From assembly GCA_028819075.1 (NCBI GenBank), contig JAPPMM010000040.1:1-64000 (forward strand): DNA of 64,000 nt, written 5' to 3'. Shown in pieces: positions 1-64,000 of this stretch. Positions within the stretch are counted from its first letter, which is position 1. Every line of letters starts with the position of its first letter. Source of the DNA: Gammaproteobacteria bacterium (GTDB lineage Bacteria; Gemmatimonadota; Gemmatimonadetes; Longimicrobiales; Gaopeijiaceae). The translations under genes were made by a program, and so were the position numbers. The notes under the pieces are model-generated. The model worked only from the letters and a program-made list of their open reading frames with translations. It was not told where the DNA came from and searched no databases.

Positions 1-253
1 GATATAAACCAATCAGTGCCAATCGCTTACAAAAATCAATCCCATCGAGCCATTCAGTCGCCCGTCCGATCCGCCGATACTTCCCGGGATGCTTCGCGGC
101 GATCAACGGACAGGTCGGAGGCAATCGGGTCTTACGGACGATCGCGCGCACCGTTGAAGCGCTACGGAGGCGACTGATTGCCGCCTCCTGTGAGTCGTCT
201 GTACCTTGATCGAGTGGTTGCTCGGTGAGCGCCGAACCACAGGCGGAGGAGAC

Positions 254-787
254 ATGGAGTGGTGGCAGCCGGTCAGCATGGCGGGAACGGTCGTCGTCAC
301 GTTGACTACCGTGTTGACGTTGGGGTGGCGGGTTCTCGAAAGGATGCGACGGGAGAACCGGATCGCTCACGACAGGATCGGAGACAGCATTGCCGGGCTA
401 CGCAGCGATCTGAGCCGTGACATCGGTGCGGTCCGGGGCGACCTCGATGGGAAGATCGATGGCCTCCGTGACGATCTCCATGGCAGGATCGGAGCCCTGC
501 GCCACGATCTCACCGGCCGGATCGATGGTAAGACCGGAGACCTGCGCGACGATCTCACCGGCCGGATCGATGGCAGAATCGGAGGGCTACGCGAGGATCT
601 GAGTCGCGACATCCAGAGTCTGGGGGACAGGCTCGGTGCCGAAATCGCCACCAACCGCCAGGGGATGGTCGCGGTCGGTGAGGGTCTCGCGGAACTCCGA
701 GGTGAACTCAGAGGCGTGAATCGCTCGCTTCAGGACCTGCGGGAGGATTTTCGGGTCCACGTCCATGGAGGGAACGCCGCCGCCTAG
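254..787 (+). CDS. Membrane-anchored coiled-coil protein
   Basis: Protein of 177 residues, function unknown. I chose ATG 254 because GGAGGAG lies just upstream; an in-frame ATG at 206 has no comparable site. Residues 5-25 form one hydrophobic segment (VSMAGTVVVTLTTVLTLGW), so the rest is probably an anchored rod. From about residue 35 to 150 the chain is built of near-repeats such as LRDDLTGRIDG, spaced 11 or 15 residues apart. Those spacings fit a right-handed coiled coil better than a plain heptad coil. The repeats are also visible in the DNA, where a unit of about 45 bp recurs near 500 and 545. There is no enzymatic motif and no clear operon partner. Confidence 0.7.
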   Translation: MEWWQPVSMAGTVVVTLTTVLTLGWRVLERMRRENRIAHDRIGDSIAGLRSDLSRDIGAVRGDLDGKIDGLRDDLHGRIGALRHDLTGRIDGKTGDLRDDLTGRIDGRIGGLREDLSRDIQSLGDRLGAEIATNRQGMVAVGEGLAELRGELRGVNRSLQDLREDFRVHVHGGNAAA

Positions 788-962
788 CGCTGGCGCCAAC
801 ACACTTCACGGCGGCCCCAGGACTCTCGCCGTGGTCCGCCTGGGAGTGACCGCCGCGGTCCTATGCGGTTGGCGAGTCATCCTTCCCTGGTGGTAGCCCC
901 CCACCCCTCGGCGCACTACCGTGGCGGGAGTACCCTTCCCTCCCCCGCAACCGGGTGCCGCC

Positions 963-3900
963 ATGAACTCCTATCGTCCCGCGACCGCAATCGCCGACGC
1001 GACCAGTCCCGCTCACGCGACCGCGACGGTGCGCGTAAGCGTACTCGCCGCCGCGACCACCCTGGCCGCTCTCACCACCCTGCTCGCCGCGGCCGCGCAG
1101 CCCCACCCCGCGGCCGCCCAGACCACCGAGCAGAACGACAGTTCCGCCGCGGAAGCGCGTCGCACCAACTCGCTGCCGCTCATTCCCACGCGCACCCTGG
1201 ACTTCACCACCGACGAGGGTACGTGGATCTCGCTGGATCTGTCGCCGGACGGGGAGACGATCGCTTTCGAGCTGCTCGGCGACCTGTACACCCTCCCCGT
1301 CACGGGTGGCGACGCGACGCGCATTACCAGCGGACAGGCGTACGACATGCAGCCGCGCTACTCCCCGGACGGCTCGATGCTCGTCTTCGTGAGCGACCGC
1401 GACGGCTCGGAGAACATCTGGATCGCGGGCGCGGACGGGAGCGGGGCGCGCCAGCTCACCGACACCGAGCGCGAGAGCTACATGTCGCCGGTGTGGACGC
1501 CGGACGGCGAGTACGTGATCGCCAACAAGGGCACGCAGCTCTGGCTGTACCACCGGGACGGGGGCTCGGGCGTGCAGATGACCGGGCACCGGGAGGACGG
1601 GGAGCCCGCGCCGCCCGCCCACCTGGGCGCGGCCTTCGACGCCGACCCGCGCTACCTGTGGGTGAATGTTCGCGGCGAGGTCGCGGGCGGGTTCGAGACG
1701 GTGAGCCGGCAGAGCCTCATAAACTCCGGCGAGGTGCTCGAGTTCGGTCCCGACCACGCCACCGGGCGCAGTTCGGCGCGCCAGGTGGGGCCCTTCCAGC
1801 TCGCCCTGCTCGACCGCGAGACCGGGCGCGTGCATGTAAGAACACACGAGCACGAGGGCGCCTTCCGTCCGGTTCCGAGCCGCGACGGACGCTGGGTGGT
1901 GTACGCGACCCGCTGGGACGCGCTCGAGGCGCTGAAGCTGCTGGACCTGGAGACCGGCGGTGACAGCTGGCTGGTCACGGACGTGCAGCGCGACGACTCG
2001 CAGGGCGGCGGCATGCGAGATCGGGACGTCTATCCCAACTCGGCCTTCACCCCGGACTCGCGGGCACTCATCACCAGCTACGGCGGCCGGATCATGCGCG
2101 TGGAAGTGCCGTCCGGCGAGGCCAGCGAGATCCCCTTCCGGGCGCGCGTCCAGCAGGACCTCGGGCCGCTGGTCAAGTTCGACTACCCCATCAACGACTC
2201 CACCATGACGGTCTCACAAATCCGGGGGGCGCGTCCCTCGCCGGACGGCCGCCGACTGGCCTTCGCGGCGCTCGACCGCCTCTGGATCACCGATCTGCCC
2301 GACGTGGAGCACCCGCAGACCAGCCAACACCCCGACATCGCCGGGGCGCGCCGCCTCACCACCGCCACGGACGTCGAGCACGGCCCGGTGTGGTCGCCGG
2401 ACGGCCGCCACATCGCCTACGTCACCTGGAACGACTCGACCGGCGGAGACATCTGGCGCATCACGCCGGAGGGAGGCGAGCCGGAACGCCTCACCCGCGC
2501 TTCCGCCTTCTACGACAAGCTGGCCTATTCCGGCGACGGCACCCGCCTGCTCGCCGCGCGCGGCTCGATGATGCACCGCATGCGCACCCTCGAGGACTTC
2601 GGGCGCCATCATCGCGCATCGGAGATGGAGTACATCTGGCTGCCCGCCGACGGCGGAGAGGCCACCCGCATCACGTGGGTGGGCGCGAGCACGACGCAGC
2701 AGAGCCGCAACACGCCCCATTTCGGCCCGGATCCGGAGCGGATCTACATCTGGGCGGGCTCCGAGGGGCTCCTCTCGATGCGCTACGACGGCACCGACGT
2801 GCGCACCATCGTCAGGGTCACCGCCCCCTCCCCCGGCCCCGGCGGAAGCGCCACCCCGGACGAGGTGGTGCTTGCCCCGGACGGTCGCCGAGCCATCGTG
2901 CGCGCCAACCGCAACGTCTTCCTCATCACCGTGCCACCCGTGGGCGGGAATCCGGCCACCGTGTCCGTGGCCGGCTCCACCACGGTGCCGACGCGTCGCC
3001 TCACAAAGGTGGGCGGCGATTTCGTGGGCTGGAGACACGACGGCGGCGCCGCCTACTACTCGATCGGGCGCTCCTTCTTCGAGTACGACGTCACCGCGGC
3101 GGATGCGCTGATCGCGGATTCACTGACCGCGGCACGCGCGGAGGAAGTGGAAGATGAGCCCGAGGAGGAACCCGGAGCCCGGGAGACGGATGAGGAAGGG
3201 GCGGAAGCCGGGGACGAGGAAGACTCCACCCCCGCCTACACCGCCGCCCGCTACGACATCAACATCACCCTCGCAAAGGACAAACCGCGTGGGGCCCTGG
3301 CCCTCACCAACGCCCGCCTTATCACCATGCGCGGCGAGGAGGTGATCCAGCGGGGCGACATCCTCATCGAGGACAACCGCATCACCGCCGTGGGCGGTTC
3401 CGGCAGCGTCGCCATCCCCGACGGCGCCGAGGTCCGCGACATGTCCGGCAAGACCATTCTTCCGGGACTCGTCGACATCCACGCCCACACCTGGGTGGCC
3501 TGGGGCGTGCATCGGAGCCAGGTGTCGCAGTTCCTCGCGCAACTCGCGTACGGGGTCACCACCCAGCGCGACCCGCAGACCTCGACCGAGGACATCCTTG
3601 CCTACAGCGATCTCATGGAAGCCGGGGAACTCATCGGCCCGCGTCTCTACTCGACCGGCCCGGGCGTCTTCAGCGCGGACCGTATCTCGAGCCTCGACGA
3701 AGCCCGCGACGTGCTGCGGCGCTACGCCGATCACTTCAACACGCAGACGATCAAGCAGTACCTGGCCGGTGACCGCAAGGTGCGTCAGTGGGTCATCATG
3801 GCCGCGCGCGAACTCGGCCTCACGCCCACCACCGAGGGCGGCTCGAACTTCACCATGAACCTGACGCTCGCCCAGGACGGCTATGCCGGCCTCGAGCACT

Positions 3901-4547
3901 CGCTCCCCATCAGCCCCTTCTACCGGGACGTGGTCGAACTGGGTGCCTTCAGCGGGATGGTCTACACGCCGACCCTGATCGTGGCCTACGGCGGGCCGTC
4001 GGGTCGGCAGCTCTACCTTACCAGCGTGAGCGTCGACGAGGCCGAGCGGCTCCGCTACTTCACACCGCACGACGAACTCGACAAGTGGAAAACCACCACC
4101 TGGTATCGCACCGACCAGTACCCTCACTTCCAGCAGGCGGAGCAGCTGAAGAAGTGGATGGACGCGGGCGGGCAGGCCGGACTGGGCTCGCACGGCGAGG
4201 TGCAGGGCCTCGGCACCCACTGGGAGCTCTGGATGATGGCGTCCGGGGGCATGGAGAATCACGACGCGCTGCGCATGGCCACGCTCATGAGCGCGGACGC
4301 GATCGGGCTCGCGGGCGACATCGGCTCCATCGAGCCCGGCAAGCTCGCCGATCTGCAGGTGCTGAACTCCAACCCCCTTGACGACCTGCACAACACGACC
4401 GACATAGAGTACGTGATGAAGAACGGCCGTCTCTACGAGGCCGCCACCCTTACCGAGGTGTGGCCGCGCCGGCGCCCCCTGCCCACCCAATGGTGGTGGC
4501 GAGTGGAGCCGCCGGGTAGCGCACCGCCGGCGAGGCTGCTGCCTTAG
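963..4547 (+). CDS. Tol-type beta-propeller fused to amidohydrolase, secreted
   Basis: Protein of 1194 residues. I placed the start at ATG 963 because the following stretch is a signal peptide ending near AAAQ at residue 53; the longer frame from 921 adds only a proline-rich leader. Residues 60-700 carry many WD40-like PD40 blades with repeated SPDG turns (SPDGETIAFELLGDLY, SPDGSMLVFVSDRDG). An acidic linker follows at about 725-760. Residues 775-1180 are an amidohydrolase domain, with the metal-binding DIHAHTW near 837 and a late GSH motif (LGSHGEVQGLGTHW). Such propeller-amidohydrolase fusions are known as exported presumed peptide or imide hydrolases; the substrate cannot be told here. The two halves are long and complete. 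Confidence 0.88.
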   Translation: MNSYRPATAIADATSPAHATATVRVSVLAAATTLAALTTLLAAAAQPHPAAAQTTEQNDSSAAEARRTNSLPLIPTRTLDFTTDEGTWISLDLSPDGETIAFELLGDLYTLPVTGGDATRITSGQAYDMQPRYSPDGSMLVFVSDRDGSENIWIAGADGSGARQLTDTERESYMSPVWTPDGEYVIANKGTQLWLYHRDGGSGVQMTGHREDGEPAPPAHLGAAFDADPRYLWVNVRGEVAGGFETVSRQSLINSGEVLEFGPDHATGRSSARQVGPFQLALLDRETGRVHVRTHEHEGAFRPVPSRDGRWVVYATRWDALEALKLLDLETGGDSWLVTDVQRDDSQGGGMRDRDVYPNSAFTPDSRALITSYGGRIMRVEVPSGEASEIPFRARVQQDLGPLVKFDYPINDSTMTVSQIRGARPSPDGRRLAFAALDRLWITDLPDVEHPQTSQHPDIAGARRLTTATDVEHGPVWSPDGRHIAYVTWNDSTGGDIWRITPEGGEPERLTRASAFYDKLAYSGDGTRLLAARGSMMHRMRTLEDFGRHHRASEMEYIWLPADGGEATRITWVGASTTQQSRNTPHFGPDPERIYIWAGSEGLLSMRYDGTDVRTIVRVTAPSPGPGGSATPDEVVLAPDGRRAIVRANRNVFLITVPPVGGNPATVSVAGSTTVPTRRLTKVGGDFVGWRHDGGAAYYSIGRSFFEYDVTAADALIADSLTAARAEEVEDEPEEEPGARETDEEGAEAGDEEDSTPAYTAARYDINITLAKDKPRGALALTNARLITMRGEEVIQRGDILIEDNRITAVGGSGSVAIPDGAEVRDMSGKTILPGLVDIHAHTWVAWGVHRSQVSQFLAQLAYGVTTQRDPQTSTEDILAYSDLMEAGELIGPRLYSTGPGVFSADRISSLDEARDVLRRYADHFNTQTIKQYLAGDRKVRQWVIMAARELGLTPTTEGGSNFTMNLTLAQDGYAGLEHSLPISPFYRDVVELGAFSGMVYTPTLIVAYGGPSGRQLYLTSVSVDEAERLRYFTPHDELDKWKTTTWYRTDQYPHFQQAEQLKKWMDAGGQAGLGSHGEVQGLGTHWELWMMASGGMENHDALRMATLMSADAIGLAGDIGSIEPGKLADLQVLNSNPLDDLHNTTDIEYVMKNGRLYEAATLTEVWPRRRPLPTQWWWRVEPPGSAPPARLLP

Positions 4548-4586
4548 CAGGATGACACTACTCACCGAACAACAGGGAGGCGCCAT

Positions 4587-4811
4587 ATGCGCGTATCCAT
4601 CGAATACTGCACCGCTTGAAACTACAAGCCCAAAGCCGTCAGTTTGGCGGCCACTCTCAGGAAGCGATTCCACGGCGTCGACATCGAGATGATCCCGTCC
4701 GGCGGCGGCCGGTTCGAGGTCATCGCCGACGGCCGACTGGTGTACTCGAAGGCCGCCAGCGGCCGCCACCCGACCCACGAGGAGGTCGTATCGGCGATCG
4801 AAGAAGCGTAA
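4587..4811 (+). CDS. SelW/Rdx-family selenoprotein read through an in-frame TGA
   Basis: If TGA 4617-4619 is read as selenocysteine, this frame gives a 74-residue thioredoxin-fold protein of the SelT/SelW/SelH (Rdx) family. GGGAGG at 4575-4580 sits six bases before ATG 4587, so the start is well supported although a conventional reading stops after ten codons. The N-terminus reads IEYCTA-U-NYKPKA, placing the TGA exactly at the second position of the family's redox motif CxxC/CxxU. The C-terminal half has the expected GGGRFEVIADGRLVYSK strand pair and a final helix ending EVVSAIEEA before TAA. Length matches SelW (about 75-90 residues). Family members are small thiol/selenol redox proteins. 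The gene lies between the amidohydrolase and serine hydrolase genes. A nonsense mutation of a Cys form is the alternative. Confidence 0.85.
4635..4651 (+). promoter_or_regulatory. Candidate bacterial SECIS hairpin
   Basis: Fifteen bases after the in-frame TGA, GCCGTC (4635-4640) can pair with GGCGGC (4646-4651), including one U-G pair, around the five-base loop AGTTT. The loop starts about 22 bases after the TGA and has a G in its second position. Distance, stem length and the loop G agree with published descriptions of bacterial SECIS elements, which lie inside the coding region just after UGA and bind SelB. It was judged by eye only, with no folding energy. Confidence 0.6.
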
Positions 4812-4921
4812 CGACGATCCCGCACTCGGAATCGCACGCGGGTCCCGGGGTACAACCGGCTTGCCTCGCGAACCGCCTTGGGCAAAACCAGGCGGCCCGC
4901 CTTGTCGATGGTAGTTTCCAT
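4808..4921 (-). pseudogene. Remnant of an AbrB/MazE-type antitoxin
   Basis: Reading the minus strand from ATG 4921 gives METTIDKAGRLVLPKAVREA, then LYPGTRVRFRVRD. This is the standard swapped-hairpin AbrB/SpoVT DNA-binding domain found in VapB and MazE antitoxins. After about 38 residues the similarity stops where the family normally has DGRIEIEP, and the frame runs on as an antisense shadow of the selenoprotein gene to 4622. No ribosome site is clear and no toxin gene follows on either strand. I read it as a decayed antitoxin end. Confidence 0.55.
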
Positions 4922-4978
4922 GGTGGTTGTTATGGTTTGCCTGATGCCAAAGATCCAGACCCTTCCCGAGAAGCATCC

Positions 4979-7045
4979 ATGCGTGAACAGCCCGAAATGA
5001 TCCTGAGCTCCCCCCGCCGCAGTGTCCTGCGCGCCGCCTTCACCCTTCGCGCCATCGCGGTTTCGCTACCGTTCGTGGCGGTCACGGTCAGCGTGCTGCT
5101 CTTCGCGGGCGACCTCTCCGCCCAAACCGCCCTCTCCGTCTGCCGCACCCTGTCCGGCTCCCTCTCCGAGGGCGACACCGCGCGCTACACCTTCGAGGCC
5201 GGGGAAGACTACTTCGTGCTCGGCGAGGTCGATCAGGTTTCCGCGGACATCGACGTGCGGGTGCTCGGATCGGACGGAGAGACGCCCTGGGGGAACTCTT
5301 CCGGACCGGGCCGCGGCGCAGAGCGCTTCGCGGTGCGTCCGCCGGAAGCCGGCGCGTACACGGTCGAGCTGACCCCCGCGGAGGGCGAATCGGGTGACTA
5401 CACCATCACCCTGCTTCGCCTCGAGCCGCTCGAAACCGACCCGGAGAAGCTCACCGACCAACTCATGTCCCGATACGAGGGCGAGGAATCCCCCGGGGCG
5501 GCCGTTCAGGTCTGGCGCGACGGCGAGACGCTCTTCTCCAGGGCCTACGGCATGGCCAACCTCGGCTACGGCATCCCGTTCGCCACCAACACGCGCACCA
5601 ACATCGGCTCGACCTCCAAGCAGTTCACCGCCTTCGCCATCATGCTGCAGGCCGAGCGCGGACTGCTCTCGCTGGACGACGACATCCGCAAGCACATCCC
5701 GGAGCTGCCCGAGTTCGACCACACCGTCACCGTACGCCATCTCATCACGCATACCTCCGGGCTGCGCGAGTTCCTGAACCTGACGCGCATGACCGGGCGG
5801 CGCCTCGACCGAGGCGACTGGATCGACCGATCCGAGATCATCGACATCGTCCAGCGCCAGCCCGCGCTCCAGAACGAGCCCGGCGCCGAGTGGAACTACA
5901 ACAACACCGCCTTCGGGCTGGCCGCGGTCATCGTCGAGCGCACCTCGGGCCAGGACTTCCCCACGTTCATGCGCAACAACGTCTTCGAGCCGCTGGGGAT
6001 GACCCGCACCCTGGTCCGTCCATCACCCATTCACATCGTCCCGGAGATGTCGGAGGGCTACACGCCCGGGCCCGACGGCTTCCTGCAGATCGGCGACCTG
6101 GGTGGCGCGGCGGGAGCCGGCGGCATGTACTCCACGCTGGACGATCTGCAGACCTGGGTGGAGAACTACGCGAATCCGCGGATCGGCAGCGCGGAGATCT
6201 TCGAGGAAATGATGACGTCCTACGTCCTTTCCGGCGGCGAGGAAACCGGCTACGGCTACGGCCTCTCCGTCGACGAGCAGCGCGGCCTCAGGCGGGTGTC
6301 GCACGGAGGCGCCGACGTAGCGCACCGCTCGATGCTGGCCTGGTACCCGGAGATCAACGCCGGCATCACCACCCAGAGCAACCATGCGGGCTTCAACAGC
6401 GCGGTCGCGTACGAGCTGGCCGAAGCGTTCTTCGCGGACGCGATGAAGCCGGAGGATGCCGTGGCGGAGGAAGCGGGTGAGGACGCCTTCGATCCCGCCG
6501 ACTACGACCCCGAGGATTTCGACGACCTCGCCGGCCGCTACGCGCTCGACGAGACGCCCGCCTTCATCCTCACCTTCACCCGCGAAGACGACACCTTCTA
6601 CGCGGAACCCACCGGACAGCCCCGGCTCGCGATGGTGCCGACCTCCGACACCACGTTCGCCATCGAGCGCGTGTCCGCGACCATCGTCTTCCACCGAAGC
6701 GAAGACGGCAGCGTGAGCCGCATGACGCTGGACCAGAACGGTCTCCATCCCGGGACGCGCGTGCCCGGCGCGGAGGAGGCCGGCGATCCCGAGGCGCTGG
6801 CCGACTTCGAGGGCCGCTACTTCAGCGAGGAGATCGAGACGTTCTTCGAGATCGTTCTGGAGGACGCCGAACTGGTCATGAAGCAGCGCCGGCTGGACGA
6901 CGCGACGCTCGAGCCGGGCCAGCCGGACACGTTCTCCGGCGGCGGCTTCACCTTCCGCTTCGAGCGCGACCGCAACGGCCAGGTGATCGGGTTCTACCTG
7001 TCGAACGGGAGGACACGCGACGTGCGCTTCGGGCGGGTGCGGTGA
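4979..7045 (+). CDS. Secreted serine hydrolase, beta-lactamase/class C PBP fold
   Basis: Protein of 688 residues. ATG 4979 begins a basic N-terminus followed by a hydrophobic signal ending LSAQ near residue 46; the longer frame upstream runs through the selenoprotein gene in another frame and is not credible. Residues 50-140 look like a small beta domain resembling the pre-peptidase C-terminal type. Residues 150-470 are the beta-lactamase-like domain, with SxxK at S211-T-S-K214 (NIGSTSKQF), YNN at about 307-309 and a late HGG-type motif (VSHGGADV). The last 170 residues resemble DUF3471 lipocalin-like modules that often follow such domains. Family members hydrolyse peptides, esters or beta-lactams; the substrate is unknown. 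Confidence 0.87.
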   Translation: MREQPEMILSSPRRSVLRAAFTLRAIAVSLPFVAVTVSVLLFAGDLSAQTALSVCRTLSGSLSEGDTARYTFEAGEDYFVLGEVDQVSADIDVRVLGSDGETPWGNSSGPGRGAERFAVRPPEAGAYTVELTPAEGESGDYTITLLRLEPLETDPEKLTDQLMSRYEGEESPGAAVQVWRDGETLFSRAYGMANLGYGIPFATNTRTNIGSTSKQFTAFAIMLQAERGLLSLDDDIRKHIPELPEFDHTVTVRHLITHTSGLREFLNLTRMTGRRLDRGDWIDRSEIIDIVQRQPALQNEPGAEWNYNNTAFGLAAVIVERTSGQDFPTFMRNNVFEPLGMTRTLVRPSPIHIVPEMSEGYTPGPDGFLQIGDLGGAAGAGGMYSTLDDLQTWVENYANPRIGSAEIFEEMMTSYVLSGGEETGYGYGLSVDEQRGLRRVSHGGADVAHRSMLAWYPEINAGITTQSNHAGFNSAVAYELAEAFFADAMKPEDAVAEEAGEDAFDPADYDPEDFDDLAGRYALDETPAFILTFTREDDTFYAEPTGQPRLAMVPTSDTTFAIERVSATIVFHRSEDGSVSRMTLDQNGLHPGTRVPGAEEAGDPEALADFEGRYFSEEIETFFEIVLEDAELVMKQRRLDDATLEPGQPDTFSGGGFTFRFERDRNGQVIGFYLSNGRTRDVRFGRVR

Positions 7046-7070
7046 TGATACTATCGCGGGAGGCGCGACG

Positions 7071-8192
7071 TCAGGTTCTGATGAAGAGCGCCAGCGCGAG
7101 GCCCGGGAAGAGCACGAACGAGTACAGGTTCCACACCACGAACCCCTTGACCAGCGTCCGGCCCCATCCCTCGCCGTAGAACCTGCGCATGGCGATCAGG
7201 ACATAGAGCGGGGAAACGACGACAAGGAAAAGCTGCACCCAGTTGCCGGCCCCTTCGCCGGGCACGAGCAGCGCGGCGGCCAGCATCAGAAACACGAAGG
7301 TGTGGATGTGCATGCCGAACACCAGGTGCTCGACGAAGAACCTCTTCCTGCGCAAGTAGCAGACCCCGAGGATCATGGCGAACACCGGGAGCAGAAAGAA
7401 CATCGCGATGGGCAGGTTGCCGATGGCCTCCTGCAGGAAGGCCCGGGGGTCGTGAAAGAGGTCGATCAGGAGGCCCCGCCCGTAGCGGATGAGCCATCCG
7501 GGCACGCCGCTGGCGCTCTCGTCCGGATCCGCCGATCCGGCGAGGCCGCGGACCACTTGCTTCGCGGCCGGATCGCCGGGTCGGCCCATGATGTCATCGA
7601 CCTTGCGCGCGTGTTCGGGCAGCAGGCGGGCCTTGAGGACCTCGAGCTGGACGGGATCGATCGCCTGGCCAACCGCACTGTCGGCTCGTGTGTCCGCCGT
7701 CAGCGTGCTATCCGCAAGCACGCTGTCCACAAGCGCACCCAACCCGAGTCCGGCCGGAAGCCCGCGATCGGCGAGCGCGCTGTCCACCACGGCCAGCACG
7801 CTGTCCGTCACCGCGAGGGCGCTGTCCGCTGCCACGGGATCGTCGTCACCGCCCATCTGCACATCCGCATCCGAGAGATCCAGATTCCGCAGCCATCCCC
7901 CCGCTGAAATCGACAGCACCAGGAAGAACACGAAGCTGATGAAGAGGTAGAGCCGGACCGGCGACATGTAGGCGGCTCGGCGGTTGCGCGAGAACTCGCT
8001 CGAAAGGTGTCCGGGCTTGAAGAGCAGGGACTTGAGGGTGCGGAAGAGCCTCGAATCCAGCTCGAACATCTCGCGGAAGAACTCGTACGCCACCGACCAG
8101 AGGCCGCGCATGTAGTCGCGGTCGTTCTGGCCGTAGTGGCTACAGAAGCGGTCCGGCCGGCCGGACCCGCAGTTGGGGCAGATTCCCGTCAA
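7071..8192 (-). CDS. DUF3667 membrane protein with N-terminal zinc ribbon
   Basis: Protein of 373 residues matching the DUF3667 pattern: a short cysteine ribbon at the N-terminus (ICPNCGSGRPDRFCSHYGQ), a conserved segment around LFRTLKSLLFKPGHL, then a helix near residues 85-105. A variable Ala/Asp-rich loop and several C-terminal membrane segments follow. The start is TTG 8192, the only start that keeps the ribbon, five bases after the SDR stop, so it is probably translated from the same mRNA. No strong ribosome site is visible. The family has no established function. The loop at about 115-180 contains repeats of ADSALAV type. Confidence 0.8.
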   Translation of the reverse strand: MTGICPNCGSGRPDRFCSHYGQNDRDYMRGLWSVAYEFFREMFELDSRLFRTLKSLLFKPGHLSSEFSRNRRAAYMSPVRLYLFISFVFFLVLSISAGGWLRNLDLSDADVQMGGDDDPVAADSALAVTDSVLAVVDSALADRGLPAGLGLGALVDSVLADSTLTADTRADSAVGQAIDPVQLEVLKARLLPEHARKVDDIMGRPGDPAAKQVVRGLAGSADPDESASGVPGWLIRYGRGLLIDLFHDPRAFLQEAIGNLPIAMFFLLPVFAMILGVCYLRRKRFFVEHLVFGMHIHTFVFLMLAAALLVPGEGAGNWVQLFLVVVSPLYVLIAMRRFYGEGWGRTLVKGFVVWNLYSFVLFPGLALALFIRT

Positions 8193-8197
8193 GACGC

Positions 8198-8899
8198 TCA
8201 GAACGGATTCGTCGCGAACACCGCCAGTTCGGGCACGAAGCCGCGGGAATCCACCTTGAGCGCGCCCACCACCGCGCTGGCGATCTCCCTGGGCGTGAGC
8301 TTCTTGTCGGAGCGCTCGCGCTCGACGCCCGCCTTGGCGGCGAAGTTGGTCATGACCTCGCTCGGATTGACGAGCGTGACCCGGATGTCGTGGCGGCGGA
8401 GTTCATCGCGCCAGCACTCGGTCATGCCGCGCAGCGCGAACTTGGACGAGGCGTAGGCGGTGCGTCCGCCGCTCCCCCGGAGCCCCGACGTCGACGCGAT
8501 GTTGATCAGCTCGCCGCTTCCCCGATCGATGAAGTGACGGGCGGCCTCGCGCGCCATCAGGAAGGCCCCGAAGACGTTGGTGCGATAGACCCTCTCGAGC
8601 TCCTCGAGGGTCATGTCCACCAGCGGCTTGAAGAGGCCGAAGCCGGCGTTGTTGACGAGGATGTCGAGGTGGCCGTGCTTCCTGATCACCTCGCTCACGG
8701 TGTGCACGGCGTCCGCCTCGACGCTCACGTCGCCCGCGATCCAGTCCGCCCCGGTTTCCTCGGCGGTCAGTTGCAGGAAGTCCTTCCGGCGGCCGGTAAT
8801 GGTAACGATCGCGCCCTCCGCGATCAGCGCCTCGGCGATGGCACGGCCGATCCCCTCGGACCCGCCGGTGATCAGCGCGACGGCATTGTTGAGTTCCAT
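8198..8899 (-). CDS. Short-chain dehydrogenase/reductase
   Basis: Protein of 233 residues starting at ATG 8899 (MELNNAVALITGG). It is a complete classical SDR: TGGSEGIG for cofactor binding at residues 10-17, NNAG near 80, catalytic Ser in IASTSG and the YASSK catalytic pair, with a conserved VNPSEV after it. Arg residues after the second strand (ITGRRKDF) suggest NADP(H). The substrate cannot be deduced. It lies 34 bases after the amidase gene and directly before the DUF3667 gene, in a minus-strand run with the egt genes. Confidence 0.88.
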   Translation of the reverse strand: MELNNAVALITGGSEGIGRAIAEALIAEGAIVTITGRRKDFLQLTAEETGADWIAGDVSVEADAVHTVSEVIRKHGHLDILVNNAGFGLFKPLVDMTLEELERVYRTNVFGAFLMAREAARHFIDRGSGELINIASTSGLRGSGGRTAYASSKFALRGMTECWRDELRRHDIRVTLVNPSEVMTNFAAKAGVERERSDKKLTPREIASAVVGALKVDSRGFVPELAVFATNPF

Positions 8900-8933
8900 G
8901 GGTGTCTCGGCGCTGGATTGGAGGGATGGCGGA

Positions 8934-9899
8934 TCAGGGCGACCCCGCGGCCCGTCCGGGCGGGGGCGTGATGGGGAACTCAATGACGCCCTCGACGATC
9001 CCGCGTGCGACCAGGTCGGGCTGTGACACGATGACTTCGCGGTCGGCGGCACTGGTGAGGAAGCCGGTTTCGATGATCACCGCGATGGTCATGGGATGCA
9101 GGGCGTGTTCGTAGCGGCGGAAGTTGAAGGCGTAGTAGTTGCGCATGCGCCGGGTCACGGTCGGGAGGCGCCTGATGCCGGTCACCTCGCCGTATTTCCG
9201 GTTGAGCAGGTCGACGAAGTCGGAGGCGCGGCCGGTGGCGTCGCGGCTTGGGGCCGCCACCCGGTAGCCGGTCGTGCCGGGGTCGTTGCTCGCGTCGGCA
9301 TGGATGGCGATGAAGAGGTGGGCGCGATAGTCGGGGGGCACCACGGCGGGAAGGATGTCGACCATGTAGCCCAGTTCTTCCAGCATGGCGCCGGCGTGGC
9401 GCGCGATCTCGAGGTTGACCTCCCACTCGGCCAGCCCGTTCCAGTTGGCCCCGTTGCGCCGCAGTCCCGACAGCTCGCGGGGAGCCTCATCGGTTCGCCA
9501 GTGACCGACCTGCAGGGCGATCCGCACCGGGCCGTCGGGGGCGCGCCACTCCTCCGGGGTGGGAATGGGGCCGGGATAGCGGTTGTAGTTCCGCCAGCGG
9601 CGCCAGCGGCGGGGAGCTTCCTGGGGCGGGACCTCTTGGGCTTCCTGCACGATCGGGGACGTCGAGACCGCGGCGGTCGGCGGGATGGCCGCGGGTGCGT
9701 TGCTGGCCGCCGGCCCGTTCGGAGCCGCGCCGGCCGGGGCCGCAGCCTCCGTCTCCGGGGTTGGCGCGGTGACCTCGTGGGTCGGCTCGACCCGGTCCGC
9801 AGCAGCCGCTCCCGCAGCCGCGGCCTCGCCCCCGAAGAACATTCTCGTCAACACGATCAGCGCGAACATCCCGACACCCACCAACCCGATCTTCTTCAC
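8934..9899 (-). CDS. N-acetylmuramoyl-L-alanine amidase, Amidase_3 family
   Basis: Protein of 321 residues. I chose GTG 9899 because GGGAGGAGG precedes it by about eight bases and because the chain then opens with a membrane anchor (VKKIGLVGVGMFALIVLTRMF). The start overlaps the egtD stop as GTGA, indicating translational coupling. An Ala/Pro-rich linker covers residues 25-100. The catalytic domain begins near IALQVGHW and has the zinc ligands expected for Amidase_3: His in VGHW, Glu in EWEVN, His in IAIHADAS, and the catalytic Glu in IIETGF. It should cleave the amide between MurNAc and the stem peptide in the periplasm. Its place behind the egt genes is unusual. Confidence 0.85.
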   Translation of the reverse strand: MKKIGLVGVGMFALIVLTRMFFGGEAAAAGAAAADRVEPTHEVTAPTPETEAAAPAGAAPNGPAASNAPAAIPPTAAVSTSPIVQEAQEVPPQEAPRRWRRWRNYNRYPGPIPTPEEWRAPDGPVRIALQVGHWRTDEAPRELSGLRRNGANWNGLAEWEVNLEIARHAGAMLEELGYMVDILPAVVPPDYRAHLFIAIHADASNDPGTTGYRVAAPSRDATGRASDFVDLLNRKYGEVTGIRRLPTVTRRMRNYYAFNFRRYEHALHPMTIAVIIETGFLTSAADREVIVSQPDLVARGIVEGVIEFPITPPPGRAAGSP

Positions 9900-10861
9900 G
9901 GAGAGCCTCCTCCCGAGGTCACGGCGCCCAGCGCCAGCGCGAATCGACACCCTTCGTCCGTCCACCAGCGCACCATCTCGAGACCCGCCTGCCGCAGCAG
10001 CGAACTGACCGCCGCCCGGTCGTACTTGCAACTGATCTCGGTGCGCAGCGTCTCACCTTCCCGAAAGCATATCACCGGACCGCCGGGCAAGGCCACCGCA
10101 TGCGCCGAGAGGGCCTCCAAGTGCATCTCGATGCGCGTATTGCCGGCATCATACCAGGCGCGGTGGCGAAAGCGCGAAGGGTCGAAATCGGTGCCGAAAC
10201 GGGCGTTGAGCACCCGCAGCAGATTGCGGTTGAACTCCACGGTCACTCCCGCGGCGTCGTTGTACGCCGCCTCGAGCGACTCGAGCGACTTGCCGGGGCC
10301 CGGCTGGAGATCCGCGCCCAGCAGGAACACGTCCCCGTCGCGCATCCCCGAACTCAACCCGGCGATCATGCGCACCGCCTCCTCATGGGTGAAGTTGCCG
10401 ATCGTGCTTCCCAGAAGCGCGTAGATGCAGGGCGCCGGCGGCCGAACCGCAGGCCGGAGGCCACGCGTCATGTCCGCCACCTCCGGGCACACCTTCAGCG
10501 TGGGGTATTCGTCGCGGAGCCCGCGCGCCGTGTCGAACAGGAAATCCTCGCTGACATCGACCGGAATGTAGACGGCGGCCCTTCCCCCCTCTGTCATCGC
10601 GCTGAGCAGGATCCGGGTCTTGCGCGCGCTCCCGGCTCCGAACTCGACCAGCGCGCGCGGTTGCACCTCCTCGACGAGTGCTGGCGCGATGCGCGTCAGA
10701 ATCCGCCGTTCGGCGCGGGTGAGATAGTACTCGGGAAGCCGGGTGATGGCCTCGAAGAGCGCCGAGCCGCGCTCGTCGTAGAAGTAGCGCGACGAGACGG
10801 TCTTCGGCGTGCGCGCCAGACCGCGCGCCAGCTCGTCTAGCTCTTCGCGTCGCTCGCGCAC
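9896..10861 (-). CDS. egtD: L-histidine N-alpha-methyltransferase (ergothioneine synthesis)
   Basis: EgtD uses three SAM molecules to turn histidine into hercynine. The frame could begin at 11059, but that leader overlaps EgtB and is unlike the family. GTG 10861 gives 321 residues, the usual EgtD length, and overlaps the egtB stop by 25 bases. Visible features are SSRYFYDERGSALFE near the N-terminus, the SAM motif VEFGAGSARKTR, VDVSEDFL, and GSTIGNFTHEEA followed by LGADLQPG. A C-terminal IRTEISCKY block, YDAGNTRIEM and WWTDEGCRFALALG are also typical. It forms one transcription unit with egtB upstream and the amidase downstream. Confidence 0.93.
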   Translation of the reverse strand: MRERREELDELARGLARTPKTVSSRYFYDERGSALFEAITRLPEYYLTRAERRILTRIAPALVEEVQPRALVEFGAGSARKTRILLSAMTEGGRAAVYIPVDVSEDFLFDTARGLRDEYPTLKVCPEVADMTRGLRPAVRPPAPCIYALLGSTIGNFTHEEAVRMIAGLSSGMRDGDVFLLGADLQPGPGKSLESLEAAYNDAAGVTVEFNRNLLRVLNARFGTDFDPSRFRHRAWYDAGNTRIEMHLEALSAHAVALPGGPVICFREGETLRTEISCKYDRAAVSSLLRQAGLEMVRWWTDEGCRFALALGAVTSGGGSP

Positions 10862-12228
10862 CTGAACCCCGAGAAGATCTGCCGGCGCTGGGGGAAGTCC
10901 CAGTTGCGGAAGGTGTTCCGGATGGCACCCGGGCGGGTGGCCCAGGACCCGCCGCGCAGCACCCGGTATTCGTCCCCGAAGAAGACCTCCGAGTATTCCG
11001 GGTACGGGAAGGCCTGGAATCCCGGATAGGGAAGGAAGCGGGACGCAGTCCATTCCCATACGTCGCCGATCATTCCGTAGCAGCCGAGCGGCGAGACGTT
11101 GCCGGGATGGCTCCCCGGCCGGGCCGGTCCGGAGCGGACGGCGTCCAGGTTGGCGTGCGTTGGCGTGGCGGGTTCATCGCCCCAGGGGTAGAGAACGGCG
11201 CGCTCGCGGACCGGATCCCAGCTCGCGGCAACCTCCCACTCGGCTTCGGTGGGCAGGCGCTTCCCGGCCCGGCGCGCGAACGCGTCGGCCTCGTACCAGG
11301 AGACATGGCAGACCGGAAGTGCGGGGTCGACAGGCACTTCGCTGCCCATCGCGCGGGTCCACCACACGCCGTCCCGCCGGAACCAGAAGAGAGGGGCTTC
11401 CGCACGCTCCCGGGCGCGCCACGCGAGCCCGGCCTTGCTCCAGTGCCCGTCGGTCCGGTAGCCGCCCGCCGCGATGAAGTCCATGAAGGCGGCGTTGTCG
11501 ACGGGATGGCGGTCGATGCGGAAGGGTTCCACCCGCAGGCGGGTGCGCGGGCGCTCGTTGTCGTAGGCCTGCGACCGGTCGTCGGTGCCGACGAAGACAT
11601 CGCCGCCCGGGAAATGGACCATGTCGCCGGTCCGCGGCTCATTCACCTGCCCCATCCCACACCGATTCTCTCCCAGTCCCGCATACGGCTTTCCTCCGAT
11701 TCCCGCATACGGCTTTCCTCCGATTCCCGCATACGGCTTTCCTCCGATTCCCGCATACGGCTCCCCCTCCATCAACTGCAGCGTCTGCAGGATGGTCTCG
11801 TTGTGCTGGTACTCGTGCTGCAGCACCATGTTGAAGACGTAGGCCCCGCGGAGGAGCGGGGTATCGGCGCGCGGGCCGATCCTGTCCATCCTTTGGAGCA
11901 CCGCGCGGCGCACGTCGGCCAGGTAGGCGAGGCAGGTGGCCCGGTCCGGGAGCGGCAGCCGGTCGCGCGTGGCGCGCGGATGGCGGAACGCGTCGTAGAT
12001 GCCGCGCAGCCCCTCGGCCCCGGAGCCGGTGCCGTCGATGTTCTCGAGCAGCCACACCTCCTCGAAGTGCGCGATGTGGCCCAGATCCCAGACGATGGGC
12101 GACATGAGCGGATCGTGCTGCCGCGTCACGTCGGAGTCGCTCAACGGAGCAACCAGTTCGAGGGTACGGTTACGGGCTTCGCACAGACGATCGCGCAGCA
12201 GCCCAAGCCGGAGGGCGGGGGCCGTCAT
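10837..12228 (-). CDS. egtB: Hercynine oxygenase / sulfoxide synthase (ergothioneine synthesis)
   Basis: EgtB is the iron-dependent enzyme joining hercynine to a thiol donor (cysteine or gamma-glutamylcysteine) as a sulfoxide. This 463-residue protein has the N-terminal DinB-like domain with WDLGHIAHFEE and the HxxxHxE iron site HEYQHNE, then a formylglycine-generating-enzyme-like domain (VHFPGGDVFVGTDD, LPTEAEWEVAA, GDVWEWTASRF, VLRGGSWATR). Between the domains, near residues 156-184, the peptide GGKPYAGI is repeated, which is not a general family feature. ATG 12228 starts the operon. No egtC, egtE or egtA is in this window, so the thiol donor and the lyase step stay open. Confidence 0.93.
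   Translation of the reverse strand: MTAPALRLGLLRDRLCEARNRTLELVAPLSDSDVTRQHDPLMSPIVWDLGHIAHFEEVWLLENIDGTGSGAEGLRGIYDAFRHPRATRDRLPLPDRATCLAYLADVRRAVLQRMDRIGPRADTPLLRGAYVFNMVLQHEYQHNETILQTLQLMEGEPYAGIGGKPYAGIGGKPYAGIGGKPYAGLGENRCGMGQVNEPRTGDMVHFPGGDVFVGTDDRSQAYDNERPRTRLRVEPFRIDRHPVDNAAFMDFIAAGGYRTDGHWSKAGLAWRARERAEAPLFWFRRDGVWWTRAMGSEVPVDPALPVCHVSWYEADAFARRAGKRLPTEAEWEVAASWDPVRERAVLYPWGDEPATPTHANLDAVRSGPARPGSHPGNVSPLGCYGMIGDVWEWTASRFLPYPGFQAFPYPEYSEVFFGDEYRVLRGGSWATRPGAIRNTFRNWDFPQRRQIFSGFRCASDAKS
11678..11762. repeat. 24-bp in-frame tandem repeat inside egtB
   Basis: The unit CCCGCATACGGCTTTCCTCC plus GATT occurs three times without a mismatch (11678-11701, 11702-11725, 11726-11749), followed by 13 bases of a fourth copy. 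On the coding strand each unit adds eight residues (PYAGIGGK) to the linker between the two EgtB domains, so copy number changes would leave the frame open. Confidence 0.95.
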
Positions 12229-12442
12229 TGTCCGGGACCTCGCTTCCCGGCTACCATGGAGCGCCCGTGCCGGAGAGGATGCGCGGAATGGGATGCAACC
12301 CCTTTGATGGATTCGACTCCTTGCGTCCGTCGTTGAGACAACGCCCAGATGGTCCTGGAGAGTGCCGAACCATAAGGTGCGGCTGCGGGACGCGAATGCA
12401 AGCCGGTGCCGGACGTAGTCCTGATCCTGCGGGCGTCGGCGC

Positions 12443-13204
12443 GTGACCGAGGGACGTCCAGCCGCGCACTCCGACGAGCCAGCCCTGCGCGCTCACGAAG
12501 TCGTGAAACGCTATGGCACCACAATCGCGCTCGATCGGGTTTCGCTGGATGTGGCGCAGGGATCGTGCGTCGCGCTTGTGGGTGAGAGCGGTTCCGGGAA
12601 GACGACGCTGCTCCGCTGCTTCAACGCAATGGTCAGACCGGACGCGGGTTCCGTGGATGTCGGTGGTCGACCCGTCGCGTCCTTCGATCCGGTGGCTCTG
12701 CGCCGGGGCATCGGCTACGTGCAACAGGAGGGCGGGTTGTTGCCGCACTGGTCGGTGCTCCGCAATGTGGCGCTGGTCCCCTGGCTGCGAGCGGAAGAGG
12801 ATGCCGGGGAACGGGCCCGCGCGGCGCTGGATCGGGTGGGGTTGCCCCCGTCGCGCTTCGGCGACCGCTGGCCCCGGGACCTCTCGGGAGGCCAGCGCCA
12901 GCGCGTGGCGATCGCGCGGGCGCTGGCGGGCAGCCCGGAGATCATCCTGCTGGACGAGCCCTTCGGCGCCCTGGACGCCATCACGCGCAGCGAACTGCGG
13001 CGGAGCTTCCACAACCTGCGCGCGGGGATGGGGGTAACGTCGCTCCTGGTCACCCACGACCTCCACGAAGCCGTGGAACTGGCGGATGAGATCGCGGTCA
13101 TGAAGGGCGGCGCCCTCATGCAGGTGGGACGGCCGGAGGAATTGCTGAGCGCGCCGGCGCATGGCTACGTGGAAGAGCTGCTCAAGCGGGCGGGAGTCGG
13201 GTGA
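12443..13204 (+). CDS. ABC transporter ATPase, OpuC/quaternary-amine type
   Basis: Protein of 253 residues, GTG start at 12443. Walker A is GESGSGKTT, the Q-loop lies in YVQQEGGLLPHW, the signature is LSGGQRQRVAIARAL, Walker B is IILLDEPFGALD, and the switch His is in LVTHDLHEA. The closest type by eye is the ATPase of glycine betaine/choline/carnitine importers, but it lacks the C-terminal CBS pair of OpuCA and ProV. Its last codons overlap the next gene (GTGA at 13201-13204), so the two are coupled. It is divergent from egtB across 214 bp, suggesting shared regulation with ergothioneine synthesis. Confidence 0.9.
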   Translation: MTEGRPAAHSDEPALRAHEVVKRYGTTIALDRVSLDVAQGSCVALVGESGSGKTTLLRCFNAMVRPDAGSVDVGGRPVASFDPVALRRGIGYVQQEGGLLPHWSVLRNVALVPWLRAEEDAGERARAALDRVGLPPSRFGDRWPRDLSGGQRQRVAIARALAGSPEIILLDEPFGALDAITRSELRRSFHNLRAGMGVTSLLVTHDLHEAVELADEIAVMKGGALMQVGRPEELLSAPAHGYVEELLKRAGVG

Positions 13205-14952
13205 GCATGGGACGCGTGATGCTGCTGTTGGTCGTGGTCGCTCTACTCGGGGGAGCCCTGGCCACGCGGCCGAGCCCCGCATCACACGCCCGCCAGCCCC
13301 CGGCACTGGCCGGCAATCCCACGGCATTTGCCAGCAAGGCGGCGCCCGTCAGCCAGCCCGCGCTACAGACGCGGGCCGCCCAATCCTCCCAGGACGAGGG
13401 CACGCCCGTCATCATCGCCTCCAAGCCCTTCGCCGAGTCCTACATCCTGGCCGAGATCTTCGCTCAGCTCCTGGAGGCCCGCGGCATCGCCGTCGATCGG
13501 CGCTTCGGCCTCGGGGCTACTGAAATCGCCTTCGGAGCGCTGCGCGAGGGCGCCATCGACATCTATCCCGAGTACACGGGCACAGCCCTCGCGGCCATCC
13601 TCGGAGAGGAAATGCAGGCCGATGCCGAAGCCGTCTATCGTCATGTGGCGGGCTCCTTTCGCGAGCGATGGGACGCGCGCTGGCTCGCGCCGCTCGGATT
13701 CGAGAACACCTATGCCATCGCCGTGCGCCGCGAGACCGCGGAGGAATTGGGGCTCGCCACGCTGAGCGATCTGGCGCGCGAGGCCGGCGGGCTCCGCGCG
13801 GGCTTCACGCCGGACTTCATCGGGCGCTCCGATGGGCTTCCGGGACTCCGCGCCGCCTATGGCTTCGAGGCGGCCGAGGTCCTGCCGCTGCTGCAGGCGG
13901 TCAAGTACGAGGCGCTGGTCGAGTCCGGGGTCGACGTCATCGACGGGTACTCGACGGATGGGTTGATCGCGCGCTACGACCTCGTGGTCCTCGAGGACGA
14001 CCGTAGTTTCTTCCCACCCTACGAGGCCGCCGGGCTCGTCAACGGGGATTTCTGGCGCCGGCGACCGGACGCGATCGCCGCGTTGAGCGAACTCTCCGGC
14101 CTGCTCGACGAGGAGCGCGTGCGCGAGTGGAACCGACGCGCCGAATCGGACGGTGACCCCGTGGCCGAAATCGCCCGTGATGCCCTGGCGGAGCTGGGGC
14201 TGGTGGTCCCGGATGCGGAAGAAGCCGTGGAATCGGACCTGGCGGAATCGGCCCCGGCTCGGGAGTCGGAGCGGGAAGCAGCCACGGCCGCCGAGTCCGC
14301 CCGGAGCCCGGTCGTCGGCTTCGCGTCATACATGTGGCAGAATCGCACCGACATCCTGGGCCATGCGCGCCGCCACATCGTGCTGGTGATCATCTCCCTC
14401 GCGGCCGCCGCGCTGCTCGCCATTCCCGCGGGGTTGATGCTCGTGCGGGTCGCGGGAGGGGCGGAAGGCGTAATCCGCACCATCGGCCTGGTACAGACCA
14501 TCCCCAGCCTCGCCCTGCTCGCCTTCATGATCCCCGCGCTGGGGATCGGGGTCGTCCCGGCCGTGTTCGCCCTCTTCCTCTACTCCCTCTTCCCGATCTT
14601 GCGCAACACCTACACGGGCGTGCGCGACGCCAACCCGGCAGCGGTCGACGCTGCGCGCGCGCTGGGCATGACTCCCGCGCAACTGCTCAGGCACGTGCGC
14701 CTCCCGCTCGCGGCCCCGGTGATCATGGCCGGCCTCCGCACCGCGGCCGTGATCAACGTAGGCACCGCTACCATCGCCGCGTTCATCGGCGCCGGCGGAC
14801 TCGGCGACCCCATCGTGGCCGGGCTGGCCCTCTCGGACACGCGCATGATCCTGTCGGGCGCAATCCCCGCCGCCGCGCTCGCCCTCCTGGTCGACGGGGC
14901 CCTCGGTCTGGCGGAGAAGCGGGTGGCGCCGGGAGGGGTGACGGTGGAGTGA
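13201..14952 (+). CDS. ABC importer: substrate-binding domain fused to permease
   Basis: Protein of 583 residues; start GTG 13201, or ATG 13207 two codons later. A signal/anchor segment covers residues 4-22. Residues 60-345 are a type II binding protein of the OpuCC/OsmF kind: SKPFAESYILAEIFAQLLE, GATEIAFGALREGAIDIYPE, then DVIDGYSTDGLIARYDL. Residues 370-575 are a permease with about five membrane segments and the EAA loop (AARALGMTPAQLLRHVRLPL). Characterised fusions in this group, including OpuA and the ergothioneine importer EgtU, mostly carry the binding domain after the permease; here it comes first. Candidate substrates are betaines, including hercynine or ergothioneine given the neighbours. 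This is inference. Confidence 0.88.
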   Translation: MSMGRVMLLLVVVALLGGALATRPSPASHARQPPALAGNPTAFASKAAPVSQPALQTRAAQSSQDEGTPVIIASKPFAESYILAEIFAQLLEARGIAVDRRFGLGATEIAFGALREGAIDIYPEYTGTALAAILGEEMQADAEAVYRHVAGSFRERWDARWLAPLGFENTYAIAVRRETAEELGLATLSDLAREAGGLRAGFTPDFIGRSDGLPGLRAAYGFEAAEVLPLLQAVKYEALVESGVDVIDGYSTDGLIARYDLVVLEDDRSFFPPYEAAGLVNGDFWRRRPDAIAALSELSGLLDEERVREWNRRAESDGDPVAEIARDALAELGLVVPDAEEAVESDLAESAPARESEREAATAAESARSPVVGFASYMWQNRTDILGHARRHIVLVIISLAAAALLAIPAGLMLVRVAGGAEGVIRTIGLVQTIPSLALLAFMIPALGIGVVPAVFALFLYSLFPILRNTYTGVRDANPAAVDAARALGMTPAQLLRHVRLPLAAPVIMAGLRTAAVINVGTATIAAFIGAGGLGDPIVAGLALSDTRMILSGAIPAAALALLVDGALGLAEKRVAPGGVTVE

Positions 14953-14997
14953 GCGCGGGGGCGGCGCGGAAAGGGCGTCGGAGTTCACGGCAGACGT

Positions 14998-15054
14998 CAG
15001 CTTGCCGGTTTCCGGCAGGCGTCCCCATCGATAGCCCGGTGGTCCGCTCGGTGG
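14998..15054. repeat. Direct repeat copy 1 of 2
   Basis: The block beginning TCAGCTTGCCGGTTTCCGGC matches a second block 143 bases downstream (15141-15197) with scattered substitutions. Both continue into GGCGTCCCCA and end in GTGGTCCG-CTCGG or GTGGTCCGGTCGG. It is non-coding as far as I can see. Confidence 0.75.
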
Positions 15055-15140
15055 GTGAACGCCGGTTGGCGACGGGCGGTGGCTCGGGGACGGCCTGTCG
15101 CGACGCGTAAAAAGTTTCCGCGGAGATTTTCGGCACTCGA

Positions 15141-15197
15141 TCAGCTTGCTGGTTCCCGGCGGGCGTCCCCACCGCAAGCCGAGTGGTCCGGTCGGCG
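15141..15197. repeat. Direct repeat copy 2 of 2
   Basis: Begins TCAGCTTGCTGGTTCCCGGC and matches the block at 14998-15054. The spacing of 143 bases between copies includes an AAAAAGTTTCCGCGG stretch. The divergence suggests an old duplication. Confidence 0.75.
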
Positions 15198-15665
15198 TGG
15201 GACTACATCGTGCCGTGCGGTGACCGGCGTCGAACCGAGGACGCTCCGTTCACAGCTTCGCTTGAAACACGAACCTCGGTTCCAGCCTCCCTGGGACGCT
15301 CCGTTCGCAACTGTCGCCTTGGAGAGACGCTCCGTTCACAGTCTCGAAGACGGTCCGCTCGCGATTCCTTGAAGACCATCCCTCCCCGTGAAAGGAGTAC
15401 AAGCGGGAATGTCCCCAATTTACATCTGATAGTCCCATTTTACCATTGACGGATTCTGGAGCCACGAGTCGATACCATCCGAGATCCTCGCTGGGATAGT
15501 CGTCAGACGCGCTACAAAGGCCTCCGCAGGCGCCTGAGCCGCAATCTCCTCCGCAAATGATCCGGGGAGTCGACATTTGCTCTCTGAGGGCATCTGAGAG
15601 AGTCGAATATGCTCCCGTTATATTTATCCATGTGACGAGGGTATCCCCAATCAAGGAGCAATCCC

Positions 15666-17222
15666 GTGATCATGCCCGCAACGACCCGCGAAAACGACCC
15701 GTGGAAGCGCGAAGTGATTGTCGATGGAAGCAGTTCCACATCTTCCGCGGACGGGGCTTCGCCATCCGATGAGCACGATGAACTCCATCAGTTGGGTGAG
15801 CGCATCGCGGATCTTGCGGCGAGCATCAATGCCGCTGAAGGACGGATGATGGCGCTACTCGCCAACTTCGATCGCCGGGGCGGATGGAAGGACGACTTCG
15901 GGTCCTGTGCCGAGTGGCTTGCCTGGCGGACCGGCATCAAGATCGGGCCAGCGCGCGAGCGGGTTCGAGCTGCGCGGGCGTTGGAGGACCTTCCTCGTAC
16001 CGCGGAAGCGCTCAGAAGGGGCCGGCTATCGTATGCCAAGGTGCGCGCGATCACGCGCGTGGCAACGCCGGAGAGCGAATCGAAGCTGCTCGAGTTCGCG
16101 AGGACGGCATCGGCGGCGAGGCTTGAACAGAGGGTGCGGATGTGGAAACAGCTGTCGCGCGAGGGGGAATTGACGGCCGAGCAGGTGCGGCACCGCAACC
16201 GGGCTCTCTCGGTCTTCGTGGACGGAGACGGGATGTATGTCGTCAGGGGCCGGCTCGAGCCGGAGGTCGGGGCGGTCCTGAGGCGGGCTCTGGAAGCCGC
16301 GGGAGACGCGCTTTATCGGCGGGAGGAGCGTGTCGGGGAGGAAGTGCGGCAGGACGGACGCGCTGAGAGTCGGATGGGCACCGAGGCTTCAGCGCGCGAG
16401 GGAGCAAGGGCTTGGGATGCGGCTCCCACGCCAAAGCAGCGCCGGGCGGATGCCGCCGGGCTCGTGGCCGAGCGGGCGCTGGCGGCGGGGTTTGGTGAAG
16501 ACTCCGAAGAGGGTACGGATGAATCGGGTACGCGCGCGGAGCGGTATCAGGTCGTGATCCATACCGAAGCGGCGACGCTGGCCGAAGAGGGCGAGCCCGG
16601 CCGTTCGGACCTCGACGGCGTGCGCGTTGCCGCGGAAACTTCGAGGCGCATGGCGTGCGATGCAGCGGTCGTCGAGATGGTGCACGGCAAGCCTGAAGCG
16701 CTGCATGGCAAGCCTGAAGCGGTGCATGGGAAGACGCCGACGCCGGGTGACGTGGCAACCCGCGGACCGCGCGCAGGAGGACAGGTGCTCAGCGTCGGCC
16801 GAAAGACGCGCACGGTTCCGCCCCATATCCGCCGTGCCCTCGAAGAGCGTGACCGCGGCTGCCGCTTTCCGGGGTGCGCCAGCCGCTTCACCGACGCGCA
16901 TCACGTCAGGCACTGGGCTGATGGAGGCGAGACCAGGCTGAGCAATCTTCTGCTCCTTTGCCGGCGCCATCACAGGGCCGTCCACGAGGGGCGGGTGAGG
17001 GTATGCACGGACCGCGCCGGGCTGGCGCTGTTCTTCACGCGCAAAGGGCGAGCGATGGCGGATGCCCCGGAAGCGACCGGGATGATCGGGTCGGGCGCTC
17101 GAGCGAGCCTCCCGGCGGTTGCCTCGAGTCCGTTCTCCAACGGAGCCGCTCGGTATCGAGACTCCGATGTTCCCTGGGCGATCGAGGCCGCGGCGCGGGA
17201 GGCCGTGGAGGAGACGCTATAG
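15666..17222 (+). CDS. DUF222 (13E12-type) protein with HNH endonuclease domain
   Basis: Protein of 518 residues. GTG 15666 is preferred because AAGGAG lies seven bases before it; ATG 15672 is in frame but poorly spaced. Residues 35-230 match the DUF222 helical region (FDRRGGWKDDFGSCAEWLAW, LPRTAEALRRGRLSYAKVRAI). The C-terminal domain near 385-450 has CRFPGC, then DAHHVRHWADGG, LSNLLLLCRRHH and VHEGR, which is an intact HNH nuclease core with its zinc cysteines. The middle is low complexity and contains a 21-bp repeat. Such genes are common, often multicopy, in Actinobacteria and mobile DNA. With the repeat-rich region upstream it looks laterally acquired. The cellular role is unknown. Confidence 0.88.
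   Translation: MIMPATTRENDPWKREVIVDGSSSTSSADGASPSDEHDELHQLGERIADLAASINAAEGRMMALLANFDRRGGWKDDFGSCAEWLAWRTGIKIGPARERVRAARALEDLPRTAEALRRGRLSYAKVRAITRVATPESESKLLEFARTASAARLEQRVRMWKQLSREGELTAEQVRHRNRALSVFVDGDGMYVVRGRLEPEVGAVLRRALEAAGDALYRREERVGEEVRQDGRAESRMGTEASAREGARAWDAAPTPKQRRADAAGLVAERALAAGFGEDSEEGTDESGTRAERYQVVIHTEAATLAEEGEPGRSDLDGVRVAAETSRRMACDAAVVEMVHGKPEALHGKPEAVHGKTPTPGDVATRGPRAGGQVLSVGRKTRTVPPHIRRALEERDRGCRFPGCASRFTDAHHVRHWADGGETRLSNLLLLCRRHHRAVHEGRVRVCTDRAGLALFFTRKGRAMADAPEATGMIGSGARASLPAVASSPFSNGAARYRDSDVPWAIEAAAREAVEETL
16680..16733. repeat. 21-bp in-frame repeat in the HNH gene
   Basis: The unit GTGCACGGCAAGCCTGAAGCG (16680-16700) recurs with two changes at 16701-16721 and is followed by a partial third copy to 16733. 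It encodes HGKPEA repeats in the linker before the nuclease domain. Confidence 0.85.
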
Positions 17223-17251
17223 GGACGCGCTATAGGTCCGTAAAGGAAACC

Positions 17252-17680
17252 TCACAGGCGCTGCAGGAACCACCAGTGATGCCCCTCGGGGTCACGGGCT
17301 TCGTAGGTGCGTTCCGTCCAGTAGCCCTCGCCGTAGTCCTGGGTCGCGGGCTCGGTCGTGATGGCGGCTCCGGCTTCACGGGCATGCGCGCAGTGGGCGT
17401 CGGCATCGTCTACGAACACGCACAGCGCCTGGGTGTTGGCGCCGCCCGCGGCCTGTGGAGATCGGGGGTAGGTGCGGCCCGGCGTCAGGCCCGCCTGCCC
17501 GACCATGATGAGGCCGCCGTTCATCGCAAGCTGCGAGTGGACGATCTGCTCCTCGTCGTTCTCGACTCGGACGCGAACGGTGAATCCGAAGACGCTGGTC
17601 AGCCAGTCGATCGCGGCTGCGGCGTCATCGTAGAAGACGGCGGGCGTGATTCTCGGCCAGCCTTCCGGGGGATTCTTCAT
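17252..17680 (-). CDS. VOC (glyoxalase/bleomycin-resistance fold) protein
   Basis: Protein of 142 residues starting at ATG 17680. It has the paired beta-alpha-beta-beta-beta modules of the VOC superfamily: ITPAVFYDDAAAAIDWLTSV at the start, AMNGGLIMVG in the middle, and the closing YEARDPEGHHWWFLQ with the usual acidic metal or substrate region. It resembles PhnB-like or uncharacterised glyoxalase-family members, so no specific reaction can be named. It is downstream of the convergent HNH gene and 37 bases beyond the MFS gene end on the same strand. Confidence 0.82.
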   Translation of the reverse strand: MKNPPEGWPRITPAVFYDDAAAAIDWLTSVFGFTVRVRVENDEEQIVHSQLAMNGGLIMVGQAGLTPGRTYPRSPQAAGGANTQALCVFVDDADAHCAHAREAGAAITTEPATQDYGEGYWTERTYEARDPEGHHWWFLQRL

Positions 17681-17717
17681 GGGGGTTCTCCTGCGCAGAG
17701 GTGTCTGACGGGCGCGT

Positions 17718-19028
17718 TCAACGTCGCGTCGAGTCAGCGCGCAGCCGTTGCAGCCGGCGCATCGCCACGATACCTGCCCACGGTCCCAGCGCCAAGACTC
17801 CGAAGGCGACGCGCCAGCCGAAGCGGATCTCGAGTTCGACCGTCATCCAGATGGTGGCGGCGGTGAGCAGGAAGCCGAGTGAAGTCTGGAGGGTCAGGGC
17901 GGTGCCGACCGCGTGCCGGGGCGCCACCTCGGTGACCACCGCGCTGAACTGTGCGCTGTCCGCGACCACGGCGAACCCCCACACCCCCGCGACCACCGCG
18001 ACCAGCCAGAGTGGAGCGGCGAGGAGCCAGCCCATCACGGCCGCGCAGGCCCCGCTCACCGCCATCGACCAGATGGTTACGCGCTCGCGGCCCAGGCGGT
18101 CGGCCCAGGTGCCCGCCAGCACCGCCCCCACCCCGCCGATGGCGATCGCGCCGAACCCCGCCACCCCCGCCAACCCCGCGGCGGAGACTGCGCCCGCGGC
18201 CGCGCCGGTGAGATCGCCCGCGCCCGTACTGGTGAGATCGCCCACGCCGGGGAAACCTCCGCCAGCCGCGGCAAGCCCCCCAACACCGGCGAAGTAGTCG
18301 CCGAAGAAGAGCGCGATCGTGGCCCACATCGGGTAGAGTTCCCACATGTGCCCCAGGTAGCCCGCGATGGCGAGCCGGGTCTCGCGGTGACGGACCACCA
18401 CCCCCGCCAGCCGCCACGAGAAGGGGCGGCGTTCGAAACCGTGGGGCCCATCGCGATACGTCGCCAGCACCAGCAGTCCGCTTGCCGCGCAGGCCAGCGA
18501 CGCGCCCGCGAGCACCAGTGCCGCACCCCCGCCCTCGACCGAAGTCAGCAGGTACGGGACCGCCTTCCCCACCGTCAGCGCCCCTACGATCGTGCCGATG
18601 GCGAAACCGCGCGCGTCCCGGAACCAGGTCGCGATCATCTTCATCGCCGGCGGATAGACCCCCGCCAGGAAGAAGCCTGTGAGGAACCGCAGAGCCAGCG
18701 CCGACTCATACCCCGGCGCGACGAGCACCAGCGCGTTCACGGTCGCACCCAGCAGGGCCGAGACACAGAAGTAGCGGGCCGCCGGAAAGATGTCCGCGAG
18801 GTTGAGGAACGCCGCGACCGCCGTCCCGGCGACGAACCCCAGTTGCACGACCGTGGTCAGCCACCCCGCCTGAGCCTCGCTCAGCCCCCACTGCGCTGCC
18901 AGCTCCGGCGACAGCGCACTGGCGGTGAACCAGAGCGACATCCCCATAAGTTCAGCCACCGCCAGCAGAATGAGGGTGCTCCAGGCGCGCGGCGTGGCGA
19001 TGCGCGTGCGGCCGGCGATTCGGGCCAT
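17718..19028 (-). CDS. MFS transporter, 12-helix
   Basis: Protein of 436 residues. ATG 19028 is chosen because AGGAGGGG lies nine bases upstream; longer frames start before this site. It opens with MARIAGRTRIATPRAW, then helices beginning STLILLAVAELMGMSLWFTA. The MFS signature region between helices 2 and 3 and a RFLTGFFLAGVYPPAMKMIA helix are present. The central loop is unusually rich in Gly and Ala, with repeated GDLTxxGA units near 18190-18260. The substrate is unknown. It is divergent from the ArsI-like gene, so metalloid or organic export is possible but not shown. Confidence 0.85.
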   Translation of the reverse strand: MARIAGRTRIATPRAWSTLILLAVAELMGMSLWFTASALSPELAAQWGLSEAQAGWLTTVVQLGFVAGTAVAAFLNLADIFPAARYFCVSALLGATVNALVLVAPGYESALALRFLTGFFLAGVYPPAMKMIATWFRDARGFAIGTIVGALTVGKAVPYLLTSVEGGGAALVLAGASLACAASGLLVLATYRDGPHGFERRPFSWRLAGVVVRHRETRLAIAGYLGHMWELYPMWATIALFFGDYFAGVGGLAAAGGGFPGVGDLTSTGAGDLTGAAAGAVSAAGLAGVAGFGAIAIGGVGAVLAGTWADRLGRERVTIWSMAVSGACAAVMGWLLAAPLWLVAVVAGVWGFAVVADSAQFSAVVTEVAPRHAVGTALTLQTSLGFLLTAATIWMTVELEIRFGWRVAFGVLALGPWAGIVAMRRLQRLRADSTRR

Positions 19029-19303
19029 TCTGGTGACGCCCCTCCTGGGCATGTGTCCGGTTTCAGTCGGTCCTGAGCGCATCAAGCCTAGCAGTCGGTG
19101 GATGAATCCGCCCGTACACCGAGAGCGGCGGGCGCCCGGCTGGCAATGGCGCCTCGGAGGCCGTGCGGCTCGGACCGCCACGGGTCGACGGGCCGGTTGC
19201 GTCCTTTCGCCGGTTCGTGCGTCTATTCAGTCAGAACCCAACCGGCGAAGCGCGCCGGACCGCGCGACATCATTGCCGACACGAACTTCAGGGAGAACGC
19301 ACC

Positions 19304-19810
19304 ATGCGAATCCAACTCGCCCTCAACGTGCGCGACATCGACGAAGCCGTCGACTACTACGGCAAGCTCTTCGGCGCCTCGCCCCACAAGCGCCGCCCCG
19401 GATACGCCAACTTCGCCCTCGATGAGCCGCCGCTGAAACTTGTCCTGTTCGAGAACACCGACGCGCCGGAGCGCATCAACCACCTCGGCGTAGAAGTATT
19501 CGACGCCGCTCGTGTGCAGGAGGCGGGTTCCCGACTGGCAGCGGCCGACATTCTCGCCGAGACCGAGGAACAGGCCGTCTGCTGTCACGCCGAGCAGACC
19601 AAGGTCTGGTCCGATGAACCCCAGGGACTGCGCTGGGAGTGGTACGTGATCACCGACGATGCTCCAGACGTCGGTGAGGCCCCGGCCTGCTGCGATGGCA
19701 AGGTGGCGGAAGCAGCCACTCTCACCGCTGCCGCGCCTGCCGAACCCGCGACAGAAGCTTGCTGTGCCGGCTCGGCCGAAGTCTCCGCGCCGGCATGTTG
19801 TGACGCCTGA
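19304..19810 (+). CDS. ArsI/CadI-family metalloenzyme with Cys-rich tail
   Basis: Protein of 168 residues beginning MRIQLALNVRDIDEAVDYYG at ATG 19304, with AGGGAG upstream. The VOC fold runs to about residue 118. The pair VCCHAEQTKVWSDEPQGLRW is the hallmark of the ArsI/CadI group, where vicinal cysteines bind trivalent arsenic or cadmium. ArsI enzymes break carbon-arsenic bonds in methyl- or aryl-arsenicals; CadI is cadmium induced. The tail is an Ala-rich segment with three more CC pairs (ACCDG, ACCAG, ACCDA). It is followed after 31 bases by a SigZ-like sigma factor gene, probably in one operon. Confidence 0.87.
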   Translation: MRIQLALNVRDIDEAVDYYGKLFGASPHKRRPGYANFALDEPPLKLVLFENTDAPERINHLGVEVFDAARVQEAGSRLAAADILAETEEQAVCCHAEQTKVWSDEPQGLRWEWYVITDDAPDVGEAPACCDGKVAEAATLTAAAPAEPATEACCAGSAEVSAPACCDA

Positions 19811-19841
19811 TCGCGATGGCCCGGTTGGCGGATCCCACGGA

Positions 19842-20492
19842 ATGAACCGAGGTCCGAGCACGGCAGGCGATGCCGATGAGGGACTGCGCTGGTCCGAGTT
19901 CCAGAGTCGGCTGCGTGGCTACGTGGCCGGCCGCGTCGACCCCGTCTGGACCGACGATGTCACGAGCGACATCCTGCTGCGGCTGCTCGAGAACAAGGAG
20001 CGTCTGGAACAGGCCCGCAACCCGCTCGCCTGGGCGTATCGGGTCGCCGCCAATTCCATCACGGATCACTACCGGCGACGCGCCGTCGAGTCGCGGGCCC
20101 TGGTACAGGCCCATGCCGAAGCCGCATCCTCGGCTCCGACCGCATCCTTGGCTCCGACCACGGCGGAGGAGGAGTCGAAAGCGGAGCGGCGACGAGTCGA
20201 GGCGTGCCTGATGCCATTCATCCTCGATCTGTCGCCGAAACAGGCTGAAGCCCTCCTCCTCACCTCGTTCCAGGGCCTCAGCCAGACAGAGGCGGCGCGC
20301 CGTCTCGGACTCAGCGTCTCGGGCATGAAATCGCGTGTCCAGCGGGCGCGCGCAGAACTGAAGCGGCGGCTGCTCGCCTGCTGTGAGTTCGAGATGGACC
20401 GCCGAGGCCGGGTGATGGGGATGCTGCCGCGAACCGCGTCGTCCCCCCCTACCGCATCAGCCTCAGCGGCCCCTCCGGCGGAAACAGCGTAA
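19842..20492 (+). CDS. sigZ: ECF sigma factor, SigZ-like
   Basis: Protein of 216 residues from ATG 19842. Region 2 is at about 10-80 (RLRGYVAGRVDPVWTDDVTS, NPLAWAYRVAANSITDHYRR). Region 4 is at 120-180 (LSPKQAEALLLTSFQGLSQT, AARRLGLSVSGMKSRVQRAR). It ends in the CCEFEMDRRGRVMGM element that I recall as typical of SigZ proteins; the adjacent cysteines may sense a metal or thiol. No anti-sigma gene is next to it; the ArsI/CadI gene is 31 bases upstream. The last 44 bases overlap the end of the convergent BNR gene. Confidence 0.83.
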   Translation: MNRGPSTAGDADEGLRWSEFQSRLRGYVAGRVDPVWTDDVTSDILLRLLENKERLEQARNPLAWAYRVAANSITDHYRRRAVESRALVQAHAEAASSAPTASLAPTTAEEESKAERRRVEACLMPFILDLSPKQAEALLLTSFQGLSQTEAARRLGLSVSGMKSRVQRARAELKRRLLACCEFEMDRRGRVMGMLPRTASSPPTASASAAPPAETA

Positions 20493-23400
20493 ACCCCACA
20501 GCCTCCAGCCGCTGACGGAAGCGCGCCACGTCGCCCTGGAACACGGCGTTGACGTCGTCCAGAATGGTCTGGAGTGCGGTCAGGGCGTTGTTCATCGCCT
20601 GAAGCTCGTTGGGGGTGGGGGCGTCCCAAGAGCTGGCGAGGGGGCCGGCGGCGGCCTGCACTTGGCGCACGGTCGCCTGACCGCCGCAGCCGCCCTGGCA
20701 CTCGGGGCCGGTGAAGTGGAGCTCCAGCAGCCCGCGCACGACCTCGGACACGGTGCGGCCCTCGCCGCTCAGGGCGTCGTCGTCCGCCAGGGTGGCGAAC
20801 ACCACGTCCAGCCCTTCGAGGGCTCGCTCCAGGCGGTCCTGCGCCTCGTTCGCGGTGGTGATCCAGCCGGCCACCTCCCTGCGCGCCGCGATCTTGGCCG
20901 CGCGCGCCTCCGGATCGTAGGGGAAGCGGTGGTCGGGGATCACGTCCAGCGTCTGCGCTCCCGAACCGGCGCCGGCGTTGACCCGCACCGAATAGGTACC
21001 CGGCATCACCTCGATGCCCCCGCCCTCGCTCTCGTCGCGCAGGTCCCACACCACCCGGTTGAGCCCCGGGTCGGTCGTGCCCATGAGCGTCCGCACCACC
21101 ACCCCGCCCCCGTCGGCGATCTGCACCTCGGCGCTCGCCACCATCTCGCCCGGCGCCAGCCAGTAGTGAATCAGCGCGCCGTACGGCCGCCTGGGTCCGA
21201 TGAACATGGTGTGGCCCACCGAACGGTATCCCGTGAGCCCCATCCCCTCCGACTGGGTGTGCTGGCGCACGGGCGCGACCGGCATGACCTCCACCGGCCG
21301 CGCGGCCACGGTCGCATCGGCCGCCAGCGCCCTCAGCGGACGCACGTCGTCCACCACCAGCGCCGCGCGCCCGTGCGTCCCCAGCGCCAGATCGCCGTCG
21401 CGCGGATGCACCACGATGTCGCGCACCGGGGTGGGGGGCACGCCTGGATGTTTCCACCAGCTCGCCCCGCGGTCCAGGCTCACGAACAGCCCGAACTCGC
21501 TCCCCACGAAGAGCAGGTTGGGCTCCTCCGGGTCCTCCTCGATGACGTGCACGAAGCCGAAGATGTCGTCGCTCGCTATCGACTGCCACGATGCCCCGTA
21601 GTCCTCCGTGCGGTAGACGTAGGGCGTCCAACTGCCGCGCCGGTGGTCGTCGTAGACCATGTACGCCGTGCCGGGATCGTGCTTGCCGGCCTCGATGTGC
21701 GGGATCCAGGTAGCCTCGGGCACACCCGGGACGTTTTCCTCGAGGCTGGTCCACGAAATGCCGCCGTCGCGGGTCACGTGCACCCGTCCGTCGTCGCTTC
21801 CCACCCAGATCAGCCCCTCCTCCAGGGCGCTCGGCGCGATGGTCAGGAGGGTCGTGTGCTCCTCGGCGCCCGAGGCGTCGATGGTGAGCCCGCCGCTCAG
21901 GTGCGCCTGCTGCTTGGACGGGTCGTCGGTGGTCAGGTCGCCCGAGATGATCTCCCAGCTCGAGCCCTGGTCGCGGCTCTGGTGCACGAACTGGCTGCCG
22001 ATGTAGATCGTGGTCGAGTCGAAGGGATCGGTGGCGAAGGCCGCGTTCCAGTGGAAGCGGAGCGTCTCGCCCTCGGGATGCGCGGGGCGGATGGCCTTGC
22101 GCTGGCCCGTGACCCTGTCGAAGCGCTGCAGGTTGCCGCGCTGCGACGACGAATACCCGTAGCGCGCATCGCTCGGATCCGGCGCCGCCACGAAGCCGTC
22201 GCCGCTAACCACCCGGTGCCAGTGGGCGTTCATGACCCCGCGCCCGCCCCAGACGTCCGAAGGCCCCCACCACGAGCCGTTGTCCTGAAGGCCTCCGTAG
22301 ACGTTGAACGGGATCTCGTTGTCGACCTCGATGTGGTAGAACTGGGCGAACGGAAGGTTCTCCACGAAGCGCCAGTTCCTTCCGCGGTCGTAGGTGAACG
22401 CGATGCCCCCGTCGTTGCCCAGGATCATCCGGCTCGGGTCGTCGGGATCGATCCAGAGCTCGTGGATATCGCCGTGGATGATCGCGCTGGGCACCACGGT
22501 GGTGAACGTGCGGCCCGCGTCCTCGGACACCGTCACGGCACCGTGCAGCGAATAGATGCGGTTTTCGTTGGAAGGATGGGCGCGCAGATCCGCGTAGTAG
22601 AACGGCCGGGGCGCCACTCCGGGCGCGTCGGAGATGGTCCTCCAGTTGCGGCCGCCGTCATCGGAGCGCAGCAGCTCGCTCCGCTCGGCCTCCACCAGCG
22701 CGTACACCACCGAGGGGTGCTCTGCCGGGATCGCCAGCCCGATGCGGCCGAGGTTGCCCGCCGGCAGCCCGTCGTCCTCGGTGAGCTGCGTCCAGGTGTC
22801 GCCGCCGTCGCGGGTCACGTGGAGTCCGCTGCCGGGCCCGCCCGACTCGAAGGCCCACGGCCAGCGCTGATGCTCCCAGAGCGCCGCGAAGAGCTTGTCC
22901 GGGTTCACCGGATCCATGATCAGCTCGCCCGCGCCGCTGCGGTTGTTCGACTGCAGGACCGCCTCCCAGGTCTCGCCCCCGTCGCGCGTGCGGAAGACCC
23001 CGCGCTCGCCGCCCGTTCTCCAAGTGGGCCCGAGCGCCGCGACGTAGACGATGTCGGGGTCGGACGGATGCGTGAGCACCCGATGGATCTTGCCCGAGTC
23101 CTCAAGTCCCAGGTGGGTCCAGCTCTCGCCCCCGTCGGTGCTCTTGTAGATGCCGTTGCCGACCCCGGCGCTGTTGCGCGGATTCCCCTCCCCGGTGCCC
23201 GCCCAGACGATCTCCGGGTTTGGCTGGAAGACGGCCACGGCGCCGATGCTGCCCACGGGCTGGTCGTCGAAGACGGGCCGCCACACGTGCCCGCCGTCGT
23301 CGGACTTCCACACCCCACCGCTCGCGGAGCCGACGAAGATGACGTTCCGGTCCGAGAGCACCACCTCGACGTCGGACACGCGTCCGCTCATACCCGCGGG

Positions 23401-23544
23401 CCCGATGGGACGGGCCTGCATCACGGAGAAGTGCTCCGGGGCAACGCTCTGGCTGGCCAGCGGGGCCCCAACTGACAATATCGGGGCTCCAACTGACAAT
23501 ATACTGACAACTACTGACAACCTGGTCCATCTCATGCGGCGCAT
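20449..23544 (-). CDS. Exported BNR/VPS10-type beta-propeller protein
   Basis: Protein of 1031 residues. ATG 23544 follows AGAGG by eight bases; an in-frame ATG at 23580 that overlaps the previous stop is the alternative. A signal peptide ends near PLASQS. Residues 40-720 carry many Asp-box (BNR) turns, for example KSTDGGESWTHLG, RTRDGGETWEAV and VTRDGGISWTSL, as in sialidase/sortilin-type ten-bladed propellers. The last 300 residues are a different beta domain with GLNRVVWDLRDE and PGTYSVRVN, seen in other large proteins of this group. Many members are labelled glycosyl hydrolase with no proven activity. It is downstream of the S9 peptidase gene in one unit. Confidence 0.85.
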   Translation of the reverse strand: MRRMRWTRLSVVVSILSVGAPILSVGAPLASQSVAPEHFSVMQARPIGPAGMSGRVSDVEVVLSDRNVIFVGSASGGVWKSDDGGHVWRPVFDDQPVGSIGAVAVFQPNPEIVWAGTGEGNPRNSAGVGNGIYKSTDGGESWTHLGLEDSGKIHRVLTHPSDPDIVYVAALGPTWRTGGERGVFRTRDGGETWEAVLQSNNRSGAGELIMDPVNPDKLFAALWEHQRWPWAFESGGPGSGLHVTRDGGDTWTQLTEDDGLPAGNLGRIGLAIPAEHPSVVYALVEAERSELLRSDDGGRNWRTISDAPGVAPRPFYYADLRAHPSNENRIYSLHGAVTVSEDAGRTFTTVVPSAIIHGDIHELWIDPDDPSRMILGNDGGIAFTYDRGRNWRFVENLPFAQFYHIEVDNEIPFNVYGGLQDNGSWWGPSDVWGGRGVMNAHWHRVVSGDGFVAAPDPSDARYGYSSSQRGNLQRFDRVTGQRKAIRPAHPEGETLRFHWNAAFATDPFDSTTIYIGSQFVHQSRDQGSSWEIISGDLTTDDPSKQQAHLSGGLTIDASGAEEHTTLLTIAPSALEEGLIWVGSDDGRVHVTRDGGISWTSLEENVPGVPEATWIPHIEAGKHDPGTAYMVYDDHRRGSWTPYVYRTEDYGASWQSIASDDIFGFVHVIEEDPEEPNLLFVGSEFGLFVSLDRGASWWKHPGVPPTPVRDIVVHPRDGDLALGTHGRAALVVDDVRPLRALAADATVAARPVEVMPVAPVRQHTQSEGMGLTGYRSVGHTMFIGPRRPYGALIHYWLAPGEMVASAEVQIADGGGVVVRTLMGTTDPGLNRVVWDLRDESEGGGIEVMPGTYSVRVNAGAGSGAQTLDVIPDHRFPYDPEARAAKIAARREVAGWITTANEAQDRLERALEGLDVVFATLADDDALSGEGRTVSEVVRGLLELHFTGPECQGGCGGQATVRQVQAAAGPLASSWDAPTPNELQAMNNALTALQTILDDVNAVFQGDVARFRQRLEAVGFTLFPPEGPLRLMR
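23461..23522. repeat. 21-bp and 10-bp tandem duplications in the BNR signal peptide
   Basis: A unit of 21 bases (CGGGGCYCCAACTGACAATA plus T) occurs at 23461-23481 and 23482-23502 with one mismatch, followed by two 10-base ACTGACAAC(T/C) units at 23503-23522. They encode the doubled ILSVGAP of the signal peptide. Confidence 0.85.
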
Positions 23545-23572
23545 GGGGGTACCTCTGGGTTTCGGGTCCGGT

Positions 23573-25657
23573 TCAATCATCGGTCACGGGACGTGGCTTC
23601 CCTTCTTCCTCGGGTCGCTCCGGCGCTTCCCAGTCCGGGTTGCCGCGCACATACAACTCGAGCCAGCGCAATTCCTCCACCAGGCGTGTGCGGTGGTGCC
23701 GGGGCTCGGAGATGCCGTGGCCCTCGCGCGGAAAGAGGATGAAGCGGCTCTCGACGCCCAGGTGCGTCAGCCCCGCGAAGAAGTTCATCGACTGCGCCAT
23801 GGTGTCCGTCTGGTCCCGCTCGCCGTGGAAGAGGATGGTCGGGGTGGTCACCTGGTCGAGGTGGGAGTAGGCCGAGCGCTCGAGCCAGTGGTTCCGGTTC
23901 GACCACGGATCGCCGCCCAGGTACCAGCGCAGAACGTCGAAATGGAAGCCGGTGCCGAACTCGCTTTGCCAGTCCGACACCATCGCGCCCAGGCTCGCTG
24001 CCTTGAAGCGGTCGGTCTGCGTGATGGTCCAGCCGCCCAGGATGCCGCCGTAGCTCCACCCCTTCACCGCCAGCGAATCGGCGTGGGCGACACCGGCCTC
24101 AAGCGCGTAGTCGACCCCGGTCATGACGTCGTCGTAGTCGCCGCCGCCGATGTCGTTCATGTTGCCGCGCAGCAGCTCGTCGCCGTAGCCGGACGAGCCG
24201 CGCACGTTGGGCTGGATGATCGAGTATCCCGCCGCGGCCAGGATCTGCGCGTCGGCGTCGAAGCCGCGGGTGAAGACGCCCGCCGGGCCCCCGTGGATCT
24301 CGAGCACCAGCGACTGGGCCTCGGGATTGAGGCTGCGGTAGAGGATGCCCTCGATGGGGAGCCCGTCGCGGCTCGTCCACTGGACGACCTCGGGCTCCGC
24401 CAGCTGCCTCTCCGCCATCCATGGATTGGCTTCGGTGAGGCGGGTCGGGGCGCTTCCGTCGGTGCCGGCGGCGAAGATGTCGCCCGCAGAGGTGGGCGTG
24501 TTGTGCGTGAAGGCGTAGCGCGTGAAGTCAGCCGAGAAGCTGGGCGAGGACAGGATGCCGTCGCCCGACGAGACCGCCTCCAGTTCGCCCGAGTCCACGC
24601 TCAGCCGGTAGAGGTTGGCGACCGTCCGGTCGAGCCCCGCGAAGTAGAAGGCGTCGCCGGATGGATGCCACTCGGGCGTGCCGCGGATGTCGATCATCAT
24701 GTCGGCCGCCATCTGGCGCACGTCGCCGCTCTCGACGTCCATGACGTACAGGTTGCCCTGGTCGAGCTCCCAGGTCTCGAGATCCGGAGCGCCGAAGGCC
24801 AGCCGTGTGCCGTCGGGAGACCACGCCAGCGAACTCTCGGGCGCCTCGTTGTCGGTCAGGTCGCGGGCCTCGCCCGTGGCCACGTCCAGCAGCGCGATCT
24901 CGGAGAGATTGCCGTCGTTGCGCCGGTTCTCGCTGCGGTAGGTGTAGGCGACGCGATCCGCCGCGGGCGCCACCGCGAACTGGCCGATGCGCAGGTTGCC
25001 GGTGGTGAGCCGCCGCGCCTCGGCGTCGTCCTCATCCTCGGAGTCCAGGGCGATCGTCCAGATGCTCGACCACTCGCCGCGCGTCTGCCCGTTGGGGGCC
25101 TCGTCGACGAAGATGGCGTCGTAGCCGTCCTCGCGCCGCTCCTCCTCCTCGTCGGGAAGCGAGTCGTTGGCGAGGTAGAAGATCGAGTTGGCGTCCCCCC
25201 ACTGGAAGGAGCGCACCGAGGTGGGATGCTCGGTAAGCGCCCGCGCCTCCCCGCCGTCCGTGCGGATGATGAAGACCTGCCGCGTGCGGTCCCCGCCGTC
25301 CCCGGCGGAGCGCAGGAACGCCACCCAGCGCCCGTCCGGCGACCAGCGCGCGCCGGAGTCGCCGTCCTCCCCGGTGAAGCGGCGGGCATCGGTGCCGTCC
25401 GCGTTTACGATCCAGAGCGAGGTGATGCGCTCGTTCTCGTCCCAGTCCAGCTCGGAGCGCGAGAACAGCACCCGCTCCCCGTCCGGGGACATGCGCGGAT
25501 CCGATACGCGCGTGAGGTTGATGGCGTCGTCGACGCCGAAGGCCGTCTGCTGCGCGGCGACCGCTGAGCTGCCGAGGGAGAAAGCGATGAGGAAGAGCGC
25601 GAGAGCGGCGACCCGATGCGCGCTTTCCTGAGCCCGAATGACCCGTAGACCGTACAT
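23573..25657 (-). CDS. S9 family prolyl oligopeptidase, exported
   Basis: Protein of 694 residues from ATG 25657. A signal peptide ends near AVAAQQ at residue 34. Residues 45-400 form a Tol/PD40-like propeller (MSPDGERVLFSRSE, WSPDGRWVAFLR). Residues 430-694 are the alpha/beta hydrolase domain: EIHGGP oxyanion region, nucleophile in GWSYGG near 534, Asp in GERDQTD near 615 and His in REGHGI near 647. It should cleave short peptides in the periplasm. The longer frame to 25846 overlaps the divergent promoter region and is less likely. It is followed by the BNR gene after 28 bases. Confidence 0.9.
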   Translation of the reverse strand: MYGLRVIRAQESAHRVAALALFLIAFSLGSSAVAAQQTAFGVDDAINLTRVSDPRMSPDGERVLFSRSELDWDENERITSLWIVNADGTDARRFTGEDGDSGARWSPDGRWVAFLRSAGDGGDRTRQVFIIRTDGGEARALTEHPTSVRSFQWGDANSIFYLANDSLPDEEEERREDGYDAIFVDEAPNGQTRGEWSSIWTIALDSEDEDDAEARRLTTGNLRIGQFAVAPAADRVAYTYRSENRRNDGNLSEIALLDVATGEARDLTDNEAPESSLAWSPDGTRLAFGAPDLETWELDQGNLYVMDVESGDVRQMAADMMIDIRGTPEWHPSGDAFYFAGLDRTVANLYRLSVDSGELEAVSSGDGILSSPSFSADFTRYAFTHNTPTSAGDIFAAGTDGSAPTRLTEANPWMAERQLAEPEVVQWTSRDGLPIEGILYRSLNPEAQSLVLEIHGGPAGVFTRGFDADAQILAAAGYSIIQPNVRGSSGYGDELLRGNMNDIGGGDYDDVMTGVDYALEAGVAHADSLAVKGWSYGGILGGWTITQTDRFKAASLGAMVSDWQSEFGTGFHFDVLRWYLGGDPWSNRNHWLERSAYSHLDQVTTPTILFHGERDQTDTMAQSMNFFAGLTHLGVESRFILFPREGHGISEPRHHRTRLVEELRWLELYVRGNPDWEAPERPEEEGKPRPVTDD

Positions 25658-25948
25658 GTTCCCGACCTGCCAAGGGTGATCGGATCCGGCTCGCGGATCC
25701 GTTGCCACGCGGGTCGGACGGGACGCTCCCGAGACCCGGGTGAGGTTGGCAATATGCCCGGAGCGGGTTCGGGGCTGCAAGCGGGAGAGTGCCGCTCCAC
25801 CCTTGCCGATCCGCCCCTCTCCGCAGAGCTTGCAGCTTCGCCGCACCGGAGGCGCACCCCCACGTGCACAGAGGAACTCTCCACATCACACCGGGACGGC
25901 CCGCTCACGGGCGCCGGATCCGGCCCACACCAGCGAGCACGACACACC

Positions 25949-27124
25949 ATGACCCAGAAGCCACGCACGGCGCGCCGCACGCGCCTGTTCACCGAGTCCG
26001 TGATCCGCGAAATGACGCGCGTCGCACAGGAGTGCGGGGCGCTCAATCTGGCCCAGGGATTCCCGGACTTTCCGGCGCCGCAGGTGATCAAGGACGCCGC
26101 GTGTGAGGCCATCCAGAGCGACATAAATCAGTACGCGATCACCTGGGGATCGCCGCGCTACCGCGACGCGCTGGTGCGCAAGTACCGCGAGTGGTACGGG
26201 ATGGAGGTGAACGGCGAGCGCGAGATCACCGTCACCTGCGGGGCCACCGAGGCGATGGCGTCCATCATGCTGGCGGTCATCAACCCGGGCGACGAAGTGA
26301 TCGTGCTGGAGCCCTTCTACGAGAACTACGGCCCGGACGCCATCCTGTGCGAGGCCACGCCCGTCTTCCATCGGCTGGAGCCGCCGGAGTTCCGGCTGGA
26401 AGCGGCAAGGCTCGAAGCCGACGTCACCCCACGCACGCGCGCCATCATCCTCAACTCGCCCAACAATCCCACCGGGCGCGTCTTCGACCGCGAGGAGCTG
26501 GAGGGGGTAGCGGACATCTGCCGGCGCCACGACCTGCTCGCCTTCACGGACGAGATCTACGAGCACATCTACTACGAGGGCGAGCACATCCCGCTGGCCA
26601 CCCTCCCGGACATGCGCGAGCGCACGGTCACCGTCTCCGGCGCCTCCAAGACCTACAGCGTGACCGGCTGGCGGCTGGGCACCATCGTGGCCCCGGCCGA
26701 CCTGACCGACGAGATCCGCAAGGTGCACGACTTTCTGACCGTGGGCGCGCCGGCACCGCTGCAGGAGGGGGTCGCCACGGCGATGAACGCGCTCGGGCCC
26801 GAGTTCTACGAAGATCTGAAGCAGAGCTACCAGGCGAAGCGGGAAGTCCTGTACCAGGGGCTGCGCGAGGGCGGATTCCGGTGTTCTCCCCCGGAGGGCG
26901 CCTACTACATCATGGCCGATTTCTCGGATCTCTCCGATGAGGACGACGACACCTTCTCGCGCGCGCTGGGGCGCGATGCGGGGGTGATCCCGGTGCCGGG
27001 GTCGAGCTTCTTCAACGTGGAAGCCGGAGACAGTACCTACGTGCGCTTCGTCTTCTGCAAGCGCATCGCCAGCCTGGAGACGGCGAGCGAGCGGTTGAGG
27101 GCGTACGCGCGGGCGGGGGCGTAG
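25949..27124 (+). CDS. PLP-dependent class I/II aminotransferase
   Basis: Protein of 391 residues starting at ATG 25949 (MTQKPRTARRTRLF). It has the fold-type I landmarks: LAQGFPDFPAP, the cofactor-phosphate region CGATEAMASIM, NSPNNPTGRV, the Asp/Tyr pair in FTDEIYEHIYYEG, the catalytic lysine in SGASKTYSVTGWRLG and the C-terminal Arg in YVRFVFCK. By eye it is nearest to the kynurenine/glutamine or methionine aminotransferases (KAT/YbdL-like), but the substrate is not certain. It is divergent from the S9 peptidase gene. Its last 17 codons are duplicated 1.4 kb downstream, beyond the inserted ATPase gene. Confidence 0.9.
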   Translation: MTQKPRTARRTRLFTESVIREMTRVAQECGALNLAQGFPDFPAPQVIKDAACEAIQSDINQYAITWGSPRYRDALVRKYREWYGMEVNGEREITVTCGATEAMASIMLAVINPGDEVIVLEPFYENYGPDAILCEATPVFHRLEPPEFRLEAARLEADVTPRTRAIILNSPNNPTGRVFDREELEGVADICRRHDLLAFTDEIYEHIYYEGEHIPLATLPDMRERTVTVSGASKTYSVTGWRLGTIVAPADLTDEIRKVHDFLTVGAPAPLQEGVATAMNALGPEFYEDLKQSYQAKREVLYQGLREGGFRCSPPEGAYYIMADFSDLSDEDDDTFSRALGRDAGVIPVPGSSFFNVEAGDSTYVRFVFCKRIASLETASERLRAYARAGA

Positions 27125-27127
27125 GGG
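27074..27127. repeat. 3' end of the aminotransferase gene, copy 1 of a 54-bp direct repeat
   Basis: These bases encode LETASERLRAYARAGA and the TAG stop. They match 28487-28540 at 49 of 54 positions by direct comparison. Three of the five differences are silent and two change a residue (E to D, R to Q), as expected for two alleles of one coding sequence. Confidence 0.92.
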
Positions 27128-27169
27128 GCGCGGAAAGCCGCTGTGTGACGGGATGCGGTGATCGGATGG

Positions 27170-27202
27170 GTGCATATTGTCATTCTAATTGACAATCTGC
27201 AC
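27170..27202. repeat. AT-rich inverted repeat, 13-bp arms
   Basis: GTGCATATTGTCA and TGACAATCTGCAC are inverted copies (one mismatch) around a seven-base spacer, TTCTAAT. It lies between the aminotransferase stop and the ATPase start. It lacks the GC stem and T-run of a terminator, so an operator, a recombination site or an element end is likelier. It stands out in base composition from the surrounding DNA. Confidence 0.8.
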
Positions 27203-27284
27203 CGAGATGGCCACGCTTCATGGGGCATCCGCTCGGATGCCCATCATCGAATCATGAGGCCTGTGTCGAAACCGGAGATTCCAG

Positions 27285-28481
27285 GTGCCTTCCGTCGAGC
27301 ATGAGCCGCCGTTCATCGAGCGCGATCTGGCAGCACCTCTGCGCGAGCGGCTGCGCCACTATCCGGTCGTCACCGTCACCGGCCCCCGGCAATCGGGCAA
27401 GACCACGCTTTGCCGCACGCTGCTCGCCGACCGGCCGTACGTCTCTCTCGAGGGCATGGACGTGCGAGCCTACGCCCAGGAAGATCCACGCGGCTTCCTG
27501 CATGAGTACCGGGGCGGCGCCGTCATCGATGAAGTGCAGCGGGCGCCCGACCTGACTTCGTACCTGCAAGAGGAGGTCGACCGCGATCCCGCTCCCGGGC
27601 GTTTCGTGTTGACCGGTTCACAGCACTTCGGGCTGAGCGAGGCGGTGAGCCAGTCGCTCGCCGGAAGGGTCGGGGTGCTTCACCTGCTGCCCCTGGGATT
27701 CAACGAACTGGCCCGCTTCGGAGGACCGGCTCCGGAACTCCTGGATTGCCTCTGGACCGGTGCCTACCCGCGCATCCATCACCGGGGTATCCCCCCGGAC
27801 GTGTGGCTGCGCGACTATTTCACCACCTACATCGAGCGCGATGTGCGGTCGCTGCGCAACGTCACCGACCTTGCGGCGTTCTCGGCATTCGTGCGCCTGG
27901 CGGCCGGACGCACCGCGACCGAAGTCAACCTGTCCGCGCTGGCCGGGGATGCGGGCGTCCGCCACAACACCGCCCGCGCGTGGCTGTCCGTTCTCGAGAC
28001 GAGCTTCCTGGTCACCCAGGTTCCCGCGTTCCGGCGCAACCTGCGGAAGCGACAGATCAAGGCACCCAAGCTGCACTTCCTCGACTCCGGGCTCCTCTGT
28101 CACCTGCTGGGCATCAGATCCCCGGAGGAGCTGCGCCACCATCCGCTTCGCGGCCAGATCTTCGAGAGCTGGGTGGTGTCGGAGGTGTTCAAGACGATCA
28201 CGCATCGGGGTCGGGAGCCCCGGCTGGGGCATTATCGAGCCCCGAGGATCGAGGTCGATCTCGTCGTGGACCGCGGGCTGCGGCTGATCCTCGTGGAAGC
28301 CAAGTCCGGGACGACCATGGTCCCGCGCTTCTTTGCCGGGTTGCGAGGTCTCGCCGCCTCTCTTGAGGAAGCCGGACAGAGCGTCGAGCAACGCCTCGTG
28401 TACGGCGGCGATTCCCGTCATCGCCGCAACGACACCGAGGTCTTTCCCTGGAACCGGATGCTGGAGGCGGAGTGGGGTTGA
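27285..28481 (+). CDS. P-loop ATPase with DUF4143 domain
   Basis: Protein of 398 residues, GTG 27285 with GGAG seven bases before it. The AAA_14 domain has Walker A TGPRQSGKTTLCR, Walker B GGAVIDEVQRAPDL and a sensor-like FVLTGSQHF. The DUF4143 domain follows from about residue 180 (YFTTYIERDVRSL, LDSGLLCHLLGI, GQIFESWVVSEVFK). It ends with a PD-(D/E)XK-like segment, VDLVVDRGLRLILVEAKSGT. Such proteins are widespread, patchily distributed and of unproven function; toxin-like and defence roles have been suggested. The gene stands alone between two copies of the aminotransferase 3' end, which is direct evidence of insertion. Confidence 0.9.
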   Translation: MPSVEHEPPFIERDLAAPLRERLRHYPVVTVTGPRQSGKTTLCRTLLADRPYVSLEGMDVRAYAQEDPRGFLHEYRGGAVIDEVQRAPDLTSYLQEEVDRDPAPGRFVLTGSQHFGLSEAVSQSLAGRVGVLHLLPLGFNELARFGGPAPELLDCLWTGAYPRIHHRGIPPDVWLRDYFTTYIERDVRSLRNVTDLAAFSAFVRLAAGRTATEVNLSALAGDAGVRHNTARAWLSVLETSFLVTQVPAFRRNLRKRQIKAPKLHFLDSGLLCHLLGIRSPEELRHHPLRGQIFESWVVSEVFKTITHRGREPRLGHYRAPRIEVDLVVDRGLRLILVEAKSGTTMVPRFFAGLRGLAASLEEAGQSVEQRLVYGGDSRHRRNDTEVFPWNRMLEAEWG

Positions 28482-28486
28482 GCCCC

Positions 28487-28540
28487 CTGGACACGGCGAG
28501 CGAGCGGCTGCAGGCCTACGCGCGGGCCGGGGCGTAGGGG
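28487..28540. repeat. Displaced 3' end of the aminotransferase gene, copy 2
   Basis: Just past the ATPase stop, these bases read LDTASERLQAYARAGA and TAG in the same style as the aminotransferase terminus, but no coding frame leads into them. They are a fragment left by the event that placed the ATPase gene here. Confidence 0.88.
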
Positions 28541-28546
28541 AAACGC

Positions 28547-31108
28547 CTACTCCGCCACCGCCCGCAGCGTCGCCAGCGGCTTCCGCCGCAGAACGCCGCG
28601 GCTGTTGGCGAACCCGGTGACCACGGTCAGAGCGACCACCACCAGCCACACGGCGGCGACGCGCCCGAGGGGCAGGTGGAAGTCGAGTTCGAAGAAGAAC
28701 TCGACCAGCGCCCACGCGGAACACACACCGAGCAGCGCGCCCGTCAGCCCGGCGAGCACACCCAGGCTGGTGTATTCCGCGAGCAGGACCTGCCGCACGA
28801 GCGAGCGGCGCGCGCCCAGCGTCTTCAGGAGGGCGCTCTCGCGCATCCTCTGAAAACGGGACGTGGAGAGGGAGCCCACCAGCACCACCACGCCGGCGAG
28901 GGCGATGAAGAAGGCGAGGAAGCGGATGGCCCCGCCCACGCGGCCGAGGATGGTGTCGAGGGCCTCCTGGATGAGCGCGAGGTCGAGCACCGAGACGTTG
29001 GGGAGGCTGAGCACCAGGTTGCGCTGCATGCGCGCGCGGGCGTCCGGGTCGACGATGCGGGTGAGGCCCAGGTAGCTGCGCGGGGCCTGGTCGAAGACGC
29101 CGGGCTCGGCGACCACCAGGAAGTTGATGTCGAAGCGGTCCCAGTCGACGCGGCGCAGGTTCCTCACGGTGGTGGTCACGGGGACGCCCTGGACGTCCCA
29201 TGTGATCCGGTCTCCGATCCCGACCCTGAGGTCGTCGGCCAGGTCGGCGTCGAGGGAGACGCCGTCGGGCGGGTCGCCGCCGTTATCGCCGTCGGGGGCC
29301 GTCCCCTCTCCCCACCAGCGGCCGGCCACCAGCTCCTCGGTGTCGGAGAGCTCGGCGCGCGAGGTGTTGCGGTAAAGGCGGCGCACCGCCCAGCGGGCCG
29401 GGCCGCCGTCCCTGCGGTCGCGCAGGATCTCCGCGGCCGGACGGCCGTTCAGGCTGGAGATGCGGGCCGGCACCACGGCGGTCAGGTCGACCGGGCCGCC
29501 CCCGGCCGCCGCCACCAATTCGGTCACGCCGTCCCGCTGGTCGGGCTGGACGTCGAAGAAGAGCAGATTGGGCTGTTCCTGCCCGCCGTCCACCGAGAGC
29601 GCGCGGCCCAGGCTGGCCTGCACCGCGAGCACGGTGGTGATGAGGAAGGCGCCCAGTCCGAGCGCGAGCATGACGGCCGCGGTCTGGTTCTGAGGCCGGA
29701 AGAGGTTGGCGACGCCCTGGCGGACGGCGTACGACGCGCGCGCGGGGAAGTACCGGCGGGTAAGGCGGGTCAAGGCAACCGCTGTGCCGTAGAGCAGCAG
29801 CAGGGCGGCGCTCAGGCCGCCCGCGAAGGCGAGGCCGTGCTCGGGCTCGGGGGCCTGCCACAGGCTGAGGAGCAACATCCCGCCGACCAGAGCGCCGAAC
29901 GCGAACACGCGATCCAGCCGCGCCCGCGCCGTCACCTGCGGCTCGAAGTCGGCGCGCAGGGCCTGGAGGGGAGCGATGCCGCGGATGCGGAGAAGCGGGA
30001 CGAGCGCGAACAGCGCGGCCGCCGCCATCCCGGTCACCATCCCCGCGACCACGGCCGTCCGGTCGACACGCGCCTCGATCGCCACGGGCAGCACATCGGC
30101 GATCAACAGGGGCAAAAGGCGCTGCAGCCCGATCCCACCCAGCACCCCCGCGACCGAGCCGACGAGCCCGAGCGCCACCGCCTGAAAAAGGTAGGCGTTG
30201 AAGACGCTCCGCTCGCGCGCGCCGATGCAGCGCAGCACCGCGACCGACGTGGTTTTCTCCTTCACGTACACGTGGATCGCGCTGGCCGCGCCGATGCCTC
30301 CGAGCAGCAGCGCGGTCAACCCCACGACCCGCAGGAACCAGGCGAGCATGCGCGTGCCCCGGGTGAGCCTCCGGGCCTGGTCCTGGGCGGTCACCGAGGT
30401 CACCGCCTGGTTGCGGAAGAAGCGCCAGTGGCGGCCCTCCAGATCCTCGGGGTCCTCTCCCGCGGGCATGCGCACATAGATGTGGTAGCGGGCGACGCTG
30501 CCGAACTCGAGCAGCCCGCTGGCGGCGAGGTCGCTCCGGGCGACGAACACGCGCGGCCCGATGGCGCTCTGGAAGCCGATGTCGGTGGGCAGCCCGCGCA
30601 CCGTGCCCAGAATGACGAAGGAGGAGGTGCCGACCTGCAGGGTGTCGCCGGCGCCCACCCCCAGCTGGATGGGGATGGCTTCGTCCACGATCGCGACCCC
30701 GGGCTCGCCCAGGCGCGACCAGATACCCGGAGGCGTGGTCTCCACCCGCCCGTAGAGCGGGAAGCCCCCCTCTACCCCCCGCACCTGGGTCAGCCGGGTG
30801 GCCCCGCTCCCCGGCGCGTACACCATGGACACCAGTCCGGTGACCCGGGAGAGGCGCCCCCCCTCGGCCACCACCGAGTCGGCGATGGCGCCCACGCTGT
30901 CCGAGATGGGCGCGTTCGAGCTGAGGCGCAGGTCGGCGCCCAGCAGGAGCTGCGACTCCTCGCGTATCGACCGGATCACGTCGCCGCTGAAGGAGTGCAC
31001 CGCCACCAGCGCGGCGACCCCGAGCGCCACCGAGGCGGCATACGCCCCGATGCGGCGCATGCCCGCGCGGCCCTCCCTCCAGGCGAGCCGTAGCGAGAAG
31101 GGAATCAC
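28547..31108 (-). CDS. FtsX-type ABC permease, YbbP-like
   Basis: Protein of 853 residues. GTG 31108 overlaps the upstream ATPase stop as GTGA and gives IPFSLRLAWREGRAGMRRIG, then a membrane helix. The order is one helix, a large periplasmic domain (residues about 45-250), three helices, a second cytoplasm/periplasm segment, two central helices near 460-520, another periplasmic domain, and three C-terminal helices ending NSRGVLRRKPLATLRAV. Two FtsX cores and the size of about 800-850 match YbbP rather than MacB or LolE. It should act with the YbbA-like ATPase in lipid or protein handling at the inner membrane; the exact substrate is unproven in this family. Confidence 0.86.
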   Translation of the reverse strand: MIPFSLRLAWREGRAGMRRIGAYAASVALGVAALVAVHSFSGDVIRSIREESQLLLGADLRLSSNAPISDSVGAIADSVVAEGGRLSRVTGLVSMVYAPGSGATRLTQVRGVEGGFPLYGRVETTPPGIWSRLGEPGVAIVDEAIPIQLGVGAGDTLQVGTSSFVILGTVRGLPTDIGFQSAIGPRVFVARSDLAASGLLEFGSVARYHIYVRMPAGEDPEDLEGRHWRFFRNQAVTSVTAQDQARRLTRGTRMLAWFLRVVGLTALLLGGIGAASAIHVYVKEKTTSVAVLRCIGARERSVFNAYLFQAVALGLVGSVAGVLGGIGLQRLLPLLIADVLPVAIEARVDRTAVVAGMVTGMAAAALFALVPLLRIRGIAPLQALRADFEPQVTARARLDRVFAFGALVGGMLLLSLWQAPEPEHGLAFAGGLSAALLLLYGTAVALTRLTRRYFPARASYAVRQGVANLFRPQNQTAAVMLALGLGAFLITTVLAVQASLGRALSVDGGQEQPNLLFFDVQPDQRDGVTELVAAAGGGPVDLTAVVPARISSLNGRPAAEILRDRRDGGPARWAVRRLYRNTSRAELSDTEELVAGRWWGEGTAPDGDNGGDPPDGVSLDADLADDLRVGIGDRITWDVQGVPVTTTVRNLRRVDWDRFDINFLVVAEPGVFDQAPRSYLGLTRIVDPDARARMQRNLVLSLPNVSVLDLALIQEALDTILGRVGGAIRFLAFFIALAGVVVLVGSLSTSRFQRMRESALLKTLGARRSLVRQVLLAEYTSLGVLAGLTGALLGVCSAWALVEFFFELDFHLPLGRVAAVWLVVVALTVVTGFANSRGVLRRKPLATLRAVAE

Positions 31109-31857
31109 TCCGCCTCGCGGCGGTTCGGGTGATCCGGATGCCCGTTGCGGCGGTCCGACGTGATGCGCCCGTCCCGCAGGGTGATCACCCGCCTCGCGTG
31201 GGCGGCCAGCTCGAGATCGTGGGTCGCGAGCACGACGGTGGTGCGGCACTCGCGGTTGAGCTCCTCCATCAGCTCGACCACCACCGCTCCGGCCGCCGAG
31301 TCCAGGTTGCCCGTGGGCTCGTCCGCGAACAGCACCAGCGGCCGGTTGGCGAAGGCGCGGGCGAGAGCCACCCGCTGCTGCTCGCCGCCGGAGAGCTGCG
31401 CCGGGTAGTGGTGCATGCGTTCGGCGAGCCCCACCCGTTCGAGCAGCTCGCCGGCCCGCACGCGCGGCCTGGCCCTCGACCCGGGTCCGCGCCCGGCACT
31501 CCCCGCCGCCGTTGCGCGCGGGGCCAGCTCCAGCGGCACCATGACGTTCTCCAGCGCCGTGAGCGTGGGCAGCAGGTGGAAGGTCTGGAAGACAAAGCCT
31601 ACCTTTTCCGCCCGGAACGCTGCGCGCTCGTCGGCGGTAAGGGCCGACAGCCGTTCGCCGCCCAGGCTGACCGAGCCCGTCGTTGGCGCATCGAGGCCGG
31701 CGAGCAGGCCCAGCAGGGTGGTCTTGCCGCTTCCCGAGGGACCCACGAGGGCGATAAAGTCTTCTTCGGGGACGCGCAGGTCGATGTCGCGCAAGACGAC
31801 CAGCGAGCGGCTGCCGCGCCCGTACGCTTTGCTCACACCTTCGGCGACGATCATCAT
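31105..31857 (-). CDS. ABC transporter ATPase, YbbA/LolD-like
   Basis: Protein of 250 residues from ATG 31857 (or 31854). It has Walker A GPSGSGKTT, QTFHLLPTLTALENVM with the Q-loop, signature LSGGEQQRVALARAF, Walker B LFADEPTGNLD and ATHDLELA. A basic/Gly insert near residues 110-125 (AAGSAGRGPGSRARPRVRAG) is atypical. It is translationally coupled to the permease gene. Its start codon touches the start of the divergent TesA-like gene. The same divergent arrangement, tesA next to ybbA-ybbP, is known in Escherichia coli, supporting the assignment. Confidence 0.88.
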   Translation of the reverse strand: MMIVAEGVSKAYGRGSRSLVVLRDIDLRVPEEDFIALVGPSGSGKTTLLGLLAGLDAPTTGSVSLGGERLSALTADERAAFRAEKVGFVFQTFHLLPTLTALENVMVPLELAPRATAAGSAGRGPGSRARPRVRAGELLERVGLAERMHHYPAQLSGGEQQRVALARAFANRPLVLFADEPTGNLDSAAGAVVVELMEELNRECRTTVVLATHDLELAAHARRVITLRDGRITSDRRNGHPDHPNRREAE

Positions 31858-32617
31858 GTGGAGACGCCTGACGGCAATCGGCCTGCTCACGTTCCTGCCC
31901 GCGTGCGGGGGAGCAGAAGACCCCGGAGCGTTACGTTCGCCGGATCGGGAAGTTGCGGCAACGGACGCCGCCAGGGAGGCCGCCTCGTCGTCCTCGCCGG
32001 CTGGGTCACAATCCGCCGTCTCTACGACAGACATCTCGCGCGAGCGCGGTGTTGTCCTCTTCCTGGGCACGAGCCTCACCGAGGGCTACGGCCTGGGCAA
32101 CGCACAGGAACACGCTTTCCCCGCGAGGGTCCAGGCGCGCATCGACCGGGCCGCACTACCCTTCCGGGTGGTTAACGCGGGCGTCGGCGGCGACACCAGC
32201 GCGGGAGGCTTGCGGCGTCTCGAGTGGCTGCTGCGCATGCCGGTGCGCGTGCTCGTGATCGAGCTGGGCGCCAACGACGGCCTGCGGGGGCAGGATGTCG
32301 ATGCCCTGCGCGGCAACCTGCTGGCCGTCATTGGGCAGACCCGGGCCCGATATCCGGAGGTAGAGATCCTGCTGGCGGGCATGCAGGCGCCCCCCAATCT
32401 GGGTCAGCGCTACACCGAGAGCTTCAGGGCCGTCTTCCCCGAGGTGGCCCGCGAGGCGGAGGTCGCCCTCATCCCCTTCCTCCTGGAGGGCGTGGGCGGC
32501 ATCCGCGAACTCAACCAGCCCGACGGCATCCACCCCTCGGTGGAGGGGCACGAGATCATCGCCGAAACCGTCTGGTCCAGTCTGGAGCCGGTGCTGCGGC
32601 GCATCGACGCCCGCTGA
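31856..32617 (+). CDS. SGNH/GDSL esterase lipoprotein, TesA-like
   Basis: Protein of 253 residues starting at ATG 31856. MWRRLTAIGLLTFLPACGG is a lipoprotein signal with Cys 17. After a Ser/Ala-rich linker the SGNH blocks appear: FLGTSLTEGYGL (nucleophile Ser), NAGVGGDTSAGG, IELGANDGLRG and DGIHPSVEGHE (Asp/His pair). TesA-type enzymes hydrolyse thioesters, lysophospholipids and aryl esters in the envelope. Its ATG lies one base from the ATG of the divergent YbbA-like gene, so the promoters must sit inside the opposite coding regions. Confidence 0.88.
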   Translation: MWRRLTAIGLLTFLPACGGAEDPGALRSPDREVAATDAAREAASSSSPAGSQSAVSTTDISRERGVVLFLGTSLTEGYGLGNAQEHAFPARVQARIDRAALPFRVVNAGVGGDTSAGGLRRLEWLLRMPVRVLVIELGANDGLRGQDVDALRGNLLAVIGQTRARYPEVEILLAGMQAPPNLGQRYTESFRAVFPEVAREAEVALIPFLLEGVGGIRELNQPDGIHPSVEGHEIIAETVWSSLEPVLRRIDAR

Positions 32618-32660
32618 CCGCGCTTTCCCTCCTCGCCCTCCTCGATCCCGGAGCCACACC

Positions 32661-33170
32661 ATGGCGGTGAAGTTCTTCAGTTTCCTCGCGGTGGTCTTCA
32701 TATCGCTGCTCGCCATCGGGCTCATTCTCCCCGGCACCTGGGAGGTCGAGCGCTCGCTGGAGATGCCCGCGGTCCCGGAGCAGGTGTTCGCCTACGTCAA
32801 CGACGTGTCGCTCTGGGATGCGTGGACCGACTGGCCGGACGCCGCCGCGGAGCGCTTCGGCCCGCCAAGCGGAGTCGGAGCGGGGCGCAGCTGGAACGAT
32901 CCGGAGTTCGGCGACGGCGTCTTCACCATCGTCGAGAGCGTCTCGGGGGAGCGGGTTGGCTACCGGGTCGAGGTAGAGGGCGGGTCGATGATCACCGAGG
33001 GGACCATCGACCTGGACCGCCTCGGCGACGGCACCCGCGTGACCTGGAGAGAAACCGGCGACTTCGGGTGGAATCCCATCCTGGGGTACGTGGCGCGCGC
33101 CATGGATCGGCTGCAGGGCCGGGAGATGGAGGTGGGGCTGGAACGGCTGCGTGACGCGAGTTCGCCGTGA
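32661..33170 (+). CDS. SRPBCC-fold protein with N-terminal membrane anchor
   Basis: Protein of 169 residues from ATG 32661. Residues 5-24 are a single hydrophobic segment (FFSFLAVVFISLLAIGLILP). The rest follows the polyketide-cyclase/dehydrase SRPBCC pattern: MPAVPEQVFAYVNDVSLWDA, GAGRSWNDPEFGDG, TRVTWRETGDFGWNPILGYV and a C-terminal helix. The fold binds hydrophobic ligands; no specific role can be given. It is 43 bases after the TesA-like gene and probably cotranscribed with it. Confidence 0.82.
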   Translation: MAVKFFSFLAVVFISLLAIGLILPGTWEVERSLEMPAVPEQVFAYVNDVSLWDAWTDWPDAAAERFGPPSGVGAGRSWNDPEFGDGVFTIVESVSGERVGYRVEVEGGSMITEGTIDLDRLGDGTRVTWRETGDFGWNPILGYVARAMDRLQGREMEVGLERLRDASSP

Positions 33171-33194
33171 TCCGGGCTCTCTGACCGGCCGGCG

Positions 33195-34337
33195 TCAGTT
33201 GAGCTGGCGCGCTATCTCCAGCAGTTCGTCGTTGCCGCGCGTCCGCCCCATCAGGCCGAGCAGCTCCGTCATGGCCTCCGCCGGAGACTTGTGCGACAAC
33301 TGGCGGCGGAAGGCACGCGAGAGGGTGAGCGCCTCGGGCGAGAGCAGGAGCTCCTCGCGCCGGGTGGCCGAGGCCACCAGGTCGATGGCCGGGAAGATGC
33401 GCCGGTCGGCCAGGTCGCGTGAGAGCAGCAGTTCGCTGTTGCCGGTGCCCTTGAACTCCTCGAAGATGACCTGATCCATGCGCGATCCGGTGTCCACGAG
33501 GGCGGTGGCCACGATGGTCAGCGAACCCCCGCCCTGCACGTCGCTGATATTGCGCGCGCTGCCCAGGAACCGCTTGGGCTTCTCCATCACGCTCGCGTCC
33601 AGCCCGCCCGAGAGCGTGCGCCCGCTTCCCTCCTCGACGTTGTTGTGGGCACGGGCGAGGCGCGTGATGGAGTCGAGAATCACGACCACGTCCTGGCCCA
33701 TCTCGACCCGCCGGCGGGCGCGCTCCATGGTGATCTCGGCGACCGCCACGTGGCGTTCGGGGGGATAGTCGAAGCTGGAGGCGATGACCTCGCCGTACCC
33801 GCACATCTCCATCTCGGTGATCTCTTCCGGCCGCTCGTCCACCAGAAGGATGTAGAGATGGCAGTCCGGGTGGTTGGTAACGACGCCCTGCGCCACCCGC
33901 TGCAGGATCGTCGTCTTCCCCGCCTTCGCCGGAGCCACGATCATCGCCCGCTGACCCTTGCCGAAGGGACAGAAGAGGTCGATGACGCGATTGGTGAAGT
34001 CGGGCTGCCCATAGTGCGTGATCTCGCACTCGAGCTTGAGCTGATTCCTGGGGTGGAGCGCGCTCAGACGCGTGAACTCGGGCCGGTCGCGCAACACATC
34101 GGGCGGCTCGCCGTTAACCGCGATCACCCGCGTGAGCGGGGGCGCCTTGCCGTTGCGCGGCCGGTTGCCGACATCGCCGGCGATCTCGTCCCCCGTGCGC
34201 AGTCCGAAGCGCCGGATGACCTTGGGGCCGACGTACACGTCCTGCTTGGACGCGGTGTAGCCGAATTTCTGCAGGCGGATGAATCCGGATCCGCTGCCGA
34301 GAACCTGAAGTATGCCTAGGGATTGCCTGTCCGACAC
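33195..34337 (-). CDS. rho: Transcription termination factor Rho, short N-terminus
   Basis: Protein of 380 residues from GTG 34337; no earlier start exists in frame. It contains the RNA-binding cold-shock-like domain (LGILQVLGSGSGFIRL, VYVGPKVIRRFGLRTGDEI) and the RecA-like motor: IVAPAKAGKTT Walker A, YILLVDERPEEITEME, VVILDSITRLARAHN, and IFEEFKGTGNSELLLSR with the translocating R-loop lysine. Compared with the 419-residue Escherichia coli protein it lacks the N-terminal helical bundle and has a small insert in ARNISDVQGGGSL. Whether it is the only Rho of the genome cannot be seen. No ribosome site is clear upstream. Confidence 0.92.
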   Translation of the reverse strand: MSDRQSLGILQVLGSGSGFIRLQKFGYTASKQDVYVGPKVIRRFGLRTGDEIAGDVGNRPRNGKAPPLTRVIAVNGEPPDVLRDRPEFTRLSALHPRNQLKLECEITHYGQPDFTNRVIDLFCPFGKGQRAMIVAPAKAGKTTILQRVAQGVVTNHPDCHLYILLVDERPEEITEMEMCGYGEVIASSFDYPPERHVAVAEITMERARRRVEMGQDVVVILDSITRLARAHNNVEEGSGRTLSGGLDASVMEKPKRFLGSARNISDVQGGGSLTIVATALVDTGSRMDQVIFEEFKGTGNSELLLSRDLADRRIFPAIDLVASATRREELLLSPEALTLSRAFRRQLSHKSPAEAMTELLGLMGRTRGNDELLEIARQLN

Positions 34338-34531
34338 GATACGGGTAGGGGGTTGCCGGGTGCGACGGGCTCTCGCGGCCCCTGGAGCGCGGCCGCGAAA
34401 CGGAGAGACTGCGGTACTTCTCCTTTACAGATTGGACAAGGTACCGCGCGCGCACAAGTGCAACCGGCGCCGGAACGCTTTCGCGCCCGGCGCCGGCTCC
34501 CCGCCCCGCCACCCTTCCGCCCCACCCCAGG

Positions 34532-35635
34532 TTACAGGCTCATGCCCCTCCACGGCCGCCCGACGCGGTTCGACGTCCGCCAGAACACCGCGCGTCGAGG
34601 CGCCGTGCGCCGGACCGAAATCCTCCGGCCCACGGGGCCGGCCGGCGCCCCGCGCATGACCCCGCCTCGCCGCAGGTTCGCCTGATCCTCCACCGAGCCG
34701 CTCACCTGCATCTCGCCGCCGTCGCGCACGATGGTGAGCGTCATGGCCTCGCCCTCTTCGTAGGAGCGCAGGATGCGGCGCACGTCCCCGGCCGAGTCTA
34801 TGGTGCGCCCGTCGATGGCCTGAATCACGTCACCGGCCTCAAGCCCCAGCGGGTTGTCTTCCTCCACGTCGGTGACCAAGGCGCCGGACTCGGCGTCGAA
34901 GTAACGTCCCAGTGCGGGGTTCAGCGTCACCAGGCTGATGCCGTGCGAAGCGCGCAGCCCCATCACCGCAATCGCCGAGCCTCCCTCCGGGTACCAGGCA
35001 TAGTCGTCCCACTGTTCGCGCATCTGCTCGGCCACCTCGCGCGCCCGCTCGCTGGCCTCCCGGGCGCGCTCGCGGGCCTGATCCATCACTACCTCCATGC
35101 GGTCCGCGTCGAACCCCAGCCGCATCCAGGTCGAGCGAGGCTCGACGGTGGCCGACGCCGTCGTGCCGTCGCGCAGGTATTCCACCACGACCTGCTCGCC
35201 CGGCTCCAGTTCGCGCGCCAGAAACAGCAGCCGCTGACTGGGCACGGACCGGTCGGAATCGACACGCTCCTCCAGGTCCGGGTCGGCCAGGGGCTCGAGC
35301 AGGCTGTGACCGTCGAGCGAGGTGATGATGTCGCCTTCCCGGAGCCCCGCCTCGTCGGCCGGGCCGTCGCTGGTGACCCCCTGCACCTCGGCGCCCTGCG
35401 CGTCCGTGTCCGCCGAGCGCATGCTCAACTGGATCCCGAGCAGGCCGCGCGACATCAGATTGCCCTGAAGGCGAATCAGACCACGCTCCGGGCCACCCCG
35501 GCCCCGCCCACGATTGCGCTCCTGCGCCTCCAGCACCGCCGGCGCCGTCAGCGCCATGAGCAGTCCGGTCATCCAGAGTGCCGCGCCGATCCGTCTGGTT
35601 CGCCCGCTTCCCGTCTTCCGCTTCTTCCTCAACAT
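34532..35635 (-). CDS. Exported protein with two PDZ domains
   Basis: Protein of 367 residues; ATG 35635 has GGGAGG six bases before it. A signal peptide ends at VLEAQE near residue 39. The first PDZ covers about 60-165 (MSRGLLGIQLS, GPADEAGLREGDIITSLDGH). An Arg/Glu-rich helix follows (ARERAREASERAREVAEQM), then a second PDZ at about 230-330 (TDVEEDNPLGLEAGDVIQAI, DSAGDVRRILRSYEEGE). The basic tail is rich in Arg. There is no protease domain, so it is a scaffold or adaptor in the envelope rather than a DegP-like enzyme. It lies upstream of rho on the same strand, 194 bp away. Confidence 0.82.
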   Translation of the reverse strand: MLRKKRKTGSGRTRRIGAALWMTGLLMALTAPAVLEAQERNRGRGRGGPERGLIRLQGNLMSRGLLGIQLSMRSADTDAQGAEVQGVTSDGPADEAGLREGDIITSLDGHSLLEPLADPDLEERVDSDRSVPSQRLLFLARELEPGEQVVVEYLRDGTTASATVEPRSTWMRLGFDADRMEVVMDQARERAREASERAREVAEQMREQWDDYAWYPEGGSAIAVMGLRASHGISLVTLNPALGRYFDAESGALVTDVEEDNPLGLEAGDVIQAIDGRTIDSAGDVRRILRSYEEGEAMTLTIVRDGGEMQVSGSVEDQANLRRGGVMRGAPAGPVGRRISVRRTAPRRAVFWRTSNRVGRPWRGMSL

Positions 35636-35815
35636 GCGATCCTCCCCTCGGTTGCCCCACCCGTTGTCGTCCACGATGCGAGCGCTGTGGCCGGAAACCT
35701 TCGCGGCCCTGGCGCGCGCCATCAGACCATCAGACGCGAGGGCAGACGGGAGGGTTGCACCGTGACGGAGGTGCCGCGCAGGTGCCCGGCTGATGCTTCC
35801 GGGGAGGCCCGGGTC

Positions 35816-37837
35816 CTATTGCGGGAGCGCGAGCGCCACAAGCTCGGCCGCATGGCCGCGGTCGCCCACCGCCACCACGATGAACTGGCGGCCATCGGCC
35901 AGGTAGGTCATCGGGATGCCGGTCTGGTTCGCGGGCAACTCGAACTCGTGCACGATCTCGCCGGTCGCCTTGTCGTGGGCGCGCAGCTTGTTGCCGCCCG
36001 ACCCGAAGGCCGCGAACATGCCGCCCCCTTCCCCGGCGAAGAGCAGGGTCCGGGTCACCATGGTGCCGCCGCGGTCGGGCTTGCCCGTGGGCGGGATGTC
36101 GACCCCGGCCGTGGCGGGGTGCTCGAGCACGTAGTCGGGGGTGTCTCCGTTGGGCCTCATCCAGACGTGGTCGCCGGTGTTCAGGTCGATGGCGGTGATC
36201 CGTCCCCACGGCGGCTTGATGAGCGGCAGTCCCTGCGGGCCGCCTCCCCGCACCCGGCGGAAGGCGCGCCCGGAGATGTAGTCCATGCTGGAGATCTCCG
36301 GGTCGTTGATAAGCCCGTGCACGGACGGCGACGTGACCGAGGTGACGTACAGGATGCCCGTCTCCGCGTCGACCGAGCCGCCCGGCCAGTTGGCGCCGCC
36401 CAGCGACCCGGGCAGCACCAGCGTGCCCAGGGTGCCGTTGGGATCGTCCAGATCGATGACGGAGGGTGGCGTGTAGAGCGGCCCGATCACCAGCCGGGAG
36501 ACCATGTCCAGCGCCTCCGCGCGCAGCTCCGGGGTGAAGTCGATGAGGTCGTCCACCGACACGCCCTGGCGGTCGAAGGGGGCGGGGCGGGTGGGGAACG
36601 GCTGGGTGGGCGCGGTCCACTCGCCAGGCACCTCGCTGGGCGCCACCGGCCGCTCCTCGATGGGCCACACCGGCTCGCCGGTGTAGCGGTCGAAGACGTA
36701 GGTGAACGCCTGCTTGGTGACCTGCGCCACCGCCGGGATGGTGCGCCCGTCCACGTTGATGTCGAGCAGGATCGGGGGCGCGGGCGGATCGTAGTCCCAG
36801 ATGCCGTGATGGACCATCTGGAAGTGCCACACGCGCTCGCCGGTGCGCGCGTCCAGGCACACCAGGCTCTGCGAGAAGAGATTGTCGCCAGGGTGGTGGC
36901 CGCCGTAGTAGTCGCCCGTCGGGGCTTCGATGGGCAGGTATACGTAGCCGCGTTCCAGATCCGCCGAAAACGGCGTCCAGACGGCCGCGTTGCCGGTGTA
37001 GCGCCAGGACCCTTCCAGCCAGGTGTCGTTGCCGAACTCGCCCTCCTGCGGGATGGTGTGGAAGATCCACAGCCGTTCGCCGGTGCGCACGTCGTAGCCG
37101 CGCACGTGACCGGGCGGCATGTCGGGCTTCGGGGGCGAGCTTCCCGAGGGCAGCGCGGTCCCCACCACCGCCACGTCGCCCACGATCACCGGCGGGGAGC
37201 TCGAGCCCAGCGGGTCGTTGTCGATGTCGACCTCGCGGGGGCCGAACTCCGCGCGCAGGTCGACGACCCCCTCCTGGCCGAAGGCCGGATCGGGCCGCCC
37301 GGTCTTCGCGTCCAGCGAGACCATGTGGTAGGCCGGGGTGATCACCAGGACGCGCTCCGCCTGGCCGTCCGTCCAGTAGGCGACCCCGCGTCCGGAGTTG
37401 GCGCGCGGAGCGGTCTCGGCGCGCACCCCCTCGTCCATGCGGTACATCCACAGGGTCTCGCCGGTGGCCCCGTCGATGGCCACGACCGCCCGCCGGTAGC
37501 CCGCCGTGACGTACAGGGTGCCGTCCACGGCGAGGGGGGTCACCCGGTAGTTGAACTCGGGCCGGTCGCCGAAGTTGCGCGACTCCCAGCGCCACGCGAC
37601 CTCCAGGTCGGCGACGTTGTCGGCGGTGATCTGGTCGAGAGGAGCGTACTTGGTGCTCCCCGCATCACCTCCGTAGTAGAGCCAGTTGCCGCCGGTCGTC
37701 CCCTGCTGCGCAGCGAGTTCCGGCGCGGCTGACGGTCCCGCCAGCACGGCGGCGAACAAGACCGCCACGGCTGGCAGGAGGGGGGGACGGGGACGGGCGC
37801 AGTGGGTGGACCGGGGGCGACTCGAAGTGCCGGGCAT
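35816..37837 (-). CDS. PQQ-type quinoprotein dehydrogenase, periplasmic
   Basis: Protein of 673 residues from ATG 37837 with AGGAG seven bases before it; signal peptide ending ELAAQQ. The chain is an eight-bladed quinoprotein propeller: NWLYYGGDAGSTKYAPLDQI, WRWESRNFG, DAKTGRPDPAFGQEG, HHGIWDYDPPAPPIL, and the blade TGILYVTSVTSPS. Members oxidise alcohols or sugars with pyrroloquinoline quinone. No heme c site (CxxCH) and no vicinal cysteine pair are visible, so electrons must leave through a separate carrier. The closest types by eye are glucose/quinate-like soluble dehydrogenases. No pqq synthesis genes are in this window. Confidence 0.86.
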   Translation of the reverse strand: MPGTSSRPRSTHCARPRPPLLPAVAVLFAAVLAGPSAAPELAAQQGTTGGNWLYYGGDAGSTKYAPLDQITADNVADLEVAWRWESRNFGDRPEFNYRVTPLAVDGTLYVTAGYRRAVVAIDGATGETLWMYRMDEGVRAETAPRANSGRGVAYWTDGQAERVLVITPAYHMVSLDAKTGRPDPAFGQEGVVDLRAEFGPREVDIDNDPLGSSSPPVIVGDVAVVGTALPSGSSPPKPDMPPGHVRGYDVRTGERLWIFHTIPQEGEFGNDTWLEGSWRYTGNAAVWTPFSADLERGYVYLPIEAPTGDYYGGHHPGDNLFSQSLVCLDARTGERVWHFQMVHHGIWDYDPPAPPILLDINVDGRTIPAVAQVTKQAFTYVFDRYTGEPVWPIEERPVAPSEVPGEWTAPTQPFPTRPAPFDRQGVSVDDLIDFTPELRAEALDMVSRLVIGPLYTPPSVIDLDDPNGTLGTLVLPGSLGGANWPGGSVDAETGILYVTSVTSPSVHGLINDPEISSMDYISGRAFRRVRGGGPQGLPLIKPPWGRITAIDLNTGDHVWMRPNGDTPDYVLEHPATAGVDIPPTGKPDRGGTMVTRTLLFAGEGGGMFAAFGSGGNKLRAHDKATGEIVHEFELPANQTGIPMTYLADGRQFIVVAVGDRGHAAELVALALPQ

Positions 37838-37995
37838 CGGGGGCTCCTGGCTGCGGGGATGCGCACGCGGCATGCATGCGGGCACAGGAGCGAATGTCGT
37901 GCGCGAAGGGCCGCTTCACAACCGTACGGCCGGGGTGCCTGCGAGTCTTGAGGACGAGTTGCTACCGGCCTCCTCGGGCGAGGAGCCCCCGATGC

Positions 37996-38463
37996 TCAGT
38001 TCGAGTGCATCTTGAAACTCCACCGCCGCGGACCGGATCGCTTCCGGTTCGAGTCGGTCTCCTCGTCCGAAGCGGCCAACGGCGCCTCGGCAGGCTGGTG
38101 CACCGAATCGGCATCCTCAGGGAGGGACATCGCCTCGAGTGCCGCGTCACGCGTGTCGTACACGGGGATGATCTTGTCGAAGCCGCTGAGCGTGACGACC
38201 GCGGCAATCGCCGCCGGAAGCCCGCACATCCCCATCGCCTTGCCGGATCCGCGGAATCTCTTGGCCAGCACCAGCAGGACGCTCAGGCCGGCGCTGCTCA
38301 TGTAGGAAAGACCGCGCAGGTCGAGGAGGAGGGCTCTCTCGTCCGCCGGCACCTCCGACACCAGCGCTTCCCGGAATGCCGCGCTGTTCACGCTGTCGAC
38401 ACGACCCGCGGGCGAGGCGATCAGCACGCCATTCATCCTTTCCCAACTGACCTTCAGGTCCAT
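37996..38463 (-). CDS. STAS-domain protein (anti-sigma-factor-antagonist type)
   Basis: Protein of 155 residues starting [20 protein letters not shown]. Residues 1-110 are a SpoIIAA-like STAS domain; [11 protein letters not shown] at 54-64 places Ser 57 at the regulatory phosphoserine position. The last 45 residues are a charged, probably disordered tail. Such proteins take part in partner switching with a SpoIIAB-like kinase, which is not adjacent here. The only kinase-like domain nearby is the one fused to the NCS2-type transporter 3 kb away. It is divergent from cysD. Confidence 0.85.
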
Positions 38464-38619
38464 GGGTCTACCCGGGCACTTGCATGGTATGGGGATTCAG
38501 CGCGCACTCCGACAGAATACCAATGCCACAAGCTGCAGGCTTCGTCACCCGGTGTCAACACGACTCGGGTTCACCTCCGGCTGATCCACCCAAGGCGCGG
38601 ATTGTGCCGCCGGAACCAG

Positions 38620-38648
38620 TTGAACCGGTCCCGGAACGGTGGTACGAT
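38620..38648 (+). promoter_or_regulatory. Sigma-70-type promoter for cysD-cysNC
   Basis: TTGAAC (38620-38625) and TACGAT (38643-38648) are separated by exactly 17 bases and would start transcription about 45 bases before the cysD ATG. I see no riboswitch-like structure in the 236-bp space between the STAS gene and cysD. Confidence 0.5.
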
Positions 38649-38699
38649 CCCGTCGCCAAACGTCTCCGGGACGAATTACACGATGCAATCTGCGAGAAC

Positions 38700-39638
38700 A
38701 TGAGCGGGAAGCGGGAGAGCAGCGGCCGCACCGACCGTTCGGGTGCCCACTGGCTCTCGGCGCTCGAATCCGAGGCCATCGAGATCATCCGCGAGGGAGC
38801 CGCGACGGCGGCCCGACCCGTCATGCTGTATTCGATGGGCAAGGACTCGTCGGTGTTGCTCCATCTCGCCCGCAAGGCGTTCTGGCCCGCGCGCCCCCCG
38901 CTTCCCCTGCTGCACATCGACACCACCTGGCAGTTCCGGGAGATGATCGCCTTCCGCGACCGCATGGTCGCCGAGACGGGCGTCGAGCTGCGGGTTCACG
39001 TGAACCGGGCGGGCCTGAAGGCCGGCGCAGACCCCTTCACCGACGGATCGGAACGCTATGCCGACGTGATGATCACCGAAGCGCTGCGACAGGCGCTGGA
39101 CGCGGGGAAGTACGACATCATCTTCGTGGGTGGGCGGCGGGACGAGGAGAAATCGCGGGCGAAGGAGCGGGTGTTTTCCTTCCGCAACGCGGCCCATCAG
39201 TGGGATCCCAGGGCCCAGCGCCCCGAACTCTGGAGCCTGTACAACACGCGTGTCCAACAGGGTGAATCGCTCCGGGTTTCGCCCCTCTCCAACTGGACCG
39301 AGGCCGATGTCTGGCGCTACATCGCGGCGGAAGGGATCCCGGTGGTTCCGCTGTACTTCGCGAAGAAGCGCCCGGTCGTCGAACGTGAAGGCCAGTGGAT
39401 CATGGTCGACGACGAACGCATGCCTCTGGAGCCCGGCCAGGAGCCGCGGCTGCTTCCAGTCCGCTTCCGCACCCTGGGATGCTACCCGCTCACGACCGCC
39501 GTCGAGAGCGGCGCCGACACCCTGGAGGCGATCCTCGCCGAGACGCTGGCGACCCACGATTCCGAACGCCGGGGACGCCTGGTGGACCATGACGGGGACG
39601 CCTCCATGGAACGCAAGAAGCGGCAGGGCTACTTCTGA
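38700..39638 (+). CDS. cysD: Sulfate adenylyltransferase subunit 2 (ATP sulfurylase, small subunit)
   Basis: CysD forms adenosine 5'-phosphosulfate from ATP and sulfate together with CysN. ATG 38700 gives 312 residues, close to the usual 300; the longer frame to 38484 crosses the promoter. The PP-loop region is [20 protein letters not shown], followed by [56 protein letters not shown] and the terminal ERKKRQGYF. The stop overlaps the next start (TGATG), giving a tightly coupled cysD-cysNC pair. Confidence 0.94.
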
Positions 39639-41482
39639 TGGCATCCGGTCCGGCGCCGGCGCGACCGCCCCTGCGCTTCGTCCTGTGCGGCGCCGTGGAC
39701 GACGGCAAGAGCACCCTTCTCGGCCGGCTGCTCTGGGACTGCCGGCAGGTCTTTGCCGATCAGATGCGCAAGGTGGAGGAGGATTCCCGGCGCTGGGGAA
39801 CCCGGGGCGACCAGGCGGATCTGGCGCTCCTGGTCGACGGTCTGCGCGACGAGCGCGAGCAGGGCATCACCATCGACGTCGCCTACCGGAGCTTCGAGAC
39901 GGCCCGGCGCCGTTTCATCGTCGCCGACGCGCCCGGACACGAACAGTACACCCGCAACATGGCGACCGGCGCCTCGAACGCCGAACTGGCGGTCGTTGTG
40001 GCCGACGCCCGCAAGGGGATCCTGCCCCAGACCGCCCGGCACACCCGCATCGCCGCCATGTTCGGGATCCGGCACGTGGTCCTTGCGGTCAACAAGATGG
40101 ATCTGGTGCTCTGGGACCGGAGCATCTTCCAGGCGATCGCCGACGAGTACCGGTCGCTGGCGCGGGATTCGGGTGTCGAGAGCCTGCGGATCATGCCCGT
40201 ATCTTCGCTTACGGGAGAGAATCTCACGCGCCGCCGCGATTCGGCCGAGTGGTATGCCGGCCCGACGCTGCTCGAGCACCTGGAGACGGTCGATGTCGAA
40301 TCGTCCATCGAAAGGGAGTCCTTCCGGATGCCCGTCCAGTACGTCAACCGGCCCAGCCCCGATTTTCGCGGCTACAGCGGCCGGATCACGGCCGGCAGGG
40401 TCGCCGTGGGGGACCGTGTGCGCATATCCCCGTCGGGAGCGGAGACCGTCGTGGAGTCGATCGTGGTTTGGCAGGGGGCCCGGGAGCGGGCCGAACGGGG
40501 CGACTCGGTGACGCTGACCCTCGCCAACGAGGTGGATGTGACGCGCGGAGACGTGATCGCGGAAGCCTTCAATCCGCCGGGTGTGACGGACCAGTTCCAG
40601 GCCAACCTGATCTGGATGAGCGACCGCCCTCTGGTGGTCGGCCGCTCCTACCTGCTGAAGATCCATTCGCGGGAGGTGACCGCGACCGTCACCCGCATCA
40701 AGTACCGGCTGGACGTCTCGCGGGGAAGCAGGCTGGCAGGCGCCACGCTGAACCTCAACGACCTCGGCACGGTCAACATCGCGACCAACCGGCCGATTCC
40801 CTACGCGCCCTTCGACCGATACCCCGGGCTGGGCAGCTTCATCCTGATCGATCTGGCCACCAACGAGACCGCAGGCGCCGGCACCGTCAACTTTGCGCTC
40901 AGGCGCGCGTCCAACATCCGCTGGCAGGACTTCCACGTCACCCGGGAGGCCCGCCAGGAACTCAAGCTGCAGCGGGCCCGGTGTCTGTGGCTCACGGGAC
41001 TCCCGGCGTCGGGCAAGTCCACGATCGCCGACCTGCTCGAGAAGCGCCTTCACGCGGAGGGCCACCACACCTACCTCCTGGACGGCGACAACGTCCGCCA
41101 CGGACTCAACCGGGACCTCGGCTTCACCGAGGCCGACCGGGTGGAGAACATCCGCAGGGTGGCCGAGGTGGCTCGACTGATGGTCGATGCGGGGCTGATC
41201 GTCATCGTGTCCTTCATCAGCCCCTTCCGGTCGGAACGGGCTTTCGCCCGCGGTCTGTTCGCACCCGGTGACTTCAACGAGATCTTCGTCGACGCGTCCA
41301 TCGAAGTGTGCGCGGCGCGCGACCCGAAGGGACTGTATGTCAGGGCGATGAGGGGCGAGATCACGAACTTCACCGGCATCGACAGCCCCTATGAGCAGCC
41401 CGAGAACCCGGACCTGCACCTCGACACCGAGGAGCTGGGGCCCGAGGAGTGCGCGGAGTTGATTCTGCGGCGGCTGGTCTGA
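39638..41482 (+). CDS. cysNC: Bifunctional sulfate adenylyltransferase subunit 1 / APS kinase
   Basis: Protein of 614 residues. Residues 1-430 are the CysN GTPase (GAVDDGKSTLLGRL, DAPGHEQYTRNMATGASNAE, NKMDLVLWD and two beta-barrel domains). Residues 445-614 are CysC, APS kinase (LTGLPASGKSTIADLLEKRL, LDGDNVRHGLNRDLGF, SFISPFRSERAFARGL). Together with CysD it converts sulfate to APS and then PAPS. The product serves cysteine synthesis or sulfation; no reductase or sulfotransferase is in this window. The cysNC fusion is a known arrangement. Confidence 0.95.
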   Translation: MASGPAPARPPLRFVLCGAVDDGKSTLLGRLLWDCRQVFADQMRKVEEDSRRWGTRGDQADLALLVDGLRDEREQGITIDVAYRSFETARRRFIVADAPGHEQYTRNMATGASNAELAVVVADARKGILPQTARHTRIAAMFGIRHVVLAVNKMDLVLWDRSIFQAIADEYRSLARDSGVESLRIMPVSSLTGENLTRRRDSAEWYAGPTLLEHLETVDVESSIERESFRMPVQYVNRPSPDFRGYSGRITAGRVAVGDRVRISPSGAETVVESIVVWQGARERAERGDSVTLTLANEVDVTRGDVIAEAFNPPGVTDQFQANLIWMSDRPLVVGRSYLLKIHSREVTATVTRIKYRLDVSRGSRLAGATLNLNDLGTVNIATNRPIPYAPFDRYPGLGSFILIDLATNETAGAGTVNFALRRASNIRWQDFHVTREARQELKLQRARCLWLTGLPASGKSTIADLLEKRLHAEGHHTYLLDGDNVRHGLNRDLGFTEADRVENIRRVAEVARLMVDAGLIVIVSFISPFRSERAFARGLFAPGDFNEIFVDASIEVCAARDPKGLYVRAMRGEITNFTGIDSPYEQPENPDLHLDTEELGPEECAELILRRLV

Positions 41483-41524
41483 GCCGGCCTGCGCCTCGGT
41501 CGCGAGCCTTCCGTCCGGCTGGCG

Positions 41525-43261
41525 CTACCTGTCCACGCGAATCGTGACGACATCCGCGTTGTGGTACTGCTGGTGCTTCACGGATGACGCGTAGTGGCGA
41601 AGGAGCCGCAGCGACAGGTCGCGCTTGCTCTCCAGGTCCGGGATGTCGCCGAGCAGAACGATCTGGTTCTCCAGATTCCCGGCGTCGGTCGCCGCGCTGA
41701 ACTCGAGGATGGCTCCCGTGCGGTCGTTGCGCGCGACGACGCGCAGCCGCCGGTCATCGGCATGGCTCCCGTCCTCCTCCTGCCGGGCCAGGCTGAGGAG
41801 CGCTTCCTCCGATGCCGCTCTGAGGCGCCCCCTTCCCTCGCCGTCCCATCCGTACTTCCCCGCGAACCCGACCACGAACTCGTCGAGGGCGCGAAGGCTG
41901 TCCGGACTGAGCAGCATCTCCGTCCTTCGCCGCCGGGGCCCGGTCAGCTCCAGGAACAGGTTCAGCAGGAGGATGGTCACCCCGCCGGCCGTCAGTCCGT
42001 TCGCCAGCATCTGCGCGGCGGGGGTTCCCAGGTGCTGCGGGAATATCGCCTGGAACTGGATGCCGACGCCGACCCAGAAGGAGAATCCCGCGATCAGCCA
42101 GCTGTTGCGCCCTCCGTCCGCCTGGAAGACGACGCGCATGCCGCGGGCAAAGACGAGCCCGATTACGACGACGATGTAGGCACCGAGCACGGGCCCCGGG
42201 ATGGCCAGCACGAGGGCGCTGATCTTGGGAACGAACGCCAGGCCGATGAAGATGGCTCCGATGTAGACGCCCACCCTTCTGGCCGCCACGCCGATGCCCT
42301 CCGCCAGGGCGATGCCGGCTGGATAGGGCCAGATCGGCAGGACGCCCGCGACCCCCGACAGCAAGGTGCCCGCGCCGCAGGCGGCCACGGCCCCCTGGAC
42401 CCTGCGGAAGTCGATCGCCTTCTGTTCGCGCCGCGAGAGACGCTGCATGACGATGGCGTCGCCGATCTGCCTGACCGTGATGACCAGGGTGACGAACAGA
42501 AAGGCCGGCAGGAGCAGCCAGAAGCTCGCATCGAACCCTGCGTCGAGACCGGGCAACGCCGTGGCGGGGATCCCGAACCAGCCGGCCTCGCGCACCGGCG
42601 TGAGATCGAATATCCCGAAGAGAGCGGCCGTGGCGCACCCCAGAGCGAGCGCGACCACCGGGGTCCACGCTCTCAGGAGCCGGGGGGCGCGCAGCATCAG
42701 GCCCAGCACGGCGGCCGCCGTGACGAGCGTGATGGTGGGCGCCGCGGCCGTGGGCGCCTGCAACGGAACCTCGATCAGCAACGCGAACCCCATGGGCATC
42801 ACCGTGACCGAGATGAGCGCCATGAGCGTGCCCGACACCACCGGCGTGATGATTCGCCGGAGCAGGATCAGGCGGGCCGCCAGGCCGAGCTGGAAGAGCC
42901 CCGAGGCGATCACCAGCACTGCGAGCAACGCGGGACCGCCCGCGGCCAGCGCCAGCACGGCGACGCCGATCGAGGCTCCGGAGGCTCCCATGACCATCAG
43001 GCTGGCGCCCCCCACGCCCGCCACTCGCCGGGCCTGGACGATGGTCGTCAGCCCGCCGATGACCATGCTGGCGAAGATGGCCCAGGAGAGGTAGGAGCCA
43101 GTCAGATTCGCCGCGCGCGTAACGATCGCGGTGACCACGACCACGGGCGTGCATACCAGCACGGCCACCTGCAGCCCGAGGATGAACGAGGCGGGATGCG
43201 GCGGCGGTTCGTTGGCCGCGTAGCGGAGGCCTCCTGCCGGCTTTCCGGGGCCGGATTTCAC
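41525..43261 (-). CDS. NCS2-type transporter fused to a degenerate SpoIIAB-like domain
   Basis: Protein of 578 residues from ATG 43261. Residues 25-440 have about 12-14 helices of the nucleobase-cation symporter-2 pattern (PVVSGTLMALISVTVMPMGF, IDFRRVQGAVAACGAGTLLS, ALVLAIPGPVLGAY). The two polar residues that bind substrate in UraA/UapA-type members are replaced: the helix-8 motif E-x-x-G-D reads R264-Q-I-G-D, and the helix-10 Y-x-(E/Q)-N reads Y313-P-A-G. Residues 447-578 resemble an anti-sigma kinase (HATPase) fold, with AASEEALLSLARQ where an N-box would be but no Asn and no glycine box. So it probably carries something other than uracil or xanthine, under control by its tail. It is convergent with cysNC. 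Confidence 0.75.
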   Translation of the reverse strand: MKSGPGKPAGGLRYAANEPPPHPASFILGLQVAVLVCTPVVVVTAIVTRAANLTGSYLSWAIFASMVIGGLTTIVQARRVAGVGGASLMVMGASGASIGVAVLALAAGGPALLAVLVIASGLFQLGLAARLILLRRIITPVVSGTLMALISVTVMPMGFALLIEVPLQAPTAAAPTITLVTAAAVLGLMLRAPRLLRAWTPVVALALGCATAALFGIFDLTPVREAGWFGIPATALPGLDAGFDASFWLLLPAFLFVTLVITVRQIGDAIVMQRLSRREQKAIDFRRVQGAVAACGAGTLLSGVAGVLPIWPYPAGIALAEGIGVAARRVGVYIGAIFIGLAFVPKISALVLAIPGPVLGAYIVVVIGLVFARGMRVVFQADGGRNSWLIAGFSFWVGVGIQFQAIFPQHLGTPAAQMLANGLTAGGVTILLLNLFLELTGPRRRRTEMLLSPDSLRALDEFVVGFAGKYGWDGEGRGRLRAASEEALLSLARQEEDGSHADDRRLRVVARNDRTGAILEFSAATDAGNLENQIVLLGDIPDLESKRDLSLRLLRHYASSVKHQQYHNADVVTIRVDR

Positions 43262-43386
43262 AGGCGTCGCTCCTGGATGCCGGTTCGTGGTTCTGTCGGA
43301 ACGCGAGGGGGCATGGCGAGTATAGCTACCGGCGCCCGAATCCGGAAAACGAAGCCGGGGCGCGGCCGGTCACGGACGAGCTTTCG

Positions 43387-44106
43387 ATGGGAGGAGGAGT
43401 GCAGCAGGCACTGCTGAGGAGTCCCCGCCAGTCCGCGTGGCTGCGCACGCTGGCGGTCTCGGCCCTGACAGCGGTGTTGCCGCTGGCGCCAGGTGCTCAT
43501 TCCCTGCGGGCACAGGTCTCACCGGAGATCCTCCAGGTCCTTCAGCAGGGGGGAGCGTGGGTCGCGCTGCCCATCGAGGATGGCGTCGGCTCCTTCCAGA
43601 GCCAGCCGGTGCCAACCCTGGGGATCCAGCTTCAGGGTCATCTGCAGATCTGGGAGGAGCACACGGGAAGCTGGCATGTCGTCATGCGCGATCTGGCGCG
43701 CGCCGAGGATCCGGTGATCCTCGAACGCCTGATGGTGCCGGGGGAGCGCGTGGAATTCGACTACCAGACCGGGATGCTGGGGCAGATCCAGATCGACGTG
43801 CGGTGGAGCGAGGCCCGCGACACGACGCTCCGGGTCTGGGTGGGAACGGAGTTGACGCCCGGGGAGTCGGACGCACTGACATCTACTGACGTCTACTGGA
43901 ATCATGCCGGGAGCGGAGGCTCCGTGCTATCGGCGGGAAGCCAGAGACTCCGCGAGCAGGCACAGGATCTCGTACATCAGCGAGGCGCCGACCAGCGCCG
44001 TGCCCCCGCTGGGATCGAGGGGCGGGGCGACCTCCACCACGTCGGCCCCCACGAGGTTGAGGCCGCGCAGGCCGTGCAGAAGCGCGACCGCCTCGCGCGT
44101 GGTTAG
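43387..44106 (+). CDS. Hypothetical exported protein, end uncertain
   Basis: Open frame of 239 residues from ATG 43387; GTG 43399 is also possible but sits too near the GGAGGAG. The first 43 residues are a signal peptide ending SLRAQ. Residues 44-170 are a compact beta-rich domain (ILQVLQQGGAWVALPIEDGV, WEEHTGSWHVVMRDLA, VWVGTELTPGE) that I do not recognise. The last 60 residues run antisense through the end of the agmatinase-like gene and look like a shadow. Either the stop codon was lost or the two genes overlap by 180 bases. Confidence 0.45.
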   Translation: MGGGVQQALLRSPRQSAWLRTLAVSALTAVLPLAPGAHSLRAQVSPEILQVLQQGGAWVALPIEDGVGSFQSQPVPTLGIQLQGHLQIWEEHTGSWHVVMRDLARAEDPVILERLMVPGERVEFDYQTGMLGQIQIDVRWSEARDTTLRVWVGTELTPGESDALTSTDVYWNHAGSGGSVLSAGSQRLREQAQDLVHQRGADQRRAPAGIEGRGDLHHVGPHEVEAAQAVQKRDRLARG

Positions 44107-44904
44107 CCCGCCGATCTCGGGCGTTCCCGTGCCCGGCGTGAAGGCGGGATCGATCCCGTCCACGTCGAAGGTGATGTAGGTCGGGCCGTCGCCCACCACC
44201 CGGCGGGCCTCCTCCACCACTCCCTCCACCCCCAGCCGCCGGAACTCGTCGATCTTGACGACGCGCATGCCGTGTTCCATCGAGAACTCGAACCCGTCCA
44301 GGAAGTTCTGGTAGCCGCGGATGCCGATCTGGATCGAGCGCTCGGGATCGAGCACCCCCGCCTCCACGGCGCGGCGGAAGGGAGCGCCGTGGTGGTATTT
44401 CGAACCGCCGATCGCGTCCCAGGTGTCGAGATGCGCGTCGATCTGCACCATGCCGAGCGGCCGGCCGGCCCCCAGCGCCTTCAAGATGGGATAGGTGACG
44501 GAATGGTCTCCGCCGGCGCTCAGCGGCACCGGGCCGGCCGCGCGGAGGCGGGTGAAGAGGGCTTCGATCTGCCCGACCACGTCGTCGAGATGGTAGATGC
44601 TGTCGAATCGCACATCCCCCACGTCGGCGATCCGGCACAGCGAAAAGGGATCGACCCCCGTCAGCACGTTGATCCTGCGCACCACGTTGGACCTGTTGCG
44701 AATCTCGCGCGGCCCGTGGCGCGCACCCGGCTGGAAGGTCACGCCGTGGTCGGTCGGCACCCCGACGAGCGCGATGTCGAGGCCCTCGAGGGTCGTGGCG
44801 AGCGGCGCGCGCAGGAGCGTGGCCCCGCCCATGAAGCGCAGGTCGTCGAGCGGCCGGTAGGACTCGCCCGTTACGGGTGAAACGGCGTCGTAGAAGTCGC
44901 TCAC
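43927..44904 (-). CDS. Agmatinase/ureohydrolase family enzyme
   Basis: Protein of 325 residues from GTG 44904. It has the binuclear manganese motifs of the arginase fold: SAGGDHSVTYP, QIDAHLDTWD and TFDVDGIDPAFTPG, plus PTDHGVTFQPGARHGPREIR near the start. These fit agmatinase, guanidinobutyrase or guanidinase, all of which release urea from a guanidino compound; arginase is less likely given the early GATLLR region. The family alone does not fix the substrate. A terminator separates it from the upstream aminotransferase gene, so it may have its own promoter in the 80 bp between. Confidence 0.87.
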   Translation of the reverse strand: MSDFYDAVSPVTGESYRPLDDLRFMGGATLLRAPLATTLEGLDIALVGVPTDHGVTFQPGARHGPREIRNRSNVVRRINVLTGVDPFSLCRIADVGDVRFDSIYHLDDVVGQIEALFTRLRAAGPVPLSAGGDHSVTYPILKALGAGRPLGMVQIDAHLDTWDAIGGSKYHHGAPFRRAVEAGVLDPERSIQIGIRGYQNFLDGFEFSMEHGMRVVKIDEFRRLGVEGVVEEARRVVGDGPTYITFDVDGIDPAFTPGTGTPEIGGLTTREAVALLHGLRGLNLVGADVVEVAPPLDPSGGTALVGASLMYEILCLLAESLASRR

Positions 44905-44913
44905 TCGGGCGCC

Positions 44914-44953
44914 TCAAAGAAAACGGGGCCGGCCCCTGCCCGGGACCGGCCCC
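44914..44953 (-). terminator. Intrinsic terminator after the Tat-exported aminotransferase gene
   Basis: On the minus strand GGGGCCGG and CCGGCCCC form an eight-base-pair GC stem around a 13-base loop, followed at once by GTTTTCTTTG. It lies 34 bases beyond the aminotransferase stop and just before the agmatinase-like start. Confidence 0.68.
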
Positions 44954-44986
44954 TTCCTGTTCCGGAGGCCGCGGATGCCGCCGCGA

Positions 44987-46165
44987 TCAGCCGGAGGTCG
45001 TCGTGGTGGCGGTTCTGGGCGGCATGATCTCCTTCCACGCCGTCATGAAGCGCGCCATCTCCTCCTCGGTGCCGACCGATACCCGCAGGTAGTCGAGCAT
45101 GGGCGGGAAGTCGCGGCCCACGAGCACGCCCCTCTCCCGGAACGCGGCCCGGACTTCGGCGGCCGGACGTCCGGTGTTCACCATGAAGAAGTTGGTCTCG
45201 GAGGGGAGCACCTCGTAGCCCAGGGCCTGCAGCTCCTCGGTGGTCTGCTTGCGCAGGCGGAGCGTCGTCTCGCGCACGAAGCGCTCGTTCTCCAGGTCCT
45301 CGAGCGCGGCGACCCCGCCCCACCTCACCAGCGCGTTCACGCTGCCGGTGGTGTAGGTGCGCATGTCGCTGATCATGTCGGCGGGCGCGATGCCGTAGCC
45401 GAGGCGCAGCCCGGCCATGCCGTAGATCTTGGAGAAGGTGCGCGCGACGATGACCTTGCGCCCTTCGTTCACGTAGGGCACCGCCGTCTCGTAGGAGGGA
45501 TCCTCGACGAAGTGATGGTAGGCCTCGTCGATGAGGACCGGGATGTCCTCGGGGATTTCGTCCAGCACCCGCCGGACGTCGTCGGCCGGGACCGCCATGC
45601 CGGTCGGGTTGTTGGGGTTGCACAGATAGAAGAGCCCGACATCGCGGTAGTTCTTGAGGGTGGCGTCGATCATCGCCGGGATGTCCTGCGAGTAGTCGTC
45701 GAGCAGCGGCAGCATGATGGCGTCCGCGTCGATCCCGGTAGCGACGCCGAAGACGCTCAGGTAGGTCGGCCGCACGCCGATGACTTTCTTCTTGTGCCCG
45801 AGGTAGGTGTGCGCCACCACCCGGAGGGTCTCGCCCGAGCCCGCGCCCAGCAGGATGTTCTCCGATTCCACGCCGTGGTGCTCGGCGATCTTCTGCTGGA
45901 TGTCGCCGTCGGGATAGCCGTACCGGTTCGCGTACTTCCACGCGCCGTTCATCGCCTCCATCATCCGCTCGGACGGGCCGTACGGATTCTCGTTGGAGGA
46001 GAGCTTGGCGAAGGAATCGTAGTCGTACTCCTGCGGGGTGAGGCTGAGCGGGCGCGGGCGCGAATCCCACCCCAACAGTCCGGTGGGCCTGAGCCCGGCG
46101 TACCCCAGCGCCGCTGCCGCTCCTCCCATGAAGCGGCGGCGAGTAACGGAATTCCTCGAGTGCAT
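44987..46165 (-). CDS. HisC-like aminotransferase with Tat signal
   Basis: Protein of 392 residues. ATG 46165 is chosen because GAGGAGG lies seven bases before it; ATG 46183 precedes that site. The N-terminus SVTRRRFMGGAAAALGYAGL is a twin-arginine signal, unexpected for this normally cytoplasmic family. The enzyme core is intact: LSSNENPYGPSERMMEAM, GAGSGETLRVVA, CNPNNPTGM, LIDEAYHHFVEDPSYET, and the PLP lysine in ARTFSKIYGMAGLRLGYGIA. By family it should be close to histidinol-phosphate or aromatic aminotransferases. Export would put a PLP enzyme in the periplasm; the substrate is unknown. Confidence 0.85.
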   Translation of the reverse strand: MHSRNSVTRRRFMGGAAAALGYAGLRPTGLLGWDSRPRPLSLTPQEYDYDSFAKLSSNENPYGPSERMMEAMNGAWKYANRYGYPDGDIQQKIAEHHGVESENILLGAGSGETLRVVAHTYLGHKKKVIGVRPTYLSVFGVATGIDADAIMLPLLDDYSQDIPAMIDATLKNYRDVGLFYLCNPNNPTGMAVPADDVRRVLDEIPEDIPVLIDEAYHHFVEDPSYETAVPYVNEGRKVIVARTFSKIYGMAGLRLGYGIAPADMISDMRTYTTGSVNALVRWGGVAALEDLENERFVRETTLRLRKQTTEELQALGYEVLPSETNFFMVNTGRPAAEVRAAFRERGVLVGRDFPPMLDYLRVSVGTEEEMARFMTAWKEIMPPRTATTTTSG

Positions 46166-46282
46166 GGCAACCTCCTCAGACATGAGAGCGCGACGAACGC
46201 GAACGGTACGAAATCCAGCCTATAGAGTGGCCGCGGGGGCCCTTAAACGCAAATCCCCTGGCACGGTCCCGGGCGCGGCTCA

Positions 46283-49200
46283 TCAGGCGGTCTCCGCGGC
46301 CCGCGAGGAGTAGTGCCGGCGGAAGAACCGCCCGATGTCGTCGACCACCTGGTACATCACGGGCACCACGATCAGGGTGAGGAAGGTGGCGAAGATGATT
46401 CCGGCGATCACCGCGATCGCCATCGGTCCCCACCAGGCGGCCTGGTCGCCTCCCCAGTACAGGTCCGGAGTGAGGCTTCCGTACAGGCCAAAGAAGTCGA
46501 AGTTGAGCCCGATCGCGAGCGGCACCAGGCCGAGCGCCGTCGTCACCGCGGTCAGCACCACCGGGCGGAAGCGGGTCATGCCGCCCAGCACCAGCGCGTC
46601 CCGCCGGTTCACTCCGTCGCGCCCGCGCAGCACGTCGATGTAGTCGATGAGCACGATGGCGTTGTTCACCACGATTCCGGCAAGGGAGATGATGCCCACC
46701 CCGGTCATGATGATGCCGAAGGGCATCTGGAACACCATCAGCCCCAGCAGCACGCCGACCGTGGACATGATCACCGAGGTCAGGATGATGAAGGGCTTCA
46801 CCAGCGAGTTGAACTGCGAGATGAGGATGAAGCCGATGAGGAAGAGCGCCATCAGGAACGCGGTGGTGAGGAAGGCCTGGGCCTCCGCCTGCTCCTCGTT
46901 CTCGCCCGTGTAGCGGATCTGGTATCCCGGCGGGAGCGACTCCGCGAACTCCGCGAGCGCCGCCTGCACCTCGCCCAGCACGGCGTTGGAGTTGAAGCCG
47001 GCGCGCACCTCCGACGACACCGTAACCGAGCGGTCCATGTCGAGGCGCTGGATGGACCCCGCCCCTTCCCCTACCTCCCAGGAAGCCACCGAGAGCAGGG
47101 GGATGGGGTCGCCGTCCGACAGCACCGTGAGTTCGGACAGGGTGCTGAGCTCGTCCCGGTCCTCCTCCGCCAGGCGCACGATGATGTCGTATTCGTCGTT
47201 GCCGGTCCGGTACTTCGCCGCTTCGATGCCCTGGATGGCGCCCCGGATGGCCTGGCCCACGCGACGGGTCGAGAGCCCGTAGAGCGCGGCCTTCTCCCGG
47301 TCCACGCGCACGCCCAGTTCGGGACGGGCGTCGTCGAGGTTGCTGTTGAGGCGGACAAGCTTGGCGTAGACGGGATCCGCCTGCAGGGTGGCGATCATCT
47401 CGTCGGCGAGCTGGTTCAGCAGCTCGGGGTCCGAACCCGACAGTTCGACGTTCACGGGCGGGCCGGTGGCGGGTCCCTCTTCGGCCTTGTCGACCGAGAT
47501 GTCGGCTCCCGCGAGGTCGCTGCCGATCGTTTCCTGCAGCATCGCCAGCGTCTGGAAGGCGTCGGTCCGCTGGTCCTGGAATTCCACCATGGAGATGGTC
47601 ACGAGTCCAGCTTCCGGGCCGCCCGGGCCGCCGCCCATCGGACCGCCTCCGCCACCTCCGCCCACGGTGGCCACCACCGACTCGCCGTCGAGCGCAACCC
47701 CCTCGTAGGCGGGCAGTTTGTCCTCGATGCGGCGCACGAGCCGGTCGGTGAAGTCCGCGCGGGTACCGGTCGGGGCGTCCACGTCGATCATGATCTGGCG
47801 GGGCGGAATGGCCTCCGGGAAGTACTCCACCCCCGCGTTGAACCGCCCGAACAGGACCACGGTCACCACGAGCATCGCCGCGCACCCGGCGAGCACGAGG
47901 ACGGGGTGGTTGAGCGCGCGCGTCAGCTGGGCTTCGTACAAGACGATCGCCCGCTCGAGCCACCAGTGCTGGAAGGCCAGAGCCGCGCGCTTGATCGCGA
48001 AGTGGTAGAGGGCCCACAGCAGCCCCGCGGTGACGAGCAGCAGCGCGGCAGTGAGCGGATTGGCGAGCGCGAAGCCGAGAATAACCCCGGCGCTGACACC
48101 GACCAGGGTGAGGCGCGCCGCCCGCGTGAGCGGCGGAGGCTCCTCCCCTTCGCGCAGGATGAACATCGAGCACAGCGTCGGAACGATCACCAGCGCCACG
48201 AAGAGCGAACTGGAGAGCGTCACGATGAGGGTCGTGGGCAGGTAGCCCATGAACTCGCCCGAGATGCCCGGCCAGAACAGGAGCGGCGCGAATGCGGCCA
48301 GCGTGGTGAGCGTCGCGGCGATTACCGGACCGGCCACTTCGCCCGTCGCCTTCTTGGCGGCGAGCCTCCGGTTCCACCCGCGTTCCACGTAGCGGTAGAT
48401 GTTCTCTACCACCACGATCGCGTTGTCGACCAGCATCCCCAGCGCCAGGATGAGCGAGAAGAGCACGACCATGTTCATGGACACGCCCAGCAGCCTGAGC
48501 ACCCCGAAGGACAGGAACATCGACGAGGGGATCGAGATGGCGACGAAGAGCGACGTGCGCAGCCCCAGGAAGAACAGCAGCACGCTCACGATCAGGATGA
48601 GCCCGGAGATGATGTTGTTCTCGAGCGAGCTCACCATGGAGAAGATGTCGCGCGACATGTCCCCGGTGATCTTCACCGTCATGGTCGCCGGGAAGAGCGG
48701 CGTCATCTCGTCGATGACCGCCCTCACCCGATCCGCGGTCTCGATGATGTTCTCTCCCGACCGCTTGACGATGTCCAGCGTCACCACCGGCGACCCGTCC
48801 AGCCGGGCGTAGCTCTCGCGCTCCGAGAACCCGAACTCGACGTCCGCCAGGTCGCGCACGTAGATGGGGCCCGCGTCGTCGGCGGTTATGACCAGATCCT
48901 GAATCAGCTCGGGATCGTCGAACTCGCCGTCCACCCGCACGAGGAACCGCTGGTTGCCCACGTCGATGGAGCCGCCCGGGATGTTGACGTTCTCGGCCGC
49001 GATCGCGTCGATGACGTCCTGGAGCGCCAGGTTGTAGAACTGGAGTCTCGACAGGTGGACGTCCACCTTGACCTCGCGTTCGAGCCCGCCCCGCACGTCC
49101 ACGCGCAGAATCTCGGGAACGCTCTCCAGCTCATCCTGCAGATCCTCGGCGATCTCCTTCAGGTAGACCAGGTCGAAGTCACCCGCGAGGTTCACCTGCA

Positions 49201-49726
49201 TGATCGGGAGTTCGGAAAAGGTGAACTCCAGGATGCCCGGCTCCTCCGCGTCCTCGGGCAGTTCGGGCTTGGCCAGGTCGACCTTCTCGCGTATCTGCTG
49301 GAGCGCCTCCTCGATGTTGACCGTGGTCTCGAACTCGGCGGTTACGCTGGAATATCCCTCGATGGAAGTGGAGGAAAGCTCCTTGATGTCGGAGATGGTG
49401 CTGAGTTCCTCCTCGATCGGGCGGGTGACCAGTGTTTCGATGTCCGCAGGCGACACCCCCGGGTAGATGGTGTTGACGGCAATCAGCGGGATCTCGATCT
49501 CGGGAAACGACTCCTTCGGGATCACCTGGTAGGAGGTCAGGCCGGTGATCGTGATGAGGATCAGCAACACCACGGAACTGGTGCGGTGGTCGATGGCGAA
49601 GCTGGTCAGCACGAATTCCTTGAAGCGCGCCAGGTAGCCCGCGTCGCTGCGGGGCCGGCCCGCGCCCACGTCCTCGCCCTGCGCGTTCGCCTCTCCGGCC
49701 GTCCGTTCGTCCCTGAACTCTGACAT
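46283..49726 (-). CDS. RND efflux pump inner-membrane subunit
   Basis: Protein of 1147 residues from ATG 49726. It has the RND plan of helix 1 near residue 50, a large periplasmic porter domain, helices 2-6 near 345-500, a second porter domain, and six C-terminal helices. Typical strings are IDHRTSSVVLLILITITGLT, VIPKESFPEIEIPLIAVNTI, SPADIETLVTRPIEEELS, LGMLVDNAIVVVENIYR and AIPPRQIMIDVDAPTGTRAD. LVDNAIVVVENIYR in helix 4 carries the usual Asp for proton relay. It is of the hydrophobe/amphiphile (HAE1-like) type, not a metal pump. It is the last gene of the tetR-tolC-adaptor-RND operon. Confidence 0.93.
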   Translation of the reverse strand: MSEFRDERTAGEANAQGEDVGAGRPRSDAGYLARFKEFVLTSFAIDHRTSSVVLLILITITGLTSYQVIPKESFPEIEIPLIAVNTIYPGVSPADIETLVTRPIEEELSTISDIKELSSTSIEGYSSVTAEFETTVNIEEALQQIREKVDLAKPELPEDAEEPGILEFTFSELPIMQVNLAGDFDLVYLKEIAEDLQDELESVPEILRVDVRGGLEREVKVDVHLSRLQFYNLALQDVIDAIAAENVNIPGGSIDVGNQRFLVRVDGEFDDPELIQDLVITADDAGPIYVRDLADVEFGFSERESYARLDGSPVVTLDIVKRSGENIIETADRVRAVIDEMTPLFPATMTVKITGDMSRDIFSMVSSLENNIISGLILIVSVLLFFLGLRTSLFVAISIPSSMFLSFGVLRLLGVSMNMVVLFSLILALGMLVDNAIVVVENIYRYVERGWNRRLAAKKATGEVAGPVIAATLTTLAAFAPLLFWPGISGEFMGYLPTTLIVTLSSSLFVALVIVPTLCSMFILREGEEPPPLTRAARLTLVGVSAGVILGFALANPLTAALLLVTAGLLWALYHFAIKRAALAFQHWWLERAIVLYEAQLTRALNHPVLVLAGCAAMLVVTVVLFGRFNAGVEYFPEAIPPRQIMIDVDAPTGTRADFTDRLVRRIEDKLPAYEGVALDGESVVATVGGGGGGGPMGGGPGGPEAGLVTISMVEFQDQRTDAFQTLAMLQETIGSDLAGADISVDKAEEGPATGPPVNVELSGSDPELLNQLADEMIATLQADPVYAKLVRLNSNLDDARPELGVRVDREKAALYGLSTRRVGQAIRGAIQGIEAAKYRTGNDEYDIIVRLAEEDRDELSTLSELTVLSDGDPIPLLSVASWEVGEGAGSIQRLDMDRSVTVSSEVRAGFNSNAVLGEVQAALAEFAESLPPGYQIRYTGENEEQAEAQAFLTTAFLMALFLIGFILISQFNSLVKPFIILTSVIMSTVGVLLGLMVFQMPFGIIMTGVGIISLAGIVVNNAIVLIDYIDVLRGRDGVNRRDALVLGGMTRFRPVVLTAVTTALGLVPLAIGLNFDFFGLYGSLTPDLYWGGDQAAWWGPMAIAVIAGIIFATFLTLIVVPVMYQVVDDIGRFFRRHYSSRAAETA

Positions 49727-49728
49727 AT

Positions 49729-49760
49729 CCGTCTCTCTTGGGTTCCGTCTCTCTTGGGTT
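49729..49760. repeat. 16-bp tandem duplication in the RND leader
   Basis: CCGTCTCTCTTGGGTT occurs twice without a mismatch immediately upstream of the RND start. On the coding strand it gives AACCCAAGAGAGACGG twice, so it doubles the purine-rich region that must serve as ribosome site. Confidence 0.9.
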
Positions 49761-49780
49761 CAATCCGTTGGATTGCGCAG

Positions 49781-50857
49781 TCAGTTCACCACCCGCACCC
49801 GGTCGCCGTCGGCGATCAGTTGCTGGCCGATGACGACGAGCCGGTCTCCGGCCCGAAGGCCTTCCTCTATGACGACCAGGTTGCGCTGGGCGGGTCCCAG
49901 CTCAACATCGCGCAGCCGCGCCACTCCCTCGTCGCCGGAGCCTTCCACCACGTACGCGACGTAGCCGTCCTCGACCCTCAGCAGCACCTCGCGGGGAACC
50001 ACCACCACGTCGGAGCGGGTCTCGCGCACGATCTCGATGTTGGCCACCATCTCCGGCTTGATGAGCCCGCCGGGGTTGGCGAGGGTCAGCTCGACCGGAA
50101 AGGTGCGGTCCTCGGGATCCACCGCGGCACCCACGTAGGTGATGTCGCCCTCGAAGATCTCGCCCTCGAGCACCTGGAAGGTCACGGTGGCCCTTGAGCC
50201 TGGCCGTACGTCGAGCGCGAACCGCTCGGGCACGCCGCCGCGGATGCGCACCGGGTCAAGGTCCACCACGCGGGCCACCGGCGTCCCCGGCATGATCATG
50301 CTGCCGAGTTCGATGTCCCGGGAGTCGAGCACGCCCTCGAAGGGTGCCCTGATGACGGTGGCGTCGAGCCGGGCGGAAAGCGCGGTCAGGCTCGCCGCCG
50401 ACTGCTCGGCCGTGTAGCGGGCCTCCAGGTACTGCAGCTCGGACCCGACCTGATCCTCCTCGAAGAGCCGCCTGTACCGCTCCCAGGTCTCCTGCGCCAG
50501 GTCCGCGCGGGCGCGCGCCTCGTCCACCTGCGCCCGCAACTGCGTATCGTCCAGCCGGGCCACCGCCTGACCAGCCCGTACCGGACTCCCCTGGTCCACC
50601 AGGATCGAGGCCACGAGCCCTGCTTCGGTGGCCGACACGACTACGTCGCGGTTCGCGCGCACGGTGCCCGTGAGCCGGATCAGCTCGGTGAAGCCGGTGG
50701 GCGCGATCGGCTCCACCTCCACGTTGATCACGCGCGTGGCGCCTTCGATGATGGGCGGAATGGTATCGCCCGCCTCCGCGCTGCTGCTGCAGGCGGCCAC
50801 GACCCCCGCAAGCCCCAGCGCCACTCCCCTTGTCATCCGCCGTACTGCTCGATTCAT
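49781..50857 (-). CDS. RND periplasmic adaptor (membrane fusion protein), lipoprotein
   Basis: Protein of 358 residues from ATG 50857, with GAGGAA upstream. The signal GVALGLAGVVAACSSS has a lipobox ending at Cys 23. It contains the half-lipoyl motif (VSATEAGLVASILVDQGSPV RAG split around a coiled-coil hairpin), then DATVIRAPFEGVLDSRDIE, a beta-barrel and the membrane-proximal domain. It links the RND pump to TolC. It sits 28 bases after the TolC-family gene and 54 bases before the RND gene. Confidence 0.92.
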   Translation of the reverse strand: MNRAVRRMTRGVALGLAGVVAACSSSAEAGDTIPPIIEGATRVINVEVEPIAPTGFTELIRLTGTVRANRDVVVSATEAGLVASILVDQGSPVRAGQAVARLDDTQLRAQVDEARARADLAQETWERYRRLFEEDQVGSELQYLEARYTAEQSAASLTALSARLDATVIRAPFEGVLDSRDIELGSMIMPGTPVARVVDLDPVRIRGGVPERFALDVRPGSRATVTFQVLEGEIFEGDITYVGAAVDPEDRTFPVELTLANPGGLIKPEMVANIEIVRETRSDVVVVPREVLLRVEDGYVAYVVEGSGDEGVARLRDVELGPAQRNLVVIEEGLRAGDRLVVIGQQLIADGDRVRVVN

Positions 50858-50885
50858 CGTCGTTTCCTCGAAGACTTCGTGTTGT

Positions 50886-52424
50886 CTACTGTCCGTCAGC
50901 CTGCCTGAATTGCGAATCCACCATCGGCACGGCGCCAACCGCTTCGTCGAGCTGCGCCCAGGCCACCAGATAGTCGTACACGGCCTGCGCGTAGTTGAAC
51001 TCGCTCTGTCTGAGCGCCACCTCGGCGTCCGTAAGCTCGAGCTGGCCGCTCAGACCCTCGCGGTATTGCGCGGAGGCGATCTCGAAGCCGCGCTGCGCCT
51101 GTTGGACCGCCAGCTTCTGCCCGCGCGCCCGGGCCCGCGCCTCATCGGCCAGTTCGATCAGCGACTTTACCTGGCTCGCCGCCTGGTCGCGCGCGAACCG
51201 GAACTGGGTCTCGGCCTGCCGCCACGCCGCCCGGCGCTGGTCGACGCGGGCGTCCTTGCGGAAGCCCTCGAAGATCGGGACGCTCACCGAGATCCCGACC
51301 GCCTGCGCCGACGCCCGCGACATCGGGTCGCCGAAGAAGTCCGGCGGTCCGTTCTGCTGCGCCTGAAGCACGTAGTTGCCGAAGAACGAGACCGTGGGCA
51401 GGTACTGCATCTGTTCCAGGCGCATCTCGGAGTGGCGCAGACGCTCGGCCATCTCCAACTGGCGCAGATCCGACCGCCGTTCCCATGCCTGCTGGACCCG
51501 CTGCTCGGCGGCGCCCTGCAGCGGCGCCGAACCGGCGAACGCCAGGATCGCACGGTTGGCCGGCGTGTTGCCTGCGGGATCGTCCAGATCCATCGAGGCC
51601 AGGGACCCGGCCACCTGCAGGCTCTCCTGGTCTTCCAGCGCGAGTTCCACCGCGAGCACCCGGCGGAACTGCATCGCGGCGTTTTCTGCGCGGCGCAGGT
51701 TCGGCTCCAGATTGGCCAGTTCCACCTCGATGCGGAGCTGGTCGTAGGCAGACGCCAGCCCGGCCCGGTTCATCGCGCTGGTCTCCTTGACGGACTGGCG
51801 CACCCGCGTGACGGAATTGCGCGTGAGCCGCTCCTGTTCCTGCGCCAGGAGCAGATCGTAGTAGGCCAGCCGCACCCGCGTGACCAGGTTCTGGCTGCGC
51901 CCGCGGACGAATTCCTCCTGGATCGACGCCAGGCGCTGGGCCGCTCCCAGGCCTACGAACACACGCGCATCGAAGAGCGGCTGCTCCACGTTGATGCTCG
52001 TGTTCCAACTGTTGTCGGCCCCGAACTGTACCTGGAGGAGTTCGTCGGGACCCGCATCGGGATTGAAGAAACGGGCCGGAAGGAAAGATACGGCGGGAGA
52101 GACGTTGCGGGTGTAGTTGGCATCCATGCTGACGGTCGGCAGGACGCCGCCCCAGGCTTCCGACACCTGCTCCTGCGCCAGGTCCAGGGCAAAGCGCGCA
52201 TCGCGAACGTCGCGGTTGCGCCGGAGCGCCATGGAGACCACGTCCGGTAGCGTCAGCACCTCGCCCGACGGGGCTGCGGCCGAAACCGGCTCCTGGGCAC
52301 CAAGAAAGGCCGGCAACGCGGTCTCAACGGCCACGATCATGAAGAGAACAGCGTTCACTACCATCCCCAGGATCCCCACATTCCGCCTGACTCCCGTCCA
52401 CCGCCGCCCGCTATCGTTCATCAT
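50886..52424 (-). CDS. TolC-family outer-membrane efflux protein
   Basis: Protein of 512 residues; ATG 52424 overlaps the tetR stop (ATGATGA region). The signal peptide runs to FLGAQE near residue 44. The two outer-membrane efflux repeats are visible: VLTLPDVVSMALRRNRDVRD, VRLAYYDLLLAQEQERL, LRQLEMAERLRHSEMRLEQ, VSVPIFEGFRKDARVDQRR and ALRQSEFNYAQAVYDYLVAW. It forms the outer-membrane channel of the pump. The longer frame to 53054 lies inside tetR and is excluded. Confidence 0.92.
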   Translation of the reverse strand: MMNDSGRRWTGVRRNVGILGMVVNAVLFMIVAVETALPAFLGAQEPVSAAAPSGEVLTLPDVVSMALRRNRDVRDARFALDLAQEQVSEAWGGVLPTVSMDANYTRNVSPAVSFLPARFFNPDAGPDELLQVQFGADNSWNTSINVEQPLFDARVFVGLGAAQRLASIQEEFVRGRSQNLVTRVRLAYYDLLLAQEQERLTRNSVTRVRQSVKETSAMNRAGLASAYDQLRIEVELANLEPNLRRAENAAMQFRRVLAVELALEDQESLQVAGSLASMDLDDPAGNTPANRAILAFAGSAPLQGAAEQRVQQAWERRSDLRQLEMAERLRHSEMRLEQMQYLPTVSFFGNYVLQAQQNGPPDFFGDPMSRASAQAVGISVSVPIFEGFRKDARVDQRRAAWRQAETQFRFARDQAASQVKSLIELADEARARARGQKLAVQQAQRGFEIASAQYREGLSGQLELTDAEVALRQSEFNYAQAVYDYLVAWAQLDEAVGAVPMVDSQFRQADGQ

Positions 52425-53104
52425 CCGTATGCCTCGCTGTATTCGGTTTGCTGGTATTCGTCTGTTTCCCCGGCACGGTTCGATCCGGCCTGCTCCCCGC
52501 CCTGCACCTCGCTGAGCAGCTTGCGGGTTCCGAGGCCCAGCAGCATCCGCCGGGCGGAAGCCCGGTAGGCGTCCCGGAACTCGGTCTCGCTCAGGCTCAG
52601 CAGTCCCCGCATGTAGATCGTGATCAGGCCATGGGAATGGGCCCACATAGTCATCCCCACGTCGCGGATGTCGGCTTCGGCCCTCAGGTACCCGGCATCC
52701 ACGCACTCGCGCACCCGGTCCATCCAGAACTGGTGTGTAGCGTGAGCATGGGCAGCCACTTCGGGCGGGTAGTCGGACCAGCCGAAGCGCTCCGGCGAGA
52801 GGTACATCATCTCGTACCAGCGCGGATGCGTCAGGGCGAAATCGAGGTTCTCCTCCCCGGCGCGCCGGAACCGTTCCAGGGGCGTGGCGGCCGAGAGCGC
52901 CCGGTAGATGTAGGCGGCCGACTGCCGGTAGGCCTCGCGCACCATATCGCGCAGCACTTCGTCCTTGCTGGCGTAATGGCGATACAGCGCAGGCGCGGTC
53001 ACGCCCAGCCTGGCCGCCAGGTTGCGCATGGAAAGCGCCCTGAGCCCTCCACAAAGATAGAGTTCGGTCGCGTGGCTTCGGATATCGTCTCGCTGAATGG
53101 CCAT
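52421..53104 (-). CDS. TetR-family transcriptional regulator
   Basis: Protein of 227 residues from ATG 53104 (MAIQRDDIRSHATELYLCGG). The helix-turn-helix is LRALSMRNLAARLGVTAPAL then YRHYASKDEVLRDMV. The ligand domain covers 60-195, followed by a polar tail. As the first gene of the pump operon it is the likely autorepressor. No ribosome site precedes the ATG, so the message may be leaderless or start close to it. Confidence 0.9.
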   Translation of the reverse strand: MAIQRDDIRSHATELYLCGGLRALSMRNLAARLGVTAPALYRHYASKDEVLRDMVREAYRQSAAYIYRALSAATPLERFRRAGEENLDFALTHPRWYEMMYLSPERFGWSDYPPEVAAHAHATHQFWMDRVRECVDAGYLRAEADIRDVGMTMWAHSHGLITIYMRGLLSLSETEFRDAYRASARRMLLGLGTRKLLSEVQGGEQAGSNRAGETDEYQQTEYSEAYG

Positions 53105-53119
53105 GTGAACAGTGTAAAC
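53105..53119. promoter_or_regulatory. Possible TetR operator
   Basis: GTGAACAGTGTAAAC is an imperfect 15-base palindrome (five of seven pairs match) abutting the tetR start codon. The centre TACACTGTT resembles TetR-family operators by general look only. Confidence 0.3.
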
Positions 53120-53345
53120 AAATCGCTCGGCGGGTTCAACGGCCCGGACTCGCCTGCCCCGGTCCTCCGGGCACATCATCCGCACGGTTGTCTGCTGCGC
53201 CGGCCGAAGCGCGGCATCGCGCCCCGCTCCGCGACGTGGCATGGGCCCTCCCGGTTTTCTAACTTCCGAGCGGTCCCCTCGCGTTCGACAACCCCCGCCA
53301 CGTTCACAGACCCCCGCCACGCCGAATCTGCTGCCGGAGACTCCC

Positions 53346-55790
53346 ATGCCACGCTCTGACGTTTCGCTCCGCCTGATGCCCGTTCTTCGCCTGTTGCCCC
53401 TTTTTCTAGTGCCGCCTGCCCTGGCCGCCTGCACCGCCGGGCACGCGGATCCCGGGCCCACCCCCTCGCCTGCGGGATCGGATCGGGACGATGACGCCAT
53501 GTCGTCGTACTCCGAGGTCATCACCGGCGACGCCGTCAGCGACGACGGCCTGTTCGCCGTCCACCAGGTCGATACGGACTTCTTCTACGAGATCCCCGTC
53601 GAGCAGTTCGGGCGCGAGATGCTGGTGGTGTCACGGATCTCCCGCACCGCGGAGAACGTGGGCTGGGGCGGCGCCAAGGAGGGGACCGCGGTGGTGCGCT
53701 GGCAACGGCGCGGCGACCAGGTGATGCTGCGCCAGGTGAGCCACGAGAACTACGCCGACCCGGAGAGCACCATCTATCAGTCGGTGCTGAACTCCAACTT
53801 CGAGCCCGTTATTCACGTCTTCGACGTCGAGACCGTGTCCGAGGACTCATCGGCCGTCGTCATTCAGGTCAACGACCTGTTCGAGAGCGACGTGCCGCTT
53901 TTCGGCATTCGCCCGCAGCGGCGGGAGCAGTACGAGGTTCGCAGCCTCGACGGGGACCGCACCTTCATCGAGTCGGTGCGCAGCTTCCCGCGCAACGTCG
54001 AGGTGCGCCGGGTGGTCACCTACCAGGCCACCGAGGCTCCGTCCGACGCCGAGTCGAACACCCTCTCGCTCGAGATGAACCACTCCATGCTGCTGCTGCC
54101 CGACGAGCCCATGCAGCCGCGCCTGTGGGACGAGCGGGTCGGCTATTTCTCCGTGACCCGCACCAACTACGGGCTGGACGAGCAGCGCGCCGAGCAGGAG
54201 CGTTTCATCACCCGCTGGCGGCTCGAGCCGTCGGACCCGGAGGCGTGGGCGCGCGGAGAGCTGGTCGACCCCGTGCAGCCCATCGTCTACTACGTGGATC
54301 CCGCGACGCCGGAGAAGTGGCGCCCGTACATCATCCAGGGGGTGAACGACTGGCAGGTGGCGTTCGAAGCGGCGGGATTCAGCAACGCCATCGAGGGGCG
54401 CGAGCCCCCCTCGCCGGAGGAGGACCCCGACTGGAGCCCCGAGGATACGCGCTACTCGGTGATCCGCTACCTGGCCTCATCGGTCCAGAACGCGTCGGGA
54501 CCTCACGTCCATGATCCGCGGACGGGGGAGATCCTCGAGAGCGACATCCAGTGGTATCACAACGTGATGAACCTGCTGCGCAACTGGTACCTGGTGCAGA
54601 CCGCGGCCCGCGAAGAGAACGCGCGCGGGATCAAGTTCGACGACGAGGTGATGGGCGAGCTGATCCGCTTCGTGTCCGCGCACGAGGTGGGCCACACCAT
54701 CGGGCTGCCGCACAACATGAAGTCATCGGCCGCGTATCCGGTCGATTCGCTGCGCACGAGCTTCACCTGCACGATGGGGACGGCGCCGTCTATCATGGAC
54801 TACGCCCGCTTCAACTACGTGGCGCAGCCCGGGGACGACGCCTGTGTGCTCCCGCGCGTGGGCCCGTACGACATCTACTCGGTCAGCTGGGGCTATCGGC
54901 CCATCCCGGAAGCGGGTTCTCCGGAGGAAGAGAAGCCGACGCTGCACAAGTGGATCCTGGACACGGGCGATGACCCCGTGTATCGCTTCGGCGATCCCAG
55001 CCAGGCCGACCCGGAGTCGCTCACGGAAGCCATCGGCGACGACGCCATGCACGCGTCGGAACTGGGCATCGCCAACCTGAGGCGCATCGCCGGCTCGCTG
55101 CGCGACTGGACCTACGAGGAAGGCGAGGGATACGCCCAGTTGCGCGAGCTTCACCAGCAGATCGGGGCGCAGTGGAACCGCTACTCGGGACACGTGCTGA
55201 CCAACGTCGGCGGGGTGCACTGGAACCGGAAGAGCCAGGACCAGGACGGCTACCCGTATCAGCGCGTGGAGCGGGAGACCCAGGAACGGGCGATGGCCTA
55301 TCTGGACGAGCAGGTCTTTCGGACGCCGTCGTGGCTGATCGATCCCGACATCCTGGACCGCGTGCAGGGGTCCGGGGCGCCCGACCTGCTGGGGGGCTGG
55401 CAGGCCTCCGCCCTCAACCGCCTGCTGGACGTGAACCGCATGAAGCGCCTGATCGAGCAGGAGGCGTTCGACGGCGCGGCGGCCTACGGGCTCAACGAGA
55501 TGCTCGACGACCTGCGCGGCGCGCTCTGGCGCGAGACGGCGAGCGGCGAGGCCACGGACACCTACAGGCGCAACCTGCAGCGGGTCCATCTGGAGCGCTT
55601 CTCCGAGCTGATGGAGGACGAGGACGCCCTCGCCACCGACATCGTGCCGGCGGTGCGCGGGCAGCTTGCGACGCTGGCCGGGGAGGTGCGCTCAGGTGCC
55701 GGGCGCACGGGCGACCGGGCGACCCGGCTCCACTACGAGGACGTGCTGGTGCGCATCGAGGCCATGCTGGATCCGGCGAACGGGAGTTGA
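53346..55790 (+). CDS. Zinc-dependent metalloprotease, DUF5117/DUF4953 type, lipoprotein
   Basis: Protein of 814 residues from ATG 53346, with GGAGA six bases upstream. The signal ends PPALAACTAG, a lipobox. The N-terminal 300 residues are the DUF5117-like beta domain (FAVHQVDTDFFYEIPVEQFG). The protease domain has H446-E-V-G-H450-T-I-G-L-P-H456 (extended zinc site) and a Met-turn, SIMDYARFNY. The last 300 residues are helical. Family members are predicted metzincin-like proteases of unknown substrate. The TTGA junction couples it to the next gene. Confidence 0.9.
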   Translation: MPRSDVSLRLMPVLRLLPLFLVPPALAACTAGHADPGPTPSPAGSDRDDDAMSSYSEVITGDAVSDDGLFAVHQVDTDFFYEIPVEQFGREMLVVSRISRTAENVGWGGAKEGTAVVRWQRRGDQVMLRQVSHENYADPESTIYQSVLNSNFEPVIHVFDVETVSEDSSAVVIQVNDLFESDVPLFGIRPQRREQYEVRSLDGDRTFIESVRSFPRNVEVRRVVTYQATEAPSDAESNTLSLEMNHSMLLLPDEPMQPRLWDERVGYFSVTRTNYGLDEQRAEQERFITRWRLEPSDPEAWARGELVDPVQPIVYYVDPATPEKWRPYIIQGVNDWQVAFEAAGFSNAIEGREPPSPEEDPDWSPEDTRYSVIRYLASSVQNASGPHVHDPRTGEILESDIQWYHNVMNLLRNWYLVQTAAREENARGIKFDDEVMGELIRFVSAHEVGHTIGLPHNMKSSAAYPVDSLRTSFTCTMGTAPSIMDYARFNYVAQPGDDACVLPRVGPYDIYSVSWGYRPIPEAGSPEEEKPTLHKWILDTGDDPVYRFGDPSQADPESLTEAIGDDAMHASELGIANLRRIAGSLRDWTYEEGEGYAQLRELHQQIGAQWNRYSGHVLTNVGGVHWNRKSQDQDGYPYQRVERETQERAMAYLDEQVFRTPSWLIDPDILDRVQGSGAPDLLGGWQASALNRLLDVNRMKRLIEQEAFDGAAAYGLNEMLDDLRGALWRETASGEATDTYRRNLQRVHLERFSELMEDEDALATDIVPAVRGQLATLAGEVRSGAGRTGDRATRLHYEDVLVRIEAMLDPANGS

Positions 55791-56797
55791 CGCGTGGAGC
55801 GGGGGCCGCGGCGCCCTTCCGGCCGCGGGCGTTCCGGCCCCCGTGGTGGCTGAAAAACCCGCACGCCCAGACGCTCGCGGGGTCATTCTTCCGTCCCGCC
55901 GGCTGGCATCCGCTCGAGCGTTGCCGGCTGGATACCCCGGACGGCGACTTCCTCGACCTCGACTTCACCCCCGATCCGGGCCCGGACGCCCCCATCGCGC
56001 TCGTGCTCCACGGTCTGGAGGGCTACATCCGGCGTCGCTACGCTGCAGGGGTGCTGAGCCGCCTGTTCGACTGCGGCGTGCGGGGCGTCGGGCTGAACTT
56101 CCGCGGCTGCGGGGGAGAAGTGAACCGGACCGCCCGCTTCTATCACGCCGGGGAAACGGGCGACCTGTCCTTCGTCGCGGAGCACCTCCGGCGCCGCCAT
56201 CCCGGCCGGCCCATCGGCGCGATCGGCTTCAGCCTGGGAGGAAACGTCCTCCTCAAGTACCTGGGCGAGAGGGGAGCGGAAAGCCCGATCGGCGCCGCCG
56301 CGACCATCTGCGTCCCCTTCGATCTGGCGGCATCCTGCGACCGGATCAGCCGCGGCTTCATGGGCGGCTTCTACACCAGCTACTTCCTGCGTTCACTGCG
56401 AAGGAAGGTGCGCGCCAAGCAGGCGCTGCTCGACGGCACCATCGACACCGCGCCGGCGCTCCACGCCCGCACCCTGCGCGAGTTCGACGATGCGCTCACG
56501 GCGCCGCTGCACGGCTTCGCCGACGCCGCCGACTACTACGCCAGGGCGGACGCGCGCCCGTTCCTCGCGCGCATCCGGGTGCCGGCGCTGCTCATCCAGA
56601 GCCGCGACGATCCCATTGCGAGCCCCGACGCCATCCCCTGCGAGCAGGTGGCGTCCAACCCTCATCTTGTGGCTGCGTTCGCCCCCGGCGGCGGCCACGT
56701 CGGCTTCGTCCAGGGCGAGACGCCATGGCGCGCGTCGATCCACGCCGACGGCGAGGCCGTTCGCTTCCTGGTGCACCATCTGAGCCCGAAAAGCTGA
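55787..56797 (+). CDS. Alpha/beta hydrolase, YheT-like
   Basis: Protein of 336 residues if it starts at TTG 55787, which overlaps the protease stop; no ATG or GTG is available in frame before the conserved part. It opens FRPPWWLKNPHAQTLAGSFF, the YheT hallmark, then LVLHGLEGYIRRRYAAGV, FRGCGGEVNR, nucleophile in GAIGFSLGGNVLLKYLGE, Asp in LIQSRDDPIA and His in PGGGHVGFVQG. The family is a predicted esterase of unknown substrate. It is coupled with the metalloprotease. Confidence 0.87.
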   Translation: MTRGAGAAAPFRPRAFRPPWWLKNPHAQTLAGSFFRPAGWHPLERCRLDTPDGDFLDLDFTPDPGPDAPIALVLHGLEGYIRRRYAAGVLSRLFDCGVRGVGLNFRGCGGEVNRTARFYHAGETGDLSFVAEHLRRRHPGRPIGAIGFSLGGNVLLKYLGERGAESPIGAAATICVPFDLAASCDRISRGFMGGFYTSYFLRSLRRKVRAKQALLDGTIDTAPALHARTLREFDDALTAPLHGFADAADYYARADARPFLARIRVPALLIQSRDDPIASPDAIPCEQVASNPHLVAAFAPGGGHVGFVQGETPWRASIHADGEAVRFLVHHLSPKS

Positions 56798-56850
56798 CCA
56801 CGTCTGCCCCAACCACCTCGGTGTTTTTCGCCCGCAAGCGATCACGTCCC

Positions 56851-56879
56851 TTGACGAGTTGCGGTTGTCCTTGTAGCGT
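56851..56879 (+). promoter_or_regulatory. Promoter with long leader for the cold-shock gene
   Basis: TTGACG (56851-56856) and TAGCGT (56874-56879) are 17 bases apart. The start near 56886 would leave about 190 bases of untranslated leader before the cold-shock ATG, as in thermosensing cspA messages. Confidence 0.48.
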
Positions 56880-57076
56880 TTGCGCGCTTGCTCCGCCGGG
56901 CACTCACGATCCGGCGCCCCGATCCGCAGCTTCAGAATCATCTGCCGTACGCATCATCCGCCGTAACCAATCGCCGCACAGGCCTTTCGCATTAGTCTCA
57001 CCACCGTCGGGATCGCGCCGCTTGCGGCAATTTCTCGCCCTCTGCCGGTCCCGCGTCATCAGGAGGAAGAAGTAGA

Positions 57077-57289
57077 ATGAGAACGACTGGAACCGTGAAA
57101 TGGTTCAACGACGCCAAGGGGTATGGATTCCTGGACCCCGAAGGGGGGAACCAGGATTGCTTCGTCCATTACTCGGCCATCTCGGGAGACGGCTTCCGCT
57201 CCCTGGCCGAGGGCGAGCGCGTCGAGTTCGACATCGTAGACGGCCCCAAGGGCCCCGCTGCGGAGAACGTGGTCCGGCTGGAGTCCTGA
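57077..57289 (+). CDS. Cold-shock domain protein
   Basis: Protein of 70 residues, a complete CspA-type OB fold. RNP1 is KGYGFLDPE and RNP2 is [21 protein letters not shown] begins the fold. AGGAGG at 57061-57066 lies ten bases before ATG 57077. It binds single-stranded nucleic acid and acts as an RNA chaperone. It stands alone between genes of opposite orientation downstream. Confidence 0.94.
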
Positions 57290-57302
57290 CCTCAGCCGCG
57301 GC

Positions 57303-57815
57303 TCAGACCCGGAAGAAGGCTCGGCCCTGCCAGCTTTGGCGGGCCGGGCCTTCCCATTTCCCGCCCCTGAACTCCTCCAGCCGCGTGATGGTGTTGTTGA
57401 ACACGGGCGTGTCCAGCGTCACCTCCCCGGCATCCGCCAGCTTCCTGAACCCTCCCCGGCTCACCCGCTCGACGCCGCGGGACGAGCGGTAGTAAACAGG
57501 CGTGTTGTCGACCAGCCGGGACCCTATCTCGGCTTCCAGTTCCTTGAGCATGTGCACGAGGGCGTCGATCGAGCAGCCCGAAGGAGGCGTCACGCTCTCG
57601 TCCACCGCAACCGCCAGGAACCGGTCGTAGAGCCAGGCCCGTCCCGCCGCCAGAGGGGCTCCATGGGCCTTCCAGCGGGACAGGAAGCCGTCCACGCGCT
57701 CGAACAGCGCGGCGCACTCCCGCTGAGACAGGGGTCGCTCGCTCGCGAACACCCAAAGCCGCGCCTGATCGGGCAGGCGCTCGAAGACGGAATCGGTCTG
57801 CTGTGTCCTGGTCAC
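57303..57815 (-). CDS. Conserved hypothetical protein
   Basis: Protein of 170 residues from GTG 57815. It has no signal or membrane segment. Conserved-looking strings are RLWVFASERPLSQ, FLSRWKAHGAPLAAG, SGCSIDALVHMLKELEAEI and DTPVFNNTITRLEEF. I recall similar proteins in Bacteroidota that databases label ABC transporter ATPase although no Walker motif exists; none is present here either. The GCSID core and the following helix may be functional. It follows the AI-2E-family gene directly (stop and start adjacent), so the two are cotranscribed. Confidence 0.75.
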   Translation of the reverse strand: MTRTQQTDSVFERLPDQARLWVFASERPLSQRECAALFERVDGFLSRWKAHGAPLAAGRAWLYDRFLAVAVDESVTPPSGCSIDALVHMLKELEAEIGSRLVDNTPVYYRSSRGVERVSRGGFRKLADAGEVTLDTPVFNNTITRLEEFRGGKWEGPARQSWQGRAFFRV

Positions 57816-58877
57816 CTATTCCTCACGTGCGAGGGAATCGCCCGCACCCTTCCCGAGCAGGACCGCCATCCAGCGGAGATCGGGGGTGTTTTCGAGCAGG
57901 ATCTTGAGAATCATGGTCAGCGGAATCGACAGGAACATCCCCAGTGGGCCCCAGACCCATCCCCAGAAGATGAGGGAGAGAACGACGACGAGGGTTGAAA
58001 GGCCGAGCCGGCGTCCCATCAGGTTGGGTTCGATGATGTTTCCGAAGACGGTGTTGATGCCCAGGTAGACGACGCCCACGCCCAGCGCCGAGCCCAGGCC
58101 GAACTGGATGAGCGCCAACAGTACGGCGGGCACGGAGGCGATGACCGACCCGATGGTGGGGATGTAGTTGAGGACGAAGCCGATGAGCCCGAGCAACACC
58201 GGGAAATCGAGGCCGATGGCCGCTGCGAAGAGACCGATGGTGATCCCCGTGGCCAGGGAAACCAGGGTCTTGATGGTCAGGTAGGTCTGGACTTCGCGAA
58301 CGATCTTGGTCAGCCTGATCGAGTCGTCCCCGACATCGCCCAGCGCCATGCGCAGCTTGCGCGGGAAGACCGCCGCCTCGGCCAGAATGAAGACCATGAT
58401 CAGCAGGACCAGGAAGGTGTCGGTCACCAGGGCCAGGACCCGCTGGATGGTGCCGGTGGCGAAGTCGAGCGCTGCTTCGAACGAGAACAGGTCGGTCAAC
58501 GCCGCGAAGACGTTGCCCACGAGGGGAAGCTCGACCTCGGCCAGCCTCGCCTCCCATACTTCCCAGAGCAGAAGCAGACGAATCTCGTATGCGGGATAGC
58601 GGGCCTGGAATTCGGCGAACGCCTGACTCGCCAGCAGGAGCAGGCCTCCCACGACGGCGGCCACCAGCAGCACGGAGATCAGGATTGCGAGCGGGGAGGG
58701 CACGCCATACCGGCGCAGCCACATCATCACCGGAAGGGTGAGGAACGCGAGGACCAGTGCGAGGAAGAAGAGCGAGAGAATGCTGGCCGCCAGCTTCAGG
58801 CCGGCGACGACGACCACGACCGATGCGAGGACCCCCAGCACGCGCGCGCCGCGCTTGTCTTCCTGTCGTTCCAGCAT
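57816..58877 (-). CDS. AI-2E family transporter (PerM-like)
   Basis: Protein of 353 residues with about eight membrane helices: two near 15-45, one at 60-85, a long periplasmic/cytosolic part, and a bundle from 150 on ([60 protein letters not shown]). [13 protein letters not shown] at the end is a family feature. Members export autoinducer-2, act as sodium/proton exchangers or have unknown roles; this one cannot be narrowed further. Confidence 0.87.
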
Positions 58878-58890
58878 TCGCGATCTACCG

Positions 58891-59262
58891 GTGAGCGAGA
58901 CCGGAGCATCCGGGCGCTACGCCCTCCCCGAGTCCGACGAGGTGCTCCTGCGTGAATGTAGGGTCGACACGCTGCGCGCCGGAGGCAAGGGCGGGCAGCA
59001 TCAGAACGTGACCGACAGCGCCGTCCGCCTCACACATCTCCCCACCGGCATCGTGGTAACGGCCCGGGAGCGCCGCAGCCAGCACCGCAATCGGCAGGTC
59101 GCGCTGGTCAGGCTTCGCCGGCGCCTCGAGGAACATCTGGCGCGGAAGCCGAAGCGAATTCCCACGCGCGTGCCCGAGGCCCAGAAGCGCAAGCGGCTGG
59201 AGGCGAAGCGCAGGCGCGGTAAGGTGAAGCGGTTGCGGCGGAGGCCGGAGGAGGAAGGCTAG
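58891..59262 (+). CDS. Small release-factor-like protein with GGQ motif
   Basis: Protein of 123 residues from GTG 58891. The only domain is the RF-1-type peptidyl-tRNA hydrolase domain: [20 protein letters not shown] with the catalytic GGQ, followed by [20 protein letters not shown]. The C-terminus is Arg/Lys-rich ([20 protein letters not shown]). The layout, with no codon-reading domain and a basic tail, resembles ArfB and the mitochondrial C12orf65 rescue factors that free stalled ribosomes. It is 13 bases from the divergent AI-2E gene and its stop overlaps the stop of the next gene. Confidence 0.87.
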
Positions 59263-60470
59263 GGCATCCTTTCGATCCTCCAGACGTCGACATGGTCCAG
59301 GTCGAGGCTGTCCTGGCGGATCGTTATGAGATGATCGGCGCTGAAGGCGGGAGCGGCGCGTTCCTTGCGCGCGGGGGCGGGAACGGTGCCGAGCAGTCGC
59401 CCTTCGGGATCGAAGAACTCCCAGCGGTTGCCGGCCGTTCGGATCACCTCCACCCAGAGCTTGCCGTCGGGGGCGATGAAGAAGCCCTGGATGAAGGACT
59501 TCGCCTCCGGCCGGCTCGGTCGTCGGGGATCGCACTCCGCATCCGGCCGCTCGGCAAGGAGTTCCTCGAAGTCCCGATTCCCGGCCGCCCATTCTTCATC
59601 CGAGATGGGCTCGGGCGGAAGAGGGCGTTCGATCACGCGCAGGGTATCGCCGTTGCGTCCCGTGACCGCAATTCGATAGGCGTCCGTCATCGCCGAATAC
59701 ATCACGGCGCCGGGGCCGGGGTGTTGAGCCAGCCCCGGACCGAACGGGACGGAGAAAGAGGTGATCATTCCACCGTACCGGCAAAGGATGAAGCCAGCCG
59801 GACCCGGCGGGGGCTGGAGCCACGACAGCGTGTCGCCCGTCTCCCCGCGGACGTCGTGGCCGACGAGCAGAGACTCGACTCCGGTCGCATCCCTGAGAAG
59901 TCCGAGTCGATAGAACTCGTCCGGGCCGACGGGCATGAGCCGAATGCCGGCGGGGTCGCCGCTGAAGCTCCCCTCGACCCGCTGTTGTCCGAGCCACTCG
60001 CCGTCGGCGGAGAACGCTCCGATGCGACCCAGACTGGAATCCAGGGTCAGGAGACGGTCGCCCATCCATGCAACCGAATACAGACTTCGAAACTCGCCCG
60101 GGCCATCACCGTTCCGGCCGAAGGTGCGTCGATGGACCCCGTCCAGGCCGAAGACCCGGACTTCGTCGTTGAAGCCGTCGGCAACGAACACGGCCTCATC
60201 CGGCCCGAGAGCGGCGCTGTTGACCCGGCCGAACTCCTCCGGAGCGCCCGTTTCCGACAGGGACTTCGGGCCGATGGACACGACCGGGGTGAGCTGCCAT
60301 TCGGGCGCGGTCCCCGTGTTGGTCACGCGCACGATGCCACCGACGGTGTCGGTCGTGATCGTGAGGTCGGTGGCGCGCGGGGCTTCCGAGACGCAGGCCG
60401 CGGCGACCACCGCGAGGAGCGCCAGTACGTGACAGGCGAACGGGAGCCTGCCGGGCGAGTCGGGGTTCAT
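59259..60470 (-). CDS. Lipoprotein, predicted six-bladed beta-propeller
   Basis: Protein of 403 residues from ATG 60470, with GGGAGG six bases upstream. The signal [13 protein letters not shown] ends at a lipobox Cys near residue 26. The body has repeated NHL/6-bladed-propeller-like blades: [60 protein letters not shown] and [18 protein letters not shown] is typical of this lipoprotein group. The function is unknown, probably binding at the cell surface or periplasm. It is convergent with the GGQ gene, sharing the CTAG stops. Confidence 0.82.
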
Positions 60471-60622
60471 GGTGTCCTCCCCAGGGGACAGCTCGGGTGA
60501 GAGTGAAGCTGTTCACTCGGAATCCTCTCATGGTCCGAATATTGCTCAACCGATGTCTGTCCGGCCAGCATGCCGTCCGGGCCCTCGAATGCCCTTCTTC
60601 AACCTCCACCGGCGGGATCCTC

Positions 60623-61351
60623 ATGCAACGGTTTTCCACACTTCTGGGTCCTGCGCTCCTGACCGCCGTCCTGCTCGCGCCGGGAGCGCCTGTTCGCGCG
60701 CAGACCACGTTGTCCCTCACGGGCGGGGTGAACCGGACCTCCCTGAGCACCGACGCGGACGGAGCATCTTCGGTTTTCGAGTCTCTTACGAGGATGTCGA
60801 TCGGTCTCGCGGCCACCCTTCCGGTCTCGGACCACTTCGGGCTCCAGCTTGGGGGCCGCTACGTCCAGAAGGGAGGACGCCTGGACGTGCTCGGGGTATT
60901 GGGGATGATGGGTGACATGTTCGGCGGATTCGAGGAAATGCCGCCGGGCGCGAGCTTCGACGCGGACTACGAGATGGACTATGTCGAGCTCTCGGCCCTG
61001 GCCAGAGTCGAATTCCCGCTGTCGGGCGACCGCGTGTCCGGACACCTGCTCGCGGGACCGGCGCTGGGCCTGCAGTCATCATGCGAGGGAGTCGCCCGCC
61101 TCAGCGGTCTGGACGAGCCGGCCGCATTCAACGTCCGCACCGATTGCGATGAAGGCGAGCTCAATTTCCAGAAGATCGATTTCGGCCTCGCCGCGGGCGC
61201 CGGAATCGACATCGGGTTGACCGATTCAATCGACGCCAGTCTGGGCTTGCTCTATACTCTGGGGCTTTCCAACGTCTCGTGGGACGCTGGCGGATCGTTG
61301 AAACACCGGGCGCTCACGGTGCAGGCGGGTCTGGTGCTGCCGATCGGCTAG
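60623..61351 (+). CDS. Small outer-membrane beta-barrel protein
   Basis: Protein of 242 residues. ATG 60623 starts a standard signal peptide ending APVRAQ at about residue 26; the longer frame from 60497 is unlike a signal. Alternating strands follow (LSLTGGVNRTSLST, FGLQLGGRYVQKGGR, YVELSALARVEFPL, GHLLAGPALGLQS), ending LTVQAGLVLPIG. It matches the PorT/OmpW-like barrel class with about eight strands. Two cysteines (CEGV, TDCDE) may form a loop disulfide. Role unknown. Confidence 0.78.
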   Translation: MQRFSTLLGPALLTAVLLAPGAPVRAQTTLSLTGGVNRTSLSTDADGASSVFESLTRMSIGLAATLPVSDHFGLQLGGRYVQKGGRLDVLGVLGMMGDMFGGFEEMPPGASFDADYEMDYVELSALARVEFPLSGDRVSGHLLAGPALGLQSSCEGVARLSGLDEPAAFNVRTDCDEGELNFQKIDFGLAAGAGIDIGLTDSIDASLGLLYTLGLSNVSWDAGGSLKHRALTVQAGLVLPIG

Positions 61352-61415
61352 AGACGGGAACGGTGGGAGCACCCGGGCTCCCGCACCGACAGACTCGACG
61401 GAGAACAGACAGAGC

Positions 61416-61937
61416 ATGGTGAATCCAACCCGAAAACCCCACTCGGACGAGTACGCCGACTTCTACGCGAGCTACGTCGCGGCCGTCGAGGCACCGCTTC
61501 TCGAGCGGCTGGAGAGCGAGGGCGCTGAGTGGCGCGATCTTCTGGCGGCAGTGCCTCCCGACCACGAGGGATATCGCTACGCCCCGGGAAAGTGGTCCAT
61601 CCGCGAGGTGGTGGGACACGTCATCGATGCCGAACGGATGTTCAGCGTGCGCGCAATGGCCTTCGCGCGCGGCGACGCGTCACACTATCCGTCGTTCGAC
61701 GAGAACTCCTACGCGGCCGAGTCCGGGGCCGACCAGCGCACCCTTGCCGACCTCTCCGAGGAGTTGTCGGCGGTCCGGACGGCCACCCTCCTGCTGCTGC
61801 GCAGCTTTCCGGAGGACGCGTGGAACCGGCGCGGCGTCGCCAGCGGCTACGAGTTCACCGTCAGGAGCCTGGCCTGGATTATCGCCGGGCACTCGCGTCA
61901 TCACCGGCAGGTGCTGATGGAGCGCTATCTGGCGTAG
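61416..61937 (+). CDS. DinB-family protein
   Basis: Protein of 173 residues, four-helix DinB/YfiT-like fold. The metal-binding histidines are seen in REVVGHVIDAER and at the end in IIAGHSRHHRQVL. YAPGKWSIREVVGHV is the family entry motif. Members are metal-dependent, often thiol- or bacillithiol-type transferases, or uncharacterised. It lies 64 bases after the barrel gene, possibly in one operon, and ends seven bases from the convergent BNR gene. Confidence 0.87.
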   Translation: MVNPTRKPHSDEYADFYASYVAAVEAPLLERLESEGAEWRDLLAAVPPDHEGYRYAPGKWSIREVVGHVIDAERMFSVRAMAFARGDASHYPSFDENSYAAESGADQRTLADLSEELSAVRTATLLLLRSFPEDAWNRRGVASGYEFTVRSLAWIIAGHSRHHRQVLMERYLA

Positions 61938-61944
61938 TCCGGGG

Positions 61945-64000
61945 CTATCCGACCTCCCGCGCCTCCCGCGTCAGCGTCTCCAGCATCTCCATGTAGAACG
62001 CGCGCTGCGCCTGCTGGTCCTGGGTGAGCGGGGCGACCACGCCTTCCACCGCCCCGGTAAGGCGGGCGAACCGGCTGGCCAGCTCCCCGAATTCGCGGCC
62101 CAGGTCGCGCAGCTTGGCGGCGCGCGGGCCGATGTCGTCCGCAGCGATCCCTTCCAGCGCCTCCTCGATGCGCGATCCTTCGGAGGCGACCCGGGCTCTC
62201 GCCTCGGCCAGCTCCAGCAAAGTGGCTGTCCACGCTGCCCTTACGTCGGCGGGCGCATCGATTCGCGGATCCTCACGCACCAGGAAACGTTGCGCGGACT
62301 CCACCCCCGTAGCCTGCAGGTGCGCGGTGTAGGTGCCGGGGATGACCAGCGGGCCCCGTCCGGCTTCCACCTGATGGCGCATGTCCCACACCACCCGGTT
62401 CATTCCCTGCCCCGTGGTCCCGTCCACCGTCGCGACGAGGGCGCCGCCTTCGTCCTCGATGGCAATGCTAACCGTCCCGTCCGCGGTCGCGTCGCCGAGC
62501 CAGTAGTCGAGGATGGCGCCGTTGGGCGGATTCTCGCCCTGGTAGTGGATGTCGCCGGCGTGAGCGGCTCCGCCCGCGCGCCGGATCTGGGTGGCGGGCT
62601 CGATGGTGAACAGGTGGGCGGCGCCGGCCATGACCTCCGGCGTCAGCTCCTGCAGCGCGTTGATCTGGTCGAGGATCCAGATTCCGCGCCCGTGGGTCCC
62701 GAGCACGAGGTCGTTGTCGCGCGCATGGATCACGAGGTCGTTGAACGGGAGCGTAGGCATCCCGCCCCGCAGTTCGGTCCAGTGTTCCCCGCCGTCCATC
62801 GTGTAGAAGAGCCCGATCTCGGCCCCCAGGAAGAGCACCGAGGGATTGCGCGGGTCCTCGCGCACCGTGCGCAGCACGCGCTCGGCCGGCAGGTCGCCGG
62901 TGATCGAGACCCAGGTGTCGCCGTAGTCGTCGGAGCGGTACAGGTAGTTGGCGTAGTCGTCGTTGCGGTAGTTGTTCCAGACCGCGTAGACGCGCGCCTC
63001 GTCGTGCCGGGAGGGCTCGATGCCGTTCACCCACGCCCCCGGAGGAAGGCCGGGAAAGTCGGGGAATACGGAGGGCTCGTCCGAATCGGACACGTCGCGG
63101 GCGGCCACATCGGTCCAGCGCTCGCCCCCGTCGCGCGAGACGTGGAGGCGGCCATCGGCGGTGCCGGCGTATATGAGGTCCTGCCTGAGCGGGCTCTCGG
63201 CGACGGCCGAGATGGTGGGATAGTAGGGGACGCCGTCGTCCAGGGATGGCGTGAGGTCGTCCGGCATCTGCCCCATGACCGGCAGGGTGCGCCGGTCCAC
63301 GCCGGTGGTGAGGTCGCCCAGCGCCTGCCACGAGTCGCCCTGGTCGGTGGTCTTCCACATGGTCCGGGTCCCGGCGTACAGGGTGGACCCGTCGTGCGGA
63401 GAGATGATGAAGGGGCCGTCCCAGTTGGCGGGCTCCATGGCGTTGCCGAGGCGCTGCTCCTCGAAGGTGCCCACCTCCCTCCAGGTCTCCCAGTTGCGGC
63501 GGCCCGCGATATTCCCCTCGGGATTGCCGGGCCGGATGCTGGTTCGCTGCCCGCTCCGAATATCGAGTCTGGATAGTCCCAGATATTGTGATTCCGTATA
63601 TATGATATAGTTGTTGGTTGTATCCGGTATATTCACAAAGCCATCGCCGCCGCCGAGGCGGGTCCAGTCGCTGTTGACGATCCCCTCCGTGCGGTACGTC
63701 TCGCTGGGCCCCATCCAGGAACCATTGTCCTGGAGGCCTCCATAGACGTTGTAGGGCTCCGCCATATCGACCTGGACGCGGTAGTATTGGCTCACCGGCA
63801 GGTCGGAGATGTAGAGCCAGTTCAGGCCGCGGTCGTAGGAGATGCCGAGCCCGCCGTCGTCGGCCTTCATCACGTGGCGCGAGTCGTCGGGGTTGACCCA
63901 GACCAGGCGGTCGTCGCCGTGCAGGCTCTGGGGCGGGACGGTGAAGGTGCGTCCCCCGTCGTCGGAAAAGGAATAGCTGTTCATCATGTATATGCGCTGG
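61945..64000 (-). CDS. BNR/VPS10-type beta-propeller protein, 5' end outside the window
   Basis: At least 685 residues; the frame stays open to the right edge, so the start lies beyond 64000. The visible part begins inside the propeller (QRIYMMNSYSFSDDGGRTF) and has further Asp-box turns such as VSRDGGERWTDVA and TMDGGEHWTELRG. The C-terminal domain with GMNRVVWDMRHQ and PGTYTAHLQ closes it. It is a paralogue of the 1031-residue protein at 20449-23544: NVYGGLQDNGSW and HGRGIWILD-type strings correspond. Function unknown, exported by analogy. Confidence 0.85.
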   Translation of the reverse strand, partial: QRIYMMNSYSFSDDGGRTFTVPPQSLHGDDRLVWVNPDDSRHVMKADDGGLGISYDRGLNWLYISDLPVSQYYRVQVDMAEPYNVYGGLQDNGSWMGPSETYRTEGIVNSDWTRLGGGDGFVNIPDTTNNYIIYTESQYLGLSRLDIRSGQRTSIRPGNPEGNIAGRRNWETWREVGTFEEQRLGNAMEPANWDGPFIISPHDGSTLYAGTRTMWKTTDQGDSWQALGDLTTGVDRRTLPVMGQMPDDLTPSLDDGVPYYPTISAVAESPLRQDLIYAGTADGRLHVSRDGGERWTDVAARDVSDSDEPSVFPDFPGLPPGAWVNGIEPSRHDEARVYAVWNNYRNDDYANYLYRSDDYGDTWVSITGDLPAERVLRTVREDPRNPSVLFLGAEIGLFYTMDGGEHWTELRGGMPTLPFNDLVIHARDNDLVLGTHGRGIWILDQINALQELTPEVMAGAAHLFTIEPATQIRRAGGAAHAGDIHYQGENPPNGAILDYWLGDATADGTVSIAIEDEGGALVATVDGTTGQGMNRVVWDMRHQVEAGRGPLVIPGTYTAHLQATGVESAQRFLVREDPRIDAPADVRAAWTATLLELAEARARVASEGSRIEEALEGIAADDIGPRAAKLRDLGREFGELASRFARLTGAVEGVVAPLTQDQQAQRAFYMEMLETLTREAREVG

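Follow-up and report, generated by a model that had tools for sequence, protein, structure and literature searches.

Locus and genomic context

A short gene for a Rdx/SelW-like selenoprotein lies near the start of the 64,000-nucleotide stretch of DNA analysed here, hereafter called the window (Table 1). Its ATG (4587-4589) is preceded by AGGGAGG, and a G/A-rich site is found at the equivalent place upstream of the gene in relatives from the same genus. Between this ATG and the TAA at 4809-4811 the sole in-frame stop is the TGA of codon 11 (4617-4619); the frame contains no other stop and no frameshift. An earlier note on this DNA had described a well-placed ribosome site leading into a 74-codon frame broken only by that TGA, and its coordinates were recovered exactly. 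With selenocysteine (U) at codon 11 the translation is MRVSIEYCTAUNYKPKAVSLAATLRKRFHGVDIEMIPSGGGRFEVIADGRLVYSKAASGRHPTHEEVVSAIEEA.

Table 1 Features of the selenoprotein locus (window coordinates).
Feature	Position	Strand	Description	Basis
Rdx/SelW-like selenoprotein gene	4587..4811	+	74 codons, ATG to TAA, Sec at codon 11	Translation, family scores, frame kept in relatives, dN/dS
Shine-Dalgarno-like ribosome binding site	4575..4580	+	GGGAGG, 6 nt before the ATG	Sequence, relatives
CxxU redox motif	4608..4619	+	Cys8-Thr-Ala-Sec11	Translation; aligns with CxxC of 2ljk
In-frame TGA	4617..4619	+	Read as selenocysteine	Conserved at related loci
SECIS hairpin	4635..4651	+	GCCGUCA-GUU-UGGCGGC	MFE fold, consensus fold, covariation, rare codons

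The next gene downstream is beta-lactamase-like. Its open frame mechanically begins at TTG 4616, inside the selenoprotein gene and in another reading frame, and its true start is likely near ATG 4979, because similarity to several relatives resumes at 4963-5028. The mechanical backward extension of this frame, over 4616-4978, could mislead a gene caller. A remnant of a MazE/AbrB-type antitoxin gene was also observed on the minus strand at 4811-4921, and it reads on into the antisense strand of the Rdx gene. At three related loci (L027, L028 and L030) a complete antitoxin gene and a PIN-domain toxin gene are located between the Rdx and beta-lactamase-like genes; about 600 nt are absent from the window.

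Family membership and purifying selection

The U11 frame exceeded the cut-offs of three Rdx-family models: 73.7 bits for Pfam Rdx PF10262 (cut-off 22.6), 66.6 bits for TIGR02174 CXXU_selWTH (cut-off 34.2) and 97.2 bits for NF041051 (cut-off 88). Comparison with the SelW/SelT/SelH family bears out the earlier reading that family-typical protein follows the TGA. The CxxC or CxxU near the N-terminus by which Rdx/SelW-like proteins (SelT/SelW/SelH) are recognized is present as Cys8-Thr-Ala-Sec11. Among solved Rdx proteins, phmmer returned the C17orf37 protein (2ljk, 46.4 bits) as the best match, together with mammalian selenoprotein W (2npb, 27.3 bits). Both contain a homologous Rdx domain, although their entries are longer (96 residues for 2npb and 117 for 2ljk, compared with 74 here). 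The Cys-x-x-Cys of 2ljk aligns with the Cys-x-x-Sec of the window gene; the TGA occupies the second redox position, as had been claimed. A search of the gene's own genome returned this single Rdx gene, with its single TGA.

Bacterial SelW-like selenoproteins (PF10262, TIGR02174, NF041051) share with the window gene a short Rdx domain, an N-terminal CxxU, an in-frame UGA and a SECIS element just downstream with a G in its small apical loop, and nothing essential differs here. These proteins constitute a well-described family (PMC1088965, PMC1794560, PMC2398784) that has been known since at least 2005; they are abundant in marine samples (PMC1088965, PMC2398784) and rank as the top prokaryotic selenoprotein family by abundance in ocean surveys. 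The window gene adds to this already known family, and the earlier note overstated its novelty.

Selection on the gene was estimated from dN/dS, which was 0.08-0.23 over the whole gene. Downstream of the TGA it was 0.09-0.24 in seven comparisons, of which six involved close relatives and one a more distant genome, and it remained low, at 0.06-0.21, beyond the hairpin described below. Because dN/dS is low after the TGA, the downstream frame is concluded to be translated and useful.

Selenocysteine machinery of the genome

The genome that holds the window comprises 4.40 Mb in 65 contigs and is 97.6% complete. The earlier note had proposed a search for selA, selB, selD and tRNA-Sec, and the complete set is present, each above its curated cut-off: SelA with 516 bits (contig C65), SelB with 310 bits and 634 residues (C45), SelD with 302 bits (L021, C49:71372-72280) and tRNA-Sec with 74.8 bits (C36). 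The last was also called by ARAGORN, as tRNA-SeC with anticodon TCA. All four are located on contigs other than the one represented by the 64-kb window, where the note had likewise seen no sel gene. A weak match to the selB model at window positions 39842-40558 fell below the cut-off and presumably represents another translational GTPase. Within an open frame of 830 residues, selD makes up the C-terminal part, and the N-terminal half on inspection resembles an FAD-dependent NADH-dehydrogenase-like oxidoreductase. The locus would thus encode an apparent NDH-SelD fusion protein.

The selenoproteome of the genome was sampled by protein families, and three further genes with a TGA at the redox site were found. 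One (L085, C52:5996-6424) belongs to the UGSC-containing selenoprotein family and scored 108 bits against NF041046, below the cut-off of 125; one TGA stands at its UGSC motif, and a second TGA probably ends the gene. This gene would presumably use the same machinery as the window gene, but it represents a different protein family, with UxxC in place of CxxU. The other two are peroxiredoxin-like (AhpC-TSA) genes, L088 (C47:715-1110) and L091 (C45:100033-100428), each with one in-frame TGA, in the contexts RGHWUPWC and RTRGUTVQ, at or near the position of the redox Cys.

A covarying hairpin downstream of the UGA

A stem of 7 bp (4635-4641 with 4645-4651) begins 15 nt after the UGA and is capped by the loop GUU (4642-4644), which begins 22 nt after the UGA. 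In bacterial SECIS elements the distance from the UGA to the apical loop is 16-37 nt (PMC10778597) and the loop contains a G (PMC1088965), and the hairpin in the window agrees with both descriptions. It lies within the coding region, in contrast to eukaryotic SECIS elements, which are found in the 3' UTR (PMC10778597).

In an alignment of 35 distinct sequences, 99.2% of the cells at paired positions were standard pairs, compared with a mean of 89.5% in shuffled controls and 16-50% in slid controls. Double-sided changes were observed at three pairs and in 23 cells of these 35 sequences, against 7.9 +/- 1.7 in shuffles, and the covariation score was 0.259, against 0.075 +/- 0.013 in controls. 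The same helix was returned unprompted in the RNAalifold consensus fold. The rare codons AGT and TTG are also retained within the hairpin. The 59 collected loci described in the next section include some genomes under two identifiers and reduce to 48 distinct sequences; in 47 of these the Ser codon of the loop is AGT, and in 46 it is followed by TTG or CTG. Across five genes of the window, AGT and TTG account for about 3% and about 2.5% of the Ser and Leu codons, respectively. When hairpin energy was compared with synonymous-codon shuffles, most sequences gave unremarkable P values of 0.03-0.3, the window gene among them with 0.14, and folding of the 76-nt stretch had a z-score of only -1.1. 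The shuffle test of hairpin stability is weak here because GC-rich codons make hairpins easily, and the structural case for a SECIS element rests on covariation and codon choice, not on energy. In one divergent relative (L083) a pair of the stem is broken and no hairpin was scored in the energy test.

In bacterial selenocysteine insertion, release factor 2 competes for a UGA that is directed by a SECIS element. Truncation would therefore be expected at low selenium, and the UGA might then be recoded mainly as low-level readthrough with Cys or Trp, or might act as an off switch responsive to selenium, leaving a peptide of 10 residues under selenium scarcity. Either is very improbable as the main role of the codon: the hairpin covaries and is spaced from the UGA as bacterial SECIS elements are, and the downstream protein is conserved, which argues that the full-length selenocysteine product is what is selected.

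Conservation of the TGA in related genomes

Forty-five loci were obtained when bacterial and archaeal genomes were scanned, and all of them carry TGA at this codon. When the loci from the same family and the window itself were added, TG(C/T)-N6-TGA was found at the redox position in 58 of 59 loci, a count that leaves out one doubtful match (L084), also without TGA. The exception among the 59 is a Rdx gene from the same genus (L071), with Cys at the position of codon 11. Since 58 of 59 related loci share the exact codon, the TGA at codon 11 is not a chance occurrence. The loci that carry it are labelled Gemmatimonadetes, Gammaproteobacteria, Neomarinimicrobiota, Planctomycetes and Polyangia. 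Within the family, a Rdx match was found in 15 of 121 genomes, 13 with exactly one in-frame TGA and two with none; selA was present in all 13 genomes with the TGA form, compared with 92 of the 121 overall (hypergeometric P ~0.02). In the phylum as a whole, a Rdx match was present in 193 of 395 genomes; among the matches listed, all but five contain a single TGA and no further stop.

These distributions bear on whether the gene is decaying or the TGA is an error of sequencing or assembly, for instance a nonsense change of a Cys11 codon (TGC or TGT) to TGA. Cys forms of Rdx do occur in the phylum, as several matches without a stop, and the earlier note had reasoned that a random spread of stops among relatives would point to decay. 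One TGA at the same codon was found instead. The recurrence of this codon across independently assembled genomes, where nearly all of the phylum matches listed have it as their only in-frame stop, refutes a pseudogene or sequencing error, and the low dN/dS after the TGA and the lack of any further stop or frameshift weigh against it too; we regard decay or error as very improbable. Global reassignment of UGA (for example to Trp or Gly), with codon 11 an ordinary sense codon, would also leave the frame open, but its probability is negligible: TGA terminates 18 of 32 long non-overlapping mechanical ORFs in the window (not a curated gene set), more than any other stop codon, several close relatives (L027-L032) have TGA both at codon 11 and at the expected terminal stop of the gene, so that recoding must be local and SECIS-directed, and SelA, SelB, SelD and tRNA-Sec are present while the codon occupies the redox Cys/Sec site.

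The hairpin nucleotides of the collected loci show a striking likeness between phyla: a sequence of roughly GCNGUCAGUYUGGCNGC, with its rare codons, is nearly identical in loci carrying the five labels listed above. It is possible, though we consider it unlikely, that the gene and its SECIS element have moved together from phylum to phylum as a compact and portable unit. Such a unit would imply horizontal transfer, or else a SelB recognition sequence that is conserved more tightly than is usually described for bacterial SECIS elements. The protein tree (45 Rdx rows, 75 columns) contained eight well-supported forks, and the protein is too short for transfers to be resolved. Three sponge MAGs labelled Gammaproteobacteria (L026, L028 and L032) were observed to have 88-100% nucleotide identity to the window over parts of 3 kb. 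They are probably mislabelled members of the window's genus. The names of the nearest records point to Gemmatimonadota, in a BD2-11-like lineage, as the probable source of the window.

Discussion

We conclude, with a probability of about 0.97, that 4587-4811 is a SelW-like selenoprotein gene in which UGA11 is decoded as selenocysteine through SECIS and SelB to give a CxxU oxidoreductase. The reading frame, the conservation of the TGA, the machinery genes, the covariation of the hairpin and the purifying selection are shown here; from them we infer insertion of selenocysteine at UGA11, and the last four also support the earlier proposal that the organism decodes UGA in this way. In the proposed mechanism, SelA would make Sec-tRNA(Sec) with selenophosphate supplied by the apparent NDH-SelD fusion protein, and the SECIS hairpin in the mRNA would recruit SelB carrying Sec-tRNA(Sec). 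Insertion of selenocysteine at codon 11 would then yield a 74-residue thioredoxin-like protein of the Rdx family with a CxxU motif. Judging from this motif alone, the product is most likely a small thiol/selenol oxidoreductase.

The literature covered was limited and was judged by titles, abstracts and term counts; within it, no paper on this gene in Gemmatimonadota was found, and the high frequency of Rdx in the phylum was not encountered in the papers searched. That frequency is the most useful addition made here: about half of the sampled phylum genomes carry a Rdx gene, nearly always, among the matches listed, with one in-frame TGA, and genes of this kind may be overlooked or cut short by standard gene callers. 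The window gene confirms the use of selenocysteine in a poorly cultured bacterial lineage. The finding is useful for annotation and, for selenium biology, extends a known family in an expected way.

Follow-up and report, generated by a model that had tools for sequence, protein, structure and literature searches.

The gene at 41525..43261 (minus strand; 578 aa, GTG start) of the window, a 64,000-nucleotide stretch of contig JAPPMM010000040.1, encodes an NCS2 permease joined to a C-terminal RsbW-like pseudo-ATPase domain. It belongs to a monophyletic group with Arg at position 264, hereafter the Arg264 clade, which co-occurs with the genes for sulfate activation. With moderate confidence, we propose that the proteins of this clade import sulfate, or a small oxyanion like it, to supply the synthesis of APS and PAPS, and that the tail docks a STAS protein, by which transport would be tuned. 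The proposed substrate, transport direction, STAS binding, and gating draw on the fold, the changes in the substrate site, conservation, paralogy, co-occurrence, and gene neighbourhood.

The permease and its substrate site

The Pfam scan assigns residues 25–404 of the product to the NCS2 family (PF00860; E 5.7e-33, 114.6 bits, cut-off 27) and gives no other match, the SulP profile PF00916 being absent. The top NCBIfam model, TIGR03173 (pbuX), reaches 167.8 bits against a cut-off of 414.15, and the scores for all the NCBIfam models matched lie under their cut-offs. UapA and UraA are the closest solved relatives by sequence. The predicted full-length structure is poor (pLDDT 53), and the site residues were assigned instead by aligning UraA with a profile built from 21 relatives. 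In this alignment, UraA 'AEHVGH' lies over 'VRQIGD' and UraA 'NTTYGENIGV' over 'WPYPAGIAL'. Glu241 of UraA is thereby replaced with Arg264 (codon 42470..42472, minus strand), His245 with Asp268 (42458..42460, minus strand), and Glu290, at the position of the Gln in the UapA motif, with Ala315 (42317..42319, minus strand). The alignment to UapA agrees on the register at the two key positions. Passages of PMC11362169 describe E241, H245, and E290 as the binding site of UraA. The first-pass annotation had read the two polar residues that contact nucleobases as Arg and Ala, and both alignments bear this out, with no canonical Glu placed elsewhere in the site. The replacements of E241 with R264 and of E290 with A315 would remove both nucleobase contacts, and the change of charge suits an anion.

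The window genome encodes seven NCS2 proteins, six of which carry the tail, and two of these six retain Glu at 264. The tail is thus not special to this protein, as had initially been supposed. An NCS2 match was found in 48 of the 298 Gemmatimonadota genomes sampled, some of them weak and probably tail-less, with at most four candidates scored per genome. Outside the phylum, where plasmid records were searched, none of the 234 matching records covers 80% of the query. In a tree of 75 tailed and 11 tail-less sequences (five of 80, the shorter ones, were dropped), the Arg264 clade is monophyletic, with an SH-aLRT of 100 and a long stem of 0.87, and the window's genus is the sister group to the rest of the clade. 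Two paralog loci have features of their own: three NCS2 copies lie in tandem at L111:7603-12047 (G030), one of them apparently broken, and a Lys264 paralog at L104:6923-11857 is directly followed by a TRAP transporter (DctP and two membrane-protein-like ORFs), near amidohydrolase genes.

Residues 264 and 315 were compared across 77 tailed proteins. Arg264 and Ala315 are invariant in the clade (40/40), and its members therefore lack the TM8 Glu and the TM10 Glu/Gln that define NCS2 nucleobase transporters. Among the 37 tailed proteins outside the clade, position 264 is occupied by Glu in 24, Asp in eight, Lys in three, and Arg in two. Since neither Glu nor Gln is found at 315 in any of the 77 proteins, the loss at this position is a family trait, while the distribution of residues inside and outside the clade identifies Arg264 and WPYxAG as its marks. 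A basic residue at 264 is no proof of a sulfate site, because Arg and Lys also occur in the tailed paralogs outside the clade. The earlier suggestion of a subfamily with another substrate is nevertheless supported by the monophyly of the clade, by site changes that are invariant within it, and by a genomic context of its own. The protein might still transport purines or pyrimidines through a site that has drifted, its link to cysDNC reflecting a shared island history; xanthine permease is the closest NCBIfam profile, and Glu at 264 prevails among the other tailed proteins (24 of 37). This explanation appears improbable, as both key positions are changed invariantly in the 40 members and a dN/dS of about 0.2–0.3 speaks against drift. 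Moreover, the only purine genes recognised in the clade neighbourhoods are one xanthine-dehydrogenase-like set, located about 9 kb upstream of cysD at locus L181 and judged by eye rather than by profile search.

Genomic context and sulfate activation

The permease gene is convergent with cysNC (39638..41482, plus strand), encoding a fusion of the large sulfate adenylyltransferase subunit with APS kinase (NF004035; 888 bits, cut-off 715). The small subunit is encoded by cysD in the ORF at 38484..39638 (plus strand; TIGR02039, 464 bits, cut-off 396.6); since the CysD model begins at residue 91, the true start is probably internal to this ORF. Divergent from cysD, the gene at 37996..38463 (minus strand) encodes a STAS-domain protein of the anti-sigma-factor-antagonist type with an SSAG serine motif, as identified by the Pfam and NCBIfam scans. 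Upstream of the permease (43927-46183), one gene of the arginase family and one for a class I/II aminotransferase are conserved with it in the window's genus only. An Rfam scan of the window returned nothing.

This order, with the STAS gene, cysD–cysNC, and then the convergent permease, is characteristic of the window's genus. In the Palauibacter-type loci, cysD, cysNC, and the permease are co-directional and are followed by a gene for a small protein, then by those for a B12 radical-SAM protein and a PKS. The two lineages in which cysDNC adjoins the permease lie well apart in the tree. At the other clade loci, the permease lies either behind a GcvT-FAD-FAD-DmdA-like operon or beside a PKS, often with a STAS gene, and cysD is roughly 11–25 kb away (five cases on the same contig, non-adjacent). 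The neighbourhood comparison covers 33 clade loci and 16 loci of other paralogs, which are unequal in length, so that absences there carry little weight. For part of the loci described here, the gene picks come from a codon-position GC rule, and some names were assigned by eye.

CysD was found in 33 of the 35 genomes with the Arg264 clade, counting one (G168) with a frameshifted clade copy, as compared with none of the 13 NCS2-bearing genomes without the clade, seven of which have NCS2 matches that are only weak or probably tail-less. A further 20 genomes of the same family without any NCS2 match include three with CysD. Fisher's exact test yields p values of 5e-10 against the 13 genomes and 2e-13 against all 33, for genomes that are related by descent; more weight is therefore placed on the pattern within genus g25, where CysD is present in 14 of 15 genomes with the clade and in none of the three without it. 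In genus g76, the sole genome without the clade is also without CysD. Sulfate activation is tracked by the Arg264 clade and by no other tailed paralog. In G168, the island genes neighbouring the frameshifted clade gene (L219:13245-14956) are present.

A fusion of a fatty-acyl reductase with a sulfotransferase lies beside a PKS in 18 of 18 clade genomes (two as fragments) versus 0 of 15 without the clade, in a set of 33 genomes chosen by hand from those already searched rather than all 48. At L182:2-8866, and likewise at L219, L222, and L224–L227, a reducing PKS precedes this fusion, with a B12 radical-SAM protein nearby in most of these loci. This gene set is a candidate pathway for a sulfated lipid or an alkyl sulfate, and no such pathway was found in the literature searched. 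In the window genome (G000), CysD is the sole PF01507 protein and no CysH-type reductase was found, which suggests that the PAPS from cysDNC probably goes to sulfotransferases. Two genomes, G140 and G225, possess the clade and the sulfotransferase island, yet contain neither CysD nor any PF01507 protein. The permease probably serves sulfated-lipid synthesis in these uncultured marine-type bacteria. The first-pass annotation had considered an oxyanion or a sulfur compound as the substrate, and the context argues for this, with CysD tracking the clade, cysDNC adjacent in two arrangements, and sulfotransferases co-occurring.

The neighbourhoods also make a DmdA/DMSP reading attractive, in which an organosulfur compound or a methylated zwitterion, such as a DMSP-like molecule, would be carried and Arg264 would hold its carboxylate. 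The clade gene often lies behind the GcvT-FAD-FAD-DmdA-like operon, in several loci with the DmdA-like gene directly upstream, and DmdA-like genes occur in 11 of the 33 clade loci versus none of the 16 other-paralog loci; the DMSP demethylase model NF009133 scores 380.5 bits, below its cut-off of 410. However, this reading lost weight with the distribution of the DmdA-like orthologue (84–96% identity to the query), which is present in 24 of 29 clade genomes but also in four of six without the clade, among 35 genomes chosen by hand from those already searched rather than all 48. In addition, the DmdA-like gene of the window genome is on another contig (C28), together with the PKS and sulfotransferase genes, whereas the permease adjoins cysDNC and the STAS gene. 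We consider a substrate of this kind unlikely, to about the same degree as a nucleobase. A homarine-type substrate, suggested by the operon type, gained no support from the literature found.

Slightly less probable still is a role in the export or movement of an intermediate or product of the PKS–sulfotransferase island, instead of sulfate. Such a role would fit the PKS genes in 15 of the 33 clade loci and the complete co-occurrence of the reductase–sulfotransferase (18/18), which includes the two genomes without CysD. In the window genome, however, the permease is located away from the PKS and still beside cysDNC. To our knowledge, the NCS2-fold carriers of established function take up small solutes, which speaks against export, and the Palauibacter-type loci have an RND pump gene next to cysD.

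The pseudo-ATPase tail and STAS proteins

The tail comprises residues 443–578 (41528..41935, minus strand) and is predicted to adopt the RsbW/SpoIIAB/UsfX fold with a degenerate ATP site. The AlphaFold2 prediction attains a mean pLDDT of 78 in the best of five models only, and its last 17 residues are poor. This model matches RsbW (6m37_C; Z 13.0, rmsd 2.9 Å, 95 aligned), UsfX (8ih8_D; Z 12.3, 24% identity), and SpoIIAB (Z about 11), with unrelated entries at Z about 6. The predicted fold is thus that of an RsbW/SpoIIAB-type HATPase domain and not an unrelated one. At the profile level, HATPase_c_2 matches 14 of 21 tails (best 5.1e-7), and the same scan gives no Pfam match for the tail of the window protein, for which the earlier description as worn is apt. 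A tail profile found nothing credible among the PDB sequences and obtained no significant score against the genome's own RsbW proteins. The apparent relationship to RsbW is carried by the comparison of predicted folds, not by that of profiles.

Alignment with an RsbW of the same genome revealed that all 75 tails retain the N-box Glu. By contrast, none of the 75 has the N-box Asn or either of the two G2 glycines, so that the ATP- and Mg-related residues of an RsbW/SpoIIAB-type kinase are absent. The dN/dS of the tail over seven pairs (0.19–0.36) is close to that of the permease part (0.18–0.32). The motif loss throughout the 75 tails, together with the low dN/dS, indicates that the tail is a conserved pseudo-ATPase, maintained under purifying selection without a normal ATP site. 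The kinase-like character originally ascribed to the tail therefore holds for the fold and fails for the activity. Tail-like ORFs also occur apart from a permease: at L107:7175-8101 (G033), two stand-alone tail domains lie in tandem with no NCS2 gene recognised adjoining, and at L108:7465-9334, a permease ORF and a tail ORF are separate but adjacent, which may reflect a real split or a frameshift.

STAS proteins are the natural partners of RsbW domains, and the product of 37996..38463 is accordingly a candidate partner of the permease tail. The first-pass proposal that the tail gates the transporter thereby gains a specific candidate partner, while gating itself is still hypothetical. STAS genes are present in nine of the 33 clade loci versus none of the 16 other-paralog loci, and those near clade members retain the SSAG-type serine motif. 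The small protein of the Palauibacter-type loci resembles the C-terminal part of longer STAS proteins found elsewhere, a likeness that ties it to STAS. This small domain occurs in 15 clade loci, and one or the other in 20, whereas the other-paralog loci contain neither. Of the 13 clade loci without either one, several end near the gene. It is very unlikely that the tail acts as a membrane tether in a transceptor that sequesters and releases the STAS protein and controls transcription through a sigma factor, as the RsbW fold, the SSAG-type motif of the nearby STAS proteins, and the two stand-alone tail domains in G033 could suggest, for a sigma factor was not identified beside the window gene and STAS genes were not seen near the other tailed paralogs (16 loci).

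Proposed role and comparison with known systems

The simplest function for the Arg264 clade is uptake of sulfate or of a closely related oxyanion. The membrane part would bring in sulfate or a similar small oxyanion, cysDNC would convert the imported sulfate to APS and then to PAPS, and sulfotransferases would spend the PAPS on a sulfated polyketide or lipid. On the cytosolic side, the tail, with its RsbW/SpoIIAB fold and no working ATP site, would dock the STAS protein, encoded here beside cysD, and the docking or release of this protein would tune transport. The idea that the window organism has no other sulfate permease was rejected; all 20 genomes tested encode a SulP protein (PF00916), with the window genome's copy on contig C47, and sulfate import thus does not need the Arg264-clade gene. 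Against a shared function, island linkage lets genes vanish together without a common role. The most specific version, a sulfate permease with an NCS2-fold carrier and a pseudo-RsbW tail that captures a separate STAS protein, and that would supply PAPS for the sulfation of a lipid or polyketide by the island genes, is offered only tentatively.

The literature searched, comprising titles, abstract openings, and passages and including PMC11362169 and PMC10469786, contains no description of an NCS2–RsbW fusion or of this sulfation island. The findings also suggest that Gemmatimonadota make a sulfated lipid or polyketide by a pathway as yet uncharacterised. The NCS2 family is known for nucleobases and ascorbate, and RsbW–STAS partner switching for sigma factors. 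If the proposal is correct, the family includes an anion importer, and partner switching acts on a transporter, with direct control of solute flux in place of a sigma factor.

The window protein resembles UraA, UapA, and PbuX (NCS2/SLC23) over the whole permease domain, in the same register through TM8 and TM10, and differs in having Arg for the TM8 Glu, Ala for the TM10 Glu/Gln, and an extra C-terminal domain. The tail shares the fold and the N-box Glu with the anti-sigma kinases RsbW, SpoIIAB, and UsfX (HATPase_c_2), but lacks the N-box Asn and the G2 glycines and is joined to a transporter. SulP/SLC26 carriers, whose architecture is related to that of NCS2 carriers, bear a C-terminal STAS domain; they share with the window protein a sulfur context and a cytosolic tail related to the STAS/RsbW systems. 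Unlike them, the window protein is not a member of PF00916, and the fold that binds STAS is fused to the carrier while STAS is a separate gene. The capture of a STAS protein by a pseudo-RsbW tail would then mirror the SulP design with its fused STAS domain.
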